Source of the DNA: a virus
Length of the DNA stretch: 64,000 bases
Direction: 5' to 3' (one strand)
Virus record (IMG/VR): IMGVR_UViG_3300022699_000217
Coordinates: 30,754 to 94,753 of that record
Shown here piece by piece: positions 1-64,000 of the stretch. The position numbers and the translations under genes were made by a program. The notes beneath the pieces were generated by a model. That model had not been told where the DNA came from. It worked only from the letters and a program-made list of their open reading frames with translations, and made no database searches. Positions within the stretch are counted from its first letter, which is position 1. Every line of letters begins with the position of its first letter.

Positions 1-513
1 GATCCGACCGAGCTGCTCGAGTGCTTGCCCGCCTTGGCGAAGGCGGTGGACAATGTGCTCAAGCTGATCCCGCAGCTTTCGATCCCGAAGATGGTTATCG
101 CCATCATCAAAAACATCGCAACGCTGCTGCGTGCCATCGCGTCCGATTTGACCTACATCCAGAGCCAGATTCAGCGGATCAATGATATGGTGGACCGGGC
201 TGCGGAATTGCAGGACCACAAGCTGAATGGGTTTTTGGTGTGCGCCCAGGATGATTTGGAGAAGACCACGCTCAGCACCGCCGAGGCCCTCCGCGGGATC
301 GGGTCCATCGTGCTGGTGGTCAACATCCTTATGGGGCTCTTTGGTGGCCCGGAGATCCCGTGCTTCGGCGATTTGTTTACCGGGTCGCTTGACGCGCTGG
401 ATGGAGCCATCGATTTGCTCACCGGGCTCGCTGATTTGTTGACCGACATCGCCGAGGCAATACCGGACCCCGATCTGGTCCTTACCTTGGCACTAGGAGC
501 GCAGAGGTGCTAA
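1..513 (+). CDS. Partial phage protein of unknown function, 5' end outside window
   Basis: The reading frame is open from base 1 to a TAA, so the true start is probably upstream; an internal TTG at 25 is possible but has no convincing ribosome site. The visible 170 residues are helical, with a heptad-like central part (around LRAIASDLTYIQSQIQRIND) and a hydrophobic stretch (SIVLVVNILMGLFGG). It stops 12 bases before the gp25-like gene, so it is probably a tail or baseplate-hub component of the same operon. I do not recognise a family. Confidence 0.6.
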   Translation, partial: DPTELLECLPALAKAVDNVLKLIPQLSIPKMVIAIIKNIATLLRAIASDLTYIQSQIQRINDMVDRAAELQDHKLNGFLVCAQDDLEKTTLSTAEALRGIGSIVLVVNILMGLFGGPEIPCFGDLFTGSLDALDGAIDLLTGLADLLTDIAEAIPDPDLVLTLALGAQRC

Positions 514-525
514 CCTGGAGGCATT

Positions 526-936
526 GTGGCGAATGAAATCGAACAATTTGGACGCGGCATAATCTGCCCATTTCAGCGTGATGGGAAGGGCGATTTTGCG
601 AATGCGGGTGGTACGCGGTTGTTATCCAGCGACATCGGGGAACTGCTCGGGGTGCTCGGGCCTACGCCGACGAAGCCGGGGGAGCTACCGTGGCGCACGG
701 AGATTGGAAGCCGGCTTCATGCGCTGCGGCATCGCAGGATGCATTCAGAGCTGGTCCGTGCGATGGCAGAACAGATGACATCCGGCCCCGTTCGTCAGTG
801 GGAGCCGCGAGTGCGCCCTGGCCCCACGCAGGTGTCCGAGGATGGCGAGAGCACGATGCAGATCCGATTTTCGTATATCCCAGTCGGCAACCGCCAGGAG
901 GCGACCGTCGCTCACGTGTTCACGGTGGAGGAATAA
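526..936 (+). CDS. GPW/gp25-like baseplate wedge protein
   Basis: A 136-residue protein of the size and pattern of the phage T4 gp25 / P2 gpW family: an N-terminal segment starting with a phage-oriented Gly/Phe-rich part, 'WRTEIGSRLHALRH' in the middle, then 'EPRV' and a closing beta-rich stretch. In this family the protein joins the inner baseplate to the first sheath ring. The start is GTG, chosen because a GGAGG site lies six bases upstream. It ends one base before the ATG of the J-like gene, the usual gp25-J order in contractile phages. Family call is good; the lysozyme-like fold itself cannot be seen from sequence. Confidence 0.8.
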   Translation: MANEIEQFGRGIICPFQRDGKGDFANAGGTRLLSSDIGELLGVLGPTPTKPGELPWRTEIGSRLHALRHRRMHSELVRAMAEQMTSGPVRQWEPRVRPGPTQVSEDGESTMQIRFSYIPVGNRQEATVAHVFTVEE

Positions 937-2463
937 ATGCCGATCTTGCCCGCATCAACCGATTATACCGATAAGGATTTCGATAGCCTGCGAGCGCGAC
1001 TATTCAATCTGATTCAATCGGTGTTCCCAAACTGGTCTGTGACAGCCGTTGCCAACTTCGGGAACCTGCTCGTGGAATCGTTCGCGTTCATCGGAGACGT
1101 GCTCACGTTCTACCAGGACCAGCAAGCCCGCGAGGGGCGTCTGGCGACCGTGCAACTGCGGAAGAACATGATCGCCCTGGCAAAGCTCATCGGCTACGAT
1201 CTTCGCCCGGCGGCGGCGGCGTCAGCCGATGTGGTGCTCACGCTGACCAACGCGGCGGATCTCGTCGGCACCGTGACCCCGGACCCGGCCGCGTTGTCGG
1301 TCGTCCTGCGAACCAACGAGATCACAAATCCGATTCGCGGTGAGCTGGTCGGTCCCGTCTCGTTCAACTTGGCGGCTGGGGAAACCTCGAAGACTTTTAC
1401 CTGGCGACACGCTTTAACCCGTCCGACCTATGTGGTTGCGAGCACGGGCAAGCCCGACCAGGTCCTTTATGCCCCGTATACGCCGTTCCTCGCGGATGGC
1501 AGTGAGGTCGTATCGACCACTGCCGACGGCACGTTCACGCGGGTCGAGTCGTTCCTTGAATCCGGGCCGAACGATTTGCACTACGTTCGTCTGATCGATC
1601 AGAATGACCGAGCGGCCTTCCGCTTTGGCGATGGTCGCAACGGCAAGGTGCCCACCGGCGACATTCGGATCCAGTACAAGACCGGAGGCGGCATCGACGG
1701 CAACGTGGATCAGGACAGCCTCGTCTCCGTGGAGACGTCGTTCTTTGACACGACCGGGCGACGTGCGTACCTATCGGCGACGAATCCGGCGGCGGCATCG
1801 GGCGGCGTCGCGCGCGAGGAGGTCGAGGCGGCTCGGGTCAACGCGCCGGAGAGCCTGCGGGTTCTGAACCGCACGGTTGCGCGCGAGGACTATGAGATCA
1901 ACGCGCGTCGGGTCGACGGGGTGGGTAGAGCCCTCATGCTCACGAGCAACGAGGACGTCACTGTGGGCGAGAACCGTGGCAAGCTATACGTCATACCAAG
2001 CTCGGGCGGCACGCCGTCAGGAGCGCTCCTGGACGCGGTAAAGACGATGTGCACGGTCACGTACCCGAACACGATAACGTTCCAGCTCGAGGTGCTACCA
2101 GCCGCCTACGAAACCATTGACATCGTCGCCATGGTTTGGCTGCGGGAGAACTACACCCCCTCCACTGTGAAGGCCGACATCCTCGCGGCGCTGGCGGCGT
2201 TCTTCCAACCGATGAATACGGATGGCACGGCGAACGACGCTGTGGACTTCGGGTTTAACTACAAGGATGCCGATGGGCTGCCCGCTGGCGAGATCGCCTG
2301 GTCGGATGTGTTCAACGCGATTCGCGACCGCGCGGGTGTGCGCAAGCTTGATCAGGCGATGTTGCTTAATGGGGCGGTTGACGACGTATCGATCTCCAAC
2401 TGGGAGTTTCCGGCACTGGGAACCGTGACGATCATCAATGGTGACACCGGCACCGCATTGTAG
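937..2463 (+). CDS. Baseplate J-like wedge protein
   Basis: A 508-residue protein with the features of the P2 gpJ / Mu gp47 / T4 gp6 family, which forms the baseplate wedge. Residues 1-90 contain the helical start typical of the family ('DYTDKDFDSLRARL', then 'LLVESFAFIGDVLTFYQDQQARE'), a long beta-rich middle follows, and 'AGGVAREEVEAARVNAPESLRVLNRTV' resembles the conserved block before the C-terminal domain. It abuts the gp25-like gene and is followed eight bases later by the next ORF. Length is longer than P2 gpJ (about 300) and closer to larger myovirus versions. Confidence 0.85.
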   Translation: MPILPASTDYTDKDFDSLRARLFNLIQSVFPNWSVTAVANFGNLLVESFAFIGDVLTFYQDQQAREGRLATVQLRKNMIALAKLIGYDLRPAAAASADVVLTLTNAADLVGTVTPDPAALSVVLRTNEITNPIRGELVGPVSFNLAAGETSKTFTWRHALTRPTYVVASTGKPDQVLYAPYTPFLADGSEVVSTTADGTFTRVESFLESGPNDLHYVRLIDQNDRAAFRFGDGRNGKVPTGDIRIQYKTGGGIDGNVDQDSLVSVETSFFDTTGRRAYLSATNPAAASGGVAREEVEAARVNAPESLRVLNRTVAREDYEINARRVDGVGRALMLTSNEDVTVGENRGKLYVIPSSGGTPSGALLDAVKTMCTVTYPNTITFQLEVLPAAYETIDIVAMVWLRENYTPSTVKADILAALAAFFQPMNTDGTANDAVDFGFNYKDADGLPAGEIAWSDVFNAIRDRAGVRKLDQAMLLNGAVDDVSISNWEFPALGTVTIINGDTGTAL

Positions 2464-2471
2464 GAGGAGCC

Positions 2472-3869
2472 GTGGCAGACTTTCTAAATCCGTACTTCGC
2501 AGAGCCAGCGGCCTCGGGGGTCCCCGGGGAGGCGGAGGATTGGACCTGGTCGTCTGTCAGCGGGGCGGTCGCGTGGGCCGAGTTCAACACGGCGGCGTTC
2601 GTGGCCGCCTACCAGCGTGCACGCGAGGACTTTGAAGCCGGCTTCAGCTTGGCTTGGGATAAGAGCTACGCGAACGAGGCCGCGCGGTTGTCCGATGCCA
2701 CGCTTACGCCTGCCGACATCGGCGTCATCGCTCGGCAGGAGGACACCGATACGCTGTACGTCCTCGAGCACGATTCGCCGCCCATCTGGCAAGAGGTTCC
2801 CTCGACAAACCATGAATGGGTCGATGCGCTCATCGCGGGCATCGTCATCGCAGGCGTGTTCAACGGGGCGTCCAGCACCTTCGAGGCGACGCTGGAAACG
2901 TTCAGCGTTTGGGGCGAGCTGACGTGGCTCGTGCCGGGCCGCCCTTGGGTGGAGGTGCCGACCCTCGTGCGGCAGGATTCCAGCGGCGGGCTGACGCCCC
3001 CCTTCGACCTCGGCTTCCGGGGGTGGTATGGCACCGCGCTGCTCTCCAACGATTGGCTGCTTGGACAGGAGTCCTTCGAGGAGGGATGGGAGAACTCCCC
3101 GTTCGATGCGGCAGCGGTGCAGTGGCATCCGGGCACCGCGCCCGGCGGCATCCTGCGAAGCACCGCACTGACGTTCCCGATCACCATCCCATCCGGCAAG
3201 ACCAAGTTCTTTGTCTGGCACCCGACGCTCGATGCGTTCTACCGCATCACGCTGCCGTCCGGGGTGTACGCGACCGCCGCGGATCTCGCAGCGGAGCTCG
3301 AGACCCAATGGACCGCCGCCGTGGCACCCATCGCAACCGGGCTGGAATGGGGGACCTGGTCGGAGAGCGACGGCACAGAGGGCATCACGTTCGGGCATAG
3401 CGGAGCGGTGTTCAACGAGGCGGCCATGTTCGGCGTGCATGTGGATGAGATCGAGGAGGATGTGCGCGGCCTGATCGGCTTGCATGGCCTCGGGCCGGGC
3501 GGCACCGGACCATCCTACGTGGTTTGCCAGGCGGATTATGCGAGCGACTACCCGGTGGACGTCGATGGCGAAGATCGCATCCTGCTGGACCGCTGGAGCT
3601 ATCTGGATTTCATCGTCGAGTGGGACGCGACTTTGTTGTTCCACGTGGTCGAATACGGCCAGGTCGGCGCGGTATTCAATGCGTTTTCTACGGGGCCGGA
3701 CACGAAGCTGGAGACCTATCTGCTTGCCGATTGGTTCGGGGCAGGGGCAGTATGGAAGACGACGCCAACGCCGTCCGCAACCGCGCCGTTCTCGGGCGGG
3801 GTGGGCACGCTTGGCACGATTGAGAGTTTTGAATCCCCGGCGACCAACTGGCCGGATGAATTGTACTAG
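2472..3869 (+). CDS. Hypothetical virion or baseplate-associated protein
   Basis: A 465-residue, Trp- and acidic-rich, beta-looking protein with no transmembrane segment or signal peptide. The GTG start follows TAGGAGGAG, an ideal site immediately after the J-like stop codon. Repeated phrases such as 'SFEEGWENSPF' and 'SFESPATNWPDELY' (the extreme C terminus) suggest an internal repeat of a small structural motif. Its place between J and I genes argues for a baseplate or tail-fibre-attachment part. I do not recognise the family. Confidence 0.65.
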   Translation: MADFLNPYFAEPAASGVPGEAEDWTWSSVSGAVAWAEFNTAAFVAAYQRAREDFEAGFSLAWDKSYANEAARLSDATLTPADIGVIARQEDTDTLYVLEHDSPPIWQEVPSTNHEWVDALIAGIVIAGVFNGASSTFEATLETFSVWGELTWLVPGRPWVEVPTLVRQDSSGGLTPPFDLGFRGWYGTALLSNDWLLGQESFEEGWENSPFDAAAVQWHPGTAPGGILRSTALTFPITIPSGKTKFFVWHPTLDAFYRITLPSGVYATAADLAAELETQWTAAVAPIATGLEWGTWSESDGTEGITFGHSGAVFNEAAMFGVHVDEIEEDVRGLIGLHGLGPGGTGPSYVVCQADYASDYPVDVDGEDRILLDRWSYLDFIVEWDATLLFHVVEYGQVGAVFNAFSTGPDTKLETYLLADWFGAGAVWKTTPTPSATAPFSGGVGTLGTIESFESPATNWPDELY

Positions 3870-3877
3870 GAGCAACC

Positions 3878-4627
3878 ATGGGACAGGCAGACTGGAACGA
3901 CCTCGGAGGCGCGCTATCGACGGCCAGCCTCGCACGTGGCGTCACCGGCGGGATCGACCGGCCATCGGGTGGCGGCGATTTCGTCTATGGGTTTAACTCG
4001 CTGGATGGCACCGTGACGGGCGCTGCGGGGAAGTACGTTGACCTGACCGGCTTCACCCCGACGGGCACGCTGCTCACCGCGCCGGACGGCGGCGGAAGCA
4101 TCCGTGGTGCCGTCAAGCGCGTGGCGAGCCCGAACAACACCGGGTTCAGCCCGTTCTTGTTCTTCGCCGCGCAGGGCGGCCCGCCCAACGTAAACGATGA
4201 CGCCTACATGCTTGGCCTGAGCGACGCCGACCCGTACAAGATCATGCTCGCCAAGGGGCCGATCATCGCTGGTCTCGTGGATGACGATTCGAGCCTGTAC
4301 ATCATCGGGGAATCCTCCGCACAGTACAGCATGGGCGACGGGCTGTGGCATCACCTCCGGCTGGATGTGATCGTCGAGCCGAACGGCGACGTTCTGCTCA
4401 AGGTGTTCGAGAACGACCTGTCGGCGAACCCAATCGCGAGCCCCGGCGGCCCGAGCTGGGTCAACGTGCCCGGCTTCAACGCGGGGGGCTTCGTCGATGA
4501 CGTGCTCCAGGTGAACACCGGCAGCGCTCCGCTCTGGGGCGGATACTGCGGGTTTGCCTTCGCGGTGGCCCAAGCGCTTAACCGTCGGGCGGCCTTCGAT
4601 GGAATCGAAGCCTATAGGATGACCTGA
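3878..4627 (+). CDS. Hypothetical tail protein, beta-sandwich-like
   Basis: A 249-residue Gly-rich, beta-rich protein. Segments such as 'DGLWHHLRLDVIVEPNGDVLLKVFEND' have the look of a concanavalin-like (LamG-type) jelly roll, in which short strands alternate with Gly/Asp turns. AGGAGCAACC precedes the ATG, and its TGA overlaps the ATG of the next gene. A carbohydrate-binding or surface role is plausible because its neighbour looks like a LamG protein too, but the fold is my inference. Confidence 0.6.
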   Translation: MGQADWNDLGGALSTASLARGVTGGIDRPSGGGDFVYGFNSLDGTVTGAAGKYVDLTGFTPTGTLLTAPDGGGSIRGAVKRVASPNNTGFSPFLFFAAQGGPPNVNDDAYMLGLSDADPYKIMLAKGPIIAGLVDDDSSLYIIGESSAQYSMGDGLWHHLRLDVIVEPNGDVLLKVFENDLSANPIASPGGPSWVNVPGFNAGGFVDDVLQVNTGSAPLWGGYCGFAFAVAQALNRRAAFDGIEAYRMT

Positions 4628-5766
4628 TGAGCACGTGGTTCGACAGGCTACGTGGCGAGACGCAAGGGCGCATCGTTCCACAGGTGTTGACTGCGACCGA
4701 GGGGACCCACGTGTTCGTGCTCGGTTCGGAGCAGGGCGGCGAGGCCGCTATCCTGCAGGCGAACGACTACACCGAGGTCCACCAAACCTTGGATCTCACG
4801 GGCATCGATCTCGTCGGCGCGACGATGGAAACGCTCGGTGTAGCGATGGACCAATTCGAGCACCCCGTCGGCATGGGCGTGGATGGCTCTACGCTCGGGC
4901 TGTGGCCCATGGATGAGAACTACAAGGGCGCGGCCAACCTCGTCCAGCCGGGCGTCAACTTGTTAGGGAAGGGCGACATCGCTATCGCGACCGAGTCCTA
5001 CTCGGCGGTGGCCTCGCGCTGCCGCAAGTTCCCGGTGGCATCCGCCGACGCGCAACTGGAGGGCGTAAACACCCCGGAGATCTTGCCCGTGCCCGGCGCG
5101 TCGAATACGTACACCCTTTTGTGGTGGCTCAACTTCGATGCCGATCAATACGTCTCATCGGACGGGGTAAACCCGGTGATTTTCAAGTGCGTCGAGGCCG
5201 GACAGAACGGGCTCGAGGTGGGGCTGCTCGGGGAAACCGGCGTCGGCCCGCCCCATCGATGGTGGATCTACGTGCGGCACCTCAACGCCGCCGCAGACCA
5301 AACCGTCGTGTTCACTGGATACCCAATAACGACGTCTGCCGGATGGAAGATGTTTGCCATCGTGTTCGACCGAGCGCTGGTCGGTACGGCGCGCCTGAAG
5401 CTGTACGTGGACGGCGTGTTCGTGACCAACGTTGCGACGATCCCGGTCAACGCCGTGGGGCACCCCGCCGCTGGCTCGCCCTTCTACATCGGGGACTCGG
5501 CGCTGACGGGGTTGATCGATCAAGTCAAGTTCCACGGCCCGGCGATGACGCCCGTGGCAGTCAGCGATGAATATGATGCCTGCGTAGACCCGCAGGTAGT
5601 CAACGCCGCCGCGTGGAAAATGAGCGTCCGTATCGATGACGTCGTTTATTGCGAACGAACGATTGTCGCTTCCGAGGCAAGACGGTGGCGTGACTTTTAC
5701 GCCCCGGTCCGGCACCTTAACGGGAATCACAAGGTTGCTTTCCGACTCCAGATCGAAGAGGTTTAG
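4627..5766 (+). CDS. LamG/concanavalin-like virion surface protein
   Basis: A 379-residue protein whose middle (about residues 90-320) reads like a laminin-G-like (Pfam LamG_3-type) domain: 'LGLWPMDENYKG' at the start of the domain, 'YTLLWWLNFDADQ', 'GWKMFAIVFDRA', 'ARLKLYVDGVFVTN' and 'FYIGDSALTGLIDQVKFHGPAMT' are the typical strand sequence ending in the 'G-x-I-D-x-V' motif. Such domains bind glycans and are common in phage fibres and adhesion modules. Flanks are short and unassigned. It overlaps the preceding gene by one base and is followed after two bases by the next. Confidence 0.75.
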   Translation: MSTWFDRLRGETQGRIVPQVLTATEGTHVFVLGSEQGGEAAILQANDYTEVHQTLDLTGIDLVGATMETLGVAMDQFEHPVGMGVDGSTLGLWPMDENYKGAANLVQPGVNLLGKGDIAIATESYSAVASRCRKFPVASADAQLEGVNTPEILPVPGASNTYTLLWWLNFDADQYVSSDGVNPVIFKCVEAGQNGLEVGLLGETGVGPPHRWWIYVRHLNAAADQTVVFTGYPITTSAGWKMFAIVFDRALVGTARLKLYVDGVFVTNVATIPVNAVGHPAAGSPFYIGDSALTGLIDQVKFHGPAMTPVAVSDEYDACVDPQVVNAAAWKMSVRIDDVVYCERTIVASEARRWRDFYAPVRHLNGNHKVAFRLQIEEV

Positions 5767-5768
5767 CG

Positions 5769-6215
5769 ATGGCTACATCGACCAGCGTTTTGAGCATCAC
5801 CTATCCGAGCGAGTTCGAAGACCCGTTCCACGTCTCGCACGCGACAGGCATGGAGGAGCTTGATGAGTGGCTCCGCATCATCTGGGAGGAGGCCACGCTT
5901 ATGGTGGTCGGGGGTGGCACGTTCACCCTGGTGGGCGACACCTTCTCCTGGGATGACACCATCGAGATCATTAACCCTAGAACGAACAAGCGCATCACGG
6001 TCGCTGCGGGCAGCATCACGATTCCCGATGGCCGCGTCGCATCGCTGACCGGCGTGACACGCCCGATGGCAAATCAGGCGCTTTCCGCCTGGGAGATTAA
6101 CGTTGGCGGGCCGCTGTACGACAAGACCAAGCTTGCGGTATTCCGGCGCTCCGGGTCGAACGTTTACATCTTCCGTCCGGGCATCGGGATGGAGCGCGTG
6201 ACGGTTGAGGTTTAA
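5769..6215 (+). CDS. Hypothetical tail-associated protein
   Basis: A 148-residue beta-rich protein ('GGGTFTLVGDTFSWDDTIEIINP' then 'KRITVAAGSITIPDGRVASL') with a pattern seen in short phage fibre or tail-tip domains, but I cannot name a family. It begins three bases after the LamG-like gene and ends three bases before the I-like gene, so it is almost certainly cotranslated with the baseplate set. Confidence 0.6.
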   Translation: MATSTSVLSITYPSEFEDPFHVSHATGMEELDEWLRIIWEEATLMVVGGGTFTLVGDTFSWDDTIEIINPRTNKRITVAAGSITIPDGRVASLTGVTRPMANQALSAWEINVGGPLYDKTKLAVFRRSGSNVYIFRPGIGMERVTVEV

Positions 6216-6217
6216 CG

Positions 6218-8416
6218 ATGGCGATAACGATTGACCAGCTCCTTGTCACCCTCGGTGTTGATGCGTCCGAAGCGCTGGTCGTGGCTGGCCGGTTCGTCAT
6301 CATCACCCGCGACCCGCAACCGGATGAGGTCGGCGTCCCCGCGAATAGCTCGGTCTATCTGCGCGTGGTCGATCTTGACGGCGTTCCCGCTGTGCCGTCG
6401 ACGATTGACTTTCGGGTGTACATCGATCAAGGCGCGGGCGAGGTGCAGGCGTTTGACGGCACCAACCCGGTCGCGCCCTGGGATGGCCCCCTTGCGGTCG
6501 TCGGGCAATCGACGATTGCCGATCCATACTGCTTCAAGGATGTGCGGCTCGACCAAGCCCCCACGCTGTTCCCCAGCGAGCAGGATGTCACCGTGCACGT
6601 CGCGCTGGTCATCGGCGCCGGGGGCTGGGGCTATGCCTCCTGGGGGCACTTCCCCTGGGGGCACACTGGCGGCGTGCCGACCGTCTCCGATGTTTACTAC
6701 ACGTTCACCGCCGCAGACACCATCGCCCCAAACATCGTGCTCGCGGAGGCCATCGATGCGGAGACCATCCGCGTCACGTTCGACGATTCGATGGCCCTCG
6801 GCGGGCTCGGCTCGGGGCTTGCGGACGATCTGGCCGCGTGGCAGCCTGCGGGCGATTCCGTGGGCATCACGCGCCTAAACGTGGACCCGGACCCCGGCGT
6901 GACGCTGAGCGTCGAGGCCGTCTCGGCCGTGCCCGGCACGAACGCCACGCAGTTCGATCTGACCGTCAACTGGGAGATGACGCCGCTGTGCCTGTATCAG
7001 CTCGAGGTGCGCGGCACCGTGACCGATGATGCGGGCAACGCCATCAACTTGGCGACGGCGCAATTCGTTGGCTTCCAGCCGATCATCCCGGATGGGCGAC
7101 GCTTCGACTACTGGCGCATGATGATCCCGTACAAGAACCGGGTGGAGGATGCGTCCTCGGATCTGCGGCGCTTCGCCAACTGCATCGCCGAGGTGATGCG
7201 GCTGCTCCTGTCCGACATAGATCGCTTCACCGACCAATTCGACATCGACCTGGCGACCGACGCCCAGATCGATGCCATGCTGTACGACATGGGGAACCCG
7301 TTCGACTGGGTGGACCTCGACCTGACGGCGGCTCAGCGGCGCAAGCTGCTCCGCGTCCTCGTCGAGATCTACAAGCTGAAGGGCACGGATACGGGCATCG
7401 AGTCCGTGGTCCTGTTCCTGCTCGGCGAGGTGGTCCGGGTCGTCGAGGCCATGGAGGGCGGCTGGGTTCTCGGCGTCGACGAGCTTGGCGAGGGCGCCAT
7501 CGCACAGCTCACCAGCACCAACCCCGAGACGTACAACTTCGCCGCGCTTCCGATGGATCTGGAGCTGCTCATCGATGGAGCCCCGGTCACGTTCACCTTC
7601 GTCGCTGGCGACTTCGTCAACCCCGCTGCCGCTACGGCGCGCGAGGTGGCAGATGCGCTCAGTGGTCGGCGGTTCGTGCCGGCTACGGGCACGTACATCA
7701 CGCGCCCGGAGGGGTCCCTGTTGGGCGGCGGGGCCTACGTCGACGTGCCCGGAACGGCGGCTGTCGCCCTCGCGGGCGTCGCCGAGCCCTATGCGCTGAA
7801 TGGCGGCGACACGCTGGAGCTCACCGTCAATGGCGATGCCGTCGTCATCACGTTCCATGCCGATGACTTTGCTGTGCCGGGGGCTGCGACTGCCGCAGAG
7901 GTGGCGACGCGCATCGAGCTTGACGCCCCCGCGTTGGATAGTTATGCGGACGGCGGTGTTCTGTACTTCAGGACCCGTCACACGGGCGCGGACGCGGAGA
8001 TCGTCGCGGCGGGCGGGACCGGGCTTGCATCGCTCGCCATTCTCATCGGCACAACCTGGACCGGCACGGATCTTCCCAAGGTGACGATCTACTCGAGCAC
8101 AGCGGGCGCGGATGCCTCCATCCAGGCCACCGGCGGCGGCGCGCGCACCGTGCTCGGGTTCTCGACGGCGGTCAGCAGCGGCACGGGCGGGGCCATCCTC
8201 GCGCCGTCCGAAAGTTATACCCTGTATTCCTTCGACATCGAGACGAACGGTCTGCTAGAATCGGATGTGATAGCAATCATCCGGCGGATTGCTGACTACA
8301 TGAAACCGGCGCACACCCATTTGATCAATGTGCGCCCCGCTCTTGGGCTGCCGTGGCCTGAGGCGTGGTTGATTGGTATCGACGAGCTGGACATCGGGAC
8401 GATGTTGGCAAGCTGA
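6218..8416 (+). CDS. Tail protein I-like baseplate protein, enlarged
   Basis: A 732-residue protein. Residues about 290-405 look like the P2 gpI (Tail_P2_I) family: 'DYWRMMIPYKNRVEDASSDL', 'DIDRFTDQFDIDLATDAQID', then 'LTAAQRRKLLRVLVEIYKLKGT', the conserved core that ends in a Lys/Gly turn. Classical gpI is about 180 residues, so this version carries a large N-terminal beta-rich extension including an Ig/cadherin-like part ('APNIVLAEAIDAETIRVTFDD') and a C-terminal extension of paired beta repeats (around 'VADALSGRRFV' and 'VATRIELDAPAL'). In the family the protein closes the wedge and carries the fibre. The tail-fibre candidate follows after the inserted HNH gene. Confidence 0.75.
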   Translation: MAITIDQLLVTLGVDASEALVVAGRFVIITRDPQPDEVGVPANSSVYLRVVDLDGVPAVPSTIDFRVYIDQGAGEVQAFDGTNPVAPWDGPLAVVGQSTIADPYCFKDVRLDQAPTLFPSEQDVTVHVALVIGAGGWGYASWGHFPWGHTGGVPTVSDVYYTFTAADTIAPNIVLAEAIDAETIRVTFDDSMALGGLGSGLADDLAAWQPAGDSVGITRLNVDPDPGVTLSVEAVSAVPGTNATQFDLTVNWEMTPLCLYQLEVRGTVTDDAGNAINLATAQFVGFQPIIPDGRRFDYWRMMIPYKNRVEDASSDLRRFANCIAEVMRLLLSDIDRFTDQFDIDLATDAQIDAMLYDMGNPFDWVDLDLTAAQRRKLLRVLVEIYKLKGTDTGIESVVLFLLGEVVRVVEAMEGGWVLGVDELGEGAIAQLTSTNPETYNFAALPMDLELLIDGAPVTFTFVAGDFVNPAAATAREVADALSGRRFVPATGTYITRPEGSLLGGGAYVDVPGTAAVALAGVAEPYALNGGDTLELTVNGDAVVITFHADDFAVPGAATAAEVATRIELDAPALDSYADGGVLYFRTRHTGADAEIVAAGGTGLASLAILIGTTWTGTDLPKVTIYSSTAGADASIQATGGGARTVLGFSTAVSSGTGGAILAPSESYTLYSFDIETNGLLESDVIAIIRRIADYMKPAHTHLINVRPALGLPWPEAWLIGIDELDIGTMLAS

Positions 8417-8447
8417 AAAGGATAGCGATTTTATGAGTAGAAAAAAC

Positions 8448-9200
8448 CTATCGACTTCGCCTGTTCCAGGTGTCTTGAGATGCGCATTTCCTGGAGCAGT
8501 ATCTTCGTTGTCGGTTGGTGTTGTTGTTCGGAACCTGGAACTCCTTCCCACAAAGCTCGCATTGTTTTTTAATTTCATAGCTGTGGTCTTTGTCCGGGAG
8601 ATTGCCAATTTGATGCAAGTAACGATGACAGCGACGGCAAAGGACGATCAAATTGGATGGCTGGAACAGAAGTCTTTCGCTTCTGTTTTTGTCCGGATCT
8701 TTGATGTGATGAACGACAAGATGTCCACTTTTTTTGCCATTGTCAATGCCGCAATTTTCGCATCTACCTTTCGCCTCAATAAGTGCATTGCTAAATTCAA
8801 TCCATCCAAGACTGTTTCTCCACTTGTTTTTTTCAACTACTCGTTCATTGTATCTCTCAGTTCTTTTAGCCTTCCCAAAGCACTCCTGAGAACAATACTT
8901 TGCGCCATGTTGTTCATAGGACGATTTACACTTTCTAAATTGCTTGCCGCATTCCTCGCATGTAAGAAAAACGCCGAGGTTATCCGTCTTCCAGTTGCCA
9001 TTGCATTGACGGCTACAAAAGACTTTGTCCTTGTTTGGTATGCGACATGCCGCCTTGTGGAATGTTTTGCCGCATTGCATACAAGTCCACTCGTGGTCTT
9101 TGCTTGCACGGCTGTTCGCGCATTGTTTGGAACAAAATTTCCTGTTCTTGTCGTAGCTTTCAAACGCTTTTCCGCAGTTTTCGCATGTGATTGCCTTCAT
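8448..9200 (-). CDS. Free-standing HNH homing-endonuclease-like protein with zinc fingers
   Basis: The only convincing minus-strand gene. The 250-residue product has three N-terminal treble-clef-like units ('CENCGKAF..FCSKQC', 'CMQCGKTF..FCSRQC', 'CEECGKQF..YCSQEC'), then an HNH core at about 143-195 ('CENCGIDNGKKSG', 'VVHHIKDP', 'LIVLCRRCHRYLH') and a fourth C-terminal unit ('CELCGKEF..YCSRKC'). Such arrays bind DNA and the HNH module cleaves it. A ribosome site (GGAAGG on the minus strand) precedes the ATG. The gene is visibly richer in A+T than its neighbours, consistent with recent arrival as a mobile gene between two virion genes. Confidence 0.85.
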   Translation of the reverse strand: MKAITCENCGKAFESYDKNRKFCSKQCANSRASKDHEWTCMQCGKTFHKAACRIPNKDKVFCSRQCNGNWKTDNLGVFLTCEECGKQFRKCKSSYEQHGAKYCSQECFGKAKRTERYNERVVEKNKWRNSLGWIEFSNALIEAKGRCENCGIDNGKKSGHLVVHHIKDPDKNRSERLLFQPSNLIVLCRRCHRYLHQIGNLPDKDHSYEIKKQCELCGKEFQVPNNNTNRQRRYCSRKCASQDTWNRRSR

Positions 9201-9240
9201 CGTTTTTTACCTTCCTTCTTTTGTGGCACCAACTATCCGT

Positions 9241-9269
9241 ATTGTACACCGATTTCGACTGCAATACAA
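9241..9269 (-). promoter_or_regulatory. Candidate sigma70-type promoter for the HNH gene
   Basis: On the minus strand TTGTAT is followed after 17 bases by TACAAT, which matches five of six bases of the -10 consensus; the -35 is weak. It lies 40 bases upstream of the HNH ATG and would allow expression independent of the virion operon. Seen by eye only. Confidence 0.35.
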
Positions 9270-9284
9270 CTGAGAGGTATGTAG

Positions 9285-11771
9285 ATGGACAGGGAGAATT
9301 GGTTTTATAAGCAAATCGTAACTCAGGCCCGGATGGATGAGGCATTCGATTGGGTCGAGGACGCGGATCAGGATTTCGCCGTGGATCAGAACATGAGCGG
9401 GCTCCTAACGGAAATCGACGGCGGCTCCTCCGAGTGGGATGCGCAGCCGACCACGCCCGCATCCATGTCCATCGAGATCCAAAACGGCCCGCACCGCGCC
9501 TACGACAAGCTCGGTCAGCGGATCTACTTTGCCAGCGCCGTCGAATCCATCGACTGCTCGGTTGACGAGTACGGAGTTTCCACGACGGTGACGGGCGCAG
9601 CCAACGAGCGCATCGTTTCTGTCTTCGCCCGGTTCAAGCGGAACCTGACGGACCCGGAGGTTGATGGCAGCTCGGTCCTGGTCTACACGAGGGAGCTGGA
9701 GGATGCGGAGCTGTTCGTGCGGCAGGGCGCGGAGGCGGCGGCGGGCGCTGCGGTCGCACCGGCACTGCTCACAAATGCCCTGCTCGTGTGCGACATCACC
9801 CTGGCGTTCGGTCAAACTAGTATTCAGTTGGTGCATATCGACCAATCCAGGACGGAGTGGTTCGGCAGCATCACGGGGCTCTCCGTCTACGGCGACGTCA
9901 TCGTGCCGAACGTCAAGGCGGGGATCGCCGCCCTGTGGAATGCGCTCGACGCAGTAGCGGGCGGCGGCGGCCCGTTCACCTTCACGAGCACGTGGTTCGG
10001 CGGAGCGGCAGTCGGGGGTGGTGCCCCGGCAACGTTCTCGCAGGCGTTGGATGCCATCGTCGACGATCTCGCGGCGGCGACGGGCTCCTCGCTCATCGGG
10101 ACGCCGGATGTGACCACGACCTACGTGTCCTGGGCCAGCCAATCGATAAGCGGGGCGCTGTCTGCGCTTGCGACCGCCGTGGACGGTCACATTGGCGGTG
10201 CGGCTCCGAATCACCCGGCTACGGCTATCACGTACAACGACGCGTCGTATTCCTGGGGTACGCCCTCCACGGTGCAGGAAGCCATCGATGACATCGAAGA
10301 CAAGCTGAGCGATCAAGGCGCCGGCGTCGGTGTCGATCTCATCGGCGGGAAGGCGGTCTCCGCGACCAACGGGGGCGAGGACACGCTGGTCAATGACACC
10401 CTCGGCGCTCACATCGAGGAGATGATGGGCTGGATCAATGCGTCTCCGCGGATCAACCGGAGCGAGCTGATCCCGCGCGACCATGACAGCACGAAATTTT
10501 GGCAGCTCCCCTCATCGCTGGTCGGAAATGCGCGGCCCGGGCACGGCGCGGGCACGCTGACGACCGAGATGTTTTACGGGCGAAGCGGCCCGACGGTCGG
10601 TCTGTCCAAGCAGCCGACCGGCATGATGAATTGGCATCCGGGGGTCACGGGCGTCAACTTCACGTTTGTCTGTCCTGGGTACTTGCCGCAGGAGAACAAG
10701 ATGCTCCCGTTCTTCATCGGGAACAACTTCAATGGCGTGCTCTATTTTGACCCCGAGGTATTTGTTGCGCAGACGCTGTTCTCCGGAACGTGGCCGACCA
10801 TCACCGGGTTCGTACCCTACATGGTTCGCTGCGATGGCGAGAAGACGTACATCGCTTGTTATTCGACCGCCACGCAGGAGATTCGGTTGCTCCGCTTCGA
10901 CACCGCGACCGAGGCGCTGGAGGAGAACAAGTATTTCGGCGCGACGGTAAAGCGCGAGCCGTTTGTCTGGATGCGGAACAATATGATCCTGACGGAAGAC
11001 GCCGTTTACCTGACCATTGAATCTCCCGCAGGGGCCTCGACGCCGATCTTGGGGGTCAAGAAGGATGACTTCGACATCTGGGCAATCGGTGGCGGCAACC
11101 TCCCGGCAGCGACAACTGGGTATACCGACGGCGGCTTGTGCGGCGTGTTCGGCACCTGCCGATACGCCTGGTGGAACGTGTCCGGGGGTGGCCTGGCAAA
11201 CGATGGGTATATCTGCGAATGCCAGCTAGATTATAGCGGCGCACCGGCGATTATCGCCGTTCCTGGGTCCATCCATGCTGCCCCCTACGACATCGGCGCT
11301 CACATCTCAGACATCAAGTTCGATGGGGTTTATACGTGGTATATGAACTATGCGGACCGCTGGCTCAAGACTTGCTACGAGATCGAAACCGCCGCGTCCA
11401 TCCTGTACATCCACCGCTGGGAGGGCACGTGGCTCAACGATTTCCTCCGCTCCACGGTGCACTATCAGTACTTGGGATTCGACGGGCAAAACCTCTACTG
11501 GGTCGGCCTCGAGGACGGGCAGGACCGCATCGTGATGTCGCAGATTGATTGTCGGCGGACCATTTACGACGCGTCGGATCCGAGCCTTACGAACATGTCG
11601 CAGACGCCGATCTTCATCTCGGAGCCCGACTTCCCATCTCGGCCGTCTGGCCGGACCACGGTCGGGCGGATTGCTTGTGCGGGGGGCATCATCGGCATCC
11701 TAACGGATGACGATCCCAACGACGAGGTCTTTTTGCTGTACGACGCCTCGGCGATCAACGCGAACATATAG
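9285..11771 (+). CDS. Putative tail-fibre or receptor-binding protein
   Basis: An 828-residue protein in the fibre position after the I-like gene. The N-terminal 200 residues ('MSIEIQNGPHRAYDKLGQRIYFASA') look like a virion-attachment part. A middle section has spaced repeats ending in 'EAIDDIEDKL' and 'ALDAIVDDLAAATG', suggesting a trimeric stalk. The C-terminal 400 residues are Trp/Gly/Asp-rich with blade-like repeats ('YFDPEVFVAQTLF', 'LLRFDTATEALEENKYF', 'YLGFDGQNLYWVGLEDGQD'), as in a beta-propeller. Fold and receptor are inferred. GAGAGG precedes the ATG. Confidence 0.65.
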   Translation: MDRENWFYKQIVTQARMDEAFDWVEDADQDFAVDQNMSGLLTEIDGGSSEWDAQPTTPASMSIEIQNGPHRAYDKLGQRIYFASAVESIDCSVDEYGVSTTVTGAANERIVSVFARFKRNLTDPEVDGSSVLVYTRELEDAELFVRQGAEAAAGAAVAPALLTNALLVCDITLAFGQTSIQLVHIDQSRTEWFGSITGLSVYGDVIVPNVKAGIAALWNALDAVAGGGGPFTFTSTWFGGAAVGGGAPATFSQALDAIVDDLAAATGSSLIGTPDVTTTYVSWASQSISGALSALATAVDGHIGGAAPNHPATAITYNDASYSWGTPSTVQEAIDDIEDKLSDQGAGVGVDLIGGKAVSATNGGEDTLVNDTLGAHIEEMMGWINASPRINRSELIPRDHDSTKFWQLPSSLVGNARPGHGAGTLTTEMFYGRSGPTVGLSKQPTGMMNWHPGVTGVNFTFVCPGYLPQENKMLPFFIGNNFNGVLYFDPEVFVAQTLFSGTWPTITGFVPYMVRCDGEKTYIACYSTATQEIRLLRFDTATEALEENKYFGATVKREPFVWMRNNMILTEDAVYLTIESPAGASTPILGVKKDDFDIWAIGGGNLPAATTGYTDGGLCGVFGTCRYAWWNVSGGGLANDGYICECQLDYSGAPAIIAVPGSIHAAPYDIGAHISDIKFDGVYTWYMNYADRWLKTCYEIETAASILYIHRWEGTWLNDFLRSTVHYQYLGFDGQNLYWVGLEDGQDRIVMSQIDCRRTIYDASDPSLTNMSQTPIFISEPDFPSRPSGRTTVGRIACAGGIIGILTDDDPNDEVFLLYDASAINANI

Positions 11772-11779
11772 GAGACGCG

Positions 11780-12202
11780 ATGAACACGTTAAAACGAAAA
11801 GCAGGTGCGGCGCCGCAGATTGCGGTCACATCTTTTCCGCCCGGGGAAACCGTTGTCGAGGTGCCGTTGTATCCCCCGTTCGTAGACGGTGCGGATGTGG
11901 TCATCCTTGCGACCGCGCAGGGCGCGTTCGGCGTGCACGTCAGCGACGTGTCGGAGAGCGGGTTCAAGCTGCACCTTGCCGAGCCCCAGAAGGATGCGGT
12001 ACGGGTCGCCTGGCAGGTCGCGGTTGCCAAGCCCCAGCTCCAGCCTCGCACCGGTGATGGCCTCCCCGTGCGGACGAAGCCGTCGAAGCCCCACCCGAAG
12101 CCCAGCGACATGGTAAGCGCAGCGGACTTGGCGAAGAAAATGTCGGATGCACGTAAGACCGCACAGGCCGTCCACGCGATTGCCGGATTCCGTGGAGTGT
12201 GA
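11780..12202 (+). CDS. Hypothetical virion-associated protein
   Basis: A 140-residue protein, nine bases after the fibre candidate. The N-terminal 90 residues are beta-rich ('VEVPLYPPFVDGADVVILATAQ' and 'GVHVSDVSESGFKLHLAEP') and could be a small carbohydrate-binding fold such as an H-type lectin; the C terminus is Pro/Lys-rich followed by a helix. No family recognised. Its stop overlaps the next reading frame. Confidence 0.55.
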   Translation: MNTLKRKAGAAPQIAVTSFPPGETVVEVPLYPPFVDGADVVILATAQGAFGVHVSDVSESGFKLHLAEPQKDAVRVAWQVAVAKPQLQPRTGDGLPVRTKPSKPHPKPSDMVSAADLAKKMSDARKTAQAVHAIAGFRGV

Positions 12203-12204
12203 CG

Positions 12205-12714
12205 GTGCAGTATAAGGGCAGGCTGATGGCGATACGGCGGTCATACAAGGAGAGCTCGAGCAGTGACAGCGCCTGTGCGAATACCGAGTGCGCGCAGATG
12301 TTCGGGGTTATCGCGGAGGCGCTGGATGATCTGTCCGTTGAGGTGAAAGCATCCCGGTCAGACATAAGCGCGGTGAACGAGCGCATCGCGGCACAGGAGG
12401 CGAAGACGCATAACGCGTGGCACTCTATCTCCCGCGTGGAGGAGCGGCTAAACAATCTGCCGCGCGAGATCGCCGATTCCATCACGCGGCATGAGCAGTC
12501 GTGTCCGGGGCGAGACTATGCACGGCACAAGCTCACGGCCAGCTATCCAACCCCATCGGTGAACAAGCGGCAGGAGCGCCCGTCGGGAAAGCCGGGCACG
12601 CTGCACGATGATTCCGGGTTGTCCATCCCGAAATGGATCGCTTATCTGGGCGCGATTCTCGGCGCGGCGGGGGCGGCGGCGGGATACTTGCTGCATTCCG
12701 TCGGTGTGTTTTAA
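12205..12714 (+). CDS. Small coiled-coil protein with C-terminal membrane anchor
   Basis: About 169 residues. The middle is a heptad-rich coiled coil ('LDDLSVEVKASRSDISAVNE', 'RVEERLNNLPREIADSI'), followed by a C-terminal membrane segment ('IAYLGAILGAAGAAAGYLL'). This layout resembles XhlA-type phage hemolysin/lysis accessories, but similarity is only architectural. The start is uncertain: GTG at 12205 has GGAG seven bases upstream; GTG 12199 and ATG 12226 are in the same frame. It is the last gene before a long gene-free region. Confidence 0.6.
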   Translation: MQYKGRLMAIRRSYKESSSSDSACANTECAQMFGVIAEALDDLSVEVKASRSDISAVNERIAAQEAKTHNAWHSISRVEERLNNLPREIADSITRHEQSCPGRDYARHKLTASYPTPSVNKRQERPSGKPGTLHDDSGLSIPKWIAYLGAILGAAGAAAGYLLHSVGVF

Positions 12715-12737
12715 CGCACTCACACACACATAAGCGC

Positions 12738-12760
12738 ACACCGTTTACAGTGTAGTTTTT
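12738..12760 (+). terminator. Weak intrinsic terminator candidate after virion operon
   Basis: A short imperfect stem (ACAC..GTGT, 12738-12753) is followed by AGTTTTT. It is placed 24 bases after the last tail-region stop codon, where a terminator is expected, but the stem is short and one pair is mismatched. Confidence 0.3.
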
Positions 12761-12796
12761 ATAACCACACCAGCTCTCTTGTGCTCCCATATAATG

Positions 12797-12816
12797 ATAG
12801 TCAATATGTTTACTAT
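12797..12816. promoter_or_regulatory. Imperfect palindrome, possible operator
   Basis: ATAGT and ACTAT arms are separated by ten AT-rich bases; eight of ten pairs of the whole 20-mer are complementary. It directly follows a TATAAT string (12790-12795) in the gene-free region, so it could be a repressor site over a promoter. A similar GATAGT-type perfect palindrome occurs at 41403-41420. Confidence 0.3.
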
Positions 12817-13288
12817 ATAAGGGCGCTCCCTTTGGCAGTGTTTTTTGGAGAGCCCCGGACGATTTTTGCCCGAAAAAAACTAAAAAATAACTGCCTTACA
12901 CGCTGTTTTTAGTGCACCCCAGCACAAAAAACCGAACAAAAAACGCAATGATTCCAGCAAATTGACGAATGATTGATGATTTTACTTGCGCTACCCATCC
13001 CGAAGAGCTAAAAAGTAAGTGTTCCGAGGCTCTTTGAAAACAAAAACAACCGCAGGGCAGAGCAAGCCAAGCAAAGTAACGGATCTCCTGGGTATTAAAG
13101 GGAAAGCCAACGCACTATTTACCCAGCCCGCACCAAGCAAAGCCCAACCTGCCAGCGCCGGGCACAACCACCCCATAGTTGTTTTTGTGATCTTTGAAAA
13201 TTTAACCAAGTAACAACGGATCAACGCGCTAGCTTTGGCGGGTGAAACCAAAGTAACGCGCACAAAAAACAGTTTATTTTTTCAACCT

Positions 13289-13316
13289 CGGGGCGAAACA
13301 CGTTTGTTTCGCCTCG
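13289..13316 (+). promoter_or_regulatory. Stem-loop before the 59-residue gene
   Basis: CGGGGCGAAAC pairs with GTTTCGCCTCG (one G-T pair), giving about 12 base pairs with a four-base loop. It is followed by a T-poor CA-rich leader (AACCCAAAACAAACAAAC) and a GGAG site, the same layout as in the spacers downstream. Confidence 0.55.
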
Positions 13317-13360
13317 CATTGAGCAAATAAACAACCCAAAACAAACAAACGGAGAAAACA

Positions 13361-13540
13361 ATGCGCGGAGTAAAAGTAGGTGACTGGGTCGAATTCAAGT
13401 ATGACATCGAGCAATCCGCTAAAGTCGAGAAGATTGCAAACGGTCGTATCTATGTTCGTGCCTATGAAGGCGACTACGTTAACAACCAAACTGGCACAGT
13501 GATCTCGCTGCGTTTCGGCGAGTTCGAGGTCGTCGATTAG
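13361..13540 (+). CDS. Hypothetical 59-residue protein
   Basis: An ATG preceded by CGGAG eight bases upstream opens a frame of 59 residues starting MRGVKVGDWVEFKYDIEQ and ending 'LRFGEFEVVD'. The strand pattern (basic turn, 'GDWVEFKY', 'GRIYVRAYEGDYV', 'GTVISLRFGEFEV') looks like a small SH3/KOW-type beta barrel, which is inference. The stop codon runs directly into the first copy of the 56-base hairpin repeat. Its leader is nearly the same as that of the next gene. Confidence 0.65.
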   Translation: MRGVKVGDWVEFKYDIEQSAKVEKIANGRIYVRAYEGDYVNNQTGTVISLRFGEFEVVD

Positions 13541-13593
13541 TTATGATCGCATCGAGCGCAAGAAACGATCTTGCGCTTCATTGTGCTCATAAC
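13538..13593 (+). repeat. 56-base direct repeat with nested hairpin, copy 1
   Basis: This block, from the stop codon TAG onward, is identical to 13815-13870. It folds on itself: an inner stem AGCGCAAGA/TCTTGCGCT (13555-13563 with 13569-13577, loop AACGA) and an outer stem GTTATGA/TCATAAC that closes the ends. It sits between two small genes and lacks a T-run, so it is not a typical terminator. Confidence 0.85.
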
Positions 13594-13625
13594 AAAAGAA
13601 CCCAAAGCAAACGGAGAAAAAAACA

Positions 13626-13817
13626 ATGGAAAAAGCTATGAAAGAAATAATCGACCTGCTCGCTGATGTACAAGACCTGGACGCACAAACAATCGGGGAA
13701 TATATCCAAGATATTTTCATGGATAATGAAATAACACGTATCGAAGTTGACAAGTTAGATAGCTCCACGTTCGCACTGTTCGATGGGGAAAAGCGCATCC
13801 ACGTGACGGTCAAGTAG
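13626..13817 (+). CDS. Hypothetical 63-residue acidic protein
   Basis: A small acidic helical protein (MEKAMKEIIDLLADVQDL...) ending in a short beta part ('FALFDGEKRIHVTVK'). ACGGAG lies upstream of the ATG inside an A-rich leader. Its stop codon is part of the second copy of the 56-base repeat. No family recognised; the arrangement hairpin, CA-rich leader, small gene matches its neighbour. Confidence 0.65.
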   Translation: MEKAMKEIIDLLADVQDLDAQTIGEYIQDIFMDNEITRIEVDKLDSSTFALFDGEKRIHVTVK

Positions 13818-13870
13818 TTATGATCGCATCGAGCGCAAGAAACGATCTTGCGCTTCATTGTGCTCATAAC
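13815..13870 (+). repeat. 56-base direct repeat with nested hairpin, copy 2
   Basis: Identical over 56 bases to 13538-13593, again starting with the stop codon of the gene before it. The inner (9 bp) and outer (7 bp) stems are preserved. After it the leader CACAACCCAAACC leads to the AAGGAGAA site of the next gene. Confidence 0.85.
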
Positions 13871-13911
13871 GCACACAACCCAAACCGCCCTTAAGGGCAA
13901 GGAGAATCATC

Positions 13912-14484
13912 ATGGCAACCGCGAAAAACACCAAAAAAGCCGCTTCCAAAAACACCGCCAAGTCCGCCTCCGAGACCGCTGCCAAAGTCGCATCGGAAGC
14001 CACTCGCGTCGAGGTGACGAAGCCCGCCAACGAGAAGCCCATCGCCGAGTGCCCCTACGCTGAGAAGCTGGTCGAATCGGGCGCTACTCTGGCCGGACCG
14101 TTCAAGGGCGGCATCCAGCCCATCGAGCGCATCGCCGAGGCGGAGACCACCGTCGGCACGATCCAGATTGTCGTCAAGCTGTACGCCGCCGAGTGGGACG
14201 GTTCCATCATCGAGTACAAAGACCGCAAGGACGCCATCGCTGCCATGCGTGAGAACCGCAGGCGGGCGCGGGCTGCTCGGGGCGGCGGCAAGGACCGCAG
14301 GCTCCACAGGCAACTAGAGCGCATCGTAGATAAGCTCTCCACGCTCCAGGGCGCGGACGAGATTGACGGAGATGCGGAGTACTCGGCCGAGTGGATCGCC
14401 GCAAAGACAGCGCTCAATGCCATCATGGGTCAAATCGAGGCGCGTGTTCCTAGCGTTATCCAGGACAAGGGACCGAGCAAGTAG
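13912..14484 (+). CDS. Hypothetical protein with histone-like basic N terminus
   Basis: A 190-residue protein. Residues 1-40 are Lys/Ala/Ser/Thr-rich ('ATAKNTKKAASKNTAKSAS'), like the tails of H1-type bacterial and phage DNA-binding proteins. The middle is a mixed domain ('TTVGTIQIVVKLYAAEWDGSI') and residues 115-130 are Arg-rich ('RENRRRARAARGGGKDRRLH') before a helical C terminus. DNA or RNA binding is plausible from charge; no family recognised. AAGGAGAA precedes the ATG. Confidence 0.6.
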   Translation: MATAKNTKKAASKNTAKSASETAAKVASEATRVEVTKPANEKPIAECPYAEKLVESGATLAGPFKGGIQPIERIAEAETTVGTIQIVVKLYAAEWDGSIIEYKDRKDAIAAMRENRRRARAARGGGKDRRLHRQLERIVDKLSTLQGADEIDGDAEYSAEWIAAKTALNAIMGQIEARVPSVIQDKGPSK

Positions 14485-14491
14485 TAAGGAG

Positions 14492-14548
14492 GGCCGCGCT
14501 TGCGGCCTCACCGGGGTCGGCGATTTTCGAGTCGCCCGCTCCGGTGAG
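14492..14548 (+). promoter_or_regulatory. Double stem-loop in spacer
   Basis: First hairpin GGCCGC/GCGGCC (14492-14507), directly followed by a second, CTCACCGG/CCGGTGAG (14507-14514 with 14541-14548), with an inner stem GGCGA/TCGCC. The T-poor leader CACAAGAAACCAAACC and GGAGG follow. No T-run. Confidence 0.6.
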
Positions 14549-14578
14549 GGCACAAGAAACCAAACCAAGGAGGACGCC

Positions 14579-14950
14579 ATGACAGAGTTTACCGGGTTCA
14601 CGCACAACCAACCCCGCGGGTTCGTCCGAGAAGAGAACACGGTCGCCACGCTGAAAGGCGGGCGTCGCGTAAAAGTAAAGATCTATCACGCCCTATTCGG
14701 CACCGAGCGCAAGATCTGCCGCACTCAGGTGGAGGCCAATGACTGGCTCGACTCGAGGCGCGTCTCCTGGCGAGATCGGGACGGCAAGCTTAACGCCCGC
14801 AAGGGCGTCCTCGCTGCGTGCAATGTCGCGAGCAACCGCCTCGCCGCAGCGATGACCGAGGGCAGCCACGCTCTAACGGCAGAGCAGATCAAAAAAATTC
14901 AAGCTGCCATGGAAGCGCTATCCGATGCAGCCGACGCCGTCCGCCAGTAG
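14579..14950 (+). CDS. Hypothetical 123-residue protein
   Basis: Starts at the ATG after AAGGAGGACGCC. The first half is beta-rich and basic ('TVATLKGGRRVKVKIYHALFG'), the second half helical ('RLAAAMTEGSHALTAEQIKK'). No membrane segment or metal site. Belongs to the hairpin-separated gene series between 13.3 and 19.5 kb. Function unknown. Confidence 0.6.
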   Translation: MTEFTGFTHNQPRGFVREENTVATLKGGRRVKVKIYHALFGTERKICRTQVEANDWLDSRRVSWRDRDGKLNARKGVLAACNVASNRLAAAMTEGSHALTAEQIKKIQAAMEALSDAADAVRQ

Positions 14951-14954
14951 GGTT

Positions 14955-15001
14955 GGGGGCTTGTGCCCCGCTGAGCTACCGATGACTCGGTGGTTGAGCG
15001 G
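14955..15001 (+). promoter_or_regulatory. Compound stem-loop in spacer
   Basis: GGGGC/GCCCC (14956-14969, loop TTGT) is followed by a longer hairpin: CCGCT/AGCGG outer arms (14968-14972 with 14997-15001) around ACCGA/TCGGT (14978-14991). The two structures share three bases at CCC, so they may be alternatives. The CACAAACCCAAAAGGAG leader follows. Confidence 0.6.
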
Positions 15002-15026
15002 AACACAAACCCAAAAGGAGAATCCC

Positions 15027-15239
15027 ATGGAAAAAACAAGACTACAAAAGAAGCTAGATCGTCGTCGGCAGGGGCTTGGATCCCGCGCTTGTGGCATCGG
15101 AGAGATTCGGCCGGACGGCACCGCCGACCTCGCAACGCGGCTCGGGGTGTGCGTGTCATGCGGCGAGCCGCTGCTCGGCGATGCTGGCGACAACTGCGAG
15201 GACGTTGCCGCCCACGCTGGCGAGTGGGGGATTGTATGA
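15027..15239 (+). CDS. Small basic protein with cysteine pair
   Basis: A 70-residue protein with a basic N terminus ('KTRLQKKLDRRRQGLGSR') and 'CVSCGEPLL..NCE', a possible half zinc site. AAAAGGAG precedes the ATG. Its TGA overlaps the ATG of the following 37-residue ORF (ATGA), which suggests translational coupling. Function unknown. Confidence 0.55.
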   Translation: MEKTRLQKKLDRRRQGLGSRACGIGEIRPDGTADLATRLGVCVSCGEPLLGDAGDNCEDVAAHAGEWGIV

Positions 15240-15349
15240 CGGAGTTTGAGTATGTCGTGGTTCACTTAGATCGAGACGAGTTTTTGCCAACCCAAACCGC
15301 CCTGGAGATACTCGAGGGCTTCGAGGAGAACCCCTATGACGAGCGATAA
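15236..15349 (+). CDS. Tiny 37-residue acidic protein
   Basis: An ATG overlapping the previous stop (ATGA) opens a frame beginning MTEFEYVVVHLDRDEF and ending in 'EENPYDER'. Its last codons overlap the start of the next gene, so three genes are chained by overlaps. The length is too short for function assignment, but the tight coupling favours a real gene. Confidence 0.5.
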   Translation: MTEFEYVVVHLDRDEFLPTQTALEILEGFEENPYDER

Positions 15350-16265
15350 CATCCTATCCGCACTAACAGCTCCCAAGGAGGGCACCCATCTTGGCGACCT
15401 ATGCGGCTGGTCCTTGCACGGTACGTTCGACCGGGAGACAGTCGAGCAGGCCACCGAGCAGCTCGGCCTCGAAAACGACTTTCAGTTGCCGCGCCTGACA
15501 GCGGTCAACGCCTATCGCCGCGCAGCCGTAGAGGCGTGTAAGGACGCCGCGCGCCAAGACCAGCGTGGATGGTCCGCGGAGCTTGTGCAGAACGACGAGG
15601 ACTACATCGTCCACGAGCTGGTAAGGAAGCAAATAAAGAGCGGCGGTAACTCGGCGTTGACAGACAAGACAACGGAATTCGCGTCAGAGACGAGAATCCG
15701 CTTTGACAAGATCGGATACCGCGCTGGGCGGTCCCCGGAAACGCTCGTGGAGCTCGAGCACCCAAGCCACCCGATGGCAGCTCGTGCCGCTCAGTTGTTC
15801 GTCGAGTATCTCACGAAGTTCCGCGCGAACGACATTCGCTCCGGCTTCCAGCGGGCGTTTGAGACGTGGGACGGAATGCGCGTCCTCGAGCACGGTGGCT
15901 TATGGGTCATCCCATCGCCCCACGCGGAAAAGGTTCGCGCGTGGAAGGAGTGGCTGCATCGGCTTGGATGCAGTAGCATTATCATTCCGGTCTTCGACAC
16001 CGAGGAGACCATCGCGTCCATGCGGGCGATGGCCGAGGATAACTTGGAGGGCCAGCTTGCGCGCATCTTGGGCGAGCTGGAGTCCTTCAGCACGAAGGAG
16101 AACACGCGAGTCAGCACGCTGGAATCGCGCCTCGAATCCTTTGATACGCTCCGCTCGAAAACGGAGATGTATGAAAGGTTACTCGGGATGAAGATGGAAG
16201 CGCTCAAAACCCGCCTGAGCACGGCCGCTTCGTCCCTAAAGTCGTCACTCGCCAGTCTTGGTTAG
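15336..16265 (+). CDS. Conserved-looking protein upstream of MoxR/VWA pair
   Basis: A 309-residue soluble protein. The first 30 residues ('LSALTAPKEGTHLGDLCGWSLH') and the long helical C terminus with a coiled coil ('ESRLESFDTLRSKTEMYERLLG') resemble the DUF6744-type proteins that I recall from phages beside MoxR ATPases; this recall is uncertain. The middle contains 'GLWVIPSPHAEKVRAWKEWLHRL'. Immediately upstream of the AAA+ and VWA genes, so it may be their adaptor or substrate carrier. Confidence 0.6.
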   Translation: MTSDNILSALTAPKEGTHLGDLCGWSLHGTFDRETVEQATEQLGLENDFQLPRLTAVNAYRRAAVEACKDAARQDQRGWSAELVQNDEDYIVHELVRKQIKSGGNSALTDKTTEFASETRIRFDKIGYRAGRSPETLVELEHPSHPMAARAAQLFVEYLTKFRANDIRSGFQRAFETWDGMRVLEHGGLWVIPSPHAEKVRAWKEWLHRLGCSSIIIPVFDTEETIASMRAMAEDNLEGQLARILGELESFSTKENTRVSTLESRLESFDTLRSKTEMYERLLGMKMEALKTRLSTAASSLKSSLASLG

Positions 16266-16278
16266 TGTCGACCCTTCC

Positions 16279-16343
16279 CCCGCGTCCGTTCGCGGGCGCT
16301 CCTGAGTGGCTCACGCGTGGGCCGTTCAGGTGTTCTCGCGAAC
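16279..16343 (+). promoter_or_regulatory. Three consecutive stem-loops in spacer
   Basis: CCCGCG/CGCGGG (16279-16296), then a symmetric nested hairpin CCTGA..GGC..CAC/GTG..GCC..TCAGG (16301-16330), then GTTC/GAAC (16332-16343). The T-free leader AAACAAACCCACAACA and AGGAG precede the ATPase ATG. Not terminator-like. Confidence 0.6.
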
Positions 16344-16371
16344 AAACAAACCCACAACATAGGAGAACGGC

Positions 16372-17580
16372 ATGAACAAGTCACAACTGAAGGCCCTGGA
16401 TGATTTTATAAACAGAGATGAGATCACCGCGTTGGAAAACGCGCGGAAGCGCTTGGCTGCTGGGCGCGCCTCTTTGGAAGCCCGGTTCTTGGAGCGAGAG
16501 AAGGAGATCCGAGGGCTGCTCGTATCGGCCTTGTCCGGCACCCACCCGCTGCTCCTTGGCCCCCCGGGGACCGGCAAGTCGGCGCTCGTCAACGCCTTCG
16601 CCGAGCTGCTCGGCGCTGGCACGTTCTCGCTCCTGCTAACCAAGTACACCACCCCCGAGGAGGTGTTCGGCCCTGTGGACATCCAGGCGATGAAGAATGG
16701 GAGCTATCGTCGTCGCGTTAACGGGCGTGCCTGGGATAGCGAGGTCGTGTTCATGGACGAGATCTTCAAGGCGTCCAGCTCGATTCTCAACTCGCTGCTC
16801 ACGCTCATGCAGGAGCGTGTCGCCGACAACGATGGCCGCGTGTCCGTGCCGCTTGAGGTGCTGGTCGGGGCGTCCAACGAGTACCCGGCGGACAGCTCGC
16901 TCGATGCGTTGTTCGACCGCTTCTCGTGCAAGTATTGGGTCGACTACATCGGGCAGGCCCAAAACATGCGGTCGCTCCTGCTTGCCGGCGGCGCGGGGAG
17001 CACGACCGTGACGTTGGAGCCCAACGATCTTGCCGCGCTCCGGGATGCCGTCAACGCCGTGCCGTTCGGGCCGCGTGAGGCCGAGCTGCTCCTGGGCGTG
17101 AAAGCTGCCGTCGAGGACGCCGGGTTCTATCCGAGTGATCGAACCTGGGTCAAATCGATTGCGCTGCTACGTGCAAGCGCCGTGCTCGAGGGGCGCGACA
17201 CCATCGCAACCAACGACTTCCGCATGCTCGCGGATGTGCTTTGGAATAAGCACGATGATCGCCCCAAGCTGATGGAGGTCATCGGGAACGCGGCCGACCC
17301 CTACGGTAGCCGCGCGGAAGCCATTATCGACGGCATCAAGCTTGCTCTTCGCGAGATGCCGGACTTTCAAATCGTCGAGTCTGGGCAGATGACCAAGGTC
17401 AAAGCTCAGGAGGTGCTCGTCGGCGTCAACAAGAAGCTGATGAAGGAAGTGGATAAGCTGACCCGGCTCGAGAATGAAGCCGCAGATCATCCGGACGTGC
17501 AAGCGCTCCGCGAGAAGGCGAAAGCCGCGATGAAAACATTCGACGAGTTCAACGACAAGCTGCTTTGGTTCAGAGGGTAG
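16372..17580 (+). CDS. MoxR-family AAA+ ATPase
   Basis: A 402-residue RavA/MoxR-type ATPase. Walker A is GPPGTGKS (63-70), Walker B VVFMDE (125-130), sensor 1 GASNE (166-170), and 'LFDRF' (180-184) is the likely arginine-finger region. The segment 'YTTPEEVFGPVDIQAMKNG' is the MoxR signature between them. MoxR proteins act with VWA-domain partners as chaperones that mature or remodel protein complexes, and a VWA gene follows nine bases downstream. The substrate here is unknown. Confidence 0.9.
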   Translation: MNKSQLKALDDFINRDEITALENARKRLAAGRASLEARFLEREKEIRGLLVSALSGTHPLLLGPPGTGKSALVNAFAELLGAGTFSLLLTKYTTPEEVFGPVDIQAMKNGSYRRRVNGRAWDSEVVFMDEIFKASSSILNSLLTLMQERVADNDGRVSVPLEVLVGASNEYPADSSLDALFDRFSCKYWVDYIGQAQNMRSLLLAGGAGSTTVTLEPNDLAALRDAVNAVPFGPREAELLLGVKAAVEDAGFYPSDRTWVKSIALLRASAVLEGRDTIATNDFRMLADVLWNKHDDRPKLMEVIGNAADPYGSRAEAIIDGIKLALREMPDFQIVESGQMTKVKAQEVLVGVNKKLMKEVDKLTRLENEAADHPDVQALREKAKAAMKTFDEFNDKLLWFRG

Positions 17581-17589
17581 GAGGAAACG

Positions 17590-19047
17590 ATGCCACTATA
17601 CGATGTGAGCGACTACGAAAAAAATCAGTGGCGCTATCAGCGCCGCACGAGCGACGCCCACGCCCACGTCGTCAACGCGGGTGAGCGTCGGTACAAGGGG
17701 TTCGACCGCTTCAGCGAGGAGGTGTTCCACAAGTTCATCTCGCCGACGCCGAGGCCGGTCGAGCACCCCGATCCCGGGCAAGAGATCTTCCAGCGATTGC
17801 ACAGTGCGATGGACGCCGTCCCCGAGGTACAAGACCTCCGGGAGCGGTGCATCCATGACGAGGACACCTCCGCGCAGGCAACAAACGCTATTATCCAGGA
17901 GCTGCTCAGCAAGACGGACGCCCCAAGCGAGCAGGTCCCGAGCAGCGAGGATGACCTGGAGGCGCTCCGTGCGATGGAAAGCTTCCTGCGGCGGCGCGAG
18001 GAAGCCAACGCCCCGCAGGAGACCATCGATAAGATCCGCGAGGAGATCGAGCGTCTTTCGATGCAAGCGGCGGAGCACGCCCATCGCGCCAAGCACATCG
18101 CCGAAGACATGGACGACACCAATATCCGAGCGGCCATTCGTGCCGGCGCGAAAGCCGCCAACGAAGCCATCGATGCCGAGGCGAATGCATTCGACGCGTT
18201 CCCAGGCGATTTGTCGCACAGTGGCAAGAAGCTGCGGCGGGCGGCCTCGGCTAGCATCGCCGATGTTTTGAAAAACAACGCCCGCCTCGCGGAGATCATC
18301 AAACGCGCCGGTCGGTTGCGTCGCATCGCCCTCGACGAACAGCGCAAAAAGCCCCGTCGGGGCGTCGACGAATACTGCGGCATTGAGCGTGGAGCAGATC
18401 TTGAGCGGCTCGTGCCATCTGAATGGGTAACAGCAGACGACCCCGACTTGGATGTGTTGTTCTACCGCAGCATGAACGAGCGCTCGTTGGCGCAGTTCGA
18501 GATCACCGCACGGCAGAAGGAGCAGCAAGGACCTATCGTGTTCCTGCTCGATAGCTCCGGTTCCATGCGGTACAACCAAGCGGATGCGTGGGCGGCAGCG
18601 GTGTGCATGGCGTTCATGCAGGTCGCTATCCTGCAGAAGCGCTCGTTTGCCATCGTTCACTTTGGCAGCGGGGTTCTTCGAACGGACGTGTTCCCCAAAG
18701 GCGAGGCGGTTGATCATGCGAAGATCGCAGACGCGGTTTCGTTCTTCGCCTCCGATGGCGGAACCAACTTCATGGACACCATCGACGAAGCGTCCAAGAT
18801 AATAGAGCAAGAAGGCTTCAAAAAAGCAGACATCGTGATGTGTACAGACGGGCAAGCATACATCTCCGATGAGTGGCTTGGGCGGTTCCTGGAACAGAAG
18901 AAGGAGCGTGACTTTTCGATGTATAGCATCCTGGTCGGGCCGGAGGTGTCCTCGTCTGTAAACGAACGCTTCTCGGATGAGACCGTCCACCTCAGGGAGA
19001 TGCTCGACGGCGATGAGGCCATGCATTCCTTCTTCCGGAAGGTCTGA
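17590..19047 (+). CDS. VWA-domain protein, partner of the MoxR ATPase
   Basis: A 485-residue protein whose C-terminal 170 residues form a von Willebrand factor A domain with a complete MIDAS: D321-S323-S325 ('LLDSSGSM'), T392 ('GGTNF') and D420 ('CTDGQA'). Residues 60-250 are helical and charged. ViaA/CoxE/CobT-like proteins of this layout pair with MoxR ATPases. AGGAGG precedes the ATG and the gene lies in one operon with the ATPase. Metal-dependent binding of a target is expected from the family. Confidence 0.88.
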   Translation: MPLYDVSDYEKNQWRYQRRTSDAHAHVVNAGERRYKGFDRFSEEVFHKFISPTPRPVEHPDPGQEIFQRLHSAMDAVPEVQDLRERCIHDEDTSAQATNAIIQELLSKTDAPSEQVPSSEDDLEALRAMESFLRRREEANAPQETIDKIREEIERLSMQAAEHAHRAKHIAEDMDDTNIRAAIRAGAKAANEAIDAEANAFDAFPGDLSHSGKKLRRAASASIADVLKNNARLAEIIKRAGRLRRIALDEQRKKPRRGVDEYCGIERGADLERLVPSEWVTADDPDLDVLFYRSMNERSLAQFEITARQKEQQGPIVFLLDSSGSMRYNQADAWAAAVCMAFMQVAILQKRSFAIVHFGSGVLRTDVFPKGEAVDHAKIADAVSFFASDGGTNFMDTIDEASKIIEQEGFKKADIVMCTDGQAYISDEWLGRFLEQKKERDFSMYSILVGPEVSSSVNERFSDETVHLREMLDGDEAMHSFFRKV

Positions 19048-19056
19048 ATTGACAAT

Positions 19057-19088
19057 CCCTTGGCGGCTAGGCTCACGGTCGCCAAGGG
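19057..19088 (+). promoter_or_regulatory. Stem-loop in spacer
   Basis: CCCTTGGCG pairs with CGCCAAGGG (9 bp; 19057-19065 with 19080-19088). CTTGCCTTTTAG follows, so this one could act as a terminator; a TTGACA string (19049) just upstream has no good -10 at the right distance. Confidence 0.5.
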
Positions 19089-19149
19089 CTTGCCTTTTAG
19101 CGCTAAGCGCACTAAACAAAGGATAGTGACTGTTCATGAGGAGAACCCA

Positions 19150-19428
19150 ATGGGCACAGCAACAAACAAGCGCCGCGCCAACGCGCGGATAAACCACCTT
19201 TACGCGAACATCGATGTGATTCTCGCAAAAAAGGGTTGGCGGATGATCGATCTTGCTCGAGAGATGGGCGTATCAGCCCCGACACTCCGTGGGATTCTCG
19301 TCCGTGGGCGGCCTCGTAACGGCACGCTCCTGCGCCTGGCGAAAGCGCTGGGCGTCGACATCGAAGATCTCGTGATGGCGTCATCCCCCGAGGAGTACGG
19401 CGCCGCCATGATCCCCCGTATCCACTAA
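19150..19428 (+). CDS. Cro/CI-type helix-turn-helix regulator
   Basis: A 92-residue DNA-binding protein with an HTH_3-like domain: 'WRMIDLAREMGVSAPTLRGIL' gives the two helices of the motif and 'LLRLAKALGVDIEDLV' the family's last helix. The first 20 residues are basic. Starts at the ATG after GAGGAGAA. It lies between the MoxR/VWA operon and the recombination genes, a typical place for an early/late switch regulator. The operator is unknown; the palindromes at 12797 and 41403 are candidates only. Confidence 0.75.
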   Translation: MGTATNKRRANARINHLYANIDVILAKKGWRMIDLAREMGVSAPTLRGILVRGRPRNGTLLRLAKALGVDIEDLVMASSPEEYGAAMIPRIH

Positions 19429-19438
19429 GCTCCAACGC

Positions 19439-19518
19439 CTCGACCGCGCAATGGAGCCGGGCAGGTTGGCTTTTCTCCTTGGCCTGGGTTGCCTGCCCGT
19501 TTCCTTTGTGCGGTCGAG
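19439..19518 (+). promoter_or_regulatory. Three-tier stem-loop before the exonuclease gene
   Basis: Outer arms CTCGACCGC/GCGGTCGAG (19439-19447 with 19510-19518, extendable inward), inner arms CGGGCAGG/CCTGCCCG (19458-19465 with 19492-19499) and a small apical GGC/GCC. The leader ATCCAAAAACAAAGAGGTG follows. The structure spans most of the spacer. Confidence 0.65.
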
Positions 19519-19544
19519 AGATCCAAAAACAAAGAGGTGACCAA

Positions 19545-20750
19545 ATGAGCGAACTGCAATGGCACGCCTGGCGCAAGCCAGGCATCGGCGCTAGCGAAGC
19601 GCCCGTCGTTTATCTGGGGCGCGTGTTCAACTCCACGCGGATGTCGCTGTACATCAAGAAGGTTTCGACCGAGCCCCCGCAAGTCAACACGGACGACAAC
19701 CCCAACTTCCGGCGCGGCCACATGTATGAGCCGCTTGCCGCGACGCGATTTACCGAGAAGACCGGCATCCAAGCGCACTACCCCGCAGACGACGCGGAAC
19801 GATATGGGCCGCGTTATTGCTTGGAGGATCCCGACCACCCGCATCGTCATGCTTCGCTGGATGCCATCTGCGACGACGGATGGATCCTCGAGGTAAAATC
19901 GCCCAAGCAAATCACGTGCGACAAAATCAGATCGGAAGGGCTGAAGGACTACTATCAAGTCCAAGCCGCGTATCAAGCGGCCATCGCGCAGAAGGTCGGC
20001 ACGTTCGCTTGGGGTCCTGGGGAATGCAAGGGCGTCCGACTCTGCATCTGGGAGCCAGAAAACGCCGACACCATGGTCATCGAGCTCCCTTACGACGAGG
20101 AGCTGAGTCAACTCGTAGTCGAGTCGGTCGATGACTTTTGGAATGAGCATGTTTCCAAGAACGAGCCGCCGATTGATGATCCGGCTCCTCCGTTTGTGAA
20201 GAGCAAGGGCGGCAAGTACCAGCATTGTTCCGACCCTGCGTTTATCGAGGCGTCCCAAAAGTTTGTCGTCTCCAAGGATGCCTTCGAGGCGGCCAAGATG
20301 CGGCTCGATATGGCCAAGGGGCAGCTCGTGGAGATGATGGATCAAGCCAACATGGATCGCATCCAGCTCCCGAGCGGCATCAAGTTCTTACGGAGCGAGC
20401 AGGAAGGGCGCAAGTCGCTGGATCTGGAGTTCCTCCTACACGAGCACCCGAACATCGACATCGAGCGATACCAAAAGAAAGGACACCCGTTCAAAACGTT
20501 CCGCGTCTACGGCGTCAACAAAGTGGAGCGCGACGGCGATGACATGGAGCTATCCGGGCTCTCCATCGAGCTAGCCCAGTTTGTCAAGGAGCAGCACGAC
20601 CCAGAGCTTCTTTTCGAGGCGTTCGATGACCTGCGGAGCCGCACCGAGATCTACACCCGCACGCTCGTGAACGAAGCGGAGGCCCTGGAGCAGCAACTCA
20701 AGCACGCCGCCAAGGTGTGCAAGGAAAAAGTCTTTGGAGGTTCATTGTGA
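19545..20750 (+). CDS. YqaJ/lambda-type recombination exonuclease
   Basis: A 401-residue protein with the PD-(D/E)XK motifs of the YqaJ viral recombinase family: GIGASE (13-18), 'RRGHMYEP' with E62, 'HASLDA' with D106, 'LEVKSP' with E116/K118 and 'YYQVQAAYQ' (Q138). These form the two-metal site that digests one strand of DNA ends 5' to 3'. The C-terminal 150 residues are helical and additional. An ERF annealing protein follows with a GTGA overlap, the usual exonuclease/annealase pair for phage homologous recombination. Confidence 0.87.
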   Translation: MSELQWHAWRKPGIGASEAPVVYLGRVFNSTRMSLYIKKVSTEPPQVNTDDNPNFRRGHMYEPLAATRFTEKTGIQAHYPADDAERYGPRYCLEDPDHPHRHASLDAICDDGWILEVKSPKQITCDKIRSEGLKDYYQVQAAYQAAIAQKVGTFAWGPGECKGVRLCIWEPENADTMVIELPYDEELSQLVVESVDDFWNEHVSKNEPPIDDPAPPFVKSKGGKYQHCSDPAFIEASQKFVVSKDAFEAAKMRLDMAKGQLVEMMDQANMDRIQLPSGIKFLRSEQEGRKSLDLEFLLHEHPNIDIERYQKKGHPFKTFRVYGVNKVERDGDDMELSGLSIELAQFVKEQHDPELLFEAFDDLRSRTEIYTRTLVNEAEALEQQLKHAAKVCKEKVFGGSL

Positions 20751-21433
20751 AAAAGAGCGAACAGATCAACGAGCTGTCAGCAGCGCTTTCCGCCTTCCAG
20801 GGCGAGATCAAGGACGCGGTCAAATCCAACGAAGGGTATGGCTACAACTATGCCAACCTCTCGGACATCTTGATCATCGCCAGGCCGCTTCTTGCCAAGA
20901 ATGGCCTTGCGCTTATCCAGCTCGCCGCCAACGCCCCCGAGATCGAGGGGCATAACGGAACCAAGATTCAGCAGGTTGCCGTGGAGACCATCCTGACCCA
21001 CAAGAGCGGGCAATGGATCTCCGAGGTCTACGCGATGCCCATTGAGCGCAAGATTAGCAACAAGGGCAAGGAGACTCTTTCGCTTGCTCAGTGTGTCGGC
21101 GTGACCATCACGTACTGTCGGCGCTACGCCGCAAGCGCCATCCTCGGGATGACGCAGACGGACAACGACGCCAGCGTGGTCGACTTCGTCACCGGCGCGG
21201 AGCTAAAGAAGCTCAAGGACATGGTTTCTAAAACCAACTCCGACATCGCCCTGGTGTGCCGGCACTGCGGCATCGATGAGATCGAGGACATCTCCCATGA
21301 GAATTTCGTCCGCGTCATGGACATGCTGTCGCGCAAGGCGTCCGTCAAAACCGATGCGCAATCTGCGACCGAAACCAAAACGGAATCACTCAAGGAGCTG
21401 GGACGCAAGGCGAAGGAATCCAAACAGGAATAG
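20747..21433 (+). CDS. erf: ERF-type single-strand annealing protein
   Basis: A 228-residue protein. The N-terminal 150 residues match the ERF family pattern: 'YGYNYANLSDILIIARPLLAKNG', 'VETILTHKSGQWI', and 'SLAQCVGVTITYCRRYA'. It anneals complementary strands exposed by the exonuclease. The GTG start overlaps the exonuclease stop, after TTGGAGG. The C-terminal tail is charged and probably flexible. Confidence 0.85.
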   Translation: MKKSEQINELSAALSAFQGEIKDAVKSNEGYGYNYANLSDILIIARPLLAKNGLALIQLAANAPEIEGHNGTKIQQVAVETILTHKSGQWISEVYAMPIERKISNKGKETLSLAQCVGVTITYCRRYAASAILGMTQTDNDASVVDFVTGAELKKLKDMVSKTNSDIALVCRHCGIDEIEDISHENFVRVMDMLSRKASVKTDAQSATETKTESLKELGRKAKESKQE

Positions 21434-21440
21434 GTGAGAC

Positions 21441-22892
21441 ATGAAGCGCAGGTTTGCCAAGGTCGAACGGTTTGTCTGGGATGACGCCCGTTTCCGAGCG
21501 CTGTCACTGGATGCCCGGCTGATGTGGCTGTACCTTCTGACGACGCCGAACGCCTCCTACTGCCCTGGTCTTGTCATCGCATCGGAGATTGCCATTGGGG
21601 AGCACCTCGGGTGGATTGATCCAGATGACATAGACTCCATTGCGACAGGCGTCGGGCGCGTTCGGGAAGCCCTCGGTATGCTTGCGAAGCCATCCGGAGA
21701 CAGCGACAGCGGGTGGATCGGGTACGACCGAGCCGCTCGTGTTATATTTATACGAAAAGCAGTCCGCCACGACCCGCCTAAAACAGTGAAGCAGGTTAAA
21801 AACTGGATCACAAAGTATCGGGAGGTTCCGTCTTGTGCGCTCAAGGCGGAGTGGCTTCATGCGGCACGAGACGTCACAGCGAGCCTATACGGGGCAGACG
21901 ATCCCCGTGCGGCGGCTTTTTGCACGTTAGTTCGATCGGTCAACAGGCAAAACGACGATTCAGCGGAGCCGTCTGAGCGGGCATACAAGCTAATCGAGGA
22001 TGGCCCAAGGGCTGTCAAAACAGTCGAACCGACTACAAAAAAGGAGACGAATTCCATCACGGCTCCATCATGGGGAATCACGGGTCCATCACCAGTCACT
22101 CAAATTCCATCACCAGGAATCACGGCTCCATCAGAAAAAATTCACGGAGCACTCAAAAAAACTCACGAATCACTCATTCCAGCGCAACCTGTCGGAATTA
22201 CGGAGGAAATAAATTCAGATAACATCCAAACATGCGATAGGACGAAATGCAAAAATCCCAAAACGTCTGCGGTTGCTTCTTTTGATAGCATGAGCAGGGA
22301 GCAATTAGAATGCTTACAGCATTCTGAAGAGGGGGGCACATTGCCCGGCACCCAGCCCAACGATGACGATCAATGTATTAGTGGGGCAAGCGGCGCCGAG
22401 CGCCGCACACCCCACCCGTCTCGTGAGTCGTCTTCGTCATCGAAGAAGAAAAGGGCAGCAAGGAAGCCGCGCAAGTTCGAGGTGGAAGGCAAGCCCGAGC
22501 AACCACCGGAGGGCTTCAACGCTCGACAGCGGACGGTCTGGGAGGCCCTACGCACCGCGACGTTCTACGTCCCAGGGCAGGGGCTCATGACAGCGTGGCA
22601 GGCGGTCAGTGACCCGGTCCTCTTAGCAGCTCAGCTCGGCGGCGATGCCTATCCAGCGGTCGACGTGGGGTTGGTGCATCGGCTGGGCAACTGGACGACC
22701 CAGCACAAGCAGCGGGCGAAGCGAGAGGTGGGGCGGTTCCTGCTTAATCGCTTCTCCACCTCCCAGGAGCGCGGCAACGGGCCTCAGGGCCGCGCAAACA
22801 CCCAAACCCAGGGTGCACCAAGGGCTGGGAATCAACCCGACCTAGAGGAGCGCCTAGCTCGGTTAAACAGCGAACGAAAGGGGATGCAATGA
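21441..22892 (+). CDS. Putative replication initiator/helicase-loader protein
   Basis: A 483-residue protein. Residues 1-110 ('FAKVERFVWDDARFRALSLD', 'ARLMWLYLLTTPNASYCPGL') look like the winged-helix domain found in phage replisome organizers of the DnaD/O-type group. A low-complexity linker (about 190-330) contains imperfect ITAPS/SPGIT/ITGPS repeats and is richer in A+T than the flanks. A C-terminal domain starts near 345 ('ERTVW...TFYVPGQG'). Directly upstream of the DnaB-like helicase with one base between, which fits a loader or initiator. Confidence 0.65.
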   Translation: MKRRFAKVERFVWDDARFRALSLDARLMWLYLLTTPNASYCPGLVIASEIAIGEHLGWIDPDDIDSIATGVGRVREALGMLAKPSGDSDSGWIGYDRAARVIFIRKAVRHDPPKTVKQVKNWITKYREVPSCALKAEWLHAARDVTASLYGADDPRAAAFCTLVRSVNRQNDDSAEPSERAYKLIEDGPRAVKTVEPTTKKETNSITAPSWGITGPSPVTQIPSPGITAPSEKIHGALKKTHESLIPAQPVGITEEINSDNIQTCDRTKCKNPKTSAVASFDSMSREQLECLQHSEEGGTLPGTQPNDDDQCISGASGAERRTPHPSRESSSSSKKKRAARKPRKFEVEGKPEQPPEGFNARQRTVWEALRTATFYVPGQGLMTAWQAVSDPVLLAAQLGGDAYPAVDVGLVHRLGNWTTQHKQRAKREVGRFLLNRFSTSQERGNGPQGRANTQTQGAPRAGNQPDLEERLARLNSERKGMQ

Positions 22893-22893
22893 G

Positions 22894-24306
22894 ATGAATA
22901 AAGTACCGCCACATGATGCGCAAGCTGAACGCGCTTTGCTCGGATCGACACTGATGGATAACAAGGTGCTTCTTCGCGTGGGGGGCATCGTTCAGCCGGA
23001 GGATTTCTACTACGAGCAGCATCGGCGCGTTTTTGCCGCGATGAAAGCGCTTTCATCCGCGAGGGAGCCTATCGACCCGGTCACGTTGGGAACGCGACTT
23101 CTCGAGAGCGGCGATCTTGAAAAGGTCGGCGGCGCGATGGCCATCAACGATCTTCTGGATGGGACGGCGACAGCGGTAAACGCGGAGCACTATGCACGGA
23201 AGATCGCAGAGAAGGCGGTCGTTCGGCGGCTCCTGTACGCGGCATCCGAGGTCGTCGCAACCGCGTACAATGGATACGAGGATTTCAACGCCTTCGTCGC
23301 CGCAGCGCGGGAATCCATAGTCAAGGCGGCGGTGGCAACGCAAGACACGGCGAACGCCCCGCGCAAAATCGACGAGGACCTGAAGGAAGCCTGGCGCAAC
23401 ATAACTGAGGGACGCGAGATGGAGGGCGTCATCAAGACAGGCATCGATACCGTGGACAGGACAACCGGAGGATTGTTTCCGGGCCTGCTCACGGTGCTTG
23501 CCGGGCGGCCATCGATGGGGAAAAGCTGCGTCGGGCTGAACATCGCCATCAACGTGGCGAAGCAGGGGAAAAAGGTGCTCCTCCTCACGATGGAGGACAC
23601 GCGATACTTCGTGGTTCTGCGGCTGCTCGCGCGGTTTGCGGACATCGATCTTCAGCGCCTAACGCTCAGCATGGCTGGTCGCGAGGACTACCCGTCCATC
23701 CTAAATGCCATCACCAAGCTGACGGACTTGCCGTTCTGGGTGGATGATACGTCCGGATTGACCGTTGACCAGATCCGATCTAGGGTAGCAGCACACCGCG
23801 AGGAACACGGGCTTGACCTGCTCGTGGTGGACCACTTGCTGGAGATCGATGCCGACGCCGAGAACGAGACGCTTAAGGTCTCCAAGGCGGCGGCGGGCTC
23901 CAGGGATATAGCGAAGGAGCTGTACATCCCCGTCCTGCTATTACATCAGCTCAACCGTGGCGTTGAGCAGCGCTCGGACAAGCGCCCGATGCTGTCCGAT
24001 CTGAAGCAGACCGGCAAGGTCGAGGAGGTCGCGCGGCAGGTCTGGTTTCTTTTCCGCCCATCGTACTACGACGGCGATGGTGATGAGAGTCGCCGGGATA
24101 TTCAGTTGATCATCGCAAAGTCGAACCACGGTCGCACGGGGGTCGCGAAGCTATGGGGTGACTTGTCGCGGATGTACGTTCGTGGATGGTCTCGCGATGT
24201 TGACGGTGCATTCCCGGAAATCGATGCCATGGATGACCCAGCGGAAAGTAGTGGGAGCGCTAAACCGTGGACGCCGGTGTCCGCGTCACACCTAGCCGAT
24301 TATTAG
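22894..24306 (+). CDS. dnaB: DnaB-like replicative helicase
   Basis: A 470-residue hexameric helicase of the DnaB family. The N-terminal domain starts 'PPHDAQAERALLGSTLMD' with 'DFYYEQHRRVFAAM'. The RecA-like domain has Walker A GRPSMGKS (204-211), the catalytic Glu in 'TMED' (234), Walker B LLVVD (309-313) and 'LHQLNRGVEQR..RPMLSDLKQTG', the DnaB signature (usually SDLRESG). It unwinds the fork in front of the phage or host polymerase. No phage DNA polymerase is seen in the window. Confidence 0.92.
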   Translation: MNKVPPHDAQAERALLGSTLMDNKVLLRVGGIVQPEDFYYEQHRRVFAAMKALSSAREPIDPVTLGTRLLESGDLEKVGGAMAINDLLDGTATAVNAEHYARKIAEKAVVRRLLYAASEVVATAYNGYEDFNAFVAAARESIVKAAVATQDTANAPRKIDEDLKEAWRNITEGREMEGVIKTGIDTVDRTTGGLFPGLLTVLAGRPSMGKSCVGLNIAINVAKQGKKVLLLTMEDTRYFVVLRLLARFADIDLQRLTLSMAGREDYPSILNAITKLTDLPFWVDDTSGLTVDQIRSRVAAHREEHGLDLLVVDHLLEIDADAENETLKVSKAAAGSRDIAKELYIPVLLLHQLNRGVEQRSDKRPMLSDLKQTGKVEEVARQVWFLFRPSYYDGDGDESRRDIQLIIAKSNHGRTGVAKLWGDLSRMYVRGWSRDVDGAFPEIDAMDDPAESSGSAKPWTPVSASHLADY

Positions 24307-24315
24307 GAGGAACAG

Positions 24316-25536
24316 ATGGAGGATCGCCCAAAGGGGAAGCCCACCGAAAACACGACCCTGATTGTGTGCCAATGTGGCGGCGTCGCATTCGCGGAGGAGA
24401 AGCGCACCAAGACGGCTGTCGTGTTTCGGTGCATCAAATGCAACGAGCGGACGTCGGTGCAGGGGCGCGCAGCCGTTGCGCGCGTACCGCTGGACGAGGT
24501 CACGTTCGCTATCCAACACATCCTGTCGCCAGAGTACCGCACGGACGGGGAGCCGAAGCGGCCCAAGCTCGAGGTGAAGCAGGAGTGGCTGGACTTGTTT
24601 CGAGAGGACACGGAAAACATCGACATCGACGAGCGGAACAACCTGAACGAAGAGCAAAAGGAGCTGCTTGACAACCTCTCGACCAAGGAGGTCGAAGATT
24701 TGAAGCTGGCGCTCAACAAGCGGGAGCCCATGCGGTTCGGCTTTTTGCCGCAAGACAAGTACCTGATCAATCGCTGGCTGAACGGGCTCCGCATCATGCA
24801 CCACGGCGAGTCGGGCTTTGCCGAGCAAACCTGGCAGAGCAAGGCGCTCGCGCTCGCCGCCGCGGATGGCTTGGCGGGGTTCCCGCCGCAGGTCCTTGCC
24901 GTCCTCGATGCCGTCGACGAAGCCGTGGATCGATTGAGCGAGGAGGCAAAGGAGAAGGGCAAGAAGTGGAGTAAGCGCAAGGAGACGCGCATCCGTAACG
25001 ACACCCGCGACGCCTTGTGCCAGCGCTATAACCTGGGCGTCTATGCCGATCAGACGAACCTTTTTGAGCCGAAGCCGGACCCGGTTGTCGAGCAGGCGAA
25101 AGCCGTCGAAGCGAAGCAGGCGGATGCACGGGCAGCCGAGCAAAAGAAAGTCGGCATCATCGACGACGGTTATCTCCATCGAGCGCTTATGGACGTCCGA
25201 GAATCGTTCGGGCTCCAGGGTGCCATGCTCGTCGGTGGGGCTGCTGAGTTCGCCATGCTCCAGAAAGCCGCAGATGACAAGGGCGGGTATCTCTTGCGAG
25301 TCGAGGGGGACTCGAGGACGACGACCAAGAAAGGCGCTCCTGTTTACGAGTACGTTTGGCTCGAGGAGGACGACGAGGACGACCCGATTGATTTCGTGCT
25401 ACCGTACCTGGAGCAGATTGACGACGTGCTCCCAGATGCCCAGATCCGAGTCGTGGAGTTGCTGCCGTCGGACTACGATGAAATGGAACCGTGGGATAAG
25501 CCCACAATCGCAGATGAAAGGGAGATTTTGAAATGA
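24316..25536 (+). CDS. Hypothetical protein with N-terminal zinc ribbon
   Basis: A 406-residue soluble protein that follows the helicase after ten bases. Two cysteine pairs (CQC and CIKC at 18-43) suggest a zinc ribbon; the middle is acidic and helical, with a coiled-coil section around 'VDEAVDRLSEEAKEKGKKW'. The C terminus is very acidic ('VWLEEDDEDD'). I cannot assign a family; position suggests replication or DNA metabolism. Confidence 0.55.
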   Translation: MEDRPKGKPTENTTLIVCQCGGVAFAEEKRTKTAVVFRCIKCNERTSVQGRAAVARVPLDEVTFAIQHILSPEYRTDGEPKRPKLEVKQEWLDLFREDTENIDIDERNNLNEEQKELLDNLSTKEVEDLKLALNKREPMRFGFLPQDKYLINRWLNGLRIMHHGESGFAEQTWQSKALALAAADGLAGFPPQVLAVLDAVDEAVDRLSEEAKEKGKKWSKRKETRIRNDTRDALCQRYNLGVYADQTNLFEPKPDPVVEQAKAVEAKQADARAAEQKKVGIIDDGYLHRALMDVRESFGLQGAMLVGGAAEFAMLQKAADDKGGYLLRVEGDSRTTTKKGAPVYEYVWLEEDDEDDPIDFVLPYLEQIDDVLPDAQIRVVELLPSDYDEMEPWDKPTIADEREILK

Positions 25537-25844
25537 CAGAGCAAAAAAACAACCAAACACCGAAGGCCCAAGACAACCCGTTCTACGCCATGGCGATGGA
25601 GGAGTGCGATTCGGAGATCTCGATCATCCGGCACATGTTCGCCAAGGCGGCCAAGGCGGAAGACACCGAAGCAGCCTGCAAAGCCGCCGAGACCATCGCG
25701 CGCATCAAGCAGTCAGCGATGATGAATGCGACAAGGATGAACGTGCTCATCGCCGAGGCGAACATGCGTGCCCGGCAGATGCCGCAGCCGCAAGCCATGC
25801 AAGACCCGGCCGCCAAGCTGTCCGCCGTTAAGGATGAGACATGA
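25533..25844 (+). CDS. Hypothetical 103-residue helical protein
   Basis: A small helical protein, Ala/Met-rich ('FAKAAKAEDTEAACKAAETI'), overlapping the preceding and following genes by four bases (ATGA) on each side. No motif recognised. Confidence 0.55.
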   Translation: MTEQKNNQTPKAQDNPFYAMAMEECDSEISIIRHMFAKAAKAEDTEAACKAAETIARIKQSAMMNATRMNVLIAEANMRARQMPQPQAMQDPAAKLSAVKDET

Positions 25845-26719
25845 GTCGCCCGGATGTGTTCCTGGAGCATTTCCCGCTCGCGGACGGCGAGGGGTTGTCA
25901 ACGAGCTTCGCGCTGGATGCGTGCACGTTCGACATCGGGGTTCCGGTCATCAAATGGTGCGACGCTGGCGGGTTCGATGGGTATGCCCGGAACGTCTCGG
26001 TGGAGACGGCGTTGAACCGCAAAACAGGGCGCACCCAGCGCAAGCGCATTTCCGGCAAGCGATACGGGATGCGGACCAAGGGCAGCCGGTCGATCTCGCA
26101 GATCATGATCCATCACACCGGGGGCGACGGGAACGGCGCGGGGAACGTGTTCAACACGCTCCACAACCAGCGTGGCCTATCGGTGCATTTCGTCATCGAT
26201 GACGACGGGACCATCTGGCAGTTTTTGGATTGCGCGGAGAAGGCGTGGCACGCAGGCGGCCACAACAATATCTCCGTTGGCATCGAGTGCAACCTGTATC
26301 CGCTTGCGGAAGAGCGCCCCGACTATTACTCGGAAGCCCGGCGCGAGCGGTTCGGGAATTTGCCGCACGAAATCGTTGAGGACGAGATCCACGGGCGCAA
26401 GATGAGGGTCTTTCAAATGCCGGAGCCGCAGCGAGAGGCGCTCGCCAAGTTATGCGCGGGCATCTGGGTCGCGCTGGGCGCGATTGCGTGCGACGAGGAG
26501 AACAAAGACCGCGGCGAAGCGTTGGGGATAGAGCCCCTGTTCCCGCGGATCCGACGAGCGATCCCGCGCACCGAAATCGCTCGTCCGAAAAAGCACATCG
26601 GGATGATCGGGCATCTGCAGGCAACGAAGCGCAAGATCGACCCAGCGGGCTTTCCGTGGGAAGATTTTGAGCGGAGGGTCGCGATGCACTTCAGCGATTA
26701 CACCGCATTATGGAGGTGA
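25841..26719 (+). CDS. PGRP-fold N-acetylmuramoyl-L-alanine amidase (endolysin)
   Basis: A 292-residue enzyme of the Amidase_2/PGRP type, which cuts the amide between muramic acid and the peptide stem. Zinc-site residues are visible: HH at 91-92 in 'IMIHHTGG', 'WHAGGHNN' (137-141), and H258/D267 in 'GHLQATKRKIDPAG', the usual GH..KxDPG motif. 'LSVHFVIDDDGTIWQF' is the central strand. An 80-residue N-terminal extension has no named domain. No signal peptide, so a holin is needed for export. Confidence 0.88.
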   Translation: MSRPDVFLEHFPLADGEGLSTSFALDACTFDIGVPVIKWCDAGGFDGYARNVSVETALNRKTGRTQRKRISGKRYGMRTKGSRSISQIMIHHTGGDGNGAGNVFNTLHNQRGLSVHFVIDDDGTIWQFLDCAEKAWHAGGHNNISVGIECNLYPLAEERPDYYSEARRERFGNLPHEIVEDEIHGRKMRVFQMPEPQREALAKLCAGIWVALGAIACDEENKDRGEALGIEPLFPRIRRAIPRTEIARPKKHIGMIGHLQATKRKIDPAGFPWEDFERRVAMHFSDYTALWR

Positions 26720-26721
26720 GT

Positions 26722-27348
26722 ATGTTTCGTTTGTTTCTTGTGTTGATGGTGCTCCTGTGCAGCGGCGTGTCTGCCGCGGAACCGCCCGCCGAATCCAGGC
26801 AGCAGGAAGTCGCCCCGCCGATTGCACCTTCGGAGTGGAACACGGGGACGAAGGTCCTGCTCGCGCGTTCGTGCATCGGCGAAGCCGGCTTCCGCGCGCA
26901 AGAGGAATGCGTCGCCATCGCCTATGTTTACGCGGCACGTGCGATGCAGACGGGGGCGAGCTTTCGCACGGTTATGCGGCAGTACAGCTCGGCCATCAAG
27001 AAGCACGAGCAGCATCGGCGTCCGTGGCTCTTTGAGATCACCGCAGCGGGCACGCGCCCGACAAGCTGGCCGCGACACCTAAGCTGGCCGAGGCACCGCG
27101 AGGCCCTCTTTGCCTTGATGGCGGTCTTGGATCGGTGGGCTGCTGGAGAGATCCCAAATCCTGTGCCCGGCGCCAACCACTATGGATCAACCCAAGACCT
27201 TCATCGCTCGGACTACTTTACCGAGGCCATGTTGGTGCCCGCGCCAGCACATTTCCGGAATCGGTTCTTCGATGACACGGGTGTGCGAAAGCAAATCGGG
27301 ATGAGCCTGGTTCGGTGGAGGAAGAAATGCGGCCAACAGAAACGATAG
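26722..27348 (+). CDS. Secreted SleB-like putative cell-wall hydrolase
   Basis: 208 residues with a clear signal peptide (MFRLFLVLMVLLCSGVSA). The mature part contains 'ARSCIGEAGFRAQEECVAIAY' with E54 and 'PVPGANHYGS', which resemble the SleB/Hydrolase_2 fold where a Glu cleaves glycan strands or crosslinks. The start at 26722 follows GGAGGTGAG; an in-frame ATG twelve bases upstream is less likely. Next to the amidase gene, so probably part of lysis or entry. The family call is moderate. Confidence 0.6.
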   Translation: MFRLFLVLMVLLCSGVSAAEPPAESRQQEVAPPIAPSEWNTGTKVLLARSCIGEAGFRAQEECVAIAYVYAARAMQTGASFRTVMRQYSSAIKKHEQHRRPWLFEITAAGTRPTSWPRHLSWPRHREALFALMAVLDRWAAGEIPNPVPGANHYGSTQDLHRSDYFTEAMLVPAPAHFRNRFFDDTGVRKQIGMSLVRWRKKCGQQKR

Positions 27349-27551
27349 AAGGACACAACTCAATCGATGACACGATTCGAAAGCTGATTGCAGTTGCGAG
27401 GCCGGAGGGGGATGTATTTAGGCGGCTGGAACGGTACGAGTACATGATTTCGCAAAACATATTCATCGGCGAAGCAGCAATGCGGTTCATTGCGGATCTA
27501 GTGGACAAATACAACGCGGCAATCGTCGCATCAAAACAGGAGCAAAAATGA
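27327..27551 (+). CDS. Hypothetical 74-residue protein
   Basis: A small helical protein overlapping the end of the SleB-like gene by 22 bases, with GGAGGAAGAA upstream of its ATG. No motif. The next gene overlaps its stop codon. Confidence 0.5.
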   Translation: MRPTETIEGHNSIDDTIRKLIAVARPEGDVFRRLERYEYMISQNIFIGEAAMRFIADLVDKYNAAIVASKQEQK

Positions 27552-27907
27552 GCAAGGTGACAATCGGCATTATGGATCGCTCCATGGACCCACCCAAGTG
27601 GAAGGGCACCGTCACGATGGACGCTCCGCTTGACGAGCTGAAGCGCGGCGACAAGTTTGCGCGGGGGGCGTTCAAGGCAGCCGTCGAAGCCAAGATGAGT
27701 GAGATGGGGCTGTTCATCGAATCGCTGAACACCGTCCACTCGATGCCGGAAGGGATTCCACGATGCGACTACGTGGCGACCGTGCTCCCGAAGGAGGTGT
27801 CGCGGGCATTCGCAGCCAAGAAAACTCGGACGCGCCCTGTCATCCGTGGTGGCAAGACCATTCAACGAGGGCACGACGTGGGCGTGCCGACGAGGAAGCC
27901 GGAATGA
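27548..27907 (+). CDS. Hypothetical 119-residue protein
   Basis: Mixed alpha/beta protein ('KVTIGIMDRSMDPPKWKGTV', then 'KRGDKFARGAFKAAVEAKMSE') with a basic C-terminal tail. Overlaps both neighbours by four bases. No family recognised. Confidence 0.5.
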   Translation: MSKVTIGIMDRSMDPPKWKGTVTMDAPLDELKRGDKFARGAFKAAVEAKMSEMGLFIESLNTVHSMPEGIPRCDYVATVLPKEVSRAFAAKKTRTRPVIRGGKTIQRGHDVGVPTRKPE

Positions 27908-28332
27908 GCGACAAGGGGAAAAGCATTAGCACGTATCAAACGCTTCTGTCCGACCCGGACGCGCCGTACCCAATTGAGTGTGACATGCCGATTGGGTACA
28001 GCCTGATTGGGCGGGCGCCGTACCCGGATATAACGGTTATGGACAGCAAGATCGTTCACGTCCGACAGCTAAAATACCAAGTCCTGCTACTTGAGGCGGC
28101 GGACGAGGACCAAACCAGGGTGGAGCACGTTCGCATCGGGCGGCTGGTTGCCGAGCTGGAAGGCGACGCGGGCGACGTGGAGATTCAACGGTTCCTTTTG
28201 CCAACCGATGACGATCCAGCGCCAGTTAACCTATCCCGATGCGCGGCGTGCCTCATGCAAATCCCGGAGGGCGAGGCCGTCGTCGTCGATGGCGAAGCAT
28301 TCCACAGGCATTGCTACATCGTAGAGGAGTGA
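27904..28332 (+). CDS. Hypothetical protein with C-terminal zinc knuckle
   Basis: A 142-residue acidic protein ending in 'CAACLMQIPEGEAVVVDGEA' followed by FHRHCY, that is C-x2-C and H-x2-C pairs spaced as in half a LIM or treble-clef finger. The preceding part is beta-rich. One of many small metal-binding-looking proteins in this genome. Role unknown. Confidence 0.5.
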   Translation: MSDKGKSISTYQTLLSDPDAPYPIECDMPIGYSLIGRAPYPDITVMDSKIVHVRQLKYQVLLLEAADEDQTRVEHVRIGRLVAELEGDAGDVEIQRFLLPTDDDPAPVNLSRCAACLMQIPEGEAVVVDGEAFHRHCYIVEE

Positions 28333-28334
28333 CC

Positions 28335-28568
28335 ATGGAAATCGCATTGAATCTTTTTTTCGGCGTCGTGCTGGTTGTCGTTTGCATCGCCTTCTTGATG
28401 TTGACGATAGCCATGGCGGTAACGAGCGTGCACGACTATAAGATGGCGCTGGATGAACGGAAGCCCGGCATCGTCTTTCAAGCTGCCGTGATGGTTCTGA
28501 CCATGCTGATGGCCACGGTAGTGAGCGGCGGCGCGGCCATCTCGCAGTTTATGGGGGTGTTTCAATGA
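28335..28568 (+). CDS. Small membrane protein with two membrane segments
   Basis: A 77-residue protein with two hydrophobic spans ('LFFGVVLVVVCIAFLMLTIA' and 'VFQAAVMVLTMLMATVVSGG') joined by a short charged loop. Size and topology fit a class II holin, but a second holin candidate lies at 30429. Starts at the ATG two bases after the previous stop. Confidence 0.55.
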   Translation: MEIALNLFFGVVLVVVCIAFLMLTIAMAVTSVHDYKMALDERKPGIVFQAAVMVLTMLMATVVSGGAAISQFMGVFQ

Positions 28569-28930
28569 CGACCAAGGCGGAAATCATCGCCGCAATTGAG
28601 GCCGCCGCAGATGCCTACCTGGCGGGAACGCCATCCAGCGATGAAGATGAGATCCGGCGCAAGGTCGTGGCGACGGTGCTTGGCAGTGTCGGGAGCCGGA
28701 TTGAGATCGCCGGGCAAGCGAGCGATAGCAACGCCGGGTTGAGCCCCGAGCCAACGGTCTTTGCAACCCTGATCGAAGGGTTCGCGGATTGGCTTGTGGG
28801 TGCTGGTGTGGGGAATATCGCTGCTATGCGAGCAAAGGTGAACGAGCTCATCGCCTCGCACAACCAGCTCATCGCCGACTACAACGCGGGAACCGTGCCC
28901 ACGACGGCATCGACGGTCACGCTGTTATGA
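28565..28930 (+). CDS. Hypothetical 121-residue protein
   Basis: An acidic, mostly helical protein (MTTKAEIIAAIEAAADAYLA) with a Thr/Val-rich C terminus. Overlaps the membrane protein gene by four bases and the next gene by four. It may be a structural or lysis-associated protein; no family recognised. Confidence 0.5.
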   Translation: MTTKAEIIAAIEAAADAYLAGTPSSDEDEIRRKVVATVLGSVGSRIEIAGQASDSNAGLSPEPTVFATLIEGFADWLVGAGVGNIAAMRAKVNELIASHNQLIADYNAGTVPTTASTVTLL

Positions 28931-29241
28931 TCGCCAAAACCAAGCGCATCAAGGACCGTGCCTTTCTCTCCTTCGCCAAGCAGCAAGGCGGCTTATGCTG
29001 CATCTGCCTGCGGTTGCACGGCGTATCGAGGCCAGCCGAGGAATTGCATCATTGGGGCGAGAAGGGGATGGGCCAAAAATGCCACGACTACGAGGTGGCT
29101 CGCCTTTGTCGGGCTTGCCACCGGGAACAGCAAGGGAAAAAACGGATGGCGTACATCCGGAGGGACGAGTTTGAAATCCTAGAAGCGATGACCAGAGACG
29201 CTTTGGATTTGATGATCTGCTACGTGCAAGAAGGGAGGTAA
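28927..29241 (+). CDS. Small HNH-like zinc-finger protein
   Basis: A 104-residue protein with 'CCICLRLHG', a doublet 'ELHHWGEKG' and 'CRACHREQQ', the C-x2-C, HH and C-x2-CH spacing of HNH/treble-clef nucleases such as the NinG/Ref-like group. A catalytic role would need the HH pair plus the final His, all present. It may nick DNA in recombination or packaging; this is inference. Confidence 0.55.
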   Translation: MIAKTKRIKDRAFLSFAKQQGGLCCICLRLHGVSRPAEELHHWGEKGMGQKCHDYEVARLCRACHREQQGKKRMAYIRRDEFEILEAMTRDALDLMICYVQEGR

Positions 29242-29243
29242 GG

Positions 29244-29858
29244 ATGCGAGCGTGCCTGTTTGCGATCATCGCAACGATGCTGGGGTGCAGCGTGCAACCG
29301 ACGCCGTGGCCGCAAACGACGGCCACAGACGATGACGACATGGAGCTGTGGGCCGATGGCGGCGCAGCTTTTATCGACAGCCAATCGACAGAAGGAAACA
29401 AGGAAACAGCGGGCGACACAGAGGAGGAAGAAAGCGAGTGGGTTGAACATGACTCTGAAAACGACAGCCAATCGACAGCTATACAGCAACCTATCGACAG
29501 CGAAACAGAAGGAAGCGATGAGACAGACACAGGCGTGGAGCAGGATACAGAATTTGAATGCTTAGACGATCTGGAATGCAATACAAGATCGCTGGGTATG
29601 ATTTGCTGCGACAATAGGTGCATCAACCCACTTGGGAACCCGGAGCACTGTGGTTCGTGTAAAAATGCTTGCATCGCTGAAGATGATTGCGTCATGGGTT
29701 TGTGCAGAGACGGGTTGGATGATGGGGACGATACCGCATCGACGGACACAGATACGTGCGAACCGTGCGAGCAGTATGACCCACCGAACGGCATCGACGA
29801 TGATTGTGACGGGTGGATCGACGAGAACGAAAATGATCCGAGCTGCGAGGAGGAATAA
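29244..29858 (+). CDS. Acidic lipoprotein with MopE-like metal-binding motif
   Basis: A 204-residue predicted lipoprotein: hydrophobic N terminus and 'MLGC' lipobox with C15. Then a Glu/Asp/Ser/Thr-rich region of about 100 residues. The C-terminal half has regular cysteines ('CNTRSLGMICCDNRC', 'CGSCKNAC') and ends in 'PNGIDDDCDGWIDENEND', matching the MopE-type putative metal-binding repeat common in Myxococcota and other deltaproteobacteria. GGGAGGTAAGG precedes the ATG. As a phage-borne surface lipoprotein it could be a moron gene (for example exclusion), which is inference. Confidence 0.7.
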   Translation: MRACLFAIIATMLGCSVQPTPWPQTTATDDDDMELWADGGAAFIDSQSTEGNKETAGDTEEEESEWVEHDSENDSQSTAIQQPIDSETEGSDETDTGVEQDTEFECLDDLECNTRSLGMICCDNRCINPLGNPEHCGSCKNACIAEDDCVMGLCRDGLDDGDDTASTDTDTCEPCEQYDPPNGIDDDCDGWIDENENDPSCEEE

Positions 29859-30442
29859 TGCGATGCGTGGTTGTTGAATCGCCATTTGCTGGCAACGTGG
29901 ATCAAAATACTGACTACGCCAAGCGATGCGTGCTGGACTGCATAAGGCGTGGCGAAGCCCCGTTCGCGTCGCACCTACTTTACACTCAAGACGGGGTCCT
30001 ACGTGACACCGTCGCGTTAGAACGACACAAGGGGATCGAGGTTGGCATGGCGATTGCCGAGCGAATGGACGCGACGGTGGTTTATACCGATCTAGGAATA
30101 AGCACCGGGATGATGTGTGGGATCGGCAACGCGCAGAGACTCGGGCGGCCGGTGGAATACCGGCGTCTTGATAATGGCATCGTAAGGAGGAAACAGCCCT
30201 GTTCATTGGAGGAGCTCGAGTTATGGATGGTTGATCAAGACGTCGACATCACGCAACGAGAGTGGCTGCTTAAATGGGCGGTGCGCAGAGCGCGCAACGT
30301 GTTTGGGTTTCTAGCCGATACCATTTGCGAGATCGCCTCTTTGAATCATGTCGATGGGGACACGTTGAGTTCAGCGACGTTTTTAGCGAAGCAAGCAATG
30401 AAAACAAGCGCAATTGAAGGAGATGAAGATGCAAATAACTGA
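29858..30442 (+). CDS. Nucleoside 2-deoxyribosyltransferase-like (DUF7768-type) protein
   Basis: A 194-residue protein. The N-terminal 105 residues ('VVVESPFAGNVDQNTDYAKR', 'FASHLLYTQDGVL', 'VVYTDLGISTGMMCGIGNA') match a phage domain distantly related to nucleoside 2-deoxyribosyltransferases (DUF7768/DUF4406 type): the 'SPF' start and 'D.G.S.GM..GI' loop are typical. The C-terminal half is helical. Possible role in nucleotide handling, not proven. Starts with TAATG overlap. Confidence 0.6.
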   Translation: MRCVVVESPFAGNVDQNTDYAKRCVLDCIRRGEAPFASHLLYTQDGVLRDTVALERHKGIEVGMAIAERMDATVVYTDLGISTGMMCGIGNAQRLGRPVEYRRLDNGIVRRKQPCSLEELELWMVDQDVDITQREWLLKWAVRRARNVFGFLADTICEIASLNHVDGDTLSSATFLAKQAMKTSAIEGDEDANN

Positions 30443-30749
30443 AGTTCTTTTGACGCCTCAGGTATTGATGCTCGCCGCAGCCATCATCGCCATCGTTTGG
30501 AGCGTTGGCATGATCAAGATTGGCGAAACGCAGATCAAGAAACACTGGCTTTGGCGAAACATCGTCCCCATCGTACCGCTCGTGCTCGGTGTGGCGGGCG
30601 CCTTTATGCCGGAGGTCATCTGTGATGGGTGCGCCTGGGGCACGAAGGTCGTCGCTGGGTTGTGGGCGGGCTTCATCGCCGCCCATGGGTACAAGGTGTT
30701 CAAGCGCATCGTGGTTGACAAGCTCCGCGAGCAGGCGGGGGGCGAATGA
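30429..30749 (+). CDS. Putative holin (three membrane segments)
   Basis: A 106-residue membrane protein with three likely spans ('VLMLAAAIIAIVWSVGMIKI', 'IVPIVPLVLGVAGAFMPEVI', 'VVAGLWAGFIAAHGYKVF') and a charged C-terminal tail. The layout fits a class I holin. ATG at 30429 has GGAG six bases upstream. It is followed by an overlapping membrane/coiled-coil gene and a lipobox-bearing ORF, so a lysis cassette is likely. Confidence 0.6.
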   Translation: MQITEVLLTPQVLMLAAAIIAIVWSVGMIKIGETQIKKHWLWRNIVPIVPLVLGVAGAFMPEVICDGCAWGTKVVAGLWAGFIAAHGYKVFKRIVVDKLREQAGGE

Positions 30750-31123
30750 CTTGGCGCTACGAGCAGGAGCCGTGGTGGAAGCGGTGGCCGGTGATTGTCT
30801 GGCTGTGCGTGTCGTTGGGGATCATGCTCATCGCTCGTGCGATAACTGGATTGTTTAAAGCACCTCGTAAAGCCGAGCCAGGAGCTGCGTCAAGCGCAGC
30901 GGACGCCGCCCTTGCACACTACACACAAAGCAAGCAGGACGCCCGCCAGGAGCTGTCACAGCTCGGTCAGGATATGGATCGTGCGGACGCTGCCGCAGAG
31001 CAGGCAAGAACAGCGGCTCGCAAAGCTGCCCAAACAAGGGAGGAACAACATGCCGCGATTGACGCCGCTACTGACGGCGATGCTGTTGATGCTGTGCTCT
31101 ACGGCCATCGCACAGACGACTGA
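30746..31123 (+). CDS. Spanin-like membrane-anchored coiled-coil protein
   Basis: A 125-residue protein with one N-terminal membrane segment ('WPVIVWLCVSLGIMLIARAI') and a periplasmic coiled-coil/linker ('LSQLGQDMDRADAAAEQART'), the topology of an Rz-type inner-membrane spanin. The next gene begins inside it in another frame, a hallmark of Rz/Rz1-type pairs. Sequence similarity to known spanins is not claimed. Confidence 0.55.
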   Translation: MTWRYEQEPWWKRWPVIVWLCVSLGIMLIARAITGLFKAPRKAEPGAASSAADAALAHYTQSKQDARQELSQLGQDMDRADAAAEQARTAARKAAQTREEQHAAIDAATDGDAVDAVLYGHRTDD

Positions 31124-31508
31124 GCCGTCCCGCCCCACGGAGCAACGAGCGTTCCCGGAGGCCGCTCGAATCATCATGGATGGCACGGAATATCGGTGCT
31201 ACGAGGCCAACGGTGACGAGTGGAAGCAGGTAGCGCACATCGTTGTGGATTACCGAGCGTTCTTCGCGTGGGCGACATGGGCCGATGCCGAAATGGCGAA
31301 GTTGGCAATTCTGCATGAGAAAAATCTGGTCCTCGAGCGCTTCTCTAGGGACACCGAGCTGGCCCTAAAAATTACAACCGATGCGTACCACCAAGAACAG
31401 GAGCTGCGGCAGGCCGCCGAGCGGCAAAGGCGGCTGGTCCAGATTGTTTTTGGGAGCTGCATCGCCATCGAAGCTGCCGCAATCGTGTGGTTGGCACTAA
31501 GGAGGTGA
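31050..31508 (+). CDS. Spanin-like protein with signal/lipobox and C-terminal membrane segment
   Basis: A 152-residue protein embedded 74 bases into the previous gene. Its start 'MPRLTPLLTAMLLMLC' has a Cys at residue 16 that could be lipidated, though the motif LMLC is not canonical; a signal-peptidase-I site (AIA-Q, 21/22) is the alternative. The C terminus is a membrane segment ('IVFGSCIAIEAAAIVWLAL') ending in basic residues. Signal plus C-terminal span is the topology of unimolecular spanins such as T1 gp11. GGGAGGAACA precedes the ATG. Confidence 0.55.
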   Translation: MPRLTPLLTAMLLMLCSTAIAQTTEPSRPTEQRAFPEAARIIMDGTEYRCYEANGDEWKQVAHIVVDYRAFFAWATWADAEMAKLAILHEKNLVLERFSRDTELALKITTDAYHQEQELRQAAERQRRLVQIVFGSCIAIEAAAIVWLALRR

Positions 31509-31509
31509 G

Positions 31510-32025
31510 ATGAACGGTGATTTCCAAGAGGTGGAGCGCCTGCTTCACACTAGCCAGATAATGTGCAAAACAGTCAAACTGACAATCAGCGGAAAGGACA
31601 TCTACTTCAAGATCGGCTACGCGAAAGACCGCCCGGTTTACATCGATATAACGTTCGGCAGAGACGCCGAGTACATCAGGAAGCACGAGGTAAGATGCTC
31701 CAAGTGCAAGAACGAGTATCTAAACGCTGAGGCGAACGATCTGGCGACCCAGCTCGTGACGAGTGCTCGTGCACACCTGGAAGTGACCGGCCGGATGGCC
31801 ACGGCGATGCTCCAGTCCGGCGTTTGGGGACTGGATGACATCATTGGGATGTGGCGTGCAACCAACTTCGAGCCCGCCGGGCTGTGCCTGCAACTCCCGG
31901 CTTTCGACCTGACCAGCGGCGAGGAGATCGAGGGCAGCGCTTCGATTGTCAACTCCCCGCTGGACGCGTTCGCGCGGTACGCCGAGCGGCGGCGCAGGGA
32001 TTGGGAAAAGGAGCTGTGCGAATGA
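31510..32025 (+). CDS. TSCPD-domain-like protein
   Basis: A 171-residue protein. Residues 18-125 have the pattern of the TSCPD domain of class II ribonucleotide reductases and relatives: 'LTISGKDIYFKIGYAKDRPV', then 'ATQLVTSARAHLEVTG' and 'LQSGVWGLDDIIGMWRAT' (usually 'LRSGVPLEEIIKQLKG'). 'CSKCKNEY' inserts a possible metal site. Free-standing TSCPD proteins may act as regulators of RNR; none is seen in this window. Moderate call. Confidence 0.5.
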   Translation: MNGDFQEVERLLHTSQIMCKTVKLTISGKDIYFKIGYAKDRPVYIDITFGRDAEYIRKHEVRCSKCKNEYLNAEANDLATQLVTSARAHLEVTGRMATAMLQSGVWGLDDIIGMWRATNFEPAGLCLQLPAFDLTSGEEIEGSASIVNSPLDAFARYAERRRRDWEKELCE

Positions 32026-32219
32026 GCTTTATTGATCCGGAGGAGGTCGAGGAAAAGCTTGCCGAGTGCCTGGAAGCCATGGATGACGATGACGATCTTT
32101 TCACCTCGTGGGAGGTATCGTTCCTCGAGAGCCTGGAGCTCTACATCGAGGAGCACGCCATCACGGCCAAGCAATGGGGCACTCTTAAACGAATCTACGA
32201 GGCCAAGGTCAATGTTTGA
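32022..32219 (+). CDS. Tiny acidic protein
   Basis: A 65-residue acidic protein ('VEEKLAECLEAMDDDDDLF') overlapping both neighbours. No motif. Retained for the coupling and the ribosome site inside the upstream gene. Confidence 0.5.
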   Translation: MSFIDPEEVEEKLAECLEAMDDDDDLFTSWEVSFLESLELYIEEHAITAKQWGTLKRIYEAKVNV

Positions 32220-32631
32220 GATCACACCGAAAGATGTGTTGCGCATCCTGCAAGACACGGAGGCCGCGTTCGACATCTCGAATTGCCACGATGCCGTCTT
32301 CGCCTGCGAGGATATGCCGGTGTTCCGCATCCACGATGGGGTCGTGCACCAGGCGTGCACCCGATCCATCCACGGCGTTCACCGACGGTATCGCCACGCG
32401 GCGAATGCACTCGAGACCATGGTCGGCAAAGTCGAGCAGGGTAAATGCCCCGACTGTGACGGGACCGGTTGGCTGCCGGCCGATAGCCCGGGGGCGGCGC
32501 GGAACCGCATTCTCTCCATCGTTTGCGGCGTGTTCCGTGGAATCAAGCTACCAGTAGACCAGGAGCGTTTGACAGGGGATGATCTTGTGGCTACATTAGG
32601 AGGGCAGTTTGGACGCTCTTTTCCCCTTTGA
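32212..32631 (+). CDS. Hypothetical zinc-knuckle protein
   Basis: A 139-residue protein with 'CPDCDGTGWLP', a DnaJ-like half zinc knuckle, at about residues 79-89, preceded by a His-rich helix ('RSIHGVHRRYRHAANAL'). It overlaps the previous gene by eight bases and is the last gene before an intrinsic terminator. Confidence 0.5.
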   Translation: MFEITPKDVLRILQDTEAAFDISNCHDAVFACEDMPVFRIHDGVVHQACTRSIHGVHRRYRHAANALETMVGKVEQGKCPDCDGTGWLPADSPGAARNRILSIVCGVFRGIKLPVDQERLTGDDLVATLGGQFGRSFPL

Positions 32632-32652
32632 GCGCTCGTTCCTTTTCCACGG

Positions 32653-32692
32653 CTCGGTTGGTATGGTCACGCCAACCGGGCCATTTTTTTGC
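32653..32692 (+). terminator. Rho-independent terminator
   Basis: GGCTCGGTTGG pairs with CCAACCGGGCC over eleven base pairs (one G-T) with a nine-base loop, followed by ATTTTTTT. It ends the 24.3-32.6 kb gene block. This is the clearest terminator in the window. Confidence 0.9.
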
Positions 32693-32735
32693 AAGCACTA
32701 ACAAAGATGACCCGCTACGGCGGGGAGGAGGAGCG

Positions 32736-33146
32736 ATGCAGCCTAAGAATGTGAAGATCTTTTGTCAACAAGAACAGCGAGTCATCGCCACGATGCCGCT
32801 TCCGCAGGCCGGGCGGCTCATCGATGCCAACTGGGTCTGGCGCGAGTACCGTCCGGCCGCGCAAGACTACGCCCTACCGATGAGGCGAACCAAAGATCGG
32901 GAGTACCTGCTTTGCCCGAAATGCTGCGGCAAAGTCGAGCTGGTTTCTGATGAGATCGAGCAGGTCAGCACGGAGAGCACGGAGCGCAATCTCCCCAAAG
33001 CGCCCAGCGTCTCGCGTGATGCGGTCCGGGCGAAAGTTATTTCGGATCTAAGCGGAAGCTTCCACGAGCGTGTTGACTCGAAAGCGTACAAGCCCGAGGG
33101 GCGACCCTTTGTGCTGGGCGCGGTGCGCGTTAGGGGGGGGCGATGA
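32736..33146 (+). CDS. Hypothetical zinc-site protein
   Basis: A 136-residue protein starting after GGGGAGGAGGAGCG, the first gene after the terminator. 'CPKCCGKVE' suggests a zinc ribbon half-site. The C terminus is basic. No family. Confidence 0.5.
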   Translation: MQPKNVKIFCQQEQRVIATMPLPQAGRLIDANWVWREYRPAAQDYALPMRRTKDREYLLCPKCCGKVELVSDEIEQVSTESTERNLPKAPSVSRDAVRAKVISDLSGSFHERVDSKAYKPEGRPFVLGAVRVRGGR

Positions 33147-33349
33147 AACCAACCGACCATCACCTAGTGACCCCTGCCCCGTGTTCACGGTGCGGACAGA
33201 TGTGCGGCCTCCAGCAAAGCCGCGACGATCTCAGCGAGCCGTTCATGTTCACCGTTTTCTGTCCAGAGTGCGCTACCGAGGGACCGGCTCGGCGGGAAAT
33301 CGCGGACGCGGTGTGCGCCTGGAACGAGGTGCAACATGCCGCCCGTTGA
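33143..33349 (+). CDS. Lar-like zinc-ribbon protein
   Basis: A 68-residue protein with 'CSRCGQMC', 'CPEC' and a C-terminal 'ADAVCAWNEVQ', the pattern of phage Lar-type (restriction-alleviation) proteins: two metal-binding pairs and a closing AWN motif. Lar counteracts type I restriction in lambdoid phages. The match is by pattern only. Confidence 0.5.
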   Translation: MKPTDHHLVTPAPCSRCGQMCGLQQSRDDLSEPFMFTVFCPECATEGPARREIADAVCAWNEVQHAAR

Positions 33350-34274
33350 TGCCGCCCAGCGGTTGCTCATGTGGTACGGCCGCAATTATGATCGCAGGAA
33401 GCTACCATGGCGAGTCCATGGTGAATCCGTGACCCGCATCGCACTCGTGGAGGGCCTGCTCGCACAGACCAGGGCGGGTGCGGTCGCGGATCATTATTGG
33501 CACGTGTTCGCGGGCATCGAGTACCCGGAGGATTGGCTTGCGTTGAGCATCGATGAGCGGCTGAAACGTGTTTCGCCACTCGGGCTACCCAAGCTCAAGG
33601 AAGCGGCGGTGACGGGCATTGCCCTTGGCATCCAGCACAGCGGCGCTTCTCGGCTGGCTGCGGAGCTAACCAAAGCCAAGGGGATTGGTCCGTACACCTC
33701 GTCCATGGTCGCGCTGCTGCACGGAGAAGATGCCACCCCCGTGGATTGCAACATTGAGCGCGTCGCAACGCGGTTCCTCTGTGATGACGATGCCGATGCG
33801 ACCGCTTGGTCCAGTGCCATCGTCAACGCAGCGAGGCGGGAGCAGTCAACGACCGGCCATCCACCAGCTTACGAAACTATCTGCGCCGTGATGGATGTTG
33901 GGGCGCGCATCTGTACACCGACCACCCGCGATTGTCACCGGTGCCCGCTACGGCATTCGTGCGAGACGTTTCGACTCTTGGGTGCTCAATGCATTTTGCC
34001 GTTTCCCGATGGAGAGGATTTCGCGGCCTACAAAACAGCGCGGATTTCTGAAACACCTCTGATCGAAATCGGCATTAAGAGAACCGAGTCAAGCGACCCC
34101 AACATGGAGCGATACGCCGAGGAGATCGAGGGGATGCTTTCTGTTTACGAACGAACCGAGCCGTATAAGATCGCCCGCTTAGTGATTGGCTATTTAGCCT
34201 CGCAGCTTGCCGACGAGCGGCTCTGGTGCCGGGTTTCGCCGCCGGGCGCCACCGGCGTAACCGTTTGGCGATAG
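33336..34274 (+). CDS. MutY-like HhH-GPD DNA glycosylase with 4Fe-4S cluster
   Basis: A 312-residue base-excision enzyme. The helix-hairpin-helix is at 112-121 ('TKAKGIGPYT'), the catalytic Asp at 137 ('PVDCNIERV'), a Glu at 39 in 'LVEGLLAQTRAG' equals the MutY-group acid, and Cys 193, 200, 203 and 209 give the exact C-x6-C-x2-C-x5-C cluster of EndoIII/MutY. Residue 120 is Tyr where bifunctional EndoIII has Lys, so it should be a monofunctional glycosylase. Phage glycosylases of this superfamily also occur in base-hypermodification pathways. The C-terminal 90 residues are unassigned. Confidence 0.85.
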   Translation: MPPVDAAQRLLMWYGRNYDRRKLPWRVHGESVTRIALVEGLLAQTRAGAVADHYWHVFAGIEYPEDWLALSIDERLKRVSPLGLPKLKEAAVTGIALGIQHSGASRLAAELTKAKGIGPYTSSMVALLHGEDATPVDCNIERVATRFLCDDDADATAWSSAIVNAARREQSTTGHPPAYETICAVMDVGARICTPTTRDCHRCPLRHSCETFRLLGAQCILPFPDGEDFAAYKTARISETPLIEIGIKRTESSDPNMERYAEEIEGMLSVYERTEPYKIARLVIGYLASQLADERLWCRVSPPGATGVTVWR

Positions 34275-34369
34275 CGAGCGTGTTAGCGAAAACCGTGGCG
34301 CAAGCCTTGGCTAATTTATTATCTTGCAACCTGGGATGCGACCGGTATGATCGCTGGCAGAGGTGGCAA

Positions 34370-35191
34370 ATGAAACAGGGTAATATTTTATCAGACCAGT
34401 GGCGCGAGTACAGCGCAGCGATCCCCGGCCTTAAGATCAAATTCAAGGACGAAAGCCTTTGGTGGCGCATGTCCCCGGAACCGATGCGGGCCGCGTCCAC
34501 AACCCTCGGGAAAACCATTTTCCTGCCGTCAGAAAAATGGTTCGAGGCGTCGAGTGAGCGGGCCTTCGCGGTGCTTGCGCATGAGTTCCAACATGCCATG
34601 GACCGACAACGGTTCGGGTTCCTTGGTTTCTATCTGCGTTATACGTTCCCTCAGATCATCGGGATAATCCCGCTCATCTGCGCCTGCGTGTCCATTGCGC
34701 TGCTTCCATGGCTCGCGACTGTCGGTTTGTTCATATTGACAGCCATTGCGATCATGCCGTGGCGATCATGCACCAGGACCGACATCGAGCGGCGCGGATA
34801 CGCGATGACCTGTGCTGTGGATTTCCTGTTTCACGGAAAGATCCGCGAGCACACCAAAGAGTATGTCATTTCTGCGATGTCTGGGTGGTTCTACTACCGG
34901 ATGGCGTCAGTGGGCGATGCGGTAAAATTGTTCCACGAGATCGAAGACAACGTCACGGGGCCACGGTGGCCACGTGGCCTCGCAGCGTTCGCGCCGACGG
35001 TCGGAGCGATGCTGGAATCTAACGCGGTCTGCGATGTCGCCAGAGCGGCGTTTCGCTGGCCCATAACTGAGAGTGCGGCAACGCCGCGCGATGGAGCGAC
35101 AAACAATGAACAAAGTCTTAATTACAGGAAATCTCGGCAAGGATCCGGAACTCCGCTACACCCAGAGCGGGACGGCCATGGTCAAGTTTAG
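34370..35191 (+). CDS. Membrane zinc metalloprotease-like protein
   Basis: A 273-residue protein with HEFQH at 71-75 in 'FAVLAHEFQHAMDRQ', the HExxH zinc motif, and a likely third ligand E140 in 'TDIERRGYAM'. Two membrane segments follow ('IIPLICACVSIALLPWLATV', 'LFILTAIAIMP'). The start is the ATG after AGAGGTGG. Its 3' end overlaps ssb by 86 bases in another frame, so the C-terminal 29 residues are of uncertain value. Substrate unknown. Confidence 0.6.
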   Translation: MKQGNILSDQWREYSAAIPGLKIKFKDESLWWRMSPEPMRAASTTLGKTIFLPSEKWFEASSERAFAVLAHEFQHAMDRQRFGFLGFYLRYTFPQIIGIIPLICACVSIALLPWLATVGLFILTAIAIMPWRSCTRTDIERRGYAMTCAVDFLFHGKIREHTKEYVISAMSGWFYYRMASVGDAVKLFHEIEDNVTGPRWPRGLAAFAPTVGAMLESNAVCDVARAAFRWPITESAATPRDGATNNEQSLNYRKSRQGSGTPLHPERDGHGQV

Positions 35192-35555
35192 TGTGGCGGT
35201 TAACGAGAAATACAAGGACCAGGCGGGCGAGCTCCAAGACAAGACGGAATGGTTCAACGTCACGGCATGGAGCGGCCTCGCGGAGACGTGCAACAAGTTC
35301 CTGAAAAAAGGCAGCAAGGTGCTCGTAGAAGGCAAGCTCCAGACGCGGAGCTGGCAGGACGACGCCGGGCAAACCCGATACATGACGGAGGTCGTTGCGC
35401 GGGAGGTCGAGTTCCTGTCGCCGAAGGGCGAGAACAGCGGCGGCGGGAACTACGGCGGGCAGAAGCCGCCACGCCCGGCGCAGGCACGCCCGGCAGCGCC
35501 ACCGCAGCAGCAGCCAGCGCCGGACTTCGGGGACGACGAAGACATTCCATTCTGA
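35106..35555 (+). CDS. ssb: Single-stranded DNA-binding protein
   Basis: A 149-residue SSB: OB-fold start 'MNKVLITGNLGKDPELRYTQ', 'FSVAVNE', 'TEWFNVTAW', 'KKGSKVLVEGKLQTRSW', then a Gly/Pro/Gln-rich linker and the acidic tip 'DFGDDEDIPF' that binds partner proteins such as helicases and RecO/ExoI. It coats single strands in replication and recombination. It is far from the helicase cluster and overlaps the metalloprotease frame. Confidence 0.93.
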   Translation: MNKVLITGNLGKDPELRYTQSGTAMVKFSVAVNEKYKDQAGELQDKTEWFNVTAWSGLAETCNKFLKKGSKVLVEGKLQTRSWQDDAGQTRYMTEVVAREVEFLSPKGENSGGGNYGGQKPPRPAQARPAAPPQQQPAPDFGDDEDIPF

Positions 35556-35595
35556 TGATTTGACGGAATCGACATTTTTTGATTGAGTAAATTTA

Positions 35596-35632
35596 GCCCG
35601 AGTGCCACGTGACCGAACGGTGGTGCTCGGGC
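35596..35632 (+). promoter_or_regulatory. Long stem-loop after ssb
   Basis: GCCCGAGTGCCAC pairs with GTGGTGCTCGGGC over thirteen base pairs with two G-T pairs and an eleven-base loop. It is followed by CTTTGCC rather than a T-run, and then a leader and AAAGGAAC. It may be a terminator or an RNA-stability element; the layout resembles the 13-19 kb spacers. Confidence 0.5.
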
Positions 35633-35655
35633 CTTTGCCGAAAAGGAACACCAAA

Positions 35656-36192
35656 ATGCAAGCGAACGAACGACCCTGTCCCGTGTGCGGCGAGCTGATC
35701 AAGACGGTCGCCCTCAAGTGCCGGTTCTGCGGTGAGGACATCGAAGCCTTCCTTCGCCGGAAGCAGCCCGTCGTTGAACGAGAGATCTTCAAGGCGAAAC
35801 GCCCGGTGGTATCCGATGCGGGCCAGGCGGTGCTGCTCGTACTTGCCTTCCTGATCTGGATCATCCCAGGGCTGATTGTGCTGTTCATCTATTGGCTCAT
35901 CGCGACCACAACCCAGTATGAGATCACAACGAAGAAAATCGTCGTGTCCAGCGGGGTGTTCTCGCGGAACGTCGAACAGATTGATCTTTTCCGCGTCGAT
36001 GACATCGGCGTCCAGCGTCCGTTTCTCATGCGGTTGATGGGATACGGGTTCCTCACCATGCGATCATCTGATCGCTCTAGCACGCTCGTGAAGATCATAA
36101 CTAAGAACCCCGAGCAGCTCGTTGAGAAGGTCCGCGAGGGCTGCTTCCAAGAGCGTGAACGGCTCGGCGTCAACACCTGGGCTCGCGCTTAA
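35656..36192 (+). CDS. Membrane PH-domain protein with zinc ribbon
   Basis: A 178-residue protein. Residues 8-25 are 'CPVCGE...CRFCGE', a double-pair zinc ribbon. A long hydrophobic segment (about 58-83) spans the membrane, perhaps twice. Then comes a bacterial PH-like (bPH2/YdbS-type) domain: 'YEITTKKIVVSSGVFSRNVE', 'DLFRVDDIGVQRPFL'. Such proteins usually bind at the inner face of the membrane. Role in the phage unknown. Confidence 0.65.
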   Translation: MQANERPCPVCGELIKTVALKCRFCGEDIEAFLRRKQPVVEREIFKAKRPVVSDAGQAVLLVLAFLIWIIPGLIVLFIYWLIATTTQYEITTKKIVVSSGVFSRNVEQIDLFRVDDIGVQRPFLMRLMGYGFLTMRSSDRSSTLVKIITKNPEQLVEKVREGCFQERERLGVNTWARA

Positions 36193-36204
36193 AAAGGAGA
36201 CAAC

Positions 36205-36732
36205 ATGCAAGCGATTAGCGTTCGGCCCCAGTGGGCCTATGCGATGCTATATCTCGGCAAGAGAGTTGAGAACAGAGACTTTGCACCGGAGGCGCTTCTT
36301 GGGCGCCGCATCGCCTTTCACGCTGGCAAAAAGATCGGCGACACAACGTCACTCCCGTCGACCGCCCGAGGGCTTCGCGAGCTTGCCGTCGACATGGTAG
36401 GCGCCAATTTCCTTGCCGCGCCAGTTTGGTTGAAGGGTGAGGAGCCGTTCCTCGCTTGGCAGCCGCTCGGTGCAAACGATCTAAAATCCTCCCGCATCTT
36501 GCGCGCGGACGATTGCCCAACGAGCTGCATCTTTGCGACGGCGATCATCGGCGAGCTTGTGCCGCCCGTGCCGGATGCTGACACCCCGCCGTGGTCTCGA
36601 AAGGGAAAACACTGGTGGATCTTGGATGACTTCCAGGCGTTGCCGGAACCCATACCGTGCTCGGGCCAGCGGGGTGTTTGGACCGTGCAAGAGGAAATGG
36701 CGAAGGAAATAGAGCGACAGAGGGGTGCCTGA
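36205..36732 (+). CDS. ASCH-domain protein
   Basis: A 175-residue protein of the ASCH/PUA-like type: it starts 'ISVRPQWAYAMLYLGKRVEN', the typical strand-helix entry with the conserved Lys/Glu-Asn-Arg, has 'GRRIAFHAGKKIG' in the middle and ends with 'HWWILDDFQALPEPIPCSGQ'. ASCH domains bind RNA or modified nucleotides; one bacterial member is an N4-acetylcytidine amidohydrolase. Here the role is open. Confidence 0.7.
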   Translation: MQAISVRPQWAYAMLYLGKRVENRDFAPEALLGRRIAFHAGKKIGDTTSLPSTARGLRELAVDMVGANFLAAPVWLKGEEPFLAWQPLGANDLKSSRILRADDCPTSCIFATAIIGELVPPVPDADTPPWSRKGKHWWILDDFQALPEPIPCSGQRGVWTVQEEMAKEIERQRGA

Positions 36733-37226
36733 TGAACAAGAAAACAATCAAACAGGCAGAGCGAGAGGCGGTCGGGAGCGTGCTCGATGCCATCACAAAC
36801 CGCGCAATCGAAGGGTCTGAGGAGACCTGCCCGATTTGCAACCGGCTGATCCGAGTGTACAAGAGGCGGCTTCATGCGACGATGGCCCTGTTCATGGTGG
36901 AGCTGTACAAAGCGCATGAGATGGGGCTGTCGTGGGTCAGCGTGCACGACCTGCCAAGCTACGGCTCGGGGCGACAGCGGGGCGACTACGCCTATTTGCA
37001 GCATTGGGATTTGATTGAGAACATGCCCAACGATGACACGAACAAACGTTCGTCGGGACACTGGCGATTGACCGAGATGGGCAAGGCGTTTGTCGAGCGG
37101 AAGCTCTGGGTTCACTCGCACTGCATCATCCTTAACGGGGAGCTTCTTGGACTGAACGGGCCGTACATCTGGATCGATGACGCCCTGGGGAAATGCTTTA
37201 ACTACCGCGAGCTGATGGACGCGTAA
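36732..37226 (+). CDS. Hypothetical protein with cysteine pair, winged-helix-like
   Basis: A 164-residue protein with 'CPICNRLIRVYKRRL', then helical turns and 'SSGHWRLTEMGKAFVERKLW', which looks like the recognition helix and wing of a winged-helix fold. Overlaps the ASCH gene by one base. DNA binding is plausible, not shown. Confidence 0.5.
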   Translation: MNKKTIKQAEREAVGSVLDAITNRAIEGSEETCPICNRLIRVYKRRLHATMALFMVELYKAHEMGLSWVSVHDLPSYGSGRQRGDYAYLQHWDLIENMPNDDTNKRSSGHWRLTEMGKAFVERKLWVHSHCIILNGELLGLNGPYIWIDDALGKCFNYRELMDA

Positions 37227-37236
37227 AGGAGGGGAC

Positions 37237-37548
37237 ATGGACTGCCAAACAATCTGCGTAAAATGCGAGCGCAGGATGGTACCCATCACCATCGGTGAGC
37301 GGGTGAAAATCGGAGAGCGCATGTTCAAGGGCGGCGATTTGCTGCGCTGTCCCGAGTGCGGGCTGGAAGTCATCCACGTGGACAAGGAGACGGCCCCGTA
37401 TCGCACGGAGGAGGTGTGTGCGGGCCATCTTGTGGAGTGTCGGGAGATCGCCGAAACGCTGCCGTGTCGCTATTGCGGCGGCTCGCGCCGAGTGTATGAC
37501 GAGGAGGTTGGCGTGATTCGATGCCCAATGTGCAGAGGAGAAAAATGA
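37237..37548 (+). CDS. Double zinc-ribbon protein
   Basis: A 103-residue protein with three or four metal pairs: 'CVKC', 'CPEC', 'CRYCGGSRRVYD' and 'CPMCRG'. The last two are DnaJ-knuckle-like. AGGAGG precedes the ATG. Nucleic-acid or protein binding; no enzyme motif. Confidence 0.55.
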   Translation: MDCQTICVKCERRMVPITIGERVKIGERMFKGGDLLRCPECGLEVIHVDKETAPYRTEEVCAGHLVECREIAETLPCRYCGGSRRVYDEEVGVIRCPMCRGEK

Positions 37549-37844
37549 GACGCCGACAAGATGAATACATCGACGGAATGCCGAATGCGAATGCGAGCAT
37601 GGGGGAGCGGCTGGAGCACATCTACGAAGTGTTGAGCCGCGTGGAGGAGGTCGCGGAGCGCTTGCATGACAAGCACCTGCGAGGCTGGGCAATCGGCGAG
37701 GACTTCATCGATGAGACGCTTTCAGATCTGCGTGTCGCTATCGCGAAGCGGAAAACACGGGTCGGCGTCATCATCGGTAGAGAGCAAGCCATTCAACCCG
37801 TCACGCTGCGAACGAGCAACCTGGCGGACGCGGAGGGATTCTGA
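37545..37844 (+). CDS. Hypothetical 99-residue protein
   Basis: A charged helical protein (MRRRQDEYIDGMPNANA...) starting four bases before the stop of the previous gene (ATGA) and ending where the next begins (GATG). The C terminus has a short beta segment ('RVGVIIGREQAIQPVTL'). No family. Confidence 0.5.
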   Translation: MRRRQDEYIDGMPNANASMGERLEHIYEVLSRVEEVAERLHDKHLRGWAIGEDFIDETLSDLRVAIAKRKTRVGVIIGREQAIQPVTLRTSNLADAEGF

Positions 37845-38779
37845 TGACGGAGACAAGACAACGCGGTTGGATGATTCCGTACCTCATCGAAGGCGACGAG
37901 GTCTTCGGATCCGGTCGGCTAACCTGGTGGATGCGGGTGGAGCTCGAGGGACGGTTGCCCGATGAACCCATCCCGCAGATTGCATTTCGAAACGCGCATT
38001 GTACCGAGGTCGCCGACCGATACTACCTTCGCTCCTTGAGCGATCACCTGGTCGCGAAGAAAGCGGGGGACGACCGGCGCAGCTATGCGCTGAGCGCCTA
38101 TGGGGCGCTGAGTCACATGCGAGATCTCCTCGGACGGCTGGGCGGAGGGTGGTCAGCCCTCGCGTACATCGTCCGGTGGATTGCGTGGGGCCTCGGCGTG
38201 GGGTGCAACCGAGATCAAGTCCCGCACGAACCCGAGGGTGGCTGGGACGATCTGCTGCATCGATATTTCGAGCTTGGGCGGTTCCAAGCTGCGGACTGCG
38301 ACATCTTCGGCGGCGTCATCGTGGACAACCTGGGGCACGGGCGCTGGGGCAACGCGAACGCCTTTTACCCGACGCCGCAGGAGGTGTGCCGCACGATGGC
38401 GCTGATGACCATCGATGGGAGTTCCAAGGTCGAGGGCGACCAACGGCTGGCTTCGGTAACCGATCCATGCGTCGGCACCGGCCGCATGTTGCTGGAGGCG
38501 TCGAACTACTCGGTCCATCTGTACGGCTGCGACATCGACAGCATGATGGTGGACTGTACGGCGATCAACATGGCGCTGTTCGCCCCGTGGGGGGCCTACC
38601 GCACGGAACGGCAGGCGCAGGTTTTGAGCGAGGTGCCCCGGAGAACGGAGGAGGTCGTCGCAGAGGCGGCGCGAATCCGAGAGCGGTCCGGGTTTTCGCC
38701 GGTGAAGAATCCGGCCACCTTCGATCAACACGGACAGGGGATGCTTTTCAGCTTCCCGGAGGGATGTGATGCCGACTGA
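37844..38779 (+). CDS. Degenerate adenine-methyltransferase-like protein
   Basis: A 311-residue protein related to N6-adenine methyltransferases of the HsdM group. It has motif X ('FYPTPQEVCRTMALMTI') and motif I ('DPCVGTGRMLLEAS'), then 'GCDID' as motif II and 'CTAINMALFAPW', after which the catalytic NPPY/F motif should follow but does not. SAM binding looks intact while catalysis looks lost or altered. The C terminus ends 'HGQGMLFSFPEG'. Could be a regulator, a decoy or an enzyme with a diverged motif IV. Confidence 0.6.
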   Translation: MTETRQRGWMIPYLIEGDEVFGSGRLTWWMRVELEGRLPDEPIPQIAFRNAHCTEVADRYYLRSLSDHLVAKKAGDDRRSYALSAYGALSHMRDLLGRLGGGWSALAYIVRWIAWGLGVGCNRDQVPHEPEGGWDDLLHRYFELGRFQAADCDIFGGVIVDNLGHGRWGNANAFYPTPQEVCRTMALMTIDGSSKVEGDQRLASVTDPCVGTGRMLLEASNYSVHLYGCDIDSMMVDCTAINMALFAPWGAYRTERQAQVLSEVPRRTEEVVAEAARIRERSGFSPVKNPATFDQHGQGMLFSFPEGCDAD

Positions 38780-39197
38780 TTTTGAAAAGGGACAAATGGT
38801 CCAGTCGCCGATGCTTCATTTCGAAGAGGTCGAGCCGCTGGGGTACGGCATTCGGTTGCTCTGTGCGCCGGAGCACCCGCTGAAGCCGGAGATCGAAATC
38901 ACCGGCCCGGTCACGCTGGATCTCATGCTCGACCAAAAGAAGGATGAAGCGATCATCCACATAGAGGCGACCTGCGGCAGAATCGCCGTTGTCAAGGTGC
39001 CATACCGCACGGACTTGGAACCGTGTTCGGCGTGCAACGGCGAGGGCAAACGCGATGGAAAGATGTGCCTGTGGTGCGCTGGGCACGGCGAGTCGGTGCT
39101 TGACGAGGCCAAGCAAATCGCCGCCGCGATTTATTGGTCGTGGATTCGATCCGCTGGCGAGAACGGCGGCTATGTCGAGGAGGAGGATTCGGAATGA
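38769..39197 (+). CDS. Hypothetical protein with DnaJ-like zinc knuckle
   Basis: A 142-residue protein with 'CSACNGEGKRDGKMCLWCAG', two C-x2-C-x-G-x-G type knuckles as in the DnaJ cysteine-rich region. GGAGGG lies five bases before the ATG. Overlaps both neighbours. Confidence 0.55.
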   Translation: MPTDFEKGQMVQSPMLHFEEVEPLGYGIRLLCAPEHPLKPEIEITGPVTLDLMLDQKKDEAIIHIEATCGRIAVVKVPYRTDLEPCSACNGEGKRDGKMCLWCAGHGESVLDEAKQIAAAIYWSWIRSAGENGGYVEEEDSE

Positions 39198-39703
39198 CAT
39201 GCACAAACGACAAGTGCCACCGATGCGGCAAACGGATTCCAAAGAAGCAGCGAGAAAACTACGTGGACGGATACCCGTTCGGTATGCACGAAGATTGCGA
39301 AACGATTACTCGCTTGCAATCGGAGCTGAGCAAGAAACGGGAAACATTAGCCAGTGAGCAAAGAAGGTGCAGAATTGCAGCGCAAACCTTGATCGATGAG
39401 ATTGGTGCTGACGGCCCGATGACCGTTCAGCAAGCTGCGGAGAAGGCGGTTTCGATCATCAAGGACCTGCGCCAGCCAGAGAAAACGAGCGAAGAGGAGG
39501 AACAACCGAAGATCTGGTATTTCACGTTCGGCGTCGGGCACGAGCACGCCGGGCGCTATGTTGCCTTGGTCGGCACGCTCAATGAAACGCGAGACGAGAT
39601 GTTCAAGCGGTACGGGAAAAAATGGGCGTTCCAGTATCCGAGCCCAGAAAAGGCCGGCGTTTATAGATGGGGGCTCAAGCCGCTGGAGTACGACGGTAAG
39701 TAA
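39194..39703 (+). CDS. Hypothetical protein with N-terminal zinc site and coiled coil
   Basis: A 169-residue protein with 'CHRCGKRIPKKQRENYVDG', a central coiled coil ('TRLQSELSKKRETLASEQRR') and a C-terminal beta part ('WYFTFGVGHEHAGRYVAL'). The N-terminal site has a His/Cys pair downstream ('MHEDCE'), LIM-like. Function unknown. Confidence 0.5.
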   Translation: MTCTNDKCHRCGKRIPKKQRENYVDGYPFGMHEDCETITRLQSELSKKRETLASEQRRCRIAAQTLIDEIGADGPMTVQQAAEKAVSIIKDLRQPEKTSEEEEQPKIWYFTFGVGHEHAGRYVALVGTLNETRDEMFKRYGKKWAFQYPSPEKAGVYRWGLKPLEYDGK

Positions 39704-39721
39704 TTCCAGGAAGGGGGCGTT

Positions 39722-40018
39722 ATGGGAGTAAGAACAGAAACAGCGATGCGATGGTTGGGCGATGTGTGTGGCACGTTGATGGAACGGCGAACGGAGCTTG
39801 GAGATCGGGGCACGCTCAACGTGCTCCTTATCGCCCAGGCTGCGGCGCAACTATGGGACGCTGGGGAACCGATAACCACGCATGGTATCGCCCATCGGTT
39901 ATCCTGGTGCGGTTGGGCTTCGTGCATGACCATCGACGAGTACGTCGACGATTTGCGCAGGCACATGGGGGGCGTTCTACTCGACGAAACACCGAACATG
40001 GAGAAAGAACTGACATGA
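39722..40018 (+). CDS. Hypothetical 98-residue protein
   Basis: A helical protein (MGVRTETAMRWLGDVCGTL), Trp-containing, with GGAAGG upstream of its ATG. The next gene overlaps its stop. No family recognised. Confidence 0.5.
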   Translation: MGVRTETAMRWLGDVCGTLMERRTELGDRGTLNVLLIAQAAAQLWDAGEPITTHGIAHRLSWCGWASCMTIDEYVDDLRRHMGGVLLDETPNMEKELT

Positions 40019-40488
40019 AAAAAAACGTGGAAGAAAAAATCGAGCTGGAACGGAAAACGATAGGCGCGATGGCCGACACCCTCGGGGGTATGATCATGGT
40101 GCATTATTACCGTCTGGACAAAGGCGAGGGCTTGACCGAGTCACAAGAGGAAACGATTCGAACATCAAAGGCCGCTCAGGGCATCGCAACGATGATCAAG
40201 CAGATGACCGAGACAGCTTGCGGGAGTTTGTCGATGATCGTCGAGGACCCGGATGGCGGTGAGCGAGTGGTCGGCCACCGCTTCGGCTACGACCCGGACC
40301 CGGAAAACTACTCGCTGATCCTCAGCCAGTCCGCGTTGATTGCCCATCAATTTTTGTTGAACGACCTTGGATACGGGGAAAACCGAAATGGGTGTGAGTG
40401 CAAATCTTGCGGCTGTTGTGAAGACGGCGAGGACGAGCCAGCCGAAGGCGTGACGCACCTCTTCGATACCAAAAAGGTGGATGCGTAG
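40015..40488 (+). CDS. Hypothetical 157-residue protein with cysteine cluster
   Basis: A helical N terminus followed by a C-terminal cluster 'CECKSCGCC' and acidic residues. The cysteines could bind metal. No family. It begins four bases before the preceding stop. Confidence 0.5.
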   Translation: MKKNVEEKIELERKTIGAMADTLGGMIMVHYYRLDKGEGLTESQEETIRTSKAAQGIATMIKQMTETACGSLSMIVEDPDGGERVVGHRFGYDPDPENYSLILSQSALIAHQFLLNDLGYGENRNGCECKSCGCCEDGEDEPAEGVTHLFDTKKVDA

Positions 40489-40799
40489 TGTTGCCGCAGC
40501 ATATCCCGTGCCCGAATTGCGAGGCGGCAACGCGCGTCATCGTGCGGACGGCAGCGGGCGGGAAGATCTACTACATCGGCGCCAAGTGCCATGCGTGCGG
40601 GGCCTACGTGCAAGCGGCAGCGCATTCGCACGAGGACGAGGAGCAGGCGCAGCAGAACGGACTGCGCGAGCTGCGGCGAATGTGGAAGTATGCAAAGGAA
40701 GAGATCGACGATCTAAAAAAACAAAACCCGCGTGATAAAGCAGCGAAGATCGCCAAGCGGTATTGCGAAAGCCGCGAGATCAAAAGGAGAGAGCAGTGA
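40488..40799 (+). CDS. Zinc-ribbon protein
   Basis: A 103-residue protein: 'CPNCEAATRVIVR' and 'CHACGAYV' form a zinc ribbon, followed by a charged helix. The start codon is GTG overlapping the previous stop; a TTG one codon later is possible. Confidence 0.5.
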   Translation: MLPQHIPCPNCEAATRVIVRTAAGGKIYYIGAKCHACGAYVQAAAHSHEDEEQAQQNGLRELRRMWKYAKEEIDDLKKQNPRDKAAKIAKRYCESREIKRREQ

Positions 40800-41380
40800 G
40801 CAGGAACACACTAAACACGACGGAGACGAGACGGGAAGACTGGGAAACGCCCAAGTGGCTGTTCCATTTTCTGAACGAGGTCGCTGGTTTCAATTTCGCG
40901 ATAGATCTCGCGGCTGGCGAGAAGAATTCTTTGTGCAAAAAATGGATTTGCACGTCACGAAATTTGTTGTCCATGACCAGGGAACAATTGGTCCAGTTTG
41001 CGTCAGAGGCAGGAGTAGACATCAAAAACAGGTGGAGTTGGTGTAACCCGCCCTATGGCAAGAACGGTCTTTCAAAGTGGACGAGCACGTTGACAAAGAA
41101 CGTGCCGAACGTAGTGGCTCTTGTACCTGCGAGCGTCGGCACCAAGTGGTTTCGGCCGCTATGGGGCACGGCCTCTGCTGTCGTGCTTATCGGCAAGCGG
41201 TTGAAGTTCGGCAACTCCCAGCACGGTGCGCAGTTTGATTCGGCGCTGTACGTCCGGGGGGACATCCTAACGCTCGCGCAGATGGAGCAACTCCGCGTCC
41301 TTGGCGTCGTCATAAAGGCCAATGGCGTCAGCCCATGGCGCGGGGAAACCTGTTGGGCTAACGCTCAAAATATGCGCTAG
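40796..41380 (+). CDS. Phage N6-adenine DNA methyltransferase (Dam-type)
   Basis: A 194-residue methylase of the phage Dam family: 'DWETPKWLFHFLNEVAGFNF', 'AIDLAAGEKN' and NPPYG (84-88 in 'WCNPPYGKNGLSKW'), where the short order of motifs is that of phage adenine methylases. It transfers a methyl group from SAM to adenine N6 and could protect phage DNA. The start is GTG after AAAGGAGAGA, overlapping the upstream stop. Confidence 0.85.
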   Translation: MSRNTLNTTETRREDWETPKWLFHFLNEVAGFNFAIDLAAGEKNSLCKKWICTSRNLLSMTREQLVQFASEAGVDIKNRWSWCNPPYGKNGLSKWTSTLTKNVPNVVALVPASVGTKWFRPLWGTASAVVLIGKRLKFGNSQHGAQFDSALYVRGDILTLAQMEQLRVLGVVIKANGVSPWRGETCWANAQNMR

Positions 41381-41402
41381 TGTTTAACTAATCTTGAAGC
41401 GA

Positions 41403-41420
41403 GATAGTTTATCAACTATC
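41403..41420. promoter_or_regulatory. Perfect inverted repeat
   Basis: GATAGTT and AACTATC are separated by TATC. It lies in the short AT-rich spacer before a small gene and resembles the ATAGT/ACTAT palindrome at 12797. Could be an operator or a small hairpin. Confidence 0.35.
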
Positions 41421-41443
41421 ATGCCATTCATGGAGACAACGAC

Positions 41444-41644
41444 ATGAGCAGGACTAGGGTCAAGAAACCGAAGCCAAACAAGCGGAAGCTGGCCCGGATG
41501 CAGCGGGAAGCCTACGCGGAGCAACTTCGACGGCGACAAGCCATGATGCAAATAATGGACCGAGCATCACAGGAACACCCGGCATCCAACAAGCCAGAAC
41601 AAAACGAGAATGCCGATACAACCGGAGCTGATCATAGGGATTGA
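41444..41644 (+). CDS. Small basic protein
   Basis: A 66-residue Lys/Arg/Gln-rich helix ('KKPKPNKRKLARMQREAYAE') with a polar tail. It overlaps the RuvC-like gene by 35 bases in another frame. Function unknown. Confidence 0.5.
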   Translation: MSRTRVKKPKPNKRKLARMQREAYAEQLRRRQAMMQIMDRASQEHPASNKPEQNENADTTGADHRD

Positions 41645-42107
41645 CCCAGGGCAAACCTCGGGTGTCGCTGTTGTAACCGTTGAGCGGCACCCGAGATTGC
41701 TGTATGCAAAGGGCATCACGATGGTGCTGAAAAAGATCGACATCTCTGTAACCGGCGTTATTCGTTCGCTCGTCGAGAAGCTGGATGGGCGCATCGTGCG
41801 TGCCGTTATCGAGCACCAATACGTCGGGCAAAACATGCGGACGGCGATCACTCTTGCACAGCGTGCCGGGCGGTGGATCGAAGCGTGCTTATCCGTCGGG
41901 ATCGACATAGAGCGGATTGATGCATCGTCCTGGCAATCGCGCGAATTGCCCGGCCTGCGGAAGCGGGAGCTTCTCAAGAGGGCCTCTGTTCAACGATCCA
42001 AAGGCATCTGGCACGTAAACTTGGGGCCGGACGAATCCGATGCGGCATTGATGGCGCGATACCGGGCGGTGCAGCTTGCGACGAACGGACGCCTTGGCGC
42101 TAATTGA
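41610..42107 (+). CDS. RuvC-like Holliday-junction resolvase
   Basis: A 165-residue RNase H-fold nuclease: 'IIGIDPGQTSG' with D12, 'AVIEHQYVGQ' with E68 and 'GPDESDAALMA' with D141/D144 supply the acidic metal site. Such enzymes cut four-way junctions made in phage recombination before packaging. It belongs with the exonuclease, ERF and SSB functionally though it is 20 kb away. Confidence 0.82.
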   Translation: MPIQPELIIGIDPGQTSGVAVVTVERHPRLLYAKGITMVLKKIDISVTGVIRSLVEKLDGRIVRAVIEHQYVGQNMRTAITLAQRAGRWIEACLSVGIDIERIDASSWQSRELPGLRKRELLKRASVQRSKGIWHVNLGPDESDAALMARYRAVQLATNGRLGAN

Positions 42108-42498
42108 GGAGCTGACCTCTCACCAGTTATGCCGCCTCGCGGTATGCGCAAGGATAAATGCGCGAATTGCCGAGGCGTTCTGCGTGTTGGACATCGTGGA
42201 CGCCTTGGAGATGGAGCCAACACAAATCGGACGGTTCCTGCGAGCGATGAGCCTGCGGGGGTACGTTCGGCGCGTGAACCCGCCGCGCAACTGTGCCCAG
42301 CCGCGAGCGGCCTACTACACGATGACCAAGCGCTGGGCCTTGGTGCGAGCGCTTCTGCGACTTCAGGGGAAAGAGCCCGGGCGGTGCTGCGTCTGTGGCG
42401 ATGAGAACACGGTGCCGTATCTATGGCGCCAACGATTTTTTTGTCGACAATGCCTGATGACGGCAAACCGAACAGATTACCCCATGCGACGGGGGTGA
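42076..42498 (+). CDS. Winged-helix/zinc-finger DNA-binding-like protein
   Basis: Up to 140 residues. The N-terminal part ('FCVLDIVDALEMEPTQIGRFLRAMSL', shortened here to its core EPTQIGRFLRAM) is a winged-helix pattern, and the C terminus has 'CCVCGDEN' and 'CRQCLM' as a zinc ribbon. The start is uncertain (TTG 42076 or TTG 42094, both overlapping the RuvC-like gene). Confidence 0.5.
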   Translation: MRRTDALALIEELTSHQLCRLAVCARINARIAEAFCVLDIVDALEMEPTQIGRFLRAMSLRGYVRRVNPPRNCAQPRAAYYTMTKRWALVRALLRLQGKEPGRCCVCGDENTVPYLWRQRFFCRQCLMTANRTDYPMRRG

Positions 42499-42507
42499 GG
42501 AGATACC

Positions 42508-42873
42508 ATGAGCGACAACAAGAAACCAACGATCGAAGAACGAGTCAAAAATATGCCTCAGTGGTTACAATCTTGGTACGCAATCACGTTAGAGATTATC
42601 GAGGTTGGGCTGGCGAAGACAGTCGTCGACCCAGAACATCGAAAATCGATAGCTGAAGCGCTCTCCTTCTCGCTTGCGACAAGGGAATATAAGCAGAGGC
42701 AGATCAACCGGAAGGTGTATGCCGATGCGATGGAAACCATCATGAGCGCGTCCGACGTGTTCGAGCTAAACGTCGGGCACACCCCGCAGATGCGGCTGCG
42801 AGTGCAACCGGCCGATGGAAACGGCGTGGTCAACATCGCTTTGGAGCCTGCGGACGGCGACAGCCACTTGTGA
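42508..42873 (+). CDS. Hypothetical 121-residue protein
   Basis: A mostly helical protein with a beta C terminus ('MRLRVQPADGNGVVNIALEP'). GTGAGGAGA lies upstream of the ATG. No family recognised. Confidence 0.5.
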   Translation: MSDNKKPTIEERVKNMPQWLQSWYAITLEIIEVGLAKTVVDPEHRKSIAEALSFSLATREYKQRQINRKVYADAMETIMSASDVFELNVGHTPQMRLRVQPADGNGVVNIALEPADGDSHL

Positions 42874-42904
42874 TCCAACCAACGGGAAGATGAGGGCAAT
42901 AATC

Positions 42905-43546
42905 ATGGAAATCGTTTCATACATTAAAGACTCGATGGCAGTGGAGAACAAGGATTACGACGGTGTTCGGATGCGGTTGCAGGATGATCAATACGTCCGC
43001 CTATTGCACGCCACGCTCGGCCTCGGCAGCGAGCTTGGGGAGTTGCTCGAAATCACCGACGGCGACGAGCTGAAGATCGCCGAGGAGCTTGGGGATATTC
43101 TGTGGTTCTCCGTGCTCGCGGCCGACGCGCTTGACAAATTGCACGCTGGAAGCTTAGCGCCGAAATACTCCTCGCCACCGATGGCATGGCAGATCATCAA
43201 CGCGATGAAGACGGACTGCGATGCCGCAAACCCGCTCGTGCTGATGAGCATGAAGGTCGAGCAGGTGCAGACGGCGGTGAAGGGGTATTTGTTCTACGGC
43301 AAAGCGTTCGTGTTCAAAGATCTGGGCGCCTGCATCGCCGACATCACCAGGGCTGCCGCGAATGTCGGACGATCGGCAGGGTTCACGCATGAGGAAATCA
43401 TGGGGTTGAACCGTGAAAAGCTGCGCGGCAAAGCAGGACGGTACAAGGATGGCAGGTTTACCGCCGTGGCGGCCATCCACCGGGATGTCGATGCGGAGAT
43501 GGCAAGCATGGCCCGGCGGAAGGGGGGGGACGACAATGGGGACTAA
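42905..43546 (+). CDS. MazG-like NTP pyrophosphohydrolase
   Basis: A 213-residue all-alpha protein with the MazG motifs: 'GLGSELGELLE' (E43/E46) and 'EELGDILWF' (E60-E61/D64), which bind the Mg ions used to split NTPs to NMP and pyrophosphate. The C-terminal half is helical. It is 10 bases overlapped by thyX, so it likely shares an operon with it. In phages MazG proteins tune nucleotide pools or ppGpp. Confidence 0.78.
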   Translation: MEIVSYIKDSMAVENKDYDGVRMRLQDDQYVRLLHATLGLGSELGELLEITDGDELKIAEELGDILWFSVLAADALDKLHAGSLAPKYSSPPMAWQIINAMKTDCDAANPLVLMSMKVEQVQTAVKGYLFYGKAFVFKDLGACIADITRAAANVGRSAGFTHEEIMGLNREKLRGKAGRYKDGRFTAVAAIHRDVDAEMASMARRKGGDDNGD

Positions 43547-44213
43547 GAACCAAGCGACCGCCAGGCTCCTGCACAACACCCCGATCTGGGTTGTCGCACG
43601 AGCGGCGCGGACGTGCACCGATACCGTGAGCAAGATGGATTCATCCCACTTTGGGGACCGCCTCGGCCCGCAGGACAGGGCGCTGATTAGCAAGCGCATC
43701 CTACGCCAAGGACAGCCCCATGATCCGCTCAATCCGGCTCATGAATCCGTGCTCGAGCACATCGTTTATACCTTCGAGCTGGAGTTCTCCCGAGCCGTCC
43801 TGCAGGAGCTGGCGCGGCACCGGCTCGCTTCGCCGACCGTGCAAAGCACCCGGTGGGCGCTGAAGCGGCTCGTCGATAAAATCGATGATGACGATCTTGA
43901 CAGCTTTTTGACCCAAACCGGAGACGAGGAGATCGACGCCGCGGCCATCGAGCAGCTCAAGCTCCTGCTGGCGCAAGTGCGAAAGGGCAAGCCCAACGAC
44001 CGCACGAAGTATCTGGTCGGGGAAGCCTTTCGCAGCAAGGCCATCCTGACCATCAACGCGCGGAGCTTGCGCAACCTGTTTGTGCTGCGCACCTCGGCGC
44101 GTGCTTTGTGGGAGATCCGCCAGCTTGCGTTCGCAATGGCTGAGGCGCTCCCGGAAGAGCACCGATTCATGTTCGAAGATCGCATCCACAAGACATCAGA
44201 AATCCGACCATAG
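43536..44213 (+). CDS. thyX: Flavin-dependent thymidylate synthase
   Basis: A 225-residue ThyX. The signature RHR-x7-S is at 94-104 ('ELARHRLASPTVQSTRW'), preceded by 'HESVLEHIVYTFELEFSRAVLQ'. 'NARSLRNLFVLRTSARALWE' is the second substrate-binding section. It methylates dUMP to dTMP using FAD and methylene-tetrahydrofolate. Start ATG overlaps the MazG-like gene. A modified substrate is possible if the phage alters its thymines, but nothing in the motif shows that. Confidence 0.9.
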   Translation: MGTKNQATARLLHNTPIWVVARAARTCTDTVSKMDSSHFGDRLGPQDRALISKRILRQGQPHDPLNPAHESVLEHIVYTFELEFSRAVLQELARHRLASPTVQSTRWALKRLVDKIDDDDLDSFLTQTGDEEIDAAAIEQLKLLLAQVRKGKPNDRTKYLVGEAFRSKAILTINARSLRNLFVLRTSARALWEIRQLAFAMAEALPEEHRFMFEDRIHKTSEIRP

Positions 44214-44236
44214 ATTTGCATGAAACAGGAGGGAAT

Positions 44237-44518
44237 ATGTCAGATCCCAACATGAATGCTGGGAGCATTGCACAGTGCCCCTATTGTGGGCACAAGGACT
44301 CGCAACACCGAAACAAGGTCGGCGAAGCCGCGGTGATGGTATGCACGGATTGTGGGCGGCTTTGGATGGCCTCGGTCATCGGGTCCGTCTATCGCGGCGA
44401 GATCGGCCACGGATACGTTCAGCTAATCTGGGAAAACAGGGGAATGCGCGTGGACGCTGAGGGGCGTCTCCGCGTGGAGCGCTTGCCGAGCGAGATAGGG
44501 GAGGACGACGATGAATGA
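44237..44518 (+). CDS. Zinc-ribbon protein
   Basis: A 93-residue protein with 'CPYCGHKDSQHRNKV' and 'CTDCGRLW', a typical zinc ribbon, then a beta part. GGAGGG is six bases before the ATG. Overlaps the next gene. Confidence 0.55.
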   Translation: MSDPNMNAGSIAQCPYCGHKDSQHRNKVGEAAVMVCTDCGRLWMASVIGSVYRGEIGHGYVQLIWENRGMRVDAEGRLRVERLPSEIGEDDDE

Positions 44519-45209
44519 TGCAGCGATGAAACAATGGCAGCTCAGGGTTCGGGAGCTGTCGGAACGGATTATGAAGTTCGAGCAGGATTATTGCGCGGTC
44601 GCAACGGAGTTCCGCGTACAGCTCCCCGAGCCGGGCACGGACGCGGCGCGGCTGATGATCGATGCGCGGAACGCGCGCCGCCGATGCGCGGAGCTGGAGA
44701 CCGAGAACCTGAAGCTGCTCGCGGAGATCGACGAGTGGAAGGAAGCCAGCGGACTGGAGTGCGGTGGCGACCCGGACGGCGTTACCCCCAAGCAGGCGCG
44801 TGACCATTGGGAGAACGTCGAGCGCATCGCACAGCAACGGGACGACGCGGTGAACAGCTACATCAACTGCCGCCAGGACCTCGACTGTTGCAAGGAGCTG
44901 CTTGTGAGAAAGGACAAGCGGTTTGCGCCCTTCTCGTTCCCATGGCTGGCCGAAGGCGAGGTCGCGACGGTGGCTGACATCGTCAGCGCGTACCTCCAGG
45001 CGTTTGACTTCGACGGGCTTTATAACGATGACTGCGGGTGCTCGCTGGATGATCTGGCGCCGTGCGGGGCGATCTGCGACACGTGCTCGCCGGGCAAGCA
45101 GGTCAAGGCGCCGCCCTCCACGGGATGGGATTATCTCATCGTGCCGGCCAGCGAGGTCGCGCGGTACGAGGCGGGAGAGGAGAAGGGCGATGCGGAAGAG
45201 CAAGATTGA
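44511..45209 (+). CDS. Hypothetical coiled-coil protein
   Basis: A 232-residue protein: N-terminal coiled coil ('RRRCAELETENLKLLAEIDE'), then a Cys-rich motif 'NDDCGCSLDDLAPCGAICDT' similar to a motif that I recall from other phage proteins. It probably binds metal there. The start of DUF5131 overlaps its last codons. Unknown role. Confidence 0.5.
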   Translation: MNDAAMKQWQLRVRELSERIMKFEQDYCAVATEFRVQLPEPGTDAARLMIDARNARRRCAELETENLKLLAEIDEWKEASGLECGGDPDGVTPKQARDHWENVERIAQQRDDAVNSYINCRQDLDCCKELLVRKDKRFAPFSFPWLAEGEVATVADIVSAYLQAFDFDGLYNDDCGCSLDDLAPCGAICDTCSPGKQVKAPPSTGWDYLIVPASEVARYEAGEEKGDAEEQD

Positions 45210-46161
45210 GTGGACCGACGCAACGTGGAACCCGGTGACGGGCTGCACCAAAGTGTCGGCTGGATGCGCGCATTGTTACGCGCTACGGCAGGCAACCCGG
45301 ATGCACGCCATGGGGGTCGCGGGGTATGAGAACGGGTTCGCCCCGACGTGCCACCCGAGCCGCCTCGCAGCGCCAGCGTCCTGGGTCAAGCCGCGGAAGG
45401 TGTTCGTTTGCAGCATGGGCGATCTATTCCACGACGACGTGCCGTTCGATTTCATCGAGCGCGTCTTCAAGGTGATGCTGGAAACCCCGAAGCACACCTA
45501 CCAAATATTGACCAAGCGCCCGCAACGAGCGCACCTGTTTCTTGACAAGCATCTGCGGAGCGACGTGTTCAAACACTGGCCGTTTCCGAACGTTTGGGTC
45601 GGCGTGACCGCTGAGAACCAAGAAACGGCGAACGAGCGGATCCCGTGGCTGATGCGCATCCCAGCGAAGGTGCGGTTCGTCAGCGCCGAGCCGCTCCTCG
45701 GCCCCATCGCCATGACGGAGGCGATGTATGGGCAAGACCCACCGGGCATGAACGGTTTCGGATTCACGGACGGCCACGGGCACGAGGCCATGATCCACTG
45801 GGTGATCGCCGGTGGCGAGAGCGGCCCGGGCGCGCGCCCAATGCACCCCGCGTGGGCAACCGGCCTGCGGGATCAATGCATCGCAGCAGAGGTGCCGTTC
45901 CTTTTCAAGCAGTGGGGCGAATGGTGCGAATATCAGCAGTGGTTTCTTTTCCCGAACGTGCACAAATTAACGCGAAGAATCGTGCTGATGGATGGGCGCT
46001 GCGGCAAGTCCCCGGAGGATCTGGGCTACCACGGCCCGGATGGCGCGGAGTGGAATGCGCTTTGCCCAAGCGTGATGGTCCGCGTGGGCAAAAAGAACGC
46101 CGGACGCCGGCTCGACCGTGAGCTATGGACCGAGTACCCCAAGCAGGAGGTGGAGAGATGA
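45190..46161 (+). CDS. Phage Gp37/Gp68 (DUF5131) family protein, radical-SAM-like
   Basis: A 323-residue protein of the phage gp37/gp68 (DUF5131) family: 'IEWTDATWNPVTGCTKVSAG' with Cys 19, 26 and 29 (C-x6-C-x2-C), then 'VFVCSMGDLFHDDVP', 'YQILTKRP' and 'WVGVTAENQETANERIPWL', the family's hallmark strings, and 'WVIAGGESGPGARPM'. The family is thought to be a TIM barrel with an iron-sulfur site, but its chemistry is unknown to me. It begins inside the coiled-coil gene. Confidence 0.8.
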   Translation: MRKSKIEWTDATWNPVTGCTKVSAGCAHCYALRQATRMHAMGVAGYENGFAPTCHPSRLAAPASWVKPRKVFVCSMGDLFHDDVPFDFIERVFKVMLETPKHTYQILTKRPQRAHLFLDKHLRSDVFKHWPFPNVWVGVTAENQETANERIPWLMRIPAKVRFVSAEPLLGPIAMTEAMYGQDPPGMNGFGFTDGHGHEAMIHWVIAGGESGPGARPMHPAWATGLRDQCIAAEVPFLFKQWGEWCEYQQWFLFPNVHKLTRRIVLMDGRCGKSPEDLGYHGPDGAEWNALCPSVMVRVGKKNAGRRLDRELWTEYPKQEVER

Positions 46162-46373
46162 GCAGGAAACCGATAACACGGTTAACGCCCAATAAACGCT
46201 GGTGCCGCTGCGGATACGACTGTCCCTACATCGGGCGGCCGCGAGGGCAGTTTGCCGGGGACGCGGCCTGGTGCGATCTGCTGGGAAGCAACGTGAAGCC
46301 GATGTGGTTTGCGGACGAGCCGGCGCCTTGTGCCGAGTTCATGAAAGAAGAGGAGACGACCGATGAGAGTTGA
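46158..46373 (+). CDS. Small cysteine-rich protein
   Basis: A 71-residue protein with 'CRCGYDCPYIG' and two later cysteines. GGAGGTGGAGAG precedes the ATG, which overlaps the DUF5131 stop. Metal binding likely; no family. Confidence 0.5.
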   Translation: MSRKPITRLTPNKRWCRCGYDCPYIGRPRGQFAGDAAWCDLLGSNVKPMWFADEPAPCAEFMKEEETTDES

Positions 46374-46602
46374 AGCCCCGGCACAGCACATCACCTTCGA
46401 TGGGCCACGCTGCGGCGATGAGACCGGCGACTGTCCTTTCCTTAGCTACGAATGGCAGAGCTGCGAGCTGTTCGACGACTACCTTGTGACCATCGAGCCG
46501 GAACAACCCTGGCAGGAGTGGGCCTATCAGCGGTGTGCAAAATGCTTGCAATACACCGCTGAAAAAACCAGGCGTTGTCTAGCGGCAAACCCTTGCCACT
46601 GA
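46363..46602 (+). CDS. Small cysteine-rich protein
   Basis: A 79-residue protein with eight residues of Cys spread as 'CGDETGDC', 'SCELF', 'CAKCLQY', 'CLAANPC'. It starts ten bases before the end of the previous small gene. Probably metal- or disulfide-stabilised; function unknown. Confidence 0.5.
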   Translation: MRVEAPAQHITFDGPRCGDETGDCPFLSYEWQSCELFDDYLVTIEPEQPWQEWAYQRCAKCLQYTAEKTRRCLAANPCH

Positions 46603-46641
46603 CGGATTATAGAGCTAAACTCTTTGTCCTGAGGTTAGCCA

Positions 46642-46866
46642 ATGAGCAAAGCAAAAAGAAATAACATGGTTCGCGTGCCGATGACGGACGTCGAGGCTTC
46701 GGCTGTCCGGAAAAAGGCAGAGGAGATGGGCATCCCGATTGCTCGGCTGATCCGCCGATGCGTGTTCGGGGTGCGCTATGAGATTGAGCGCCAAATAGAC
46801 CCGGTCGGTTCGACCGAGCCGACCATAACCATCGCAGAATGCAAAGTGCGAGTGACCGAGCGTTGA
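46642..46866 (+). CDS. Ribbon-helix-helix-like small protein
   Basis: A 74-residue protein: basic start, 'MVRVPMTDVEASAVRKKAEE', 'MGIPIARLIRRCVFG' reads like the strand-helix-helix of RHH (MobC/CopG-type) repressors. It may bind DNA as a dimer. GAGG upstream of the ATG. Confidence 0.5.
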   Translation: MSKAKRNNMVRVPMTDVEASAVRKKAEEMGIPIARLIRRCVFGVRYEIERQIDPVGSTEPTITIAECKVRVTER

Positions 46867-46877
46867 AAGGGGACCCC

Positions 46878-47222
46878 ATGAAAAGTCAAAACGAGCAAAT
46901 CGACGTTAACGGCATTGATGCCATGGATATGGACGCCGAAGAGGCGCGCCAGATTGCCTATCAAAAAAGCTTGCGTGGACGCCTGTTCCTGCGAGCCATG
47001 CGAGCCGTTCGCGGCGCTGCGGACAAGGGTGAATACGAGTGCGCCTTTGTTCATCACTTCAAAAGCTTGGGCCAGTTGGAGATCGAAGCGCTGAACCGCT
47101 TGCAACGAGACCTTGAGATCCGCGGCTACAAGGGCGACATAAAAACCAAACCAACCGAGGGGGACGAGACTCTGTGCGCTGGCCCAGTGTCCGCCACCGT
47201 GGAGGTGCGCTGGCATGAGTAA
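46878..47222 (+). CDS. Hypothetical 114-residue protein
   Basis: A helical, basic-middle protein ('RGRLFLRAMRAVRGAADKGE') with acidic N terminus. AAAGGGGA lies upstream of the ATG. No family. Overlaps the next gene by eight bases. Confidence 0.5.
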   Translation: MKSQNEQIDVNGIDAMDMDAEEARQIAYQKSLRGRLFLRAMRAVRGAADKGEYECAFVHHFKSLGQLEIEALNRLQRDLEIRGYKGDIKTKPTEGDETLCAGPVSATVEVRWHE

Positions 47223-47685
47223 CGCGCAGCTTTGGCACCGAATCCAGCAGAAAGAGGACAGCCGCTTGGAGGCCCGCGCGAAGCAGGATGGCCACGATGG
47301 GTGCGTTCGGCTAGCGCTTAGGTGGTCCACCGATGGCGACAAGCTCCATCTGTACGTCGACGGCAACAAAACGAAGACCGCCTATGAAGCTCACGCGCCA
47401 AACGTGCCGCCGGGCGAGGTTGAGCAGGAGGCCCAAGAGGATGTCGAGCGGCAATATTCTTTGATGCCGTGGATTGCGCGCACCTACAATGTGGGCATCG
47501 ACATTCTGAAAGCCGACGGGTGGCAGTCCTACGACATCGTTGCCGCGTCCGGAGCGGAGGCCCTCGCAATGTTCAACGAGGGGGATCCGGGCGTAGTGTT
47601 CGACAGTGAGGAAATCGAGACGAAAGGCGCAAGCGACCCGTACATCAACGGCAGCGACCCATACAGCGAGGAGGCCCAAGAATGA
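47215..47685 (+). CDS. Hypothetical 156-residue acidic protein
   Basis: An acidic soluble protein ('RLALRWSTDGDKLHLYVDGN', 'NVGIDILKADGWQSYDIVAA'), ending in a polar tail. No motif recognised. Overlaps the next gene by four bases. Confidence 0.5.
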   Translation: MSNAQLWHRIQQKEDSRLEARAKQDGHDGCVRLALRWSTDGDKLHLYVDGNKTKTAYEAHAPNVPPGEVEQEAQEDVERQYSLMPWIARTYNVGIDILKADGWQSYDIVAASGAEALAMFNEGDPGVVFDSEEIETKGASDPYINGSDPYSEEAQE

Positions 47686-47909
47686 GCCAACGCCCCCCCT
47701 TCCGCCCCAAGGAAGCGGTTGATGCCTCGCCCTTGCACCATCTGTTGGAGCCAGCGGCATCGCCCTCAGCCGAACCGCTGGCCACCGCCGCGCAAGTCGC
47801 AACGCTCCAAGAGTCCATCGACCGCCTGGAGCGGAAGATCGCCCTCATCTTCGGTGACGCAGTCGTCATCAATGGCCGATTCGCCCATACCGGAGGGGCA
47901 AAGGGATGA
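47682..47909 (+). CDS. Hypothetical 75-residue protein
   Basis: A Pro/Ala-rich start followed by a short coiled coil ('VATLQESIDRLERKIALIFG'). Starts with an ATGA overlap after a full ribosome site (GAGGAGG) inside the upstream gene. Confidence 0.5.
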   Translation: MSQRPPFRPKEAVDASPLHHLLEPAASPSAEPLATAAQVATLQESIDRLERKIALIFGDAVVINGRFAHTGGAKG

Positions 47910-48142
47910 CCGAGCCGCAAAAACACGGCAACCGAGCGTTCGCCGGCGCATACCGCAAAGGGCGTGAGGCGTACATCGCTGGGGTTCTGGTGGACGAGTG
48001 CCCATACAGCGATCACCGCAAAATCAGTGGAAAGCTCACCTGGTCGCGCGCGTTTCGAACAGCCTGGCGCGACGGGTGGCAGGATGCACAGGCAGAGGAT
48101 GCAAAGCTTTCGCGTGACACGCGACAAGGATGGTCAAAATGA
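47906..48142 (+). CDS. Ribosome-modulation-factor-like protein
   Basis: A 78-residue basic protein. 'AFAGAYRKGREAYIAGVLVDE' followed by CPYSD, then 'AFRTAWRDGWQDA' matches the RMF pattern (G-x-x-A-x-x-x-G, CPY, then W-x-x-GW-x-A). RMF dimerises ribosomes into hibernating particles in enteric bacteria. A phage copy could slow or bias translation. Overlaps both neighbours (ATGA). Confidence 0.6.
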   Translation: MTEPQKHGNRAFAGAYRKGREAYIAGVLVDECPYSDHRKISGKLTWSRAFRTAWRDGWQDAQAEDAKLSRDTRQGWSK

Positions 48143-48774
48143 AAGAGCAAAAAACAACATGCGTCCCAGGGACCACAATCCCTATGCTCCCCGGTCTCGA
48201 AAGCTTCTTGATGCCGATTGACGAGGTGCACCCCGACCCAGCCAACCCGCGCATCCTGAAGAACCTGGATGTCCTAAAGGCCAGCTTGCAACGGTTCGGG
48301 CTCCGCAGGCCCATCATCGCCAACCAGCGGGACAAGCAGATCGAAGCCGGCCATCAGACCCGGCAAGCCCTCCTGGAGCTCGGGGCAACGCATGTCCCGG
48401 TCATGTGGGCTGACGATGACCGCATCCAGGCAACCGCCTTCAACATCGCCGACAACCGAACCGCCGAGGTGGTCTCGGACTGGGACGAGGAAGCCTTGGC
48501 GCGACTGTTGAAGGACCTAAGCGTCGACGGCGCGGTGGATGGCATCGGCTTTGATGAGAAGCAGATGACAGCGCTCATCGATTCGTTCGCCGACGGGCAG
48601 GATTTGGATGACGAGGCGCTCCCCGAGATCGACCTGGGGGAGCCCGATGATCTGTGCGGGCGCGTCATCATCATCTACGAGGGCGAGGAGGAGTTCCGCA
48701 AGGTCCAGGACCTGCTCGGGGTCAAGCTGGGCAACAAGATAAGCTGGTCCATTGGGGAGATCGTTGATGGATGA
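48139..48774 (+). CDS. ParB-like nuclease-domain protein, copy 1
   Basis: A 211-residue protein with a ParB/Srx N-terminal domain: 'PIDEVHPDPANPRILKNLDV', 'GLRRPIIANQ', 'IEAGHQTRQALLELGATHVP' and 'DRIQATAFNIADNRTAE'. This core is nearly repeated in the protein at 52808. The C-terminal 60 residues ('CGRVIIIYEGEEEFRKVQDL') are a different small alpha/beta domain. Phage ParB-like domains bind NTPs and are often next to base-modification enzymes; radical SAM genes follow immediately. ATG overlaps the RMF-like stop; ATG 48130 is an alternative. Confidence 0.82.
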   Translation: MKEQKTTCVPGTTIPMLPGLESFLMPIDEVHPDPANPRILKNLDVLKASLQRFGLRRPIIANQRDKQIEAGHQTRQALLELGATHVPVMWADDDRIQATAFNIADNRTAEVVSDWDEEALARLLKDLSVDGAVDGIGFDEKQMTALIDSFADGQDLDDEALPEIDLGEPDDLCGRVIIIYEGEEEFRKVQDLLGVKLGNKISWSIGEIVDG

Positions 48775-50071
48775 CAAAGCAAAGAACCTGAGCCTAACGT
48801 ACCAGAGCCCCCGCTGGTCGAACGAGATCTCGGATTGTGCGCTCCCGATGACCATCGACCAGTATTCGAATTGTTCGTATAAATGCGCCTACTGCTTCTC
48901 GCAGTACCGCCGCGGCATCGGCGGGGGGAAGGACGCCTACAAGGCGGGCAAGATCAAGGCGATCAACGTGGACAAGGTCAAGCGCCTGTTCCGTGGCGAG
49001 ATCACCAACGAGAACCACGCCGCGAGCGGCCTCTGGCAGTTCAACCAGTTCATCAAGGAGCGCAAGATGGTGCAGTGGGGTGGCCTGAGCGACCCGTTCT
49101 GCCTGTACGAGCGCAAGTACGGCCTCGGCCTCGAGCTGATGCGGTTTTTCCGGGAGATCGAGTATCAGGTTTCGTTCAGCACGAAGGGGACCTGGTGGTT
49201 GGATGACCCGCGATATGTGGAGTGCTTCGAGGGCAACCCCCACTTCCACGTGAAAATCAGCGTCATCACCGGCGACCCGGCGAAGGCTAAGGCCATCGAG
49301 CGCGGCGGCGTGCCGTCCCCGACCGAGCGGCTGCGCGCCATCGAGCGGCTCGCCAAGATGCTTCCCGGAGACAAGCCCGTCGTGCTGCGGTTGCGGCCGT
49401 TCATCATCGGGGTGTCCAACCCGAGCTACGAGCAGTTAATCCGGGACGCCGCGAACGCTGGAGCCTCGGCGGTGAGCACCGAGTTCTTCTGCGTGGAGAC
49501 TCGCTCCCACAACCAGGCGGCAGATAACTACAAGATCATCAGCGAGCAGACCGGCTTCGACGTGTACGAGTTCTATCGGAAGCACAGTCGCGGGGGCGGG
49601 TACATGCGGCTTAATCGCGCCATCAAAGGCCGGTACGTGGATACGATGCAAGCGCTGTGCAAGGAGCTGGGGCTGGACTTCTACGTGAGCGACCCCCACT
49701 ACAAGGAGCGCAGCTCCAGCGGGTGTTGCTGCGGCGTGCCAGAATCGTGGAACTACTCGCGCGGGCAGCTTTTGGAGGCGCTCTTGATCGCCAAGGAGCG
49801 GGGCGAGGTGCACTGGGCCGACATCGCGCAGCATCTTGGCTACGCGGACACGTTCAGCTTCCGTCGCGCGCAGGGGTTCAACACGAACAGCGAGGACGTC
49901 CGCGCCAAGTTCTTCAACGCAACCATGAAGGATTACCTGCGGCACGGCTGGAACACGACCAAGAGCATCGCGTCCCCGTACAAGATGTTCGGCGGCGTGC
50001 TGAAGCCGGTCGAGCGCGACGGCAACGGCGACATCGTTTACAAATTTGACCACGACCGGGCGAGCAAATGA
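48767..50071 (+). CDS. SPL-like radical SAM enzyme
   Basis: A 434-residue radical SAM protein with C36-x3-C40-x2-C43 ('CSYKCAYCF'), which holds the 4Fe-4S cluster that splits SAM. 'YQVSFSTKGTW', 'FHVKISVITGDPAKAKAIER' and 'LRLRPFIIGV' are like the spore-photoproduct-lyase/Rv2578c group, whose members act on DNA. The C-terminal part has an added Cys cluster ('GCCCG') and a helical domain. Start ATG after GGGGAG, overlapping ParB copy 1 by eight bases. The reaction is unknown. Confidence 0.8.
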   Translation: MDDKAKNLSLTYQSPRWSNEISDCALPMTIDQYSNCSYKCAYCFSQYRRGIGGGKDAYKAGKIKAINVDKVKRLFRGEITNENHAASGLWQFNQFIKERKMVQWGGLSDPFCLYERKYGLGLELMRFFREIEYQVSFSTKGTWWLDDPRYVECFEGNPHFHVKISVITGDPAKAKAIERGGVPSPTERLRAIERLAKMLPGDKPVVLRLRPFIIGVSNPSYEQLIRDAANAGASAVSTEFFCVETRSHNQAADNYKIISEQTGFDVYEFYRKHSRGGGYMRLNRAIKGRYVDTMQALCKELGLDFYVSDPHYKERSSSGCCCGVPESWNYSRGQLLEALLIAKERGEVHWADIAQHLGYADTFSFRRAQGFNTNSEDVRAKFFNATMKDYLRHGWNTTKSIASPYKMFGGVLKPVERDGNGDIVYKFDHDRASK

Positions 50072-51354
50072 CACGAGCGGACTTCGTCTTCTTCTATCAC
50101 CCGCACACCTACGAGACGGTGCCCTCGGCGCAGATTGGGCTTGGGATGCTGGCCATCGCCACCCATGCGAAAGCCTTGGGCGCCGCCGTGCGGGTGATCA
50201 ACGCGCAGGCTGAAACGGTCGAATCGGCCATCCAGATGATTCCCCCGTGCGAGCACCTCTGCTTCTACGGGTGCCTCCTGGATGCCGACATCATCAATCG
50301 CATCGCCCACGTGGCCAAAGCCCGCGACCTAGCGCGCACCGTATTGGTCGGTGGCCCACTTGGCCAGTCCCCGCAGTACCTCTCCGAAGATCACATCGAC
50401 GTGGTCGTGGACGGGCCAGGCGAGGACTACGTGGGGAACCTGGTGCGTCAGCGTGTAACGGCCCCGCGCAACGTGTTCGGCACCCTCCACCTCCACCGCG
50501 CGCCCGCCCTGTCCGACATCAGCGGCTACCCGTTCCCGGACCGCTCCCTCGTCGAGGGCTCGCTTGGGGGGAAGATCTTCATCGGGTCCGGTGACGACGA
50601 GCAGTCCACGACGATCCTGATGTCGCGGGGCTGCCGCTACCGCTGTGCCTTCTGTAGCTCGGGCGCCAGCGCGTGCGCGCCGCTGGACTACGATCTCGAC
50701 CGCATCGAGCGCGAGCTGGACCACTGCCTCTCGCTCGGCATCCGGAACGTCCGCGTCTCCGACGACAACATCATGAACGACCCCCACCGGCTCGAGCGCA
50801 TCTGCGCCCTGTTCCGCGACCGGGGGATCCGCTGGCGCGGCTCGCTCCGCGTGAAGCCCAGCGCGATTTGGATGTACCGCCTCATGGTGGAGAGCGGCTG
50901 CCAGGAGCTGTCGTTCGGCATCGAGTCCGGCGACCAGCACGTCCTAGCGGTCTTGCGCAAGGGCACCAAGGTCGCGGACAACACCGCCGCCGTGCGGAAC
51001 GCGAAGGCCGCGGGCGTGCCCATCGTGCGGTCCCTGATGATGATGGGGACCCCCGGTGAGACCCCCGCGACACTCGCCCTGAACAAGCAGTGGGTGGCCG
51101 AGGCCGCCCCCGACATCGTCAGCCTGAAGATCTTCGTCCCGTACCCCGGCACGAGCATCTTCGAGGAGCCCGCCCGGTACCGCTGCGAGCTGCTCGCCAC
51201 CGGCGACTACAACAACAGCTCGTACCGCCCGGACGACAGCCTCCCCGCTGCGAACATCCGCCTGCCCGGCGTGATGACCGAGCACGATCTGACCGCCCAC
51301 TTTCTGGACATGCGTGCATGGCTGGAACAACGAGGAGTTGAGAACCGTGGATAA
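50068..51354 (+). CDS. Cobalamin-type radical SAM enzyme
   Basis: A 428-residue protein. Residues 1-130 form a Rossmann-like B12-binding-type domain ('IGLGMLAIATHAKALGAAVR', 'TVLVGGPLGQSPQYL', 'DVVVDGPGED') but without the DxHxxG His motif, so base-off or no cobalamin ligand. The radical SAM core follows with C189-x3-C193-x2-C196 ('SRGCRYRCAFCSS') and 'ELSFGIESGDQHVLAVLRKG'. B12 radical SAM proteins methylate or rearrange unreactive carbons. ATGA overlap with the upstream radical SAM gene. Confidence 0.85.
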   Translation: MTRADFVFFYHPHTYETVPSAQIGLGMLAIATHAKALGAAVRVINAQAETVESAIQMIPPCEHLCFYGCLLDADIINRIAHVAKARDLARTVLVGGPLGQSPQYLSEDHIDVVVDGPGEDYVGNLVRQRVTAPRNVFGTLHLHRAPALSDISGYPFPDRSLVEGSLGGKIFIGSGDDEQSTTILMSRGCRYRCAFCSSGASACAPLDYDLDRIERELDHCLSLGIRNVRVSDDNIMNDPHRLERICALFRDRGIRWRGSLRVKPSAIWMYRLMVESGCQELSFGIESGDQHVLAVLRKGTKVADNTAAVRNAKAAGVPIVRSLMMMGTPGETPATLALNKQWVAEAAPDIVSLKIFVPYPGTSIFEEPARYRCELLATGDYNNSSYRPDDSLPAANIRLPGVMTEHDLTAHFLDMRAWLEQRGVENRG

Positions 51355-52102
51355 CCATCCCCCCGTCGTCATCCTAAGCCGGGAGCGCGCCACCATCGGG
51401 ACCACGTGGCGCCTGTTCCCCGAGGCCACCCTGATCGTTCACGAGTCCGAGCTGGACGCGTACCGCGCCGCTGGGCACACCGGCACGATCTGGACGCACA
51501 CCAAGGACCGCAGCCCCGCAATCCGCAACGTCATCCTGGACCGCATCGGTGCCGGGAACGAGGTGGTGATCATGGACGACGACATCAAAGCCGTCGGCCA
51601 CTTCGAGACCCTCGCCCCCGGGCGCTACAAGGCGGCCAAGCTCCCCGGCCCGGCCTTCCTCGACGAGATCGCCAAGGGGTTCGCCCTCGCCCGCAAGCAC
51701 GGCTACCACCTCTTTGGCGTCGCCCCGACCACCAACTGTATGAACTACAACCCCCAGCGGACCCTCAAGACCGGCGTCTTCATCAACGGCCCGCTCATGT
51801 GCATCCGCGTCCGCGACGATCTCCGCTTCGACGAGGCCCTCCCGCTCAAGTGCGACTACGAGTTCACCGCGCGCACCATGGCCGCGAAAGCGGGCGTCTT
51901 CCGCATGGACCATCTCTGGCAGGACAACGACTTCGACTCGATGCCCGGCGGCCGCGCGTGCTATAAACGACCGGAGGACGCCGAGCTCTCGTTCCACGTC
52001 CTCCTGGACCGATACCCCCGCTACTTCCGGCCCAACCCCCGGCGGCAGTGGGAGGTCATCCTGAGCGACCCGGCGACCCGGAAACGCAAGGCCGCCCGTT
52101 AA
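51347..52102 (+). CDS. GT-A glycosyltransferase resembling TET-associated type
   Basis: A 251-residue protein with the order of a compact GT-A fold: 'VVILSRERATIGTTW', 'SPAIRNVILDR', then 'EVVIMDDDIKAVGHF' with a DDD at 77-79 as the metal/sugar-nucleotide site, 'CDYEFTAR' and 'DHLWQDNDFDSMPGG'. This pattern recalls the TET-associated glycosyltransferases (TAGT) of phages that sugar-modify oxidised pyrimidines. No TET/JBP oxygenase is seen here. The GTG start is chosen because GAGGAG lies upstream and overlap is eight bases. Confidence 0.65.
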   Translation: MDNHPPVVILSRERATIGTTWRLFPEATLIVHESELDAYRAAGHTGTIWTHTKDRSPAIRNVILDRIGAGNEVVIMDDDIKAVGHFETLAPGRYKAAKLPGPAFLDEIAKGFALARKHGYHLFGVAPTTNCMNYNPQRTLKTGVFINGPLMCIRVRDDLRFDEALPLKCDYEFTARTMAAKAGVFRMDHLWQDNDFDSMPGGRACYKRPEDAELSFHVLLDRYPRYFRPNPRRQWEVILSDPATRKRKAAR

Positions 52103-52143
52103 CCTCGGCGCCCCGCGCCCCGACGCAGTGAAGGAGCCCGACC

Positions 52144-52701
52144 ATGACCGACACCCCAACGCCCGAATCGGCCCCCGAAGCAAAGCCGAAGCGCAAGCGC
52201 AAACCCCCGAAGCCTATGGCGGAACGGCGCAAGTCCACCCCGATTATTTCCGTCGAGAAGTACAACGAGATGTTCGCCGCCTACCTCGAGCGCCAGAGCG
52301 CGGCTCACGTGGCAAAAACCTGTGAGGTTGCGCAGCGTACCGCCCGGCGCTACATCGACCAGGGCGACCCCAAGCGGAAGCTCATGGCCCTCAAGGACCG
52401 ACTCGCCAAGGTGAACGACCTCGCCCGGCAGCGTGCCGACTACGATCTAGTCAAGGCCCGCGCCGAGTTCCAGAAGGCCGCCCGCGCCGCGTTCATGAAG
52501 ACCGCGCAGGCCATCCAGCTCGTCGACGCCAAGGACCTGACCGCCGACAAGATCCCGGAGCACCTGAACAAGCTGCTCACGGTCATCGAGCGGACCTTCG
52601 GGGAGGCCGAGCACAGCCACGAGGTGCGGGGCAAGTTCTCCAACTGGACGCTGGCGGAGATTCGGGCGTTCTTGGATGAGGGCATCGACCCCGATAAGTG
52701 A
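52144..52701 (+). CDS. Putative small terminase subunit
   Basis: A 185-residue protein: basic Pro/Lys-rich N terminus, a helix-turn-helix ('AAHVAKTCEVAQRTARRYID'), then long helices ('RAEFQKAARAAFMKTAQAIQ') suited to ring assembly and an acidic tail. Size, HTH and a location upstream of terL fit a small terminase, which recognises the packaging site, although three genes lie between. AAGGAG precedes the ATG. Confidence 0.55.
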   Translation: MTDTPTPESAPEAKPKRKRKPPKPMAERRKSTPIISVEKYNEMFAAYLERQSAAHVAKTCEVAQRTARRYIDQGDPKRKLMALKDRLAKVNDLARQRADYDLVKARAEFQKAARAAFMKTAQAIQLVDAKDLTADKIPEHLNKLLTVIERTFGEAEHSHEVRGKFSNWTLAEIRAFLDEGIDPDK

Positions 52702-52807
52702 AAAAGGATGCAAGATCCATGAATAGAGTGCCGCAAAAGCCGGGGCTACAATCCACCGGGCAGCATAAATAACCAAAGAGGCCCCACTCGGGCCGTGCGA
52801 GGCGCAG
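52702..52807 (+). other. Spacer before second ParB-like gene
   Basis: 106 bases without a supported gene. A 17-codon frame from 52720 is too weak to call. GGCCC/GGGCC forms a small hairpin (around 52780-52793) before the ParB gene. A TACAAT string near 52746 has no clear -35. Confidence 0.35.
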
Positions 52808-53428
52808 ATGAAGAAGACGAAGAAGACCCCCACCCCCCTCCGCGTGCCAGGCACCGAGGTGGCTTTGCTCCCCGGGCTCAAGCCCCTCCTGGTCCCCATC
52901 GATGACGTGCACCCGGACCCTGCGAACCCCCGCGTGTTGAAGAACCTGGAAGCGCTCAAGGGCAGCCTGCGCCGGTTCGGCCTGCGTCGCCCGATCATCG
53001 CCAACGAGCGCGACGGGCAGATCGAGGCCGGGCACCAAACCCGGCAAGCCCTCGTGGAGCTCGGGGCGACCCACATCCCGGTGATCTGGGCCGACGATGA
53101 CCGCATCCAAGCGACGGCGTTCAACATCGCGGACAACAAGACCGCCGAGGTGGTCGCCGACTGGGATGAGGATGCCTTGACCCGCCTGCTCACCGACATC
53201 GCGCAAGCAGGCGATCTGGATGGTATGGGCTTCGACGACAAGGAGGCCGCCCGGCTGCTTGCGGGCTTGGAGGAGCCGCCTGAGGACGCCGCGTCGGAGG
53301 AGGATGCCTCCGAGGCCCCGCAGGAGATGTACCGCATCATGATCGAATGCGATGACGAGGCGCATCAGGCGGAACTGCTTGCCCGGTTTATGGAGGAGGG
53401 CATCTCATGCCAGTCGTTGATCTTATAG
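52808..53428 (+). CDS. ParB-like nuclease-domain protein, copy 2
   Basis: A 206-residue paralogue of the protein at 48139: 'PIDDVHPDPANPRVLKNLEA', 'GLRRPIIANERD', 'IEAGHQTRQALVELGATHIP' and 'DRIQATAFNIADNKTAE' are almost the same. The C-terminal 50 residues ('MYRIMIECDDEAHQAELLAR') differ from copy 1. The two copies bracket the radical SAM/glycosyltransferase genes. The next gene overlaps its end by 22 bases. Confidence 0.82.
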   Translation: MKKTKKTPTPLRVPGTEVALLPGLKPLLVPIDDVHPDPANPRVLKNLEALKGSLRRFGLRRPIIANERDGQIEAGHQTRQALVELGATHIPVIWADDDRIQATAFNIADNKTAEVVADWDEDALTRLLTDIAQAGDLDGMGFDDKEAARLLAGLEEPPEDAASEEDASEAPQEMYRIMIECDDEAHQAELLARFMEEGISCQSLIL

Positions 53429-54582
53429 CCGAGGTGCCGCTGTACGACAGCGTGCGGGTGCGGCAACTCTCGGGGATGTTCGACGTGCCGCTGGGGCAGA
53501 AGCTGCGGCGCGAGTGGCACGCCGAGTTGCCGCTGGACGAGGCCCCGTGGTCGGTCGGCTTGATTGTCGGTCCGTCTGGATCGGGTAAGTCGCTGGTCGC
53601 GCGGGAGCTGTTCGGCCCGCTGGTCGATCACAAGCTCGAGTGGGCGCCGGACAAGGCGGTCGTCGACTGCTTCAACCGGAACCTGTCCGTCCGTGAAATC
53701 ACCGACGCGTGCTCGGCGGTGGGGTTCAACACCATCCCAAGCTGGCTCAAGCCCTTCCGGGTGCTCAGCAACGGCGAGCAGTTCCGCGTGGACCTGGCCC
53801 GACGCTTGCTCGAGGTGCCCCCGCCTGTCGTCGTCGATGAGTTCACCTCGGTCGTGGACCGGCAGGTCGCCAAGATCGCCTCCCACGCGGTGCAGAAGTA
53901 TGCCCGCAGCGGCGACACGCGGTTCGTCGCCATCAGTTGCCACGATGACATCATCGATTGGCTCCAGCCCGATTGGATCTTCCGCCCTGATGAGGGCTCT
54001 TTCCACAGGAGGCGGCTTCGGCGTCGACCAGAAATCGAATGCACCATCCAGCAGGTTCACCATCGCACGTGGAAAATGTTCGCTCCGTTTCACTATATGA
54101 GCGCTGAGATGAACAAGTCGGCCCGGTGCTTCTGCCTGTTCATCGATGGGAAGCCCGTGTCCTTCGTGGCGTTCCTGGCCAGCCCGGTCTCGCACGGCAA
54201 GAACAAGGGCACCGCCATCCGGCGCGTCACCCGGGCCGTTACGCTGCCCGACTGGCAGGGGCTTGGGCTAACGTTCGTTTTGTCTGAGAACATCGCGGCG
54301 ATGTACAAGGCCCTCGGGCACCGCGTGCGGCACAACCCCGCTCATCCGGGCTTCGTCCGGGCGTTCCAGCGCAGCCCCCGGTGGAAGTCCATCGTCAAGT
54401 ACGGCACGTTCGCCACGCGCAATCTGACCGGCACGCTGGCCAGCAAGAAGGGCGCCATGGGCGGCCGCGCGAATGCGATCTTCGAATGGGTCGGCCCCGC
54501 GTTCCCCGATGCCGCCGTGGCCAAAGCCGTTCTCGATGGGTCACCGGGCGCGGAGCACAACCTGGCGATAGGAGCCCCATGA
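53407..54582 (+). CDS. ABC-ATPase fused to GNAT acetyltransferase
   Basis: A 391-residue fusion. The ATPase (about 45-200) has Walker A GPSGSGKS (55-62), an ABC signature LSNGEQ (120-125), Walker B VVVDE (141-145) and H179 ('SCHDD'). From about 210 a GNAT-like domain follows, with 'FCLFIDGKPVSFVAFLASP' and motif A 'VTLPDWQGLGLTFVLSE' (Q284-G-L-G). No membrane segments, so not a transporter. The GNAT half would use acetyl-CoA or a relative; phage Mu Mom is a distant GNAT that modifies DNA adenine. The role here is inferred from context. Confidence 0.75.
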   Translation: MPVVDLIAEVPLYDSVRVRQLSGMFDVPLGQKLRREWHAELPLDEAPWSVGLIVGPSGSGKSLVARELFGPLVDHKLEWAPDKAVVDCFNRNLSVREITDACSAVGFNTIPSWLKPFRVLSNGEQFRVDLARRLLEVPPPVVVDEFTSVVDRQVAKIASHAVQKYARSGDTRFVAISCHDDIIDWLQPDWIFRPDEGSFHRRRLRRRPEIECTIQQVHHRTWKMFAPFHYMSAEMNKSARCFCLFIDGKPVSFVAFLASPVSHGKNKGTAIRRVTRAVTLPDWQGLGLTFVLSENIAAMYKALGHRVRHNPAHPGFVRAFQRSPRWKSIVKYGTFATRNLTGTLASKKGAMGGRANAIFEWVGPAFPDAAVAKAVLDGSPGAEHNLAIGAP

Positions 54583-54686
54583 CCGAACGATGTACGAGAT
54601 CGCCGGTTTCCCACACCGGAGAGAACCGAACAAACAACGACGCCGGCGTGGGCCGAATAAACGACGGGAGCGCGGTGGCAAGATGA
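54579..54686 (+). CDS. Tiny 35-residue ORF between ABC-GNAT and terL
   Basis: ATG overlaps the upstream stop (ATGA) and its own TGA overlaps the terL ATG (ATGA). AGGAG lies five bases upstream, a better site than terL itself has. The peptide (MTERCTRSPVSHTGENRTNN..) is polar and has no motif. It may be a real small protein or a leader that couples translation into terL. Confidence 0.45.
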   Translation: MTERCTRSPVSHTGENRTNNDAGVGRINDGSAVAR

Positions 54687-56269
54687 GCGTCGGCCGTACC
54701 CATCCGGATTATCGCCCGCCCACGCACCACCTCTACCGGGTGAACACGAAGCGGCTGATCATCCCCGGCAACGAGGAGGCCACGCGCCTGGAGATGCTTC
54801 GCGTCGCCGAGGCCGCGCAGGAGTACCGCATCAAGATGGCGCGGCAGGATTTCGGCGCCTTCATGGAATACTGCTTCTACGATGAGGTCTCGCGCCGCCC
54901 GTTCGCGCAGCAGTGGTTCCACGATGAGTGGAGCGAGGCATGGGACACGCACAACCGCGTCATCATCATCGCTCCCCGTGATCATGGAAAAACGAGCCAG
55001 ATTGTCGGGCGGGTCCTGTTCGAGCTGGGGCGCAACCCCAACCTCCGCATCAAGATCGCCTGTGCGGCAGACGGGCGCGCGAAGGAGCGGCTCTTCGAGG
55101 TCGTGCAGCATATCGAGCTCAACCCGCGGCTCCAGGAAGTCTTCCCGCATCTGCGGCAGGACAAGGACGCGGAATGGTCCAAGCACAAGATCGTGGTCAA
55201 GCGCACCGTCCCGCATCGGGATGCCTCGGTCGAGGCGCTGGGCATCACCGCGACGGCCACGGGTGGGCGCTGCGACCTGCTCATCGCGGACGACGTGGTG
55301 GACCGGCGGAATGCGCTCTCGTTCCCCAAGCTGCGGCAGCAGATCAAGCAGGCGTGGAAGTCGGACTGGACGAACCTGCTCGAGCCGGAATCGCGGATCT
55401 GGTACATCTGTACCCTGTGGCACAAGGACGACCTGAGCCACGAGCTGGTCACGAACAAGGCGTACAAGACGTTGTTCTACGCCGTGCCGCCCGACTTTGG
55501 TGCGCTCTGGCCGGGCAAGTGGCCCGAGCAGGAGCTGCGCAAACGGCACGAGGAGATCGGGTCCATCGAGTTCAACCGGGGTTTCCGCAACCAGGCGGTC
55601 GACGAGGACAGCTCGATCATCCGGGATGGCTGGCTGGCGTTCAGCAACTTGGCCACGGACGCGCGATTCACCGACCGGCTTAACGAGCTGGTGTTCTTCA
55701 CGAGCTACGATACCGCGCGGGCGACCGGCGAAGGCAACGACTTCTCGGCGTGCACCGTGTTCGCGGTGGATCCGGAAGAGCGCCGCGTGTTCATCGTGGA
55801 CGCGTGGCATGGGAAGCTGACGGTCAAGCAGCAAGCTGAGCAGGTGTGGAAGGAGTACCAGAAGTTCCTGCCGTTCCGCATCCTCATCGAGAAGGTGGGC
55901 CAGGCGGTGCTCGACGAGTGGGTGCTGAACGACCACCCCGAGCTGGCATCGATCATCGAGGTGACGACCCCCAAAATATCTAAGAGCCAACGGCTGGTCG
56001 CCGTGACGCCGCTCCTGGAGCGCGGCGATGTGATCTTTAGCGACCACCTCAACCCCGACAATGGGTCGTGGACGCCGGGGCGCGAGGCGCTGGTGCACGA
56101 GTTGTTGGATTTCCCGTTTGGCAAAAACGACGATTTGGTAGACTCCTTCAGCCAGGGCCTTTCTGCGGCACGCCGATACTTTTTGGACGAGTGGGCGACG
56201 GAGCGATCTGGTGCTGATCTGGATGTGCGCATTGGTGCACGGGGGGAGGACGATGGCTACCTGTTCTGA
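54683..56269 (+). CDS. terL: Terminase large subunit
   Basis: A 528-residue packaging motor. Walker A-like APRDHGKT (97-104), Walker B 'CDLLIADDVVD' (about 197-205), and the RNase H-fold nuclease begins with 'FTSYDTARATGEGNDFSA', where the Asp binds metal. The C-terminal 'PFGKNDDLVDSFSQGL' is the usual last acidic motif. It cuts concatemers and drives DNA into the prohead. An upstream in-frame ATG (54590) would add 31 residues, but the ATGA junction at 54683 fits better. Confidence 0.92.
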   Translation: MSVGRTHPDYRPPTHHLYRVNTKRLIIPGNEEATRLEMLRVAEAAQEYRIKMARQDFGAFMEYCFYDEVSRRPFAQQWFHDEWSEAWDTHNRVIIIAPRDHGKTSQIVGRVLFELGRNPNLRIKIACAADGRAKERLFEVVQHIELNPRLQEVFPHLRQDKDAEWSKHKIVVKRTVPHRDASVEALGITATATGGRCDLLIADDVVDRRNALSFPKLRQQIKQAWKSDWTNLLEPESRIWYICTLWHKDDLSHELVTNKAYKTLFYAVPPDFGALWPGKWPEQELRKRHEEIGSIEFNRGFRNQAVDEDSSIIRDGWLAFSNLATDARFTDRLNELVFFTSYDTARATGEGNDFSACTVFAVDPEERRVFIVDAWHGKLTVKQQAEQVWKEYQKFLPFRILIEKVGQAVLDEWVLNDHPELASIIEVTTPKISKSQRLVAVTPLLERGDVIFSDHLNPDNGSWTPGREALVHELLDFPFGKNDDLVDSFSQGLSAARRYFLDEWATERSGADLDVRIGARGEDDGYLF

Positions 56270-56291
56270 GCGGCGGGGGCGCGGCCAAACC

Positions 56292-56320
56292 TTGACCGAG
56301 CGCGCGCGAACGTTGACAAT
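56292..56320 (+). promoter_or_regulatory. Candidate promoter after terL
   Basis: TTGACC and GACAAT are separated by 17 bases in a 65-base gap. Five of six and four of six bases match the sigma70 consensus. A GTG-start gene follows 15 bases later. By-eye call. Confidence 0.35.
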
Positions 56321-56334
56321 ACGGGGAGTTCTAC

Positions 56335-56865
56335 GTGTTCAGCGTTGAGCGCGTGATGGAGGTGGCCCCGACGGGGACCATCGCGGTCCAATACCGCGAG
56401 GAGGACATTCGGATGACGGTGATCATGCATGGGCAGGATGCCCGCCAGCTCAAGGGAGCAGCGCTCATCACGTTGGACCGGGTGACGGTGTGGGTAGATG
56501 ACGAGACGTGGGCGCAGGTTGTCGGCCGAATGGTGCGCCTAGAAGGTGGCACTGAGCTGGAGGTCGACAATGGCCGCCTAGACCGAGTGTTCGAAGATTA
56601 TGGCGTTACCACTGGAGGTCCGCTCAAAGATGACACGTTCATCCCCGTGGTGATCCGCGACATCTACATGCCGCCCTGCCGCGCGCTAGTGCGTTGGGGA
56701 GACCTAGTGCACCGCGTTAATATGATCGCACCAGGCGACGGGGTACGCTCGTCAGGCAAGCGCGTGGCGTGCAAGAGCGGGTGCGGCGAGTGCATCGCGT
56801 GCTACTATGCCCGGTGGACGCAGCGGGCGCGGGATCTGGGGATGGCTCTGCCCAAGGAGAATTGA
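56335..56865 (+). CDS. Hypothetical 176-residue protein
   Basis: A beta-rich N terminus ('MEVAPTGTIAVQYREEDIRM') and a C-terminal Cys-rich segment ('CKSGCGECIACYYARW') that may bind metal. GTG start after GGGGAG. It lies between terL and the portal. No family recognised. Confidence 0.5.
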   Translation: MFSVERVMEVAPTGTIAVQYREEDIRMTVIMHGQDARQLKGAALITLDRVTVWVDDETWAQVVGRMVRLEGGTELEVDNGRLDRVFEDYGVTTGGPLKDDTFIPVVIRDIYMPPCRALVRWGDLVHRVNMIAPGDGVRSSGKRVACKSGCGECIACYYARWTQRARDLGMALPKEN

Positions 56866-56869
56866 CGAA

Positions 56870-57292
56870 ATGAGCGAACAGACAAAACCGGGCGAGGCCC
56901 CACGCCTTCGCCTAGCCAAACACATCAATCTCGGCCAGGCCGACGAGACTTGTGATCGCTGCGGCGGCACGGGCGTGGTACGCTACGAGGACGTGGACGA
57001 CAAGGGATCGGCCATCCGCGTGCCCGTCATTTGCCGCTGCGTCTCGCGCAACGGCGGCGTCCAGAAGGACCAACTGGACCGGGCGTTGGAGGACGTGCAA
57101 CGGCAGATCGATGACGGCAGCTTTGGCGAGAACCTAGCGCGGGACGTGCAATGCTTGCCCCCGCAAGACCAACTGGATGCGCTGCGGCAATTGCAGGCGC
57201 AGACCGAGCGACGCGACTTGGACGCGCGCGTGAAGCGCCAACTGCGGAGCGCCATCGCGACCGTGCTGAGCAAGCTCGGCGAGGAGAATTGA
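56870..57292 (+). CDS. Hypothetical zinc-knuckle/coiled-coil protein
   Basis: A 140-residue protein: 'CDRCGGTGVVRYEDVDD' plus 'CRCV' gives a DnaJ-like knuckle, followed by two helices ('RALEDVQRQIDDGSFGENLA', 'LRQLQAQTERRDLDARVKRQ'). Located in the head module. Unknown role. Confidence 0.5.
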   Translation: MSEQTKPGEAPRLRLAKHINLGQADETCDRCGGTGVVRYEDVDDKGSAIRVPVICRCVSRNGGVQKDQLDRALEDVQRQIDDGSFGENLARDVQCLPPQDQLDALRQLQAQTERRDLDARVKRQLRSAIATVLSKLGEEN

Positions 57293-57293
57293 C

Positions 57294-57611
57294 ATGGCAA
57301 CTTTCCCAGAAAAAGTATTCATCCCCCTGGCGCAAGCCGTGGCCGGAACCGTCGACGTACAGGAGACCGACGCGGTAGAGATGAGCCAGTGGTCGGAGAA
57401 GGGGTACAGCTACCTCCAGGGCGCCGGGAAGGCGTTCACCGGCACGCTTCAGGGCAGCGTGCTCGGGGACGTGTGGAGCGACGTGGATGCGCTGGCGGCG
57501 AGCGCGGACGGCGTCTGGCCCGCATATTACAATTATGCCCGGGTCAAGGTCACGGGCGCCGGGCTCCTGGGCACGGGGACGCGCATCGTCGTTGCTGGCA
57601 AGGTGCTCTGA
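57294..57611 (+). CDS. Hypothetical head-module protein
   Basis: A 105-residue Gly/Ala/Val-rich beta protein ('VAGTVDVQETDAVEMSQWSE', 'ARVKVTGAGLLGTGTRIVVA'), one base after the previous stop and one base overlapped by the portal. It could be a decoration or connector protein; no family recognised. Confidence 0.55.
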   Translation: MATFPEKVFIPLAQAVAGTVDVQETDAVEMSQWSEKGYSYLQGAGKAFTGTLQGSVLGDVWSDVDALAASADGVWPAYYNYARVKVTGAGLLGTGTRIVVAGKVL

Positions 57612-59473
57612 TGCCACGACGGGGCAAGAAACAAGCGCCGACCTCGCCGCGCCCGAGTGCGGCACCGGGCAGCGCCGGCTTCACCGCGCAGCAGCTTTTA
57701 GCCAAAGCGCGGGTGGCGACGGATGTGGCGGTCGACGAGCCGACGGCGATGAGCGACATCCAGGCGGCGCAAGATCGCTGGGGCGAGCAGGGCGCCATCC
57801 TTGCCCCCTACGACCCGGAAACGCTCCTGCGGCTGAACGAGCTGACCCCGCACCTCCAGCCCAACGTGGATGCCTACGCGCAGAACATCGACGGCTACGG
57901 CTATCACGCGGCCCCGTTCGCTCGGTGGATGGAGGACCTGGACACCGAGGAGGCCGAGGCGGCGGTGCGCGATGCGCTCCAGTACGAGGCGTGGCTGGAC
58001 CAGGAGGAGGCCGCGTTCTTCGGCGAGGAGGGCGACGGGGACACGGCGGACGCCGACGAGATCGAGGTCATGGACGCGGACGTCCAGGAGAAGATCGCCG
58101 GGCTACAGAAGCAGCTCCGCCGGGAGCAGTTCAAGTTCGATGCGTGGTTCGCGAATTGTTGCTCCACCATGAGCTTCACGCGGCTGCGGCGCATCGTGCG
58201 GGCGGACAAGGAATCTAGCGGGTGGGGCTGCATGGAAATGATCCGCGACGAGCACGGACGGCTGATGCGCTTGGGGTACGTGCCGGGCTTCACCGTGCGG
58301 CCGATGGCCGAGGACCCCGAGCTGGTCCAAGTCGTCGAGGACAATTCGGTCACGCCGCTGTCGGATGGGCGCGAGGTGAAGGTGTGGCGGCGGTTTCGTC
58401 GGTACGTCCAGATCGTCGGTACGCGGAAGGTGTACTTCAAGAGCCCCGGCGATCCCCGCGTGGTCTCCATGCGGACCGGGCGTGCTTACGATTCCGTGGA
58501 GGCGATGCAGCACCCAGACGCGGAGGGCAAGAGTGCGATGCCAGCGAACGAGCTGCTGTGGTTCGCGCATCACTATCCGCTGAGCCCGTGCTCGCCGCCC
58601 CGATGGATCTCGAACCTGCTCCGGGTGCTCGGGACCCGCGAGGCGGACGAGACGAACTACTTCCATCTGAAAAACAAGACCATGGCGGGCGGTATCCTGT
58701 TCGTCTTCGGCGGCACTGTGAAGCAGGGTGTGAAGGACCGGCTGGAATCGCGCATCGCGCAGGAGCTCCAGGGCTCGGGCAACACCAGCAAGATCATGGT
58801 CGTCGAGGCCATGCCGGTGAAGAACGGCCCGAACGACCGCACGACCATGCCGCAGATGCAGTTCCAGTCCATGCGGGACGCGAACCACACCGACGCGATG
58901 TTTGTGGACTACGACACGCGCGCCGCGGACTCCATCGGGGCCGCCTTCCGGCAATCGCCGCTGATGCGGGGCTACACCCCGAACAACCTGAACCGGGCGA
59001 CCGCCGAGACGGTTGTCGAGTTCACCGAGCAGCAGGTCTATGCCCCGGAGCGCGATGACTTCGACTGGATGATCAACAAGCACATCATGCCCGAGCTGAA
59101 CATCCGGCTGCTCCAGTTCAAGTCGAACACGCCCCCCACGACTAGCGCGGAGGAGATCGGCGAGTTCGTCAAGGCCGTCGCGCCGCACGGGGGCATCACG
59201 CCCGCGCAGATTCAGCGGCTCACCGCCGACGTGCTGAACCTGCCCTACGAGCAGATCAAGGAGGACTGGGCGCGCCAACCGCTGCCGCTCACCCTCGCGG
59301 GGTTCCTGCCCGAGAACGGCGGGCAACCGCTGGAGGCCGACGACCGCGCCCGGCTCATGGATCTCCAGGACAAGATCGCTCGCATCACCACCGACGAATT
59401 GCGTGACGTTACCGGCGAGGATCACACCGTAAGCGCCAAGCTGTTCGAGCTCCCCACGGGGAACGAGCAGTAG
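57611..59473 (+). CDS. Portal protein
   Basis: A 620-residue portal of the PBSX/HK97-like group. After a disordered start and an acidic linker come 'LTPHLQPNVDAYAQNIDGYGYH', shortened core NVDAYAQNIDGYG, 'GWGCMEMIRDEHGRLMRLGY', 'ELLWFAHHYPLSPCSPPRWI', and 'NLNRATAETVVEFTEQQVYA', all typical. It forms the dodecameric ring through which DNA passes. Starts with a TGATG overlap, seven bases after the upstream gene's last codons. Confidence 0.88.
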   Translation: MPRRGKKQAPTSPRPSAAPGSAGFTAQQLLAKARVATDVAVDEPTAMSDIQAAQDRWGEQGAILAPYDPETLLRLNELTPHLQPNVDAYAQNIDGYGYHAAPFARWMEDLDTEEAEAAVRDALQYEAWLDQEEAAFFGEEGDGDTADADEIEVMDADVQEKIAGLQKQLRREQFKFDAWFANCCSTMSFTRLRRIVRADKESSGWGCMEMIRDEHGRLMRLGYVPGFTVRPMAEDPELVQVVEDNSVTPLSDGREVKVWRRFRRYVQIVGTRKVYFKSPGDPRVVSMRTGRAYDSVEAMQHPDAEGKSAMPANELLWFAHHYPLSPCSPPRWISNLLRVLGTREADETNYFHLKNKTMAGGILFVFGGTVKQGVKDRLESRIAQELQGSGNTSKIMVVEAMPVKNGPNDRTTMPQMQFQSMRDANHTDAMFVDYDTRAADSIGAAFRQSPLMRGYTPNNLNRATAETVVEFTEQQVYAPERDDFDWMINKHIMPELNIRLLQFKSNTPPTTSAEEIGEFVKAVAPHGGITPAQIQRLTADVLNLPYEQIKEDWARQPLPLTLAGFLPENGGQPLEADDRARLMDLQDKIARITTDELRDVTGEDHTVSAKLFELPTGNEQ

Positions 59474-59526
59474 TCGTTCGCGCCGTTCTCTTGCCAACCG
59501 CCCCAATCTGTGGAACAGTTTACGAG

Positions 59527-59766
59527 ATGCGTAGGCTCGTGCACCTGATAGCGTGGATGCTGATTGCGGTTGCGATCATGCTGTCGCCTGCCAACATCCA
59601 AGCGCACTCCGCGCTGTGCCCGGCCACGCAAGCGCCCCCCAAGCGAGCAGTTACCGCCTCGGCGGCCCGATGCGTTTTATCCGTTGGATGCGTCGGTGAA
59701 AATGGTCTAACAGAACCAGTCATACTTTGCGCGAGGCCAGGAGACTGGCCTTCTGGTTTCCTTTAG
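59527..59766 (+). CDS. Possible small secreted protein
   Basis: A 79-residue frame beginning MRRLVHLIAWMLIAVAIMLS, a good signal peptide with a possible cleavage after 'NIQA', then a Cys/Pro-rich mature part. There is no clear ribosome site and a terminator-like hairpin lies in the 3' part, so the gene is doubtful. It could be a moron-type addition between head genes. Confidence 0.35.
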   Translation: MRRLVHLIAWMLIAVAIMLSPANIQAHSALCPATQAPPKRAVTASAARCVLSVGCVGENGLTEPVILCARPGDWPSGFL

Positions 59767-59820
59767 TGAGGGTAAAGCTGGCGAGCTGAATACGCGAAAA
59801 ACGGATTGACTTTGTACGGA

Positions 59821-59857
59821 GCCCTCCTCTTTCGCTAAGGGGAGGGCTTCTTTGTTT
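59821..59857 (+). terminator. Rho-independent terminator
   Basis: GCCCTCCTC pairs with GGGGAGGGC (nine pairs, one G-T, loop of nine) followed by TTCTTTGTTT. It separates the portal segment from the following small head-module genes. Confidence 0.75.
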
Positions 59858-59915
59858 GCGCCTATGCTGGCATCACCGTTGGGAAAGATGGTAAAACGGG
59901 AGAGGAGGAGGCCGG

Positions 59916-60149
59916 ATGAAGATCGAACAACTGCGAATCAAGACATGCGGCGCGGGGCGCACGCTGGTCAGCGTGGAGCTGAGCAGGCGCACGCTCGTGC
60001 AGTGCGTTGTCGAGGCGATCTTGGACAAGGTGTACCCCGATGCGGCCAAGATGCTGACCGAGCGCGGTGGCTGGGTGGACATCGAGAAGACCCGACGCGG
60101 GGCGATCCTCACGGTGATCTGCGATGCCCCGAAGCAGGAGGAGGCATGA
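59916..60149 (+). CDS. Hypothetical 77-residue protein
   Basis: A small alpha/beta protein ('LRIKTCGAGRTLVSVELSRR', 'RRGAILTVICDAPKQEE') starting after AGGAGGAGGCC. Overlaps the next gene by four bases. No family. Confidence 0.5.
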   Translation: MKIEQLRIKTCGAGRTLVSVELSRRTLVQCVVEAILDKVYPDAAKMLTERGGWVDIEKTRRGAILTVICDAPKQEEA

Positions 60150-60385
60150 GCCTGTTTGACCTGGCGGACTCGCCGTACAAGGCGGGCGACGTGATCGAGC
60201 TGCGACGCGGTGTCGATCTGAACGATCCGTACAGCAAGTGCCGCATAATTATGGTGGACTGCGGGGCGGTTGCGGTTGTGCCGTGGCTCGTTCGCGGCAA
60301 GACCGACGTGCAGACGCTGACGCGCTGGGTGCGCATGGACACGGCGCAACGGCTGTACCGCAAAGCGGAGCGACTCAATGGCTGA
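60146..60385 (+). CDS. Hypothetical 79-residue protein
   Basis: A small beta-rich protein ('AGDVIELRRGVDLNDPYSKC', 'CGAVAVVPWLVRGKTD') with a KOW-like look. Coupled on both sides by overlaps and preceded by AGGAGGAGG. Confidence 0.5.
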   Translation: MSLFDLADSPYKAGDVIELRRGVDLNDPYSKCRIIMVDCGAVAVVPWLVRGKTDVQTLTRWVRMDTAQRLYRKAERLNG

Positions 60386-60851
60386 CATCCCGGACATCCC
60401 TTATTCCAGTAGGCTGCATCGCATCACCAACGCGAAGGGTGACACCTACGACATCGCCGTTACCGCGCAGGCGTGGCACGAGTACGCCGCGTTGAGCCCG
60501 ATCACCGGGGTGAACGAGCAGTGCGTGGCGGTGCTGTACGAGAGCGATGAGATCAACATCGGGACGGCCATGGTGCCGGACCGGCGGCAGGTCGTGCTCG
60601 CCTTCGCGTGGAACCTGAACACGGCGCGGGTCTACATCGAGCGGCACATCAACCTCTTCGTCGTCCCGATTGCGCAGTTCTACTTCGGCGAGTCGCCGTT
60701 CAGCGGGCGGGCGCGTCCGTCCCCCGTGCTCTGGCCGCTCAACGACGGGAGCGCCGGGTTCGCACGGGGACCGCTGCGCTACCTGCGGCCGGTGCCTTTC
60801 AACGTGGCGGCGTTCAGCGAGTGGGTGCCGCGGATGAACTACACCCCATAG
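60378..60851 (+). CDS. Hypothetical 157-residue protein
   Basis: A soluble mixed protein ('GDTYDIAVTAQAWHEYAALS', 'RRQVVLAFAWNLNTARVYIE') that ends 'FSEWVPRMNYTP'. In the head module; possibly a head-completion or internal protein. No family recognised. Confidence 0.5.
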   Translation: MADIPDIPYSSRLHRITNAKGDTYDIAVTAQAWHEYAALSPITGVNEQCVAVLYESDEINIGTAMVPDRRQVVLAFAWNLNTARVYIERHINLFVVPIAQFYFGESPFSGRARPSPVLWPLNDGSAGFARGPLRYLRPVPFNVAAFSEWVPRMNYTP

Positions 60852-60858
60852 GAGCCCC

Positions 60859-61200
60859 ATGCGATACCGCGTGAGACGAGACGTGACCAGTTTGAGCGAG
60901 ATCGGCGGGCGGGTTCTGCGCGGCGACATCATCGTGCACCGCAGCGGCAACCTCCTGCTCAACTGCCCGGCGTGCGGCAAGGTCCAGTTCACGGCGGCGC
61001 GGCTCGAGGGCAGCGACGAGGCCCCGGACATCATGCAGCCCATCCAGTGCGGCGCGGGCTACTGCCACCGCTGCGGCGTGTGGTTCCGCATCGTGACCGG
61101 CAAGGCCGAGATCGTCGAGGCGCCCCCGCGCAAGCGGGCGGTCATCCCCGAAGCCCTGCGGCGGGCGGGCGTGACCGAGCCCCCGGAGCAGCCCAAGTGA
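60859..61200 (+). CDS. Zinc-ribbon protein in head module
   Basis: A 113-residue protein with 'CPACGKVQFT' and 'CGAGYCHRCGVWF', a two-pair zinc ribbon with an extra His, and a Pro/Arg-rich tail. Preceded by AGGAGCCCC. Unknown role. Confidence 0.55.
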   Translation: MRYRVRRDVTSLSEIGGRVLRGDIIVHRSGNLLLNCPACGKVQFTAARLEGSDEAPDIMQPIQCGAGYCHRCGVWFRIVTGKAEIVEAPPRKRAVIPEALRRAGVTEPPEQPK

Positions 61201-61206
61201 TTCGAC

Positions 61207-61341
61207 ATGCTGGCATCTGTTGCCACGGCGGTCGCCCTGGGGGCGCTCGCGCTTGTGCTCCTCCTGGCTGCCCCGACCGTGGTGACGCGGGCGCTGCTCG
61301 CAGCGATTGAGTGGGTGGAGCGGTGGTTTTATGACGACTAA
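61207..61341 (+). CDS. Tiny 44-residue membrane protein
   Basis: MLASVATAVALGALALVLLL starts a frame with one strong membrane segment and a short charged tail (EWVERWFYDD). It begins seven bases after the zinc-ribbon gene and overlaps the F-like head gene by eleven bases. Lacks a strong ribosome site. Short single-span proteins in head modules can be lysis or assembly factors; this is open. Confidence 0.45.
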   Translation: MLASVATAVALGALALVLLLAAPTVVTRALLAAIEWVERWFYDD

Positions 61342-63631
61342 CTGGACGACAGCACAGGCCGACGGGTATTGCACCGCGTGGCCGGCTCGCGACTTCGGGC
61401 AGGACAAGGTCGCGGCCATCCTCGCCACCGGCGTTCGCGCGGCGGACCTCCAGTGGACCGCGCGCCCCAGCTACGTGGCAGTCCGCTCGGGCACGGCCCC
61501 GGTCTCTCTGCGGTCCGGACGCATGGAGGACGCCCGGCTCGAGGCTATCGCGCTGAGCGCAGGCGTGCCGGTCCTGGTCTGCTTGCGCCTCGCCGCACAC
61601 CCAGCCCAACTACTCCAAAAAATTGAAGTGTTGCGTCCGGATGACACGGGGGAGCGCATCGTGGCTCCGTCCGGGCACGCCATCGAGAAGGCGACCAACC
61701 CGCTCAACCCGTTCGACTTTCGAGCGCTCATCAACAAGGTGGCCACCTCGCTCCGCACGGCGGACCGCGAGTTCGCGCGCCCGTTGCTCGCCCGGTACTT
61801 CGACCGTCTGCGGGTAGACTGGACGGCGCTCGGGCCGCGTCAGATCGCCCAGGTGCTCTCGGACGCCCGCGCCTTCCTCGGCACGCTCCCCATCGCGCCG
61901 CTCGTTGGCGCCTGGGAGACCCGCCTGACCATCACGCTCGAGGACGTGGCGCGCAAGACCAAGCGGGTCATCCGGAACGCCTTCCTGCCGTCCGTTAGCC
62001 TGAGCCTAAGCCTGGAGGACCGCGAGGCCATCGCCGACATCGCGCGGCAGCCGGGCTTGTTCGTGCGAGACGAGTTCGGGCGGCGCAGCGATGCGCTCAC
62101 GCGGAAGGCGCGCAAGGTGATCGCCAATGGGCTCAAGGACGGGCTGGGCCGAGACGCCATTGCGCGGGACATCGAGCGCATCGGGACGGGGTACTGGAAC
62201 ACCCGAGGGTTTAATTATGCACGGGTCGTGGCGGCGAACAGCGTCTCCCGAGCGCGCAGCTTTTCAGAGCTGGTCAGCTATCGGCAGGTAGGGATTGAAC
62301 AGCTAGAAATTACAGCCGTACTGGATGAAAGAACGACAGACCAATGTCGAGCAATTGACGGGACAATCATTGATGTAAGCGATGCGTGGAGCCATTCGCA
62401 GGAAATAAATTCAATCCAAGCACCAGAGGAGATCTATCGCGTGGCGCCGTTCCTACAGACGCGCACCAACCAGCAGACGGGGAACCGCGAGGTGACGGCG
62501 GGCGGCAAGGTCTATGCGGAGGTACTGCGGTCCGGGCGGGGGGTTGCGAACGACCGAGGCGATCTCCGTTTGCGCATGGGACCATCGGCGCTCCGGGCAA
62601 GAGGTATCTCCATGCCGCCGTATCATCACAATTGCCGAACGTACACCGTGCCGCGAACCTCTTACATCCAGGTGCCAGTCGGTTCTGCCGCGCGAACCTA
62701 TCCGCAACCGGCATCGGCGCCGAGTGGAAGCGTCCGCGCAGCGCAGCGCCCGGTCAACGTCATCCCCGAGCCAACGCAGAGAAAGCCGGTGGACGCGTTC
62801 ACACCGCCGCCCGAGGTGCCGCCGCCGGGCAACGTGGGGAAGGCCGCGCGCCCACTCGATGAGATCATCCAACGCGCCATGGGGGCGATCATCCCCGTCA
62901 TGGGAGCGGCGATCACCCGAGCGGGGCGAGAGTTGACGCGCAAGGAAACCGGGCGGGCTTTGCGGCGCTACATCGAAGCGCAAGTGACGACGCCGATGAC
63001 CGGCAAGGGCGTGCAAACCATCCCGCCGGATTTGGAGGGGCTGCCGTTCCGCACGACCGCGCTGAACCAAGCGGAGGCATGGCGGCGCGGGTTGCAGTTC
63101 GCCACGCCGTCGCTCCGGACGATTGTGCTCGGACGGAAGGTACCGACCATTCGGGCGGGCGCGATGCGGGGCTACTACCCCGAGCGGAACCTGATCGTGG
63201 TGCGGTCGCTCCAGGACGAGGCGGCGTTGGTGCGGGCGGTGCAGCTCTACGTGGACACGCTGGGGGCGCATCGGTGGGCGGGCAATGCGCTGAGAGCCAC
63301 CAGGGCGCTGCCTGGCGAGCTGATTCGCCTGAGCGAGCGCACCTATGCGCTGAGCGGTCCGTGGCCTGACCGTGCGGATGGGCGGGTCTGGCATCGGGAT
63401 CCCGCATGGGTACAAGCGCAGTACGAGCAGGGGCGGGCGTTTACCGCGTCCGAGATCGCCCGCGTGTTCGTCAACGCCCAGCCGACCGCGCTTTGGGCCA
63501 ACATGGCCCCCCGGTGTTTGAAAGGACGTGAGGAAGCGCTGGCCGTCGTGTGGGAGCGGTTTCCTGAGCAGCTTGCTGGGTACATGGCTTTGCAAAGCGG
63601 AGCGCTCATGGAGGTGGCAGATGCGCGTTGA
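61331..63631 (+). CDS. Phage minor head protein (Mu F/SPP1 gp7-like) with long C terminus
   Basis: A 766-residue protein. The conserved block at about 290-450 ('YARVVAANSVSRARSFSELV', 'LDERTTDQCRAIDGTII', 'MPPYHHNCRTYTVP') is the Mu gpF / SPP1 gp7 head-morphogenesis domain. A Pro-rich linker and a 250-residue C-terminal region ('IRAGAMRGYYPERNLIVVRS', 'GRVWHRDPAWVQAQYEQGRA') follow, perhaps an injected or internal effector. The gene part near 62296-62440 is visibly A+T-richer than the flanks. The protein probably sits at the portal and may enter the host. Confidence 0.82.
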   Translation: MTTNWTTAQADGYCTAWPARDFGQDKVAAILATGVRAADLQWTARPSYVAVRSGTAPVSLRSGRMEDARLEAIALSAGVPVLVCLRLAAHPAQLLQKIEVLRPDDTGERIVAPSGHAIEKATNPLNPFDFRALINKVATSLRTADREFARPLLARYFDRLRVDWTALGPRQIAQVLSDARAFLGTLPIAPLVGAWETRLTITLEDVARKTKRVIRNAFLPSVSLSLSLEDREAIADIARQPGLFVRDEFGRRSDALTRKARKVIANGLKDGLGRDAIARDIERIGTGYWNTRGFNYARVVAANSVSRARSFSELVSYRQVGIEQLEITAVLDERTTDQCRAIDGTIIDVSDAWSHSQEINSIQAPEEIYRVAPFLQTRTNQQTGNREVTAGGKVYAEVLRSGRGVANDRGDLRLRMGPSALRARGISMPPYHHNCRTYTVPRTSYIQVPVGSAARTYPQPASAPSGSVRAAQRPVNVIPEPTQRKPVDAFTPPPEVPPPGNVGKAARPLDEIIQRAMGAIIPVMGAAITRAGRELTRKETGRALRRYIEAQVTTPMTGKGVQTIPPDLEGLPFRTTALNQAEAWRRGLQFATPSLRTIVLGRKVPTIRAGAMRGYYPERNLIVVRSLQDEAALVRAVQLYVDTLGAHRWAGNALRATRALPGELIRLSERTYALSGPWPDRADGRVWHRDPAWVQAQYEQGRAFTASEIARVFVNAQPTALWANMAPRCLKGREEALAVVWERFPEQLAGYMALQSGALMEVADAR

Positions 63632-63974
63632 GGTGCCGGTTGTAGACACGGCGGGGCAGACTGTGGCACGGTTCGTCTGGGATGGCACGCTGTACGAAGG
63701 GCGCAGTTGGTTCGAGCAGGAGGCCGCGACGCCGGAGCAGGCGCGCGCCGCTAAGAGCATCATCGCCGTCAATCAGTATCTTCGGAGCGTGCACTTCCGA
63801 TCCATTGGGCCGCGTGATACGATTCGGGGATGGCAGGGCTTGGAAGGCACGGTGGGCGCCCTGCGGTTGGCGCTCCCCGCCGTCGGCCTAGCCGTTGGAC
63901 GATACGACCCGACCGACATCACGGGGCTGGTCGCAGATGTAGATGAAGTGGAGCAACCGGGACGGCTGTGGTGA
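63621..63974 (+). CDS. Hypothetical 117-residue protein
   Basis: A mixed protein ('VEVPVVDTAGQTVARFVWDG', 'LEGTVGALRLALPAVGLAVG'), starting eleven bases before the stop of the F-like gene with GGAGGTG upstream. Last supported gene in the window. Possibly a scaffold or connector part; no family recognised. Confidence 0.5.
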   Translation: MRVEVPVVDTAGQTVARFVWDGTLYEGRSWFEQEAATPEQARAAKSIIAVNQYLRSVHFRSIGPRDTIRGWQGLEGTVGALRLALPAVGLAVGRYDPTDITGLVADVDEVEQPGRLW

Positions 63975-64000
63975 CTGAGTGCACATTGTTTTGACGCACA

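Follow-up and report, generated by a model that had tools for sequence, protein, structure and literature searches.

How might a phage begin to hypermodify its DNA without either of the two known entry enzymes? To our knowledge, phage 5-hydroxymethyl pyrimidines arise through a folate-dependent hydroxymethylase that acts on the nucleotide or through an O2-dependent TET/JBP enzyme that acts on DNA. The question is raised by a group of genes in a 64 kb stretch of viral DNA (the window), for which a preliminary description proposed that radical SAM enzymes, a glycosyltransferase, ParB-like proteins and an ABC-ATPase/GNAT protein together decorate a base of the phage DNA. The window is part of a 94.8 kb virus record, over the whole of which the searches for missing functions were run. 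We regard it as probable that four of these genes (48130–52102), encoding ParB1, two radical SAM enzymes and a TAGT-family glycosyltransferase, form a DNA-base hypermodification cassette in which an SPL-like radical SAM enzyme (SPL-rSAM) makes the entry at thymine and the TAGT acts thereafter.

Organization of the locus

Each gene named in the preliminary description is an open reading frame on the + strand (48130–54582), as is TerL, and the overlaps between neighbours are short. Their order is as described there, and their motifs (the radical SAM cysteines, Radical_SAM, DDD and ABC_tran) are confirmed. Those for ParB1 (48130–48774), SPL-rSAM (48767–50071), a B12-type radical SAM enzyme (50068–51354) and the GT-A glycosyltransferase (51347–52102) overlap head to tail, and are followed by genes for a TerS-like protein (52144–52701), ParB2 (52808–53428), the ABC-ATPase/GNAT protein (ABC-GNAT, 53407–54582) and TerL (54590–56269; phrog_38, E-value 6e-80), the last taken as a boundary marker. 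The picture of one compact, mostly overlapping set is correct as to the short overlaps but not as to a uniform operon, since about 105 nt separate ParB2 from the preceding gene, and the TerS-like gene between the glycosyltransferase and ParB2 genes had been left out of the list. The 185 aa product of this gene has weak family matches, an HTH-like sequence and a place before TerL, and is probably the small terminase subunit, lying outside the modification cassette.

Both ParB proteins have a ParB-fold N-terminal domain by comparison with PHROGs (phrog_620, E-values 9e-32 for ParB1 and 8e-37 for ParB2), the Pfam ParB_N match being under the cut-off, and they are 70 % identical over 151 aa with different C-termini. 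Tails like that of ParB1 (GRVIIIYEGEEEFRKVQDLLGVKLGNKISWSIGEIVDG) are found in other phages either on ParB proteins or as stand-alone ORFs of 88–95 aa that overlap SPL-rSAM genes, and we propose that this tail is an adaptor for SPL-rSAM.

The SPL-like radical SAM enzyme and its relatives

SPL-rSAM (434 aa, from an ATG start) carries the cluster motif CSYKCAYC (CX3CX2C), and a fold search with its AF2 model (pLDDT 93) gives spore photoproduct lyase 4fhc as the top PDB match (E-value 1.1e-6, prob 1.00, TMt 0.60), a combination of motif and fold that places it among the SPL/COG1533-type radical SAM enzymes. It falls outside the PA0069 and Rv2578c equivalogs, at 40 bits against cut-offs of 360 and 430, the best E-value of these models among SPL-rSAM relatives being 1.6e-21. 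The SPL and TAGT profiles have no significant match among PDB sequences, although the fold search did find matches. Four extra cysteines (24, 242, 321 and 322) are invariant or near-invariant in the family and could hold an auxiliary cluster.

Relatives of SPL-rSAM were recovered with a motif pattern and then an alignment search; single-protein searches with the window SPL-rSAM and glycosyltransferase found none in phages or viral contigs. Since 50,697 phage records yielded no clear member, the family is probably uncharacterized so far, an earlier mention being possible in Iyer 2013, Lee 2018 or Lee 2022. The 95 loci gathered come mainly from uncultured phages and from prophages of anaerobes, and matches in genome collections are almost all from anaerobes. 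Cultured strains with the family include Selenomonas ruminantium S137 (L124), which has SPL and a kinase, and Bacteroides fragilis S82 (L114), which has SPL, ADDT and a kinase. ParB is usual in these loci, the majority have TerL shortly downstream where this is visible, 15 carry SAM synthetase genes, and no gene family other than SPL-rSAM is equally constant among them. The SPL gene set also recurs in viruses from oxygen-free habitats, the link to anaerobes resting on the relatives.

A 5-hmdU kinase and/or an amino-acid:DNA transferase (ADDT) is present in 54 of the 95 loci and a TAGT in 30, with both types together in a single locus (p 9e-14) and neither in 12; among 67 clusters at 90 % identity the corresponding numbers are 37 with kinase/ADDT, 23 with TAGT and two with both (p 2e-8). 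Together with at least ten decorator switches on the SPL-rSAM tree, this near-exclusive distribution is what one would see if the entry enzyme stayed constant while its decorators were exchanged. The order ParB–SPL–B12–TAGT is repeated exactly in contig L078, so that the homologues do recur as a set, against the possibility raised beforehand that they never co-occur; and the presence of ADDT, 5-hmdU-kinase relatives or TAGT beside SPL-rSAM homologues supports the proposal of hypermodification by these enzymes, ABC-GNAT excepted. Five SPL contigs also carry a radical SAM enzyme of the type found in Pseudomonas phage M6, and three of the five have an M6-type PLP enzyme as well; this coexistence suggests that the two radical SAM enzymes differ in role. 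The 5-NedU pathway of M6 we take to comprise a ThyA-type hydroxymethylase (DUHMT), the kinase gp054, the ADDT gp051, the PLP enzyme gp052 and the radical SAM enzyme gp053.

The other two members of the cassette are represented in the same surroundings. The B12-type enzyme (Pfam Radical_SAM, E-value 7.5e-17, with a weak B12-binding match) is similar to PhpK, HpnJ, HpnR and AprD4, and its homologues adjoin SPL in L078 (42 %), L085 (32 %) and L086 (29 %). The glycosyltransferase, which has a GTG start and a DDD motif, passes PF20691 (TAGT) narrowly, at 28.0 bits against a gathering cut-off of 27.5; in its aligned family 24 of 26 members match TAGT (best E-value 1e-22), in agreement with the resemblance to TET-associated types noted earlier. 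Its AF2 model (pLDDT 94) matches the GT-A/GT2 fold, and it is 40 % and 38 % identical to the glycosyltransferases of L078 and L085.

Distribution of TET/JBP and hydroxymethylase genes

Neither TET/JBP (PF12851) nor the ThyA-type dUMP hydroxymethylase of the M6/ViI systems (PF00303, DUHMT) was found in the 94.8 kb record, and nor was a 5mC methyltransferase or the ADDT that stands with 5-hmdU kinase in those systems; the earlier remark that no TET or hydroxymethylase is visible thus holds throughout the record, within the reach of the searches. In this phage ThyX takes the place of a ThyA-type enzyme. A TET-only reading for this genome was rejected on the absence of TET from its record.

The same separation is seen more widely. 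ThyA-type hydroxymethylase was found in none of 40 SPL contigs, in a test in which M6 was positive, and TET in three (L071, L072 and L074), all of which have a TAGT. Hydroxymethylase of this type is present in 26 of the 28 M6-type contigs without SPL, and TET in one of the remaining two, whereas all five M6-type contigs with SPL are without the hydroxymethylase (Fisher 9e-5); TET is present in all 35 tested contigs that were picked by ADDT and have no SPL. A search of genomes with the glycosyltransferase protein or PF20691 overlooked the TAGT of L018, which hmmscan detects, and because genome-search negatives are therefore not absolute the TET and DUHMT tests were redone with local profiles. 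TET was then found in 65 of 78 ADDT loci without SPL and in none of 47 loci with SPL and ADDT, many of the surveyed contigs being incomplete, so that absence of TET or DUHMT there is no proof.

Since TET or hydroxymethylase accompanies the same kinase/ADDT chemistry where SPL is missing, and is scarce or missing where SPL is present, SPL-rSAM most likely replaces both, making the 5-hydroxymethyl group on DNA thymine without O2. Thymine is favoured as the substrate because the record has no detected 5mC methyltransferase and only three of 35 relatives encode one. The complementary presence and absence of SPL-rSAM against TET and hydroxymethylase strengthens the suggestion in the preliminary description that the first step falls to a radical SAM enzyme. 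On balance we favour the view that the SPL-like family is an O2-independent counterpart of TET/JBP, hydroxylating the 5-methyl group of DNA thymine as a common entry into hypermodification in phages of anaerobes, with the product here glycosylated further with the help of the B12-type enzyme.

Alternative explanations

SPL-rSAM might instead be a downstream sculpting enzyme like M6 gp053, with some other, unrecognized enzyme making the entry. Both belong to the SPL/COG1533-type superfamily, albeit with weak similarity, and gp053 is said, in the 2022 work of Lee et al., to act late in its pathway. We think this unlikely, however, since M6-type and SPL-type enzymes stand together in five loci, nothing else in the 95 loci matches the constancy of SPL-rSAM, and an amino-acid isomerase would have no substrate where SPL-rSAM occurs with TAGT and without ADDT. 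The same cassette logic could also be applied to 5-methylcytosine, giving glycosylated 5-hydroxymethylcytosine. TAGTs were named after their association with TETs, and phage TETs act on 5mC; moreover, some relatives do encode a C5-methyltransferase. The rarity of that enzyme noted above, and the kinase/ADDT versions of the cassette, which represent 5-hmdU chemistry (PMC6449724), make the cytosine route quite improbable. A role of the SPL-like enzyme in DNA repair, as a photoproduct lyase, might be suggested by its nearest fold but is extremely unlikely, since neither exchange with TET and DUHMT nor linkage to ADDT and TAGT is expected of a repair enzyme.

A different role for the remaining genes also has to be considered. 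Because large clusters of glycosyltransferase and sulfotransferase genes close to structural genes (L004–L006) contain homologues of the B12-type enzyme at 40–48 % identity, this enzyme may act on other glycans, and the target that it shares with the glycosyltransferase could be a glycan of the virion or surface, with no relation to DNA. The window glycosyltransferase is nevertheless a TAGT, unlike those of the clusters, the B12 and TAGT genes adjoin SPL-rSAM and ParB in L078 and L085, and a TAGT gene directly follows ParB in Javan291, all of which leaves the glycan reading very doubtful. The fuller version in the preliminary description, with ParB2 and ABC-GNAT (phrog_11143, E-value 3e-98; Pfam ABC_tran) in the same pathway and acylating the modified base, would account for the physical adjacency of ABC-GNAT and the duplication of ParB, and GNAT genes do lie beside kinase/ADDT in about 26 SPL loci. 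Those GNATs are small and stand-alone, though, and tests for ABC-GNAT in SPL, M6-type and ADDT loci were negative throughout, whereas ParB–ABC-GNAT pairs occur without SPL in Jace, P335, L007–L009 and L011. Judged by this gene context, ParB2–ABC-GNAT is a module apart from the SPL cassette, and we give the acylation scheme little chance. A relationship of ABC-GNAT to Mom was considered and rejected (Mu Mom hmmsearch E-value 0.06, hhalign prob 0.2).

Proposed pathway

In the thymine pathway that we favour, ParB1 would load onto phage DNA and pass it through its C-terminal adaptor to SPL-rSAM, whose 5′-deoxyadenosyl radical would abstract hydrogen at the thymine 5-methyl group. The resulting thymine allylic radical would be the same as that handled by spore photoproduct lyase as its intermediate (PMC5368176). 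Oxidation of this radical with water to 5-hydroxymethyl-dU without O2, which we infer from gene complementarity and precedent, would have its parallel in the methyl hydroxylation by the radical SAM enzyme BciD (PMC7242693). The TAGT, judging by its family, would add a sugar to the hydroxymethyl group, and the B12-type enzyme might tailor the sugar or the base, this being the weakest step; the base J-like end product would guard phage DNA against restriction. Related phages would use the same SPL-rSAM, with its product passing to kinase and ADDT in place of TAGT. If this is true, a radical SAM start would be a new way to begin DNA hypermodification and a new DNA-editing chemistry on plain thymine, it would explain DNA hypermodification by viruses of anaerobes, and SPL-rSAM would be a family marker for finding such phages.

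Comparison with known systems

The window glycosyltransferase has the sequence family and GT-A fold of the TAGTs (PF20691), but its genome is without TET and it is linked to radical SAM enzymes. Spore photoproduct lyase, the nearest solved fold, is a radical SAM enzyme working on thymine in DNA via a thymine allylic radical, as is proposed for SPL-rSAM; it differs from SPL-rSAM in being about 18 % identical, and SPL-rSAM has extra conserved cysteines and a C-terminal region and sits among phage modification enzymes. The M6 pathway, like the SPL relatives, uses an SPL/COG1533-type radical SAM enzyme with a kinase and an ADDT, although its 5-hmdU comes from a ThyA-type hydroxymethylase and its radical SAM enzyme is of a distinct family, weakly similar to SPL-rSAM. 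The product predicted here, an O-glycosylated 5-hydroxymethyluracil, resembles base J of kinetoplastids (made by JBP1/2 and JGT), though JBP is O2-dependent; glucosylated 5hmdU had not been reported in phage genomes as of 2019 (PMC6449724). Phages with TET/JBP, such as Rhodococcus phage Tonitrus, which encodes ParB, TET/JBP, aGPT-PPlase2 and 5-hmU kinase (PMC11955845), also have ParB beside the entry enzyme and exchangeable decorators, and the SPL relatives share ADDT and kinase with them. The window itself has a TAGT and no ADDT or kinase, and where the entry enzyme of the TET/JBP phages is an O2-dependent 2OG dioxygenase, that proposed here is a radical SAM enzyme.

Gene organization

Eight plus-strand genes occupy 48130–56269 in the order ParB1, the SPL-like radical SAM protein (SPL-rSAM, 48767–50071), a B12-type radical SAM, a glycosyltransferase of the TET-associated family (TAGT, PF20691), an HTH/TerS-like gene, ParB2, ABC-ATPase/GNAT and TerL; the first four are joined by overlaps of 4–8 nt, and TerL has ≤28 % identity to the matches listed. 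The 94,753-base record, from which the window takes bases 30754–94753, also encodes ThyX, MazG, a Dam-type methylase and a DUF5131 protein; searches of the whole record found no TET/JBP, ThyA-type enzyme, amino-acid:DNA transferase (ADDT) or 5mC methyltransferase, bearing out the preliminary description, in which no TET/JBP or dUMP hydroxymethylase was visible. The DUF5131 protein (45172–46161) is weakly similar to a radical SAM family and lies near SPL-rSAM, as it also does in contigs L100 and L102. Farther away, 33336–34274 encodes a homologue of MutY/EndoIII-type HhH DNA glycosylases that Pfam does not match (its best PDB hit is an adenine glycosylase, E-value 5e-14) and for which mispaired or modified bases are possible substrates. 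At 16372–19047, the gene for a MoxR-type AAA ATPase precedes that for a von Willebrand A protein, a combination unusual in phages.

ParB1 and ParB2 share 70 % identity over 151 residues and differ in their tails; both overlap with the gene downstream, SPL-rSAM in the case of ParB1 and ABC-GNAT in that of ParB2. The ParB1 tail resembles ParB tails or stand-alone proteins of 88–95 aa that overlap SPL-rSAM genes in other contigs (L103, L061, L049, L050, L064 and L115), a likeness that suggests a role as an adaptor. ParB-ABC-GNAT pairs are found in many phages without any SPL-rSAM, and ABC-GNAT is absent from all loci checked that contain SPL-rSAM, ADDT or the distinct radical SAM family of Pseudomonas phage M6 gp053 (M6-type); we therefore treat 52808–54582 as a module separate from the cassette, and no longer count ABC-GNAT in the modification set where it was initially placed. 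ABC-GNAT homologues in three contigs (L012, L013 and L014) have no recognised neighbouring ParB or terminase, and their own recurring neighbours suggest a further context for this family.

The SPL-rSAM family and its neighbours

Motif and alignment searches gathered 95 SPL-rSAM loci with 41–53 % identity, 75 of them viral and 20 in genome contigs. The latter are prophage-like regions in Bacteroides, Phocaeicola, Prevotella, Selenomonas, Clostridia, rumen Spirochaetaceae and similar lineages, carriers that we take to be anaerobes with L125 as a possible sole exception. The predicted structure has a lyase-like fold (pLDDT 93), with spore photoproduct lyase as the best solved match (E-value 1.1e-6); CX3CX2C is kept across the family, and Cys 24, 242, 321 and 322 are invariant or almost so. 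Against the closest named families of NCBIfam, the family scores far under cut-off; it has no clear member among 50,697 phage records, its novelty being judged on databases and the open literature.

A 5-hmdU kinase-like protein (kinase) and/or ADDT is encoded in 54 of the 95 loci and TAGT in 30, with both in just one (P=9e-14, or 2e-8 when the loci are clustered at 90 % identity). The class of decorator switches 16 times on the SPL-rSAM tree by parsimony, at least 10 of these on well-supported branches. The co-occurrence of homologues, proposed in the preliminary description as a check, is thus seen, and contig L078 even has the order of the window, ParB-SPL-B12-TAGT (42 % identity for B12, 40 % for TAGT); in L085 it is ParB-B12-TAGT-SPL-TerS-TerL. 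ADDT scores above the PF18724 cut-off in L016, and in phage M6 (L024) the ADDT profile finds gp051 (E-value 1e-62) and the kinase profile gp054 (4e-18). M6 gp054 (L024:16686–17249) is annotated 'terminase small subunit', although it is a P-loop kinase. TerL starts ≤1.5 kb away in 46 of the 51 loci where it is visible downstream. SAM synthetase genes are present in 15 loci (L110-L111, L036, L037 and 11 others), possibly a private supply of S-adenosylmethionine. We note that TAGT directly follows a ParB annotated 'DNA modification methylase' in the streptococcal prophage Javan291 (L019:5357–6708), and that Microbacterium phages (KaiHaiDragon, L021:3924–6319) encode ParB, a TAGT-like glycosyltransferase and UDP-glucose dehydrogenase.

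Proposed chemistry

Spore photoproduct lyase acts through a thymine allylic radical, usually quenched by cysteine (PMC5368176), and BciD provides a radical SAM precedent for the double hydroxylation of a methyl group (PMC7242693). SPL-rSAM would take hydrogen from the thymine methyl group, followed by oxidation, in which an auxiliary cluster may take part, and by water capture; TAGT would then add a sugar, and the B12-type radical SAM would tailor sugar or base in the manner of the SPASM-type enzyme that accompanies TAGT in 10 other SPL-rSAM loci. This tailoring is the weakest step, because B12 relatives also occur in glycan clusters of other phages. L004, L005 and L006 carry large glycosyltransferase/sulfotransferase/methyltransferase clusters, probably for glycan decoration, with a B12 radical SAM 40–48 % identical to that of the window. 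Thymine is favoured over cytosine as the modified base, since C5-methyltransferases were found neither in this record nor in 32 of 35 relatives and the decorators found in place of TAGT are enzymes of thymidine modification.

Probable replacement of known entry enzymes

The kinase and transferases of phages M6, ViI and phiW-14 act on 5-hmdU (PMC6449724). Whole-contig searches of 40 SPL contigs found the ThyA family in none (the M6 control was positive) and TET in three, all of one lineage with the order ParB-TET-ParB-SPL-TAGT-SPASM radical SAM. Here a TET/JBP gene with its own ParB (L071:6426–7304) adjoins SPL-rSAM, TAGT and the SPASM radical SAM, giving this lineage two candidate entry enzymes, TET/JBP and SPL-rSAM. 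M6-type contigs without SPL-rSAM contain the ThyA family in 26 of 28 cases and TET in one of the other two, whereas the ThyA family is in none of the five with SPL-rSAM, which are the shorter contigs (19–39 kb; Fisher P=9e-5). TET is present in all 35 contigs gathered by ADDT alone and lacking SPL-rSAM, and a local survey placed it in 65 of 78 ADDT loci without SPL-rSAM versus none of 47 with both. Throughout the survey, many contigs are fragments and the loci share descent, and genome searches can miss divergent proteins, as happened with the TAGT of L018. Phage Tonitrus is an isolated aerobic example of ParB-TET-ADDT-kinase (PMC11955845). From these patterns of presence and absence, TET, the ThyA-type hydroxymethylase and SPL-rSAM appear to stand in for one another, which supports SPL-rSAM as the putative entry enzyme and, with it, the earlier proposal that a radical SAM enzyme performs the first reaction, the step taken in known systems by TET/JBP or a ThyA-type hydroxymethylase.
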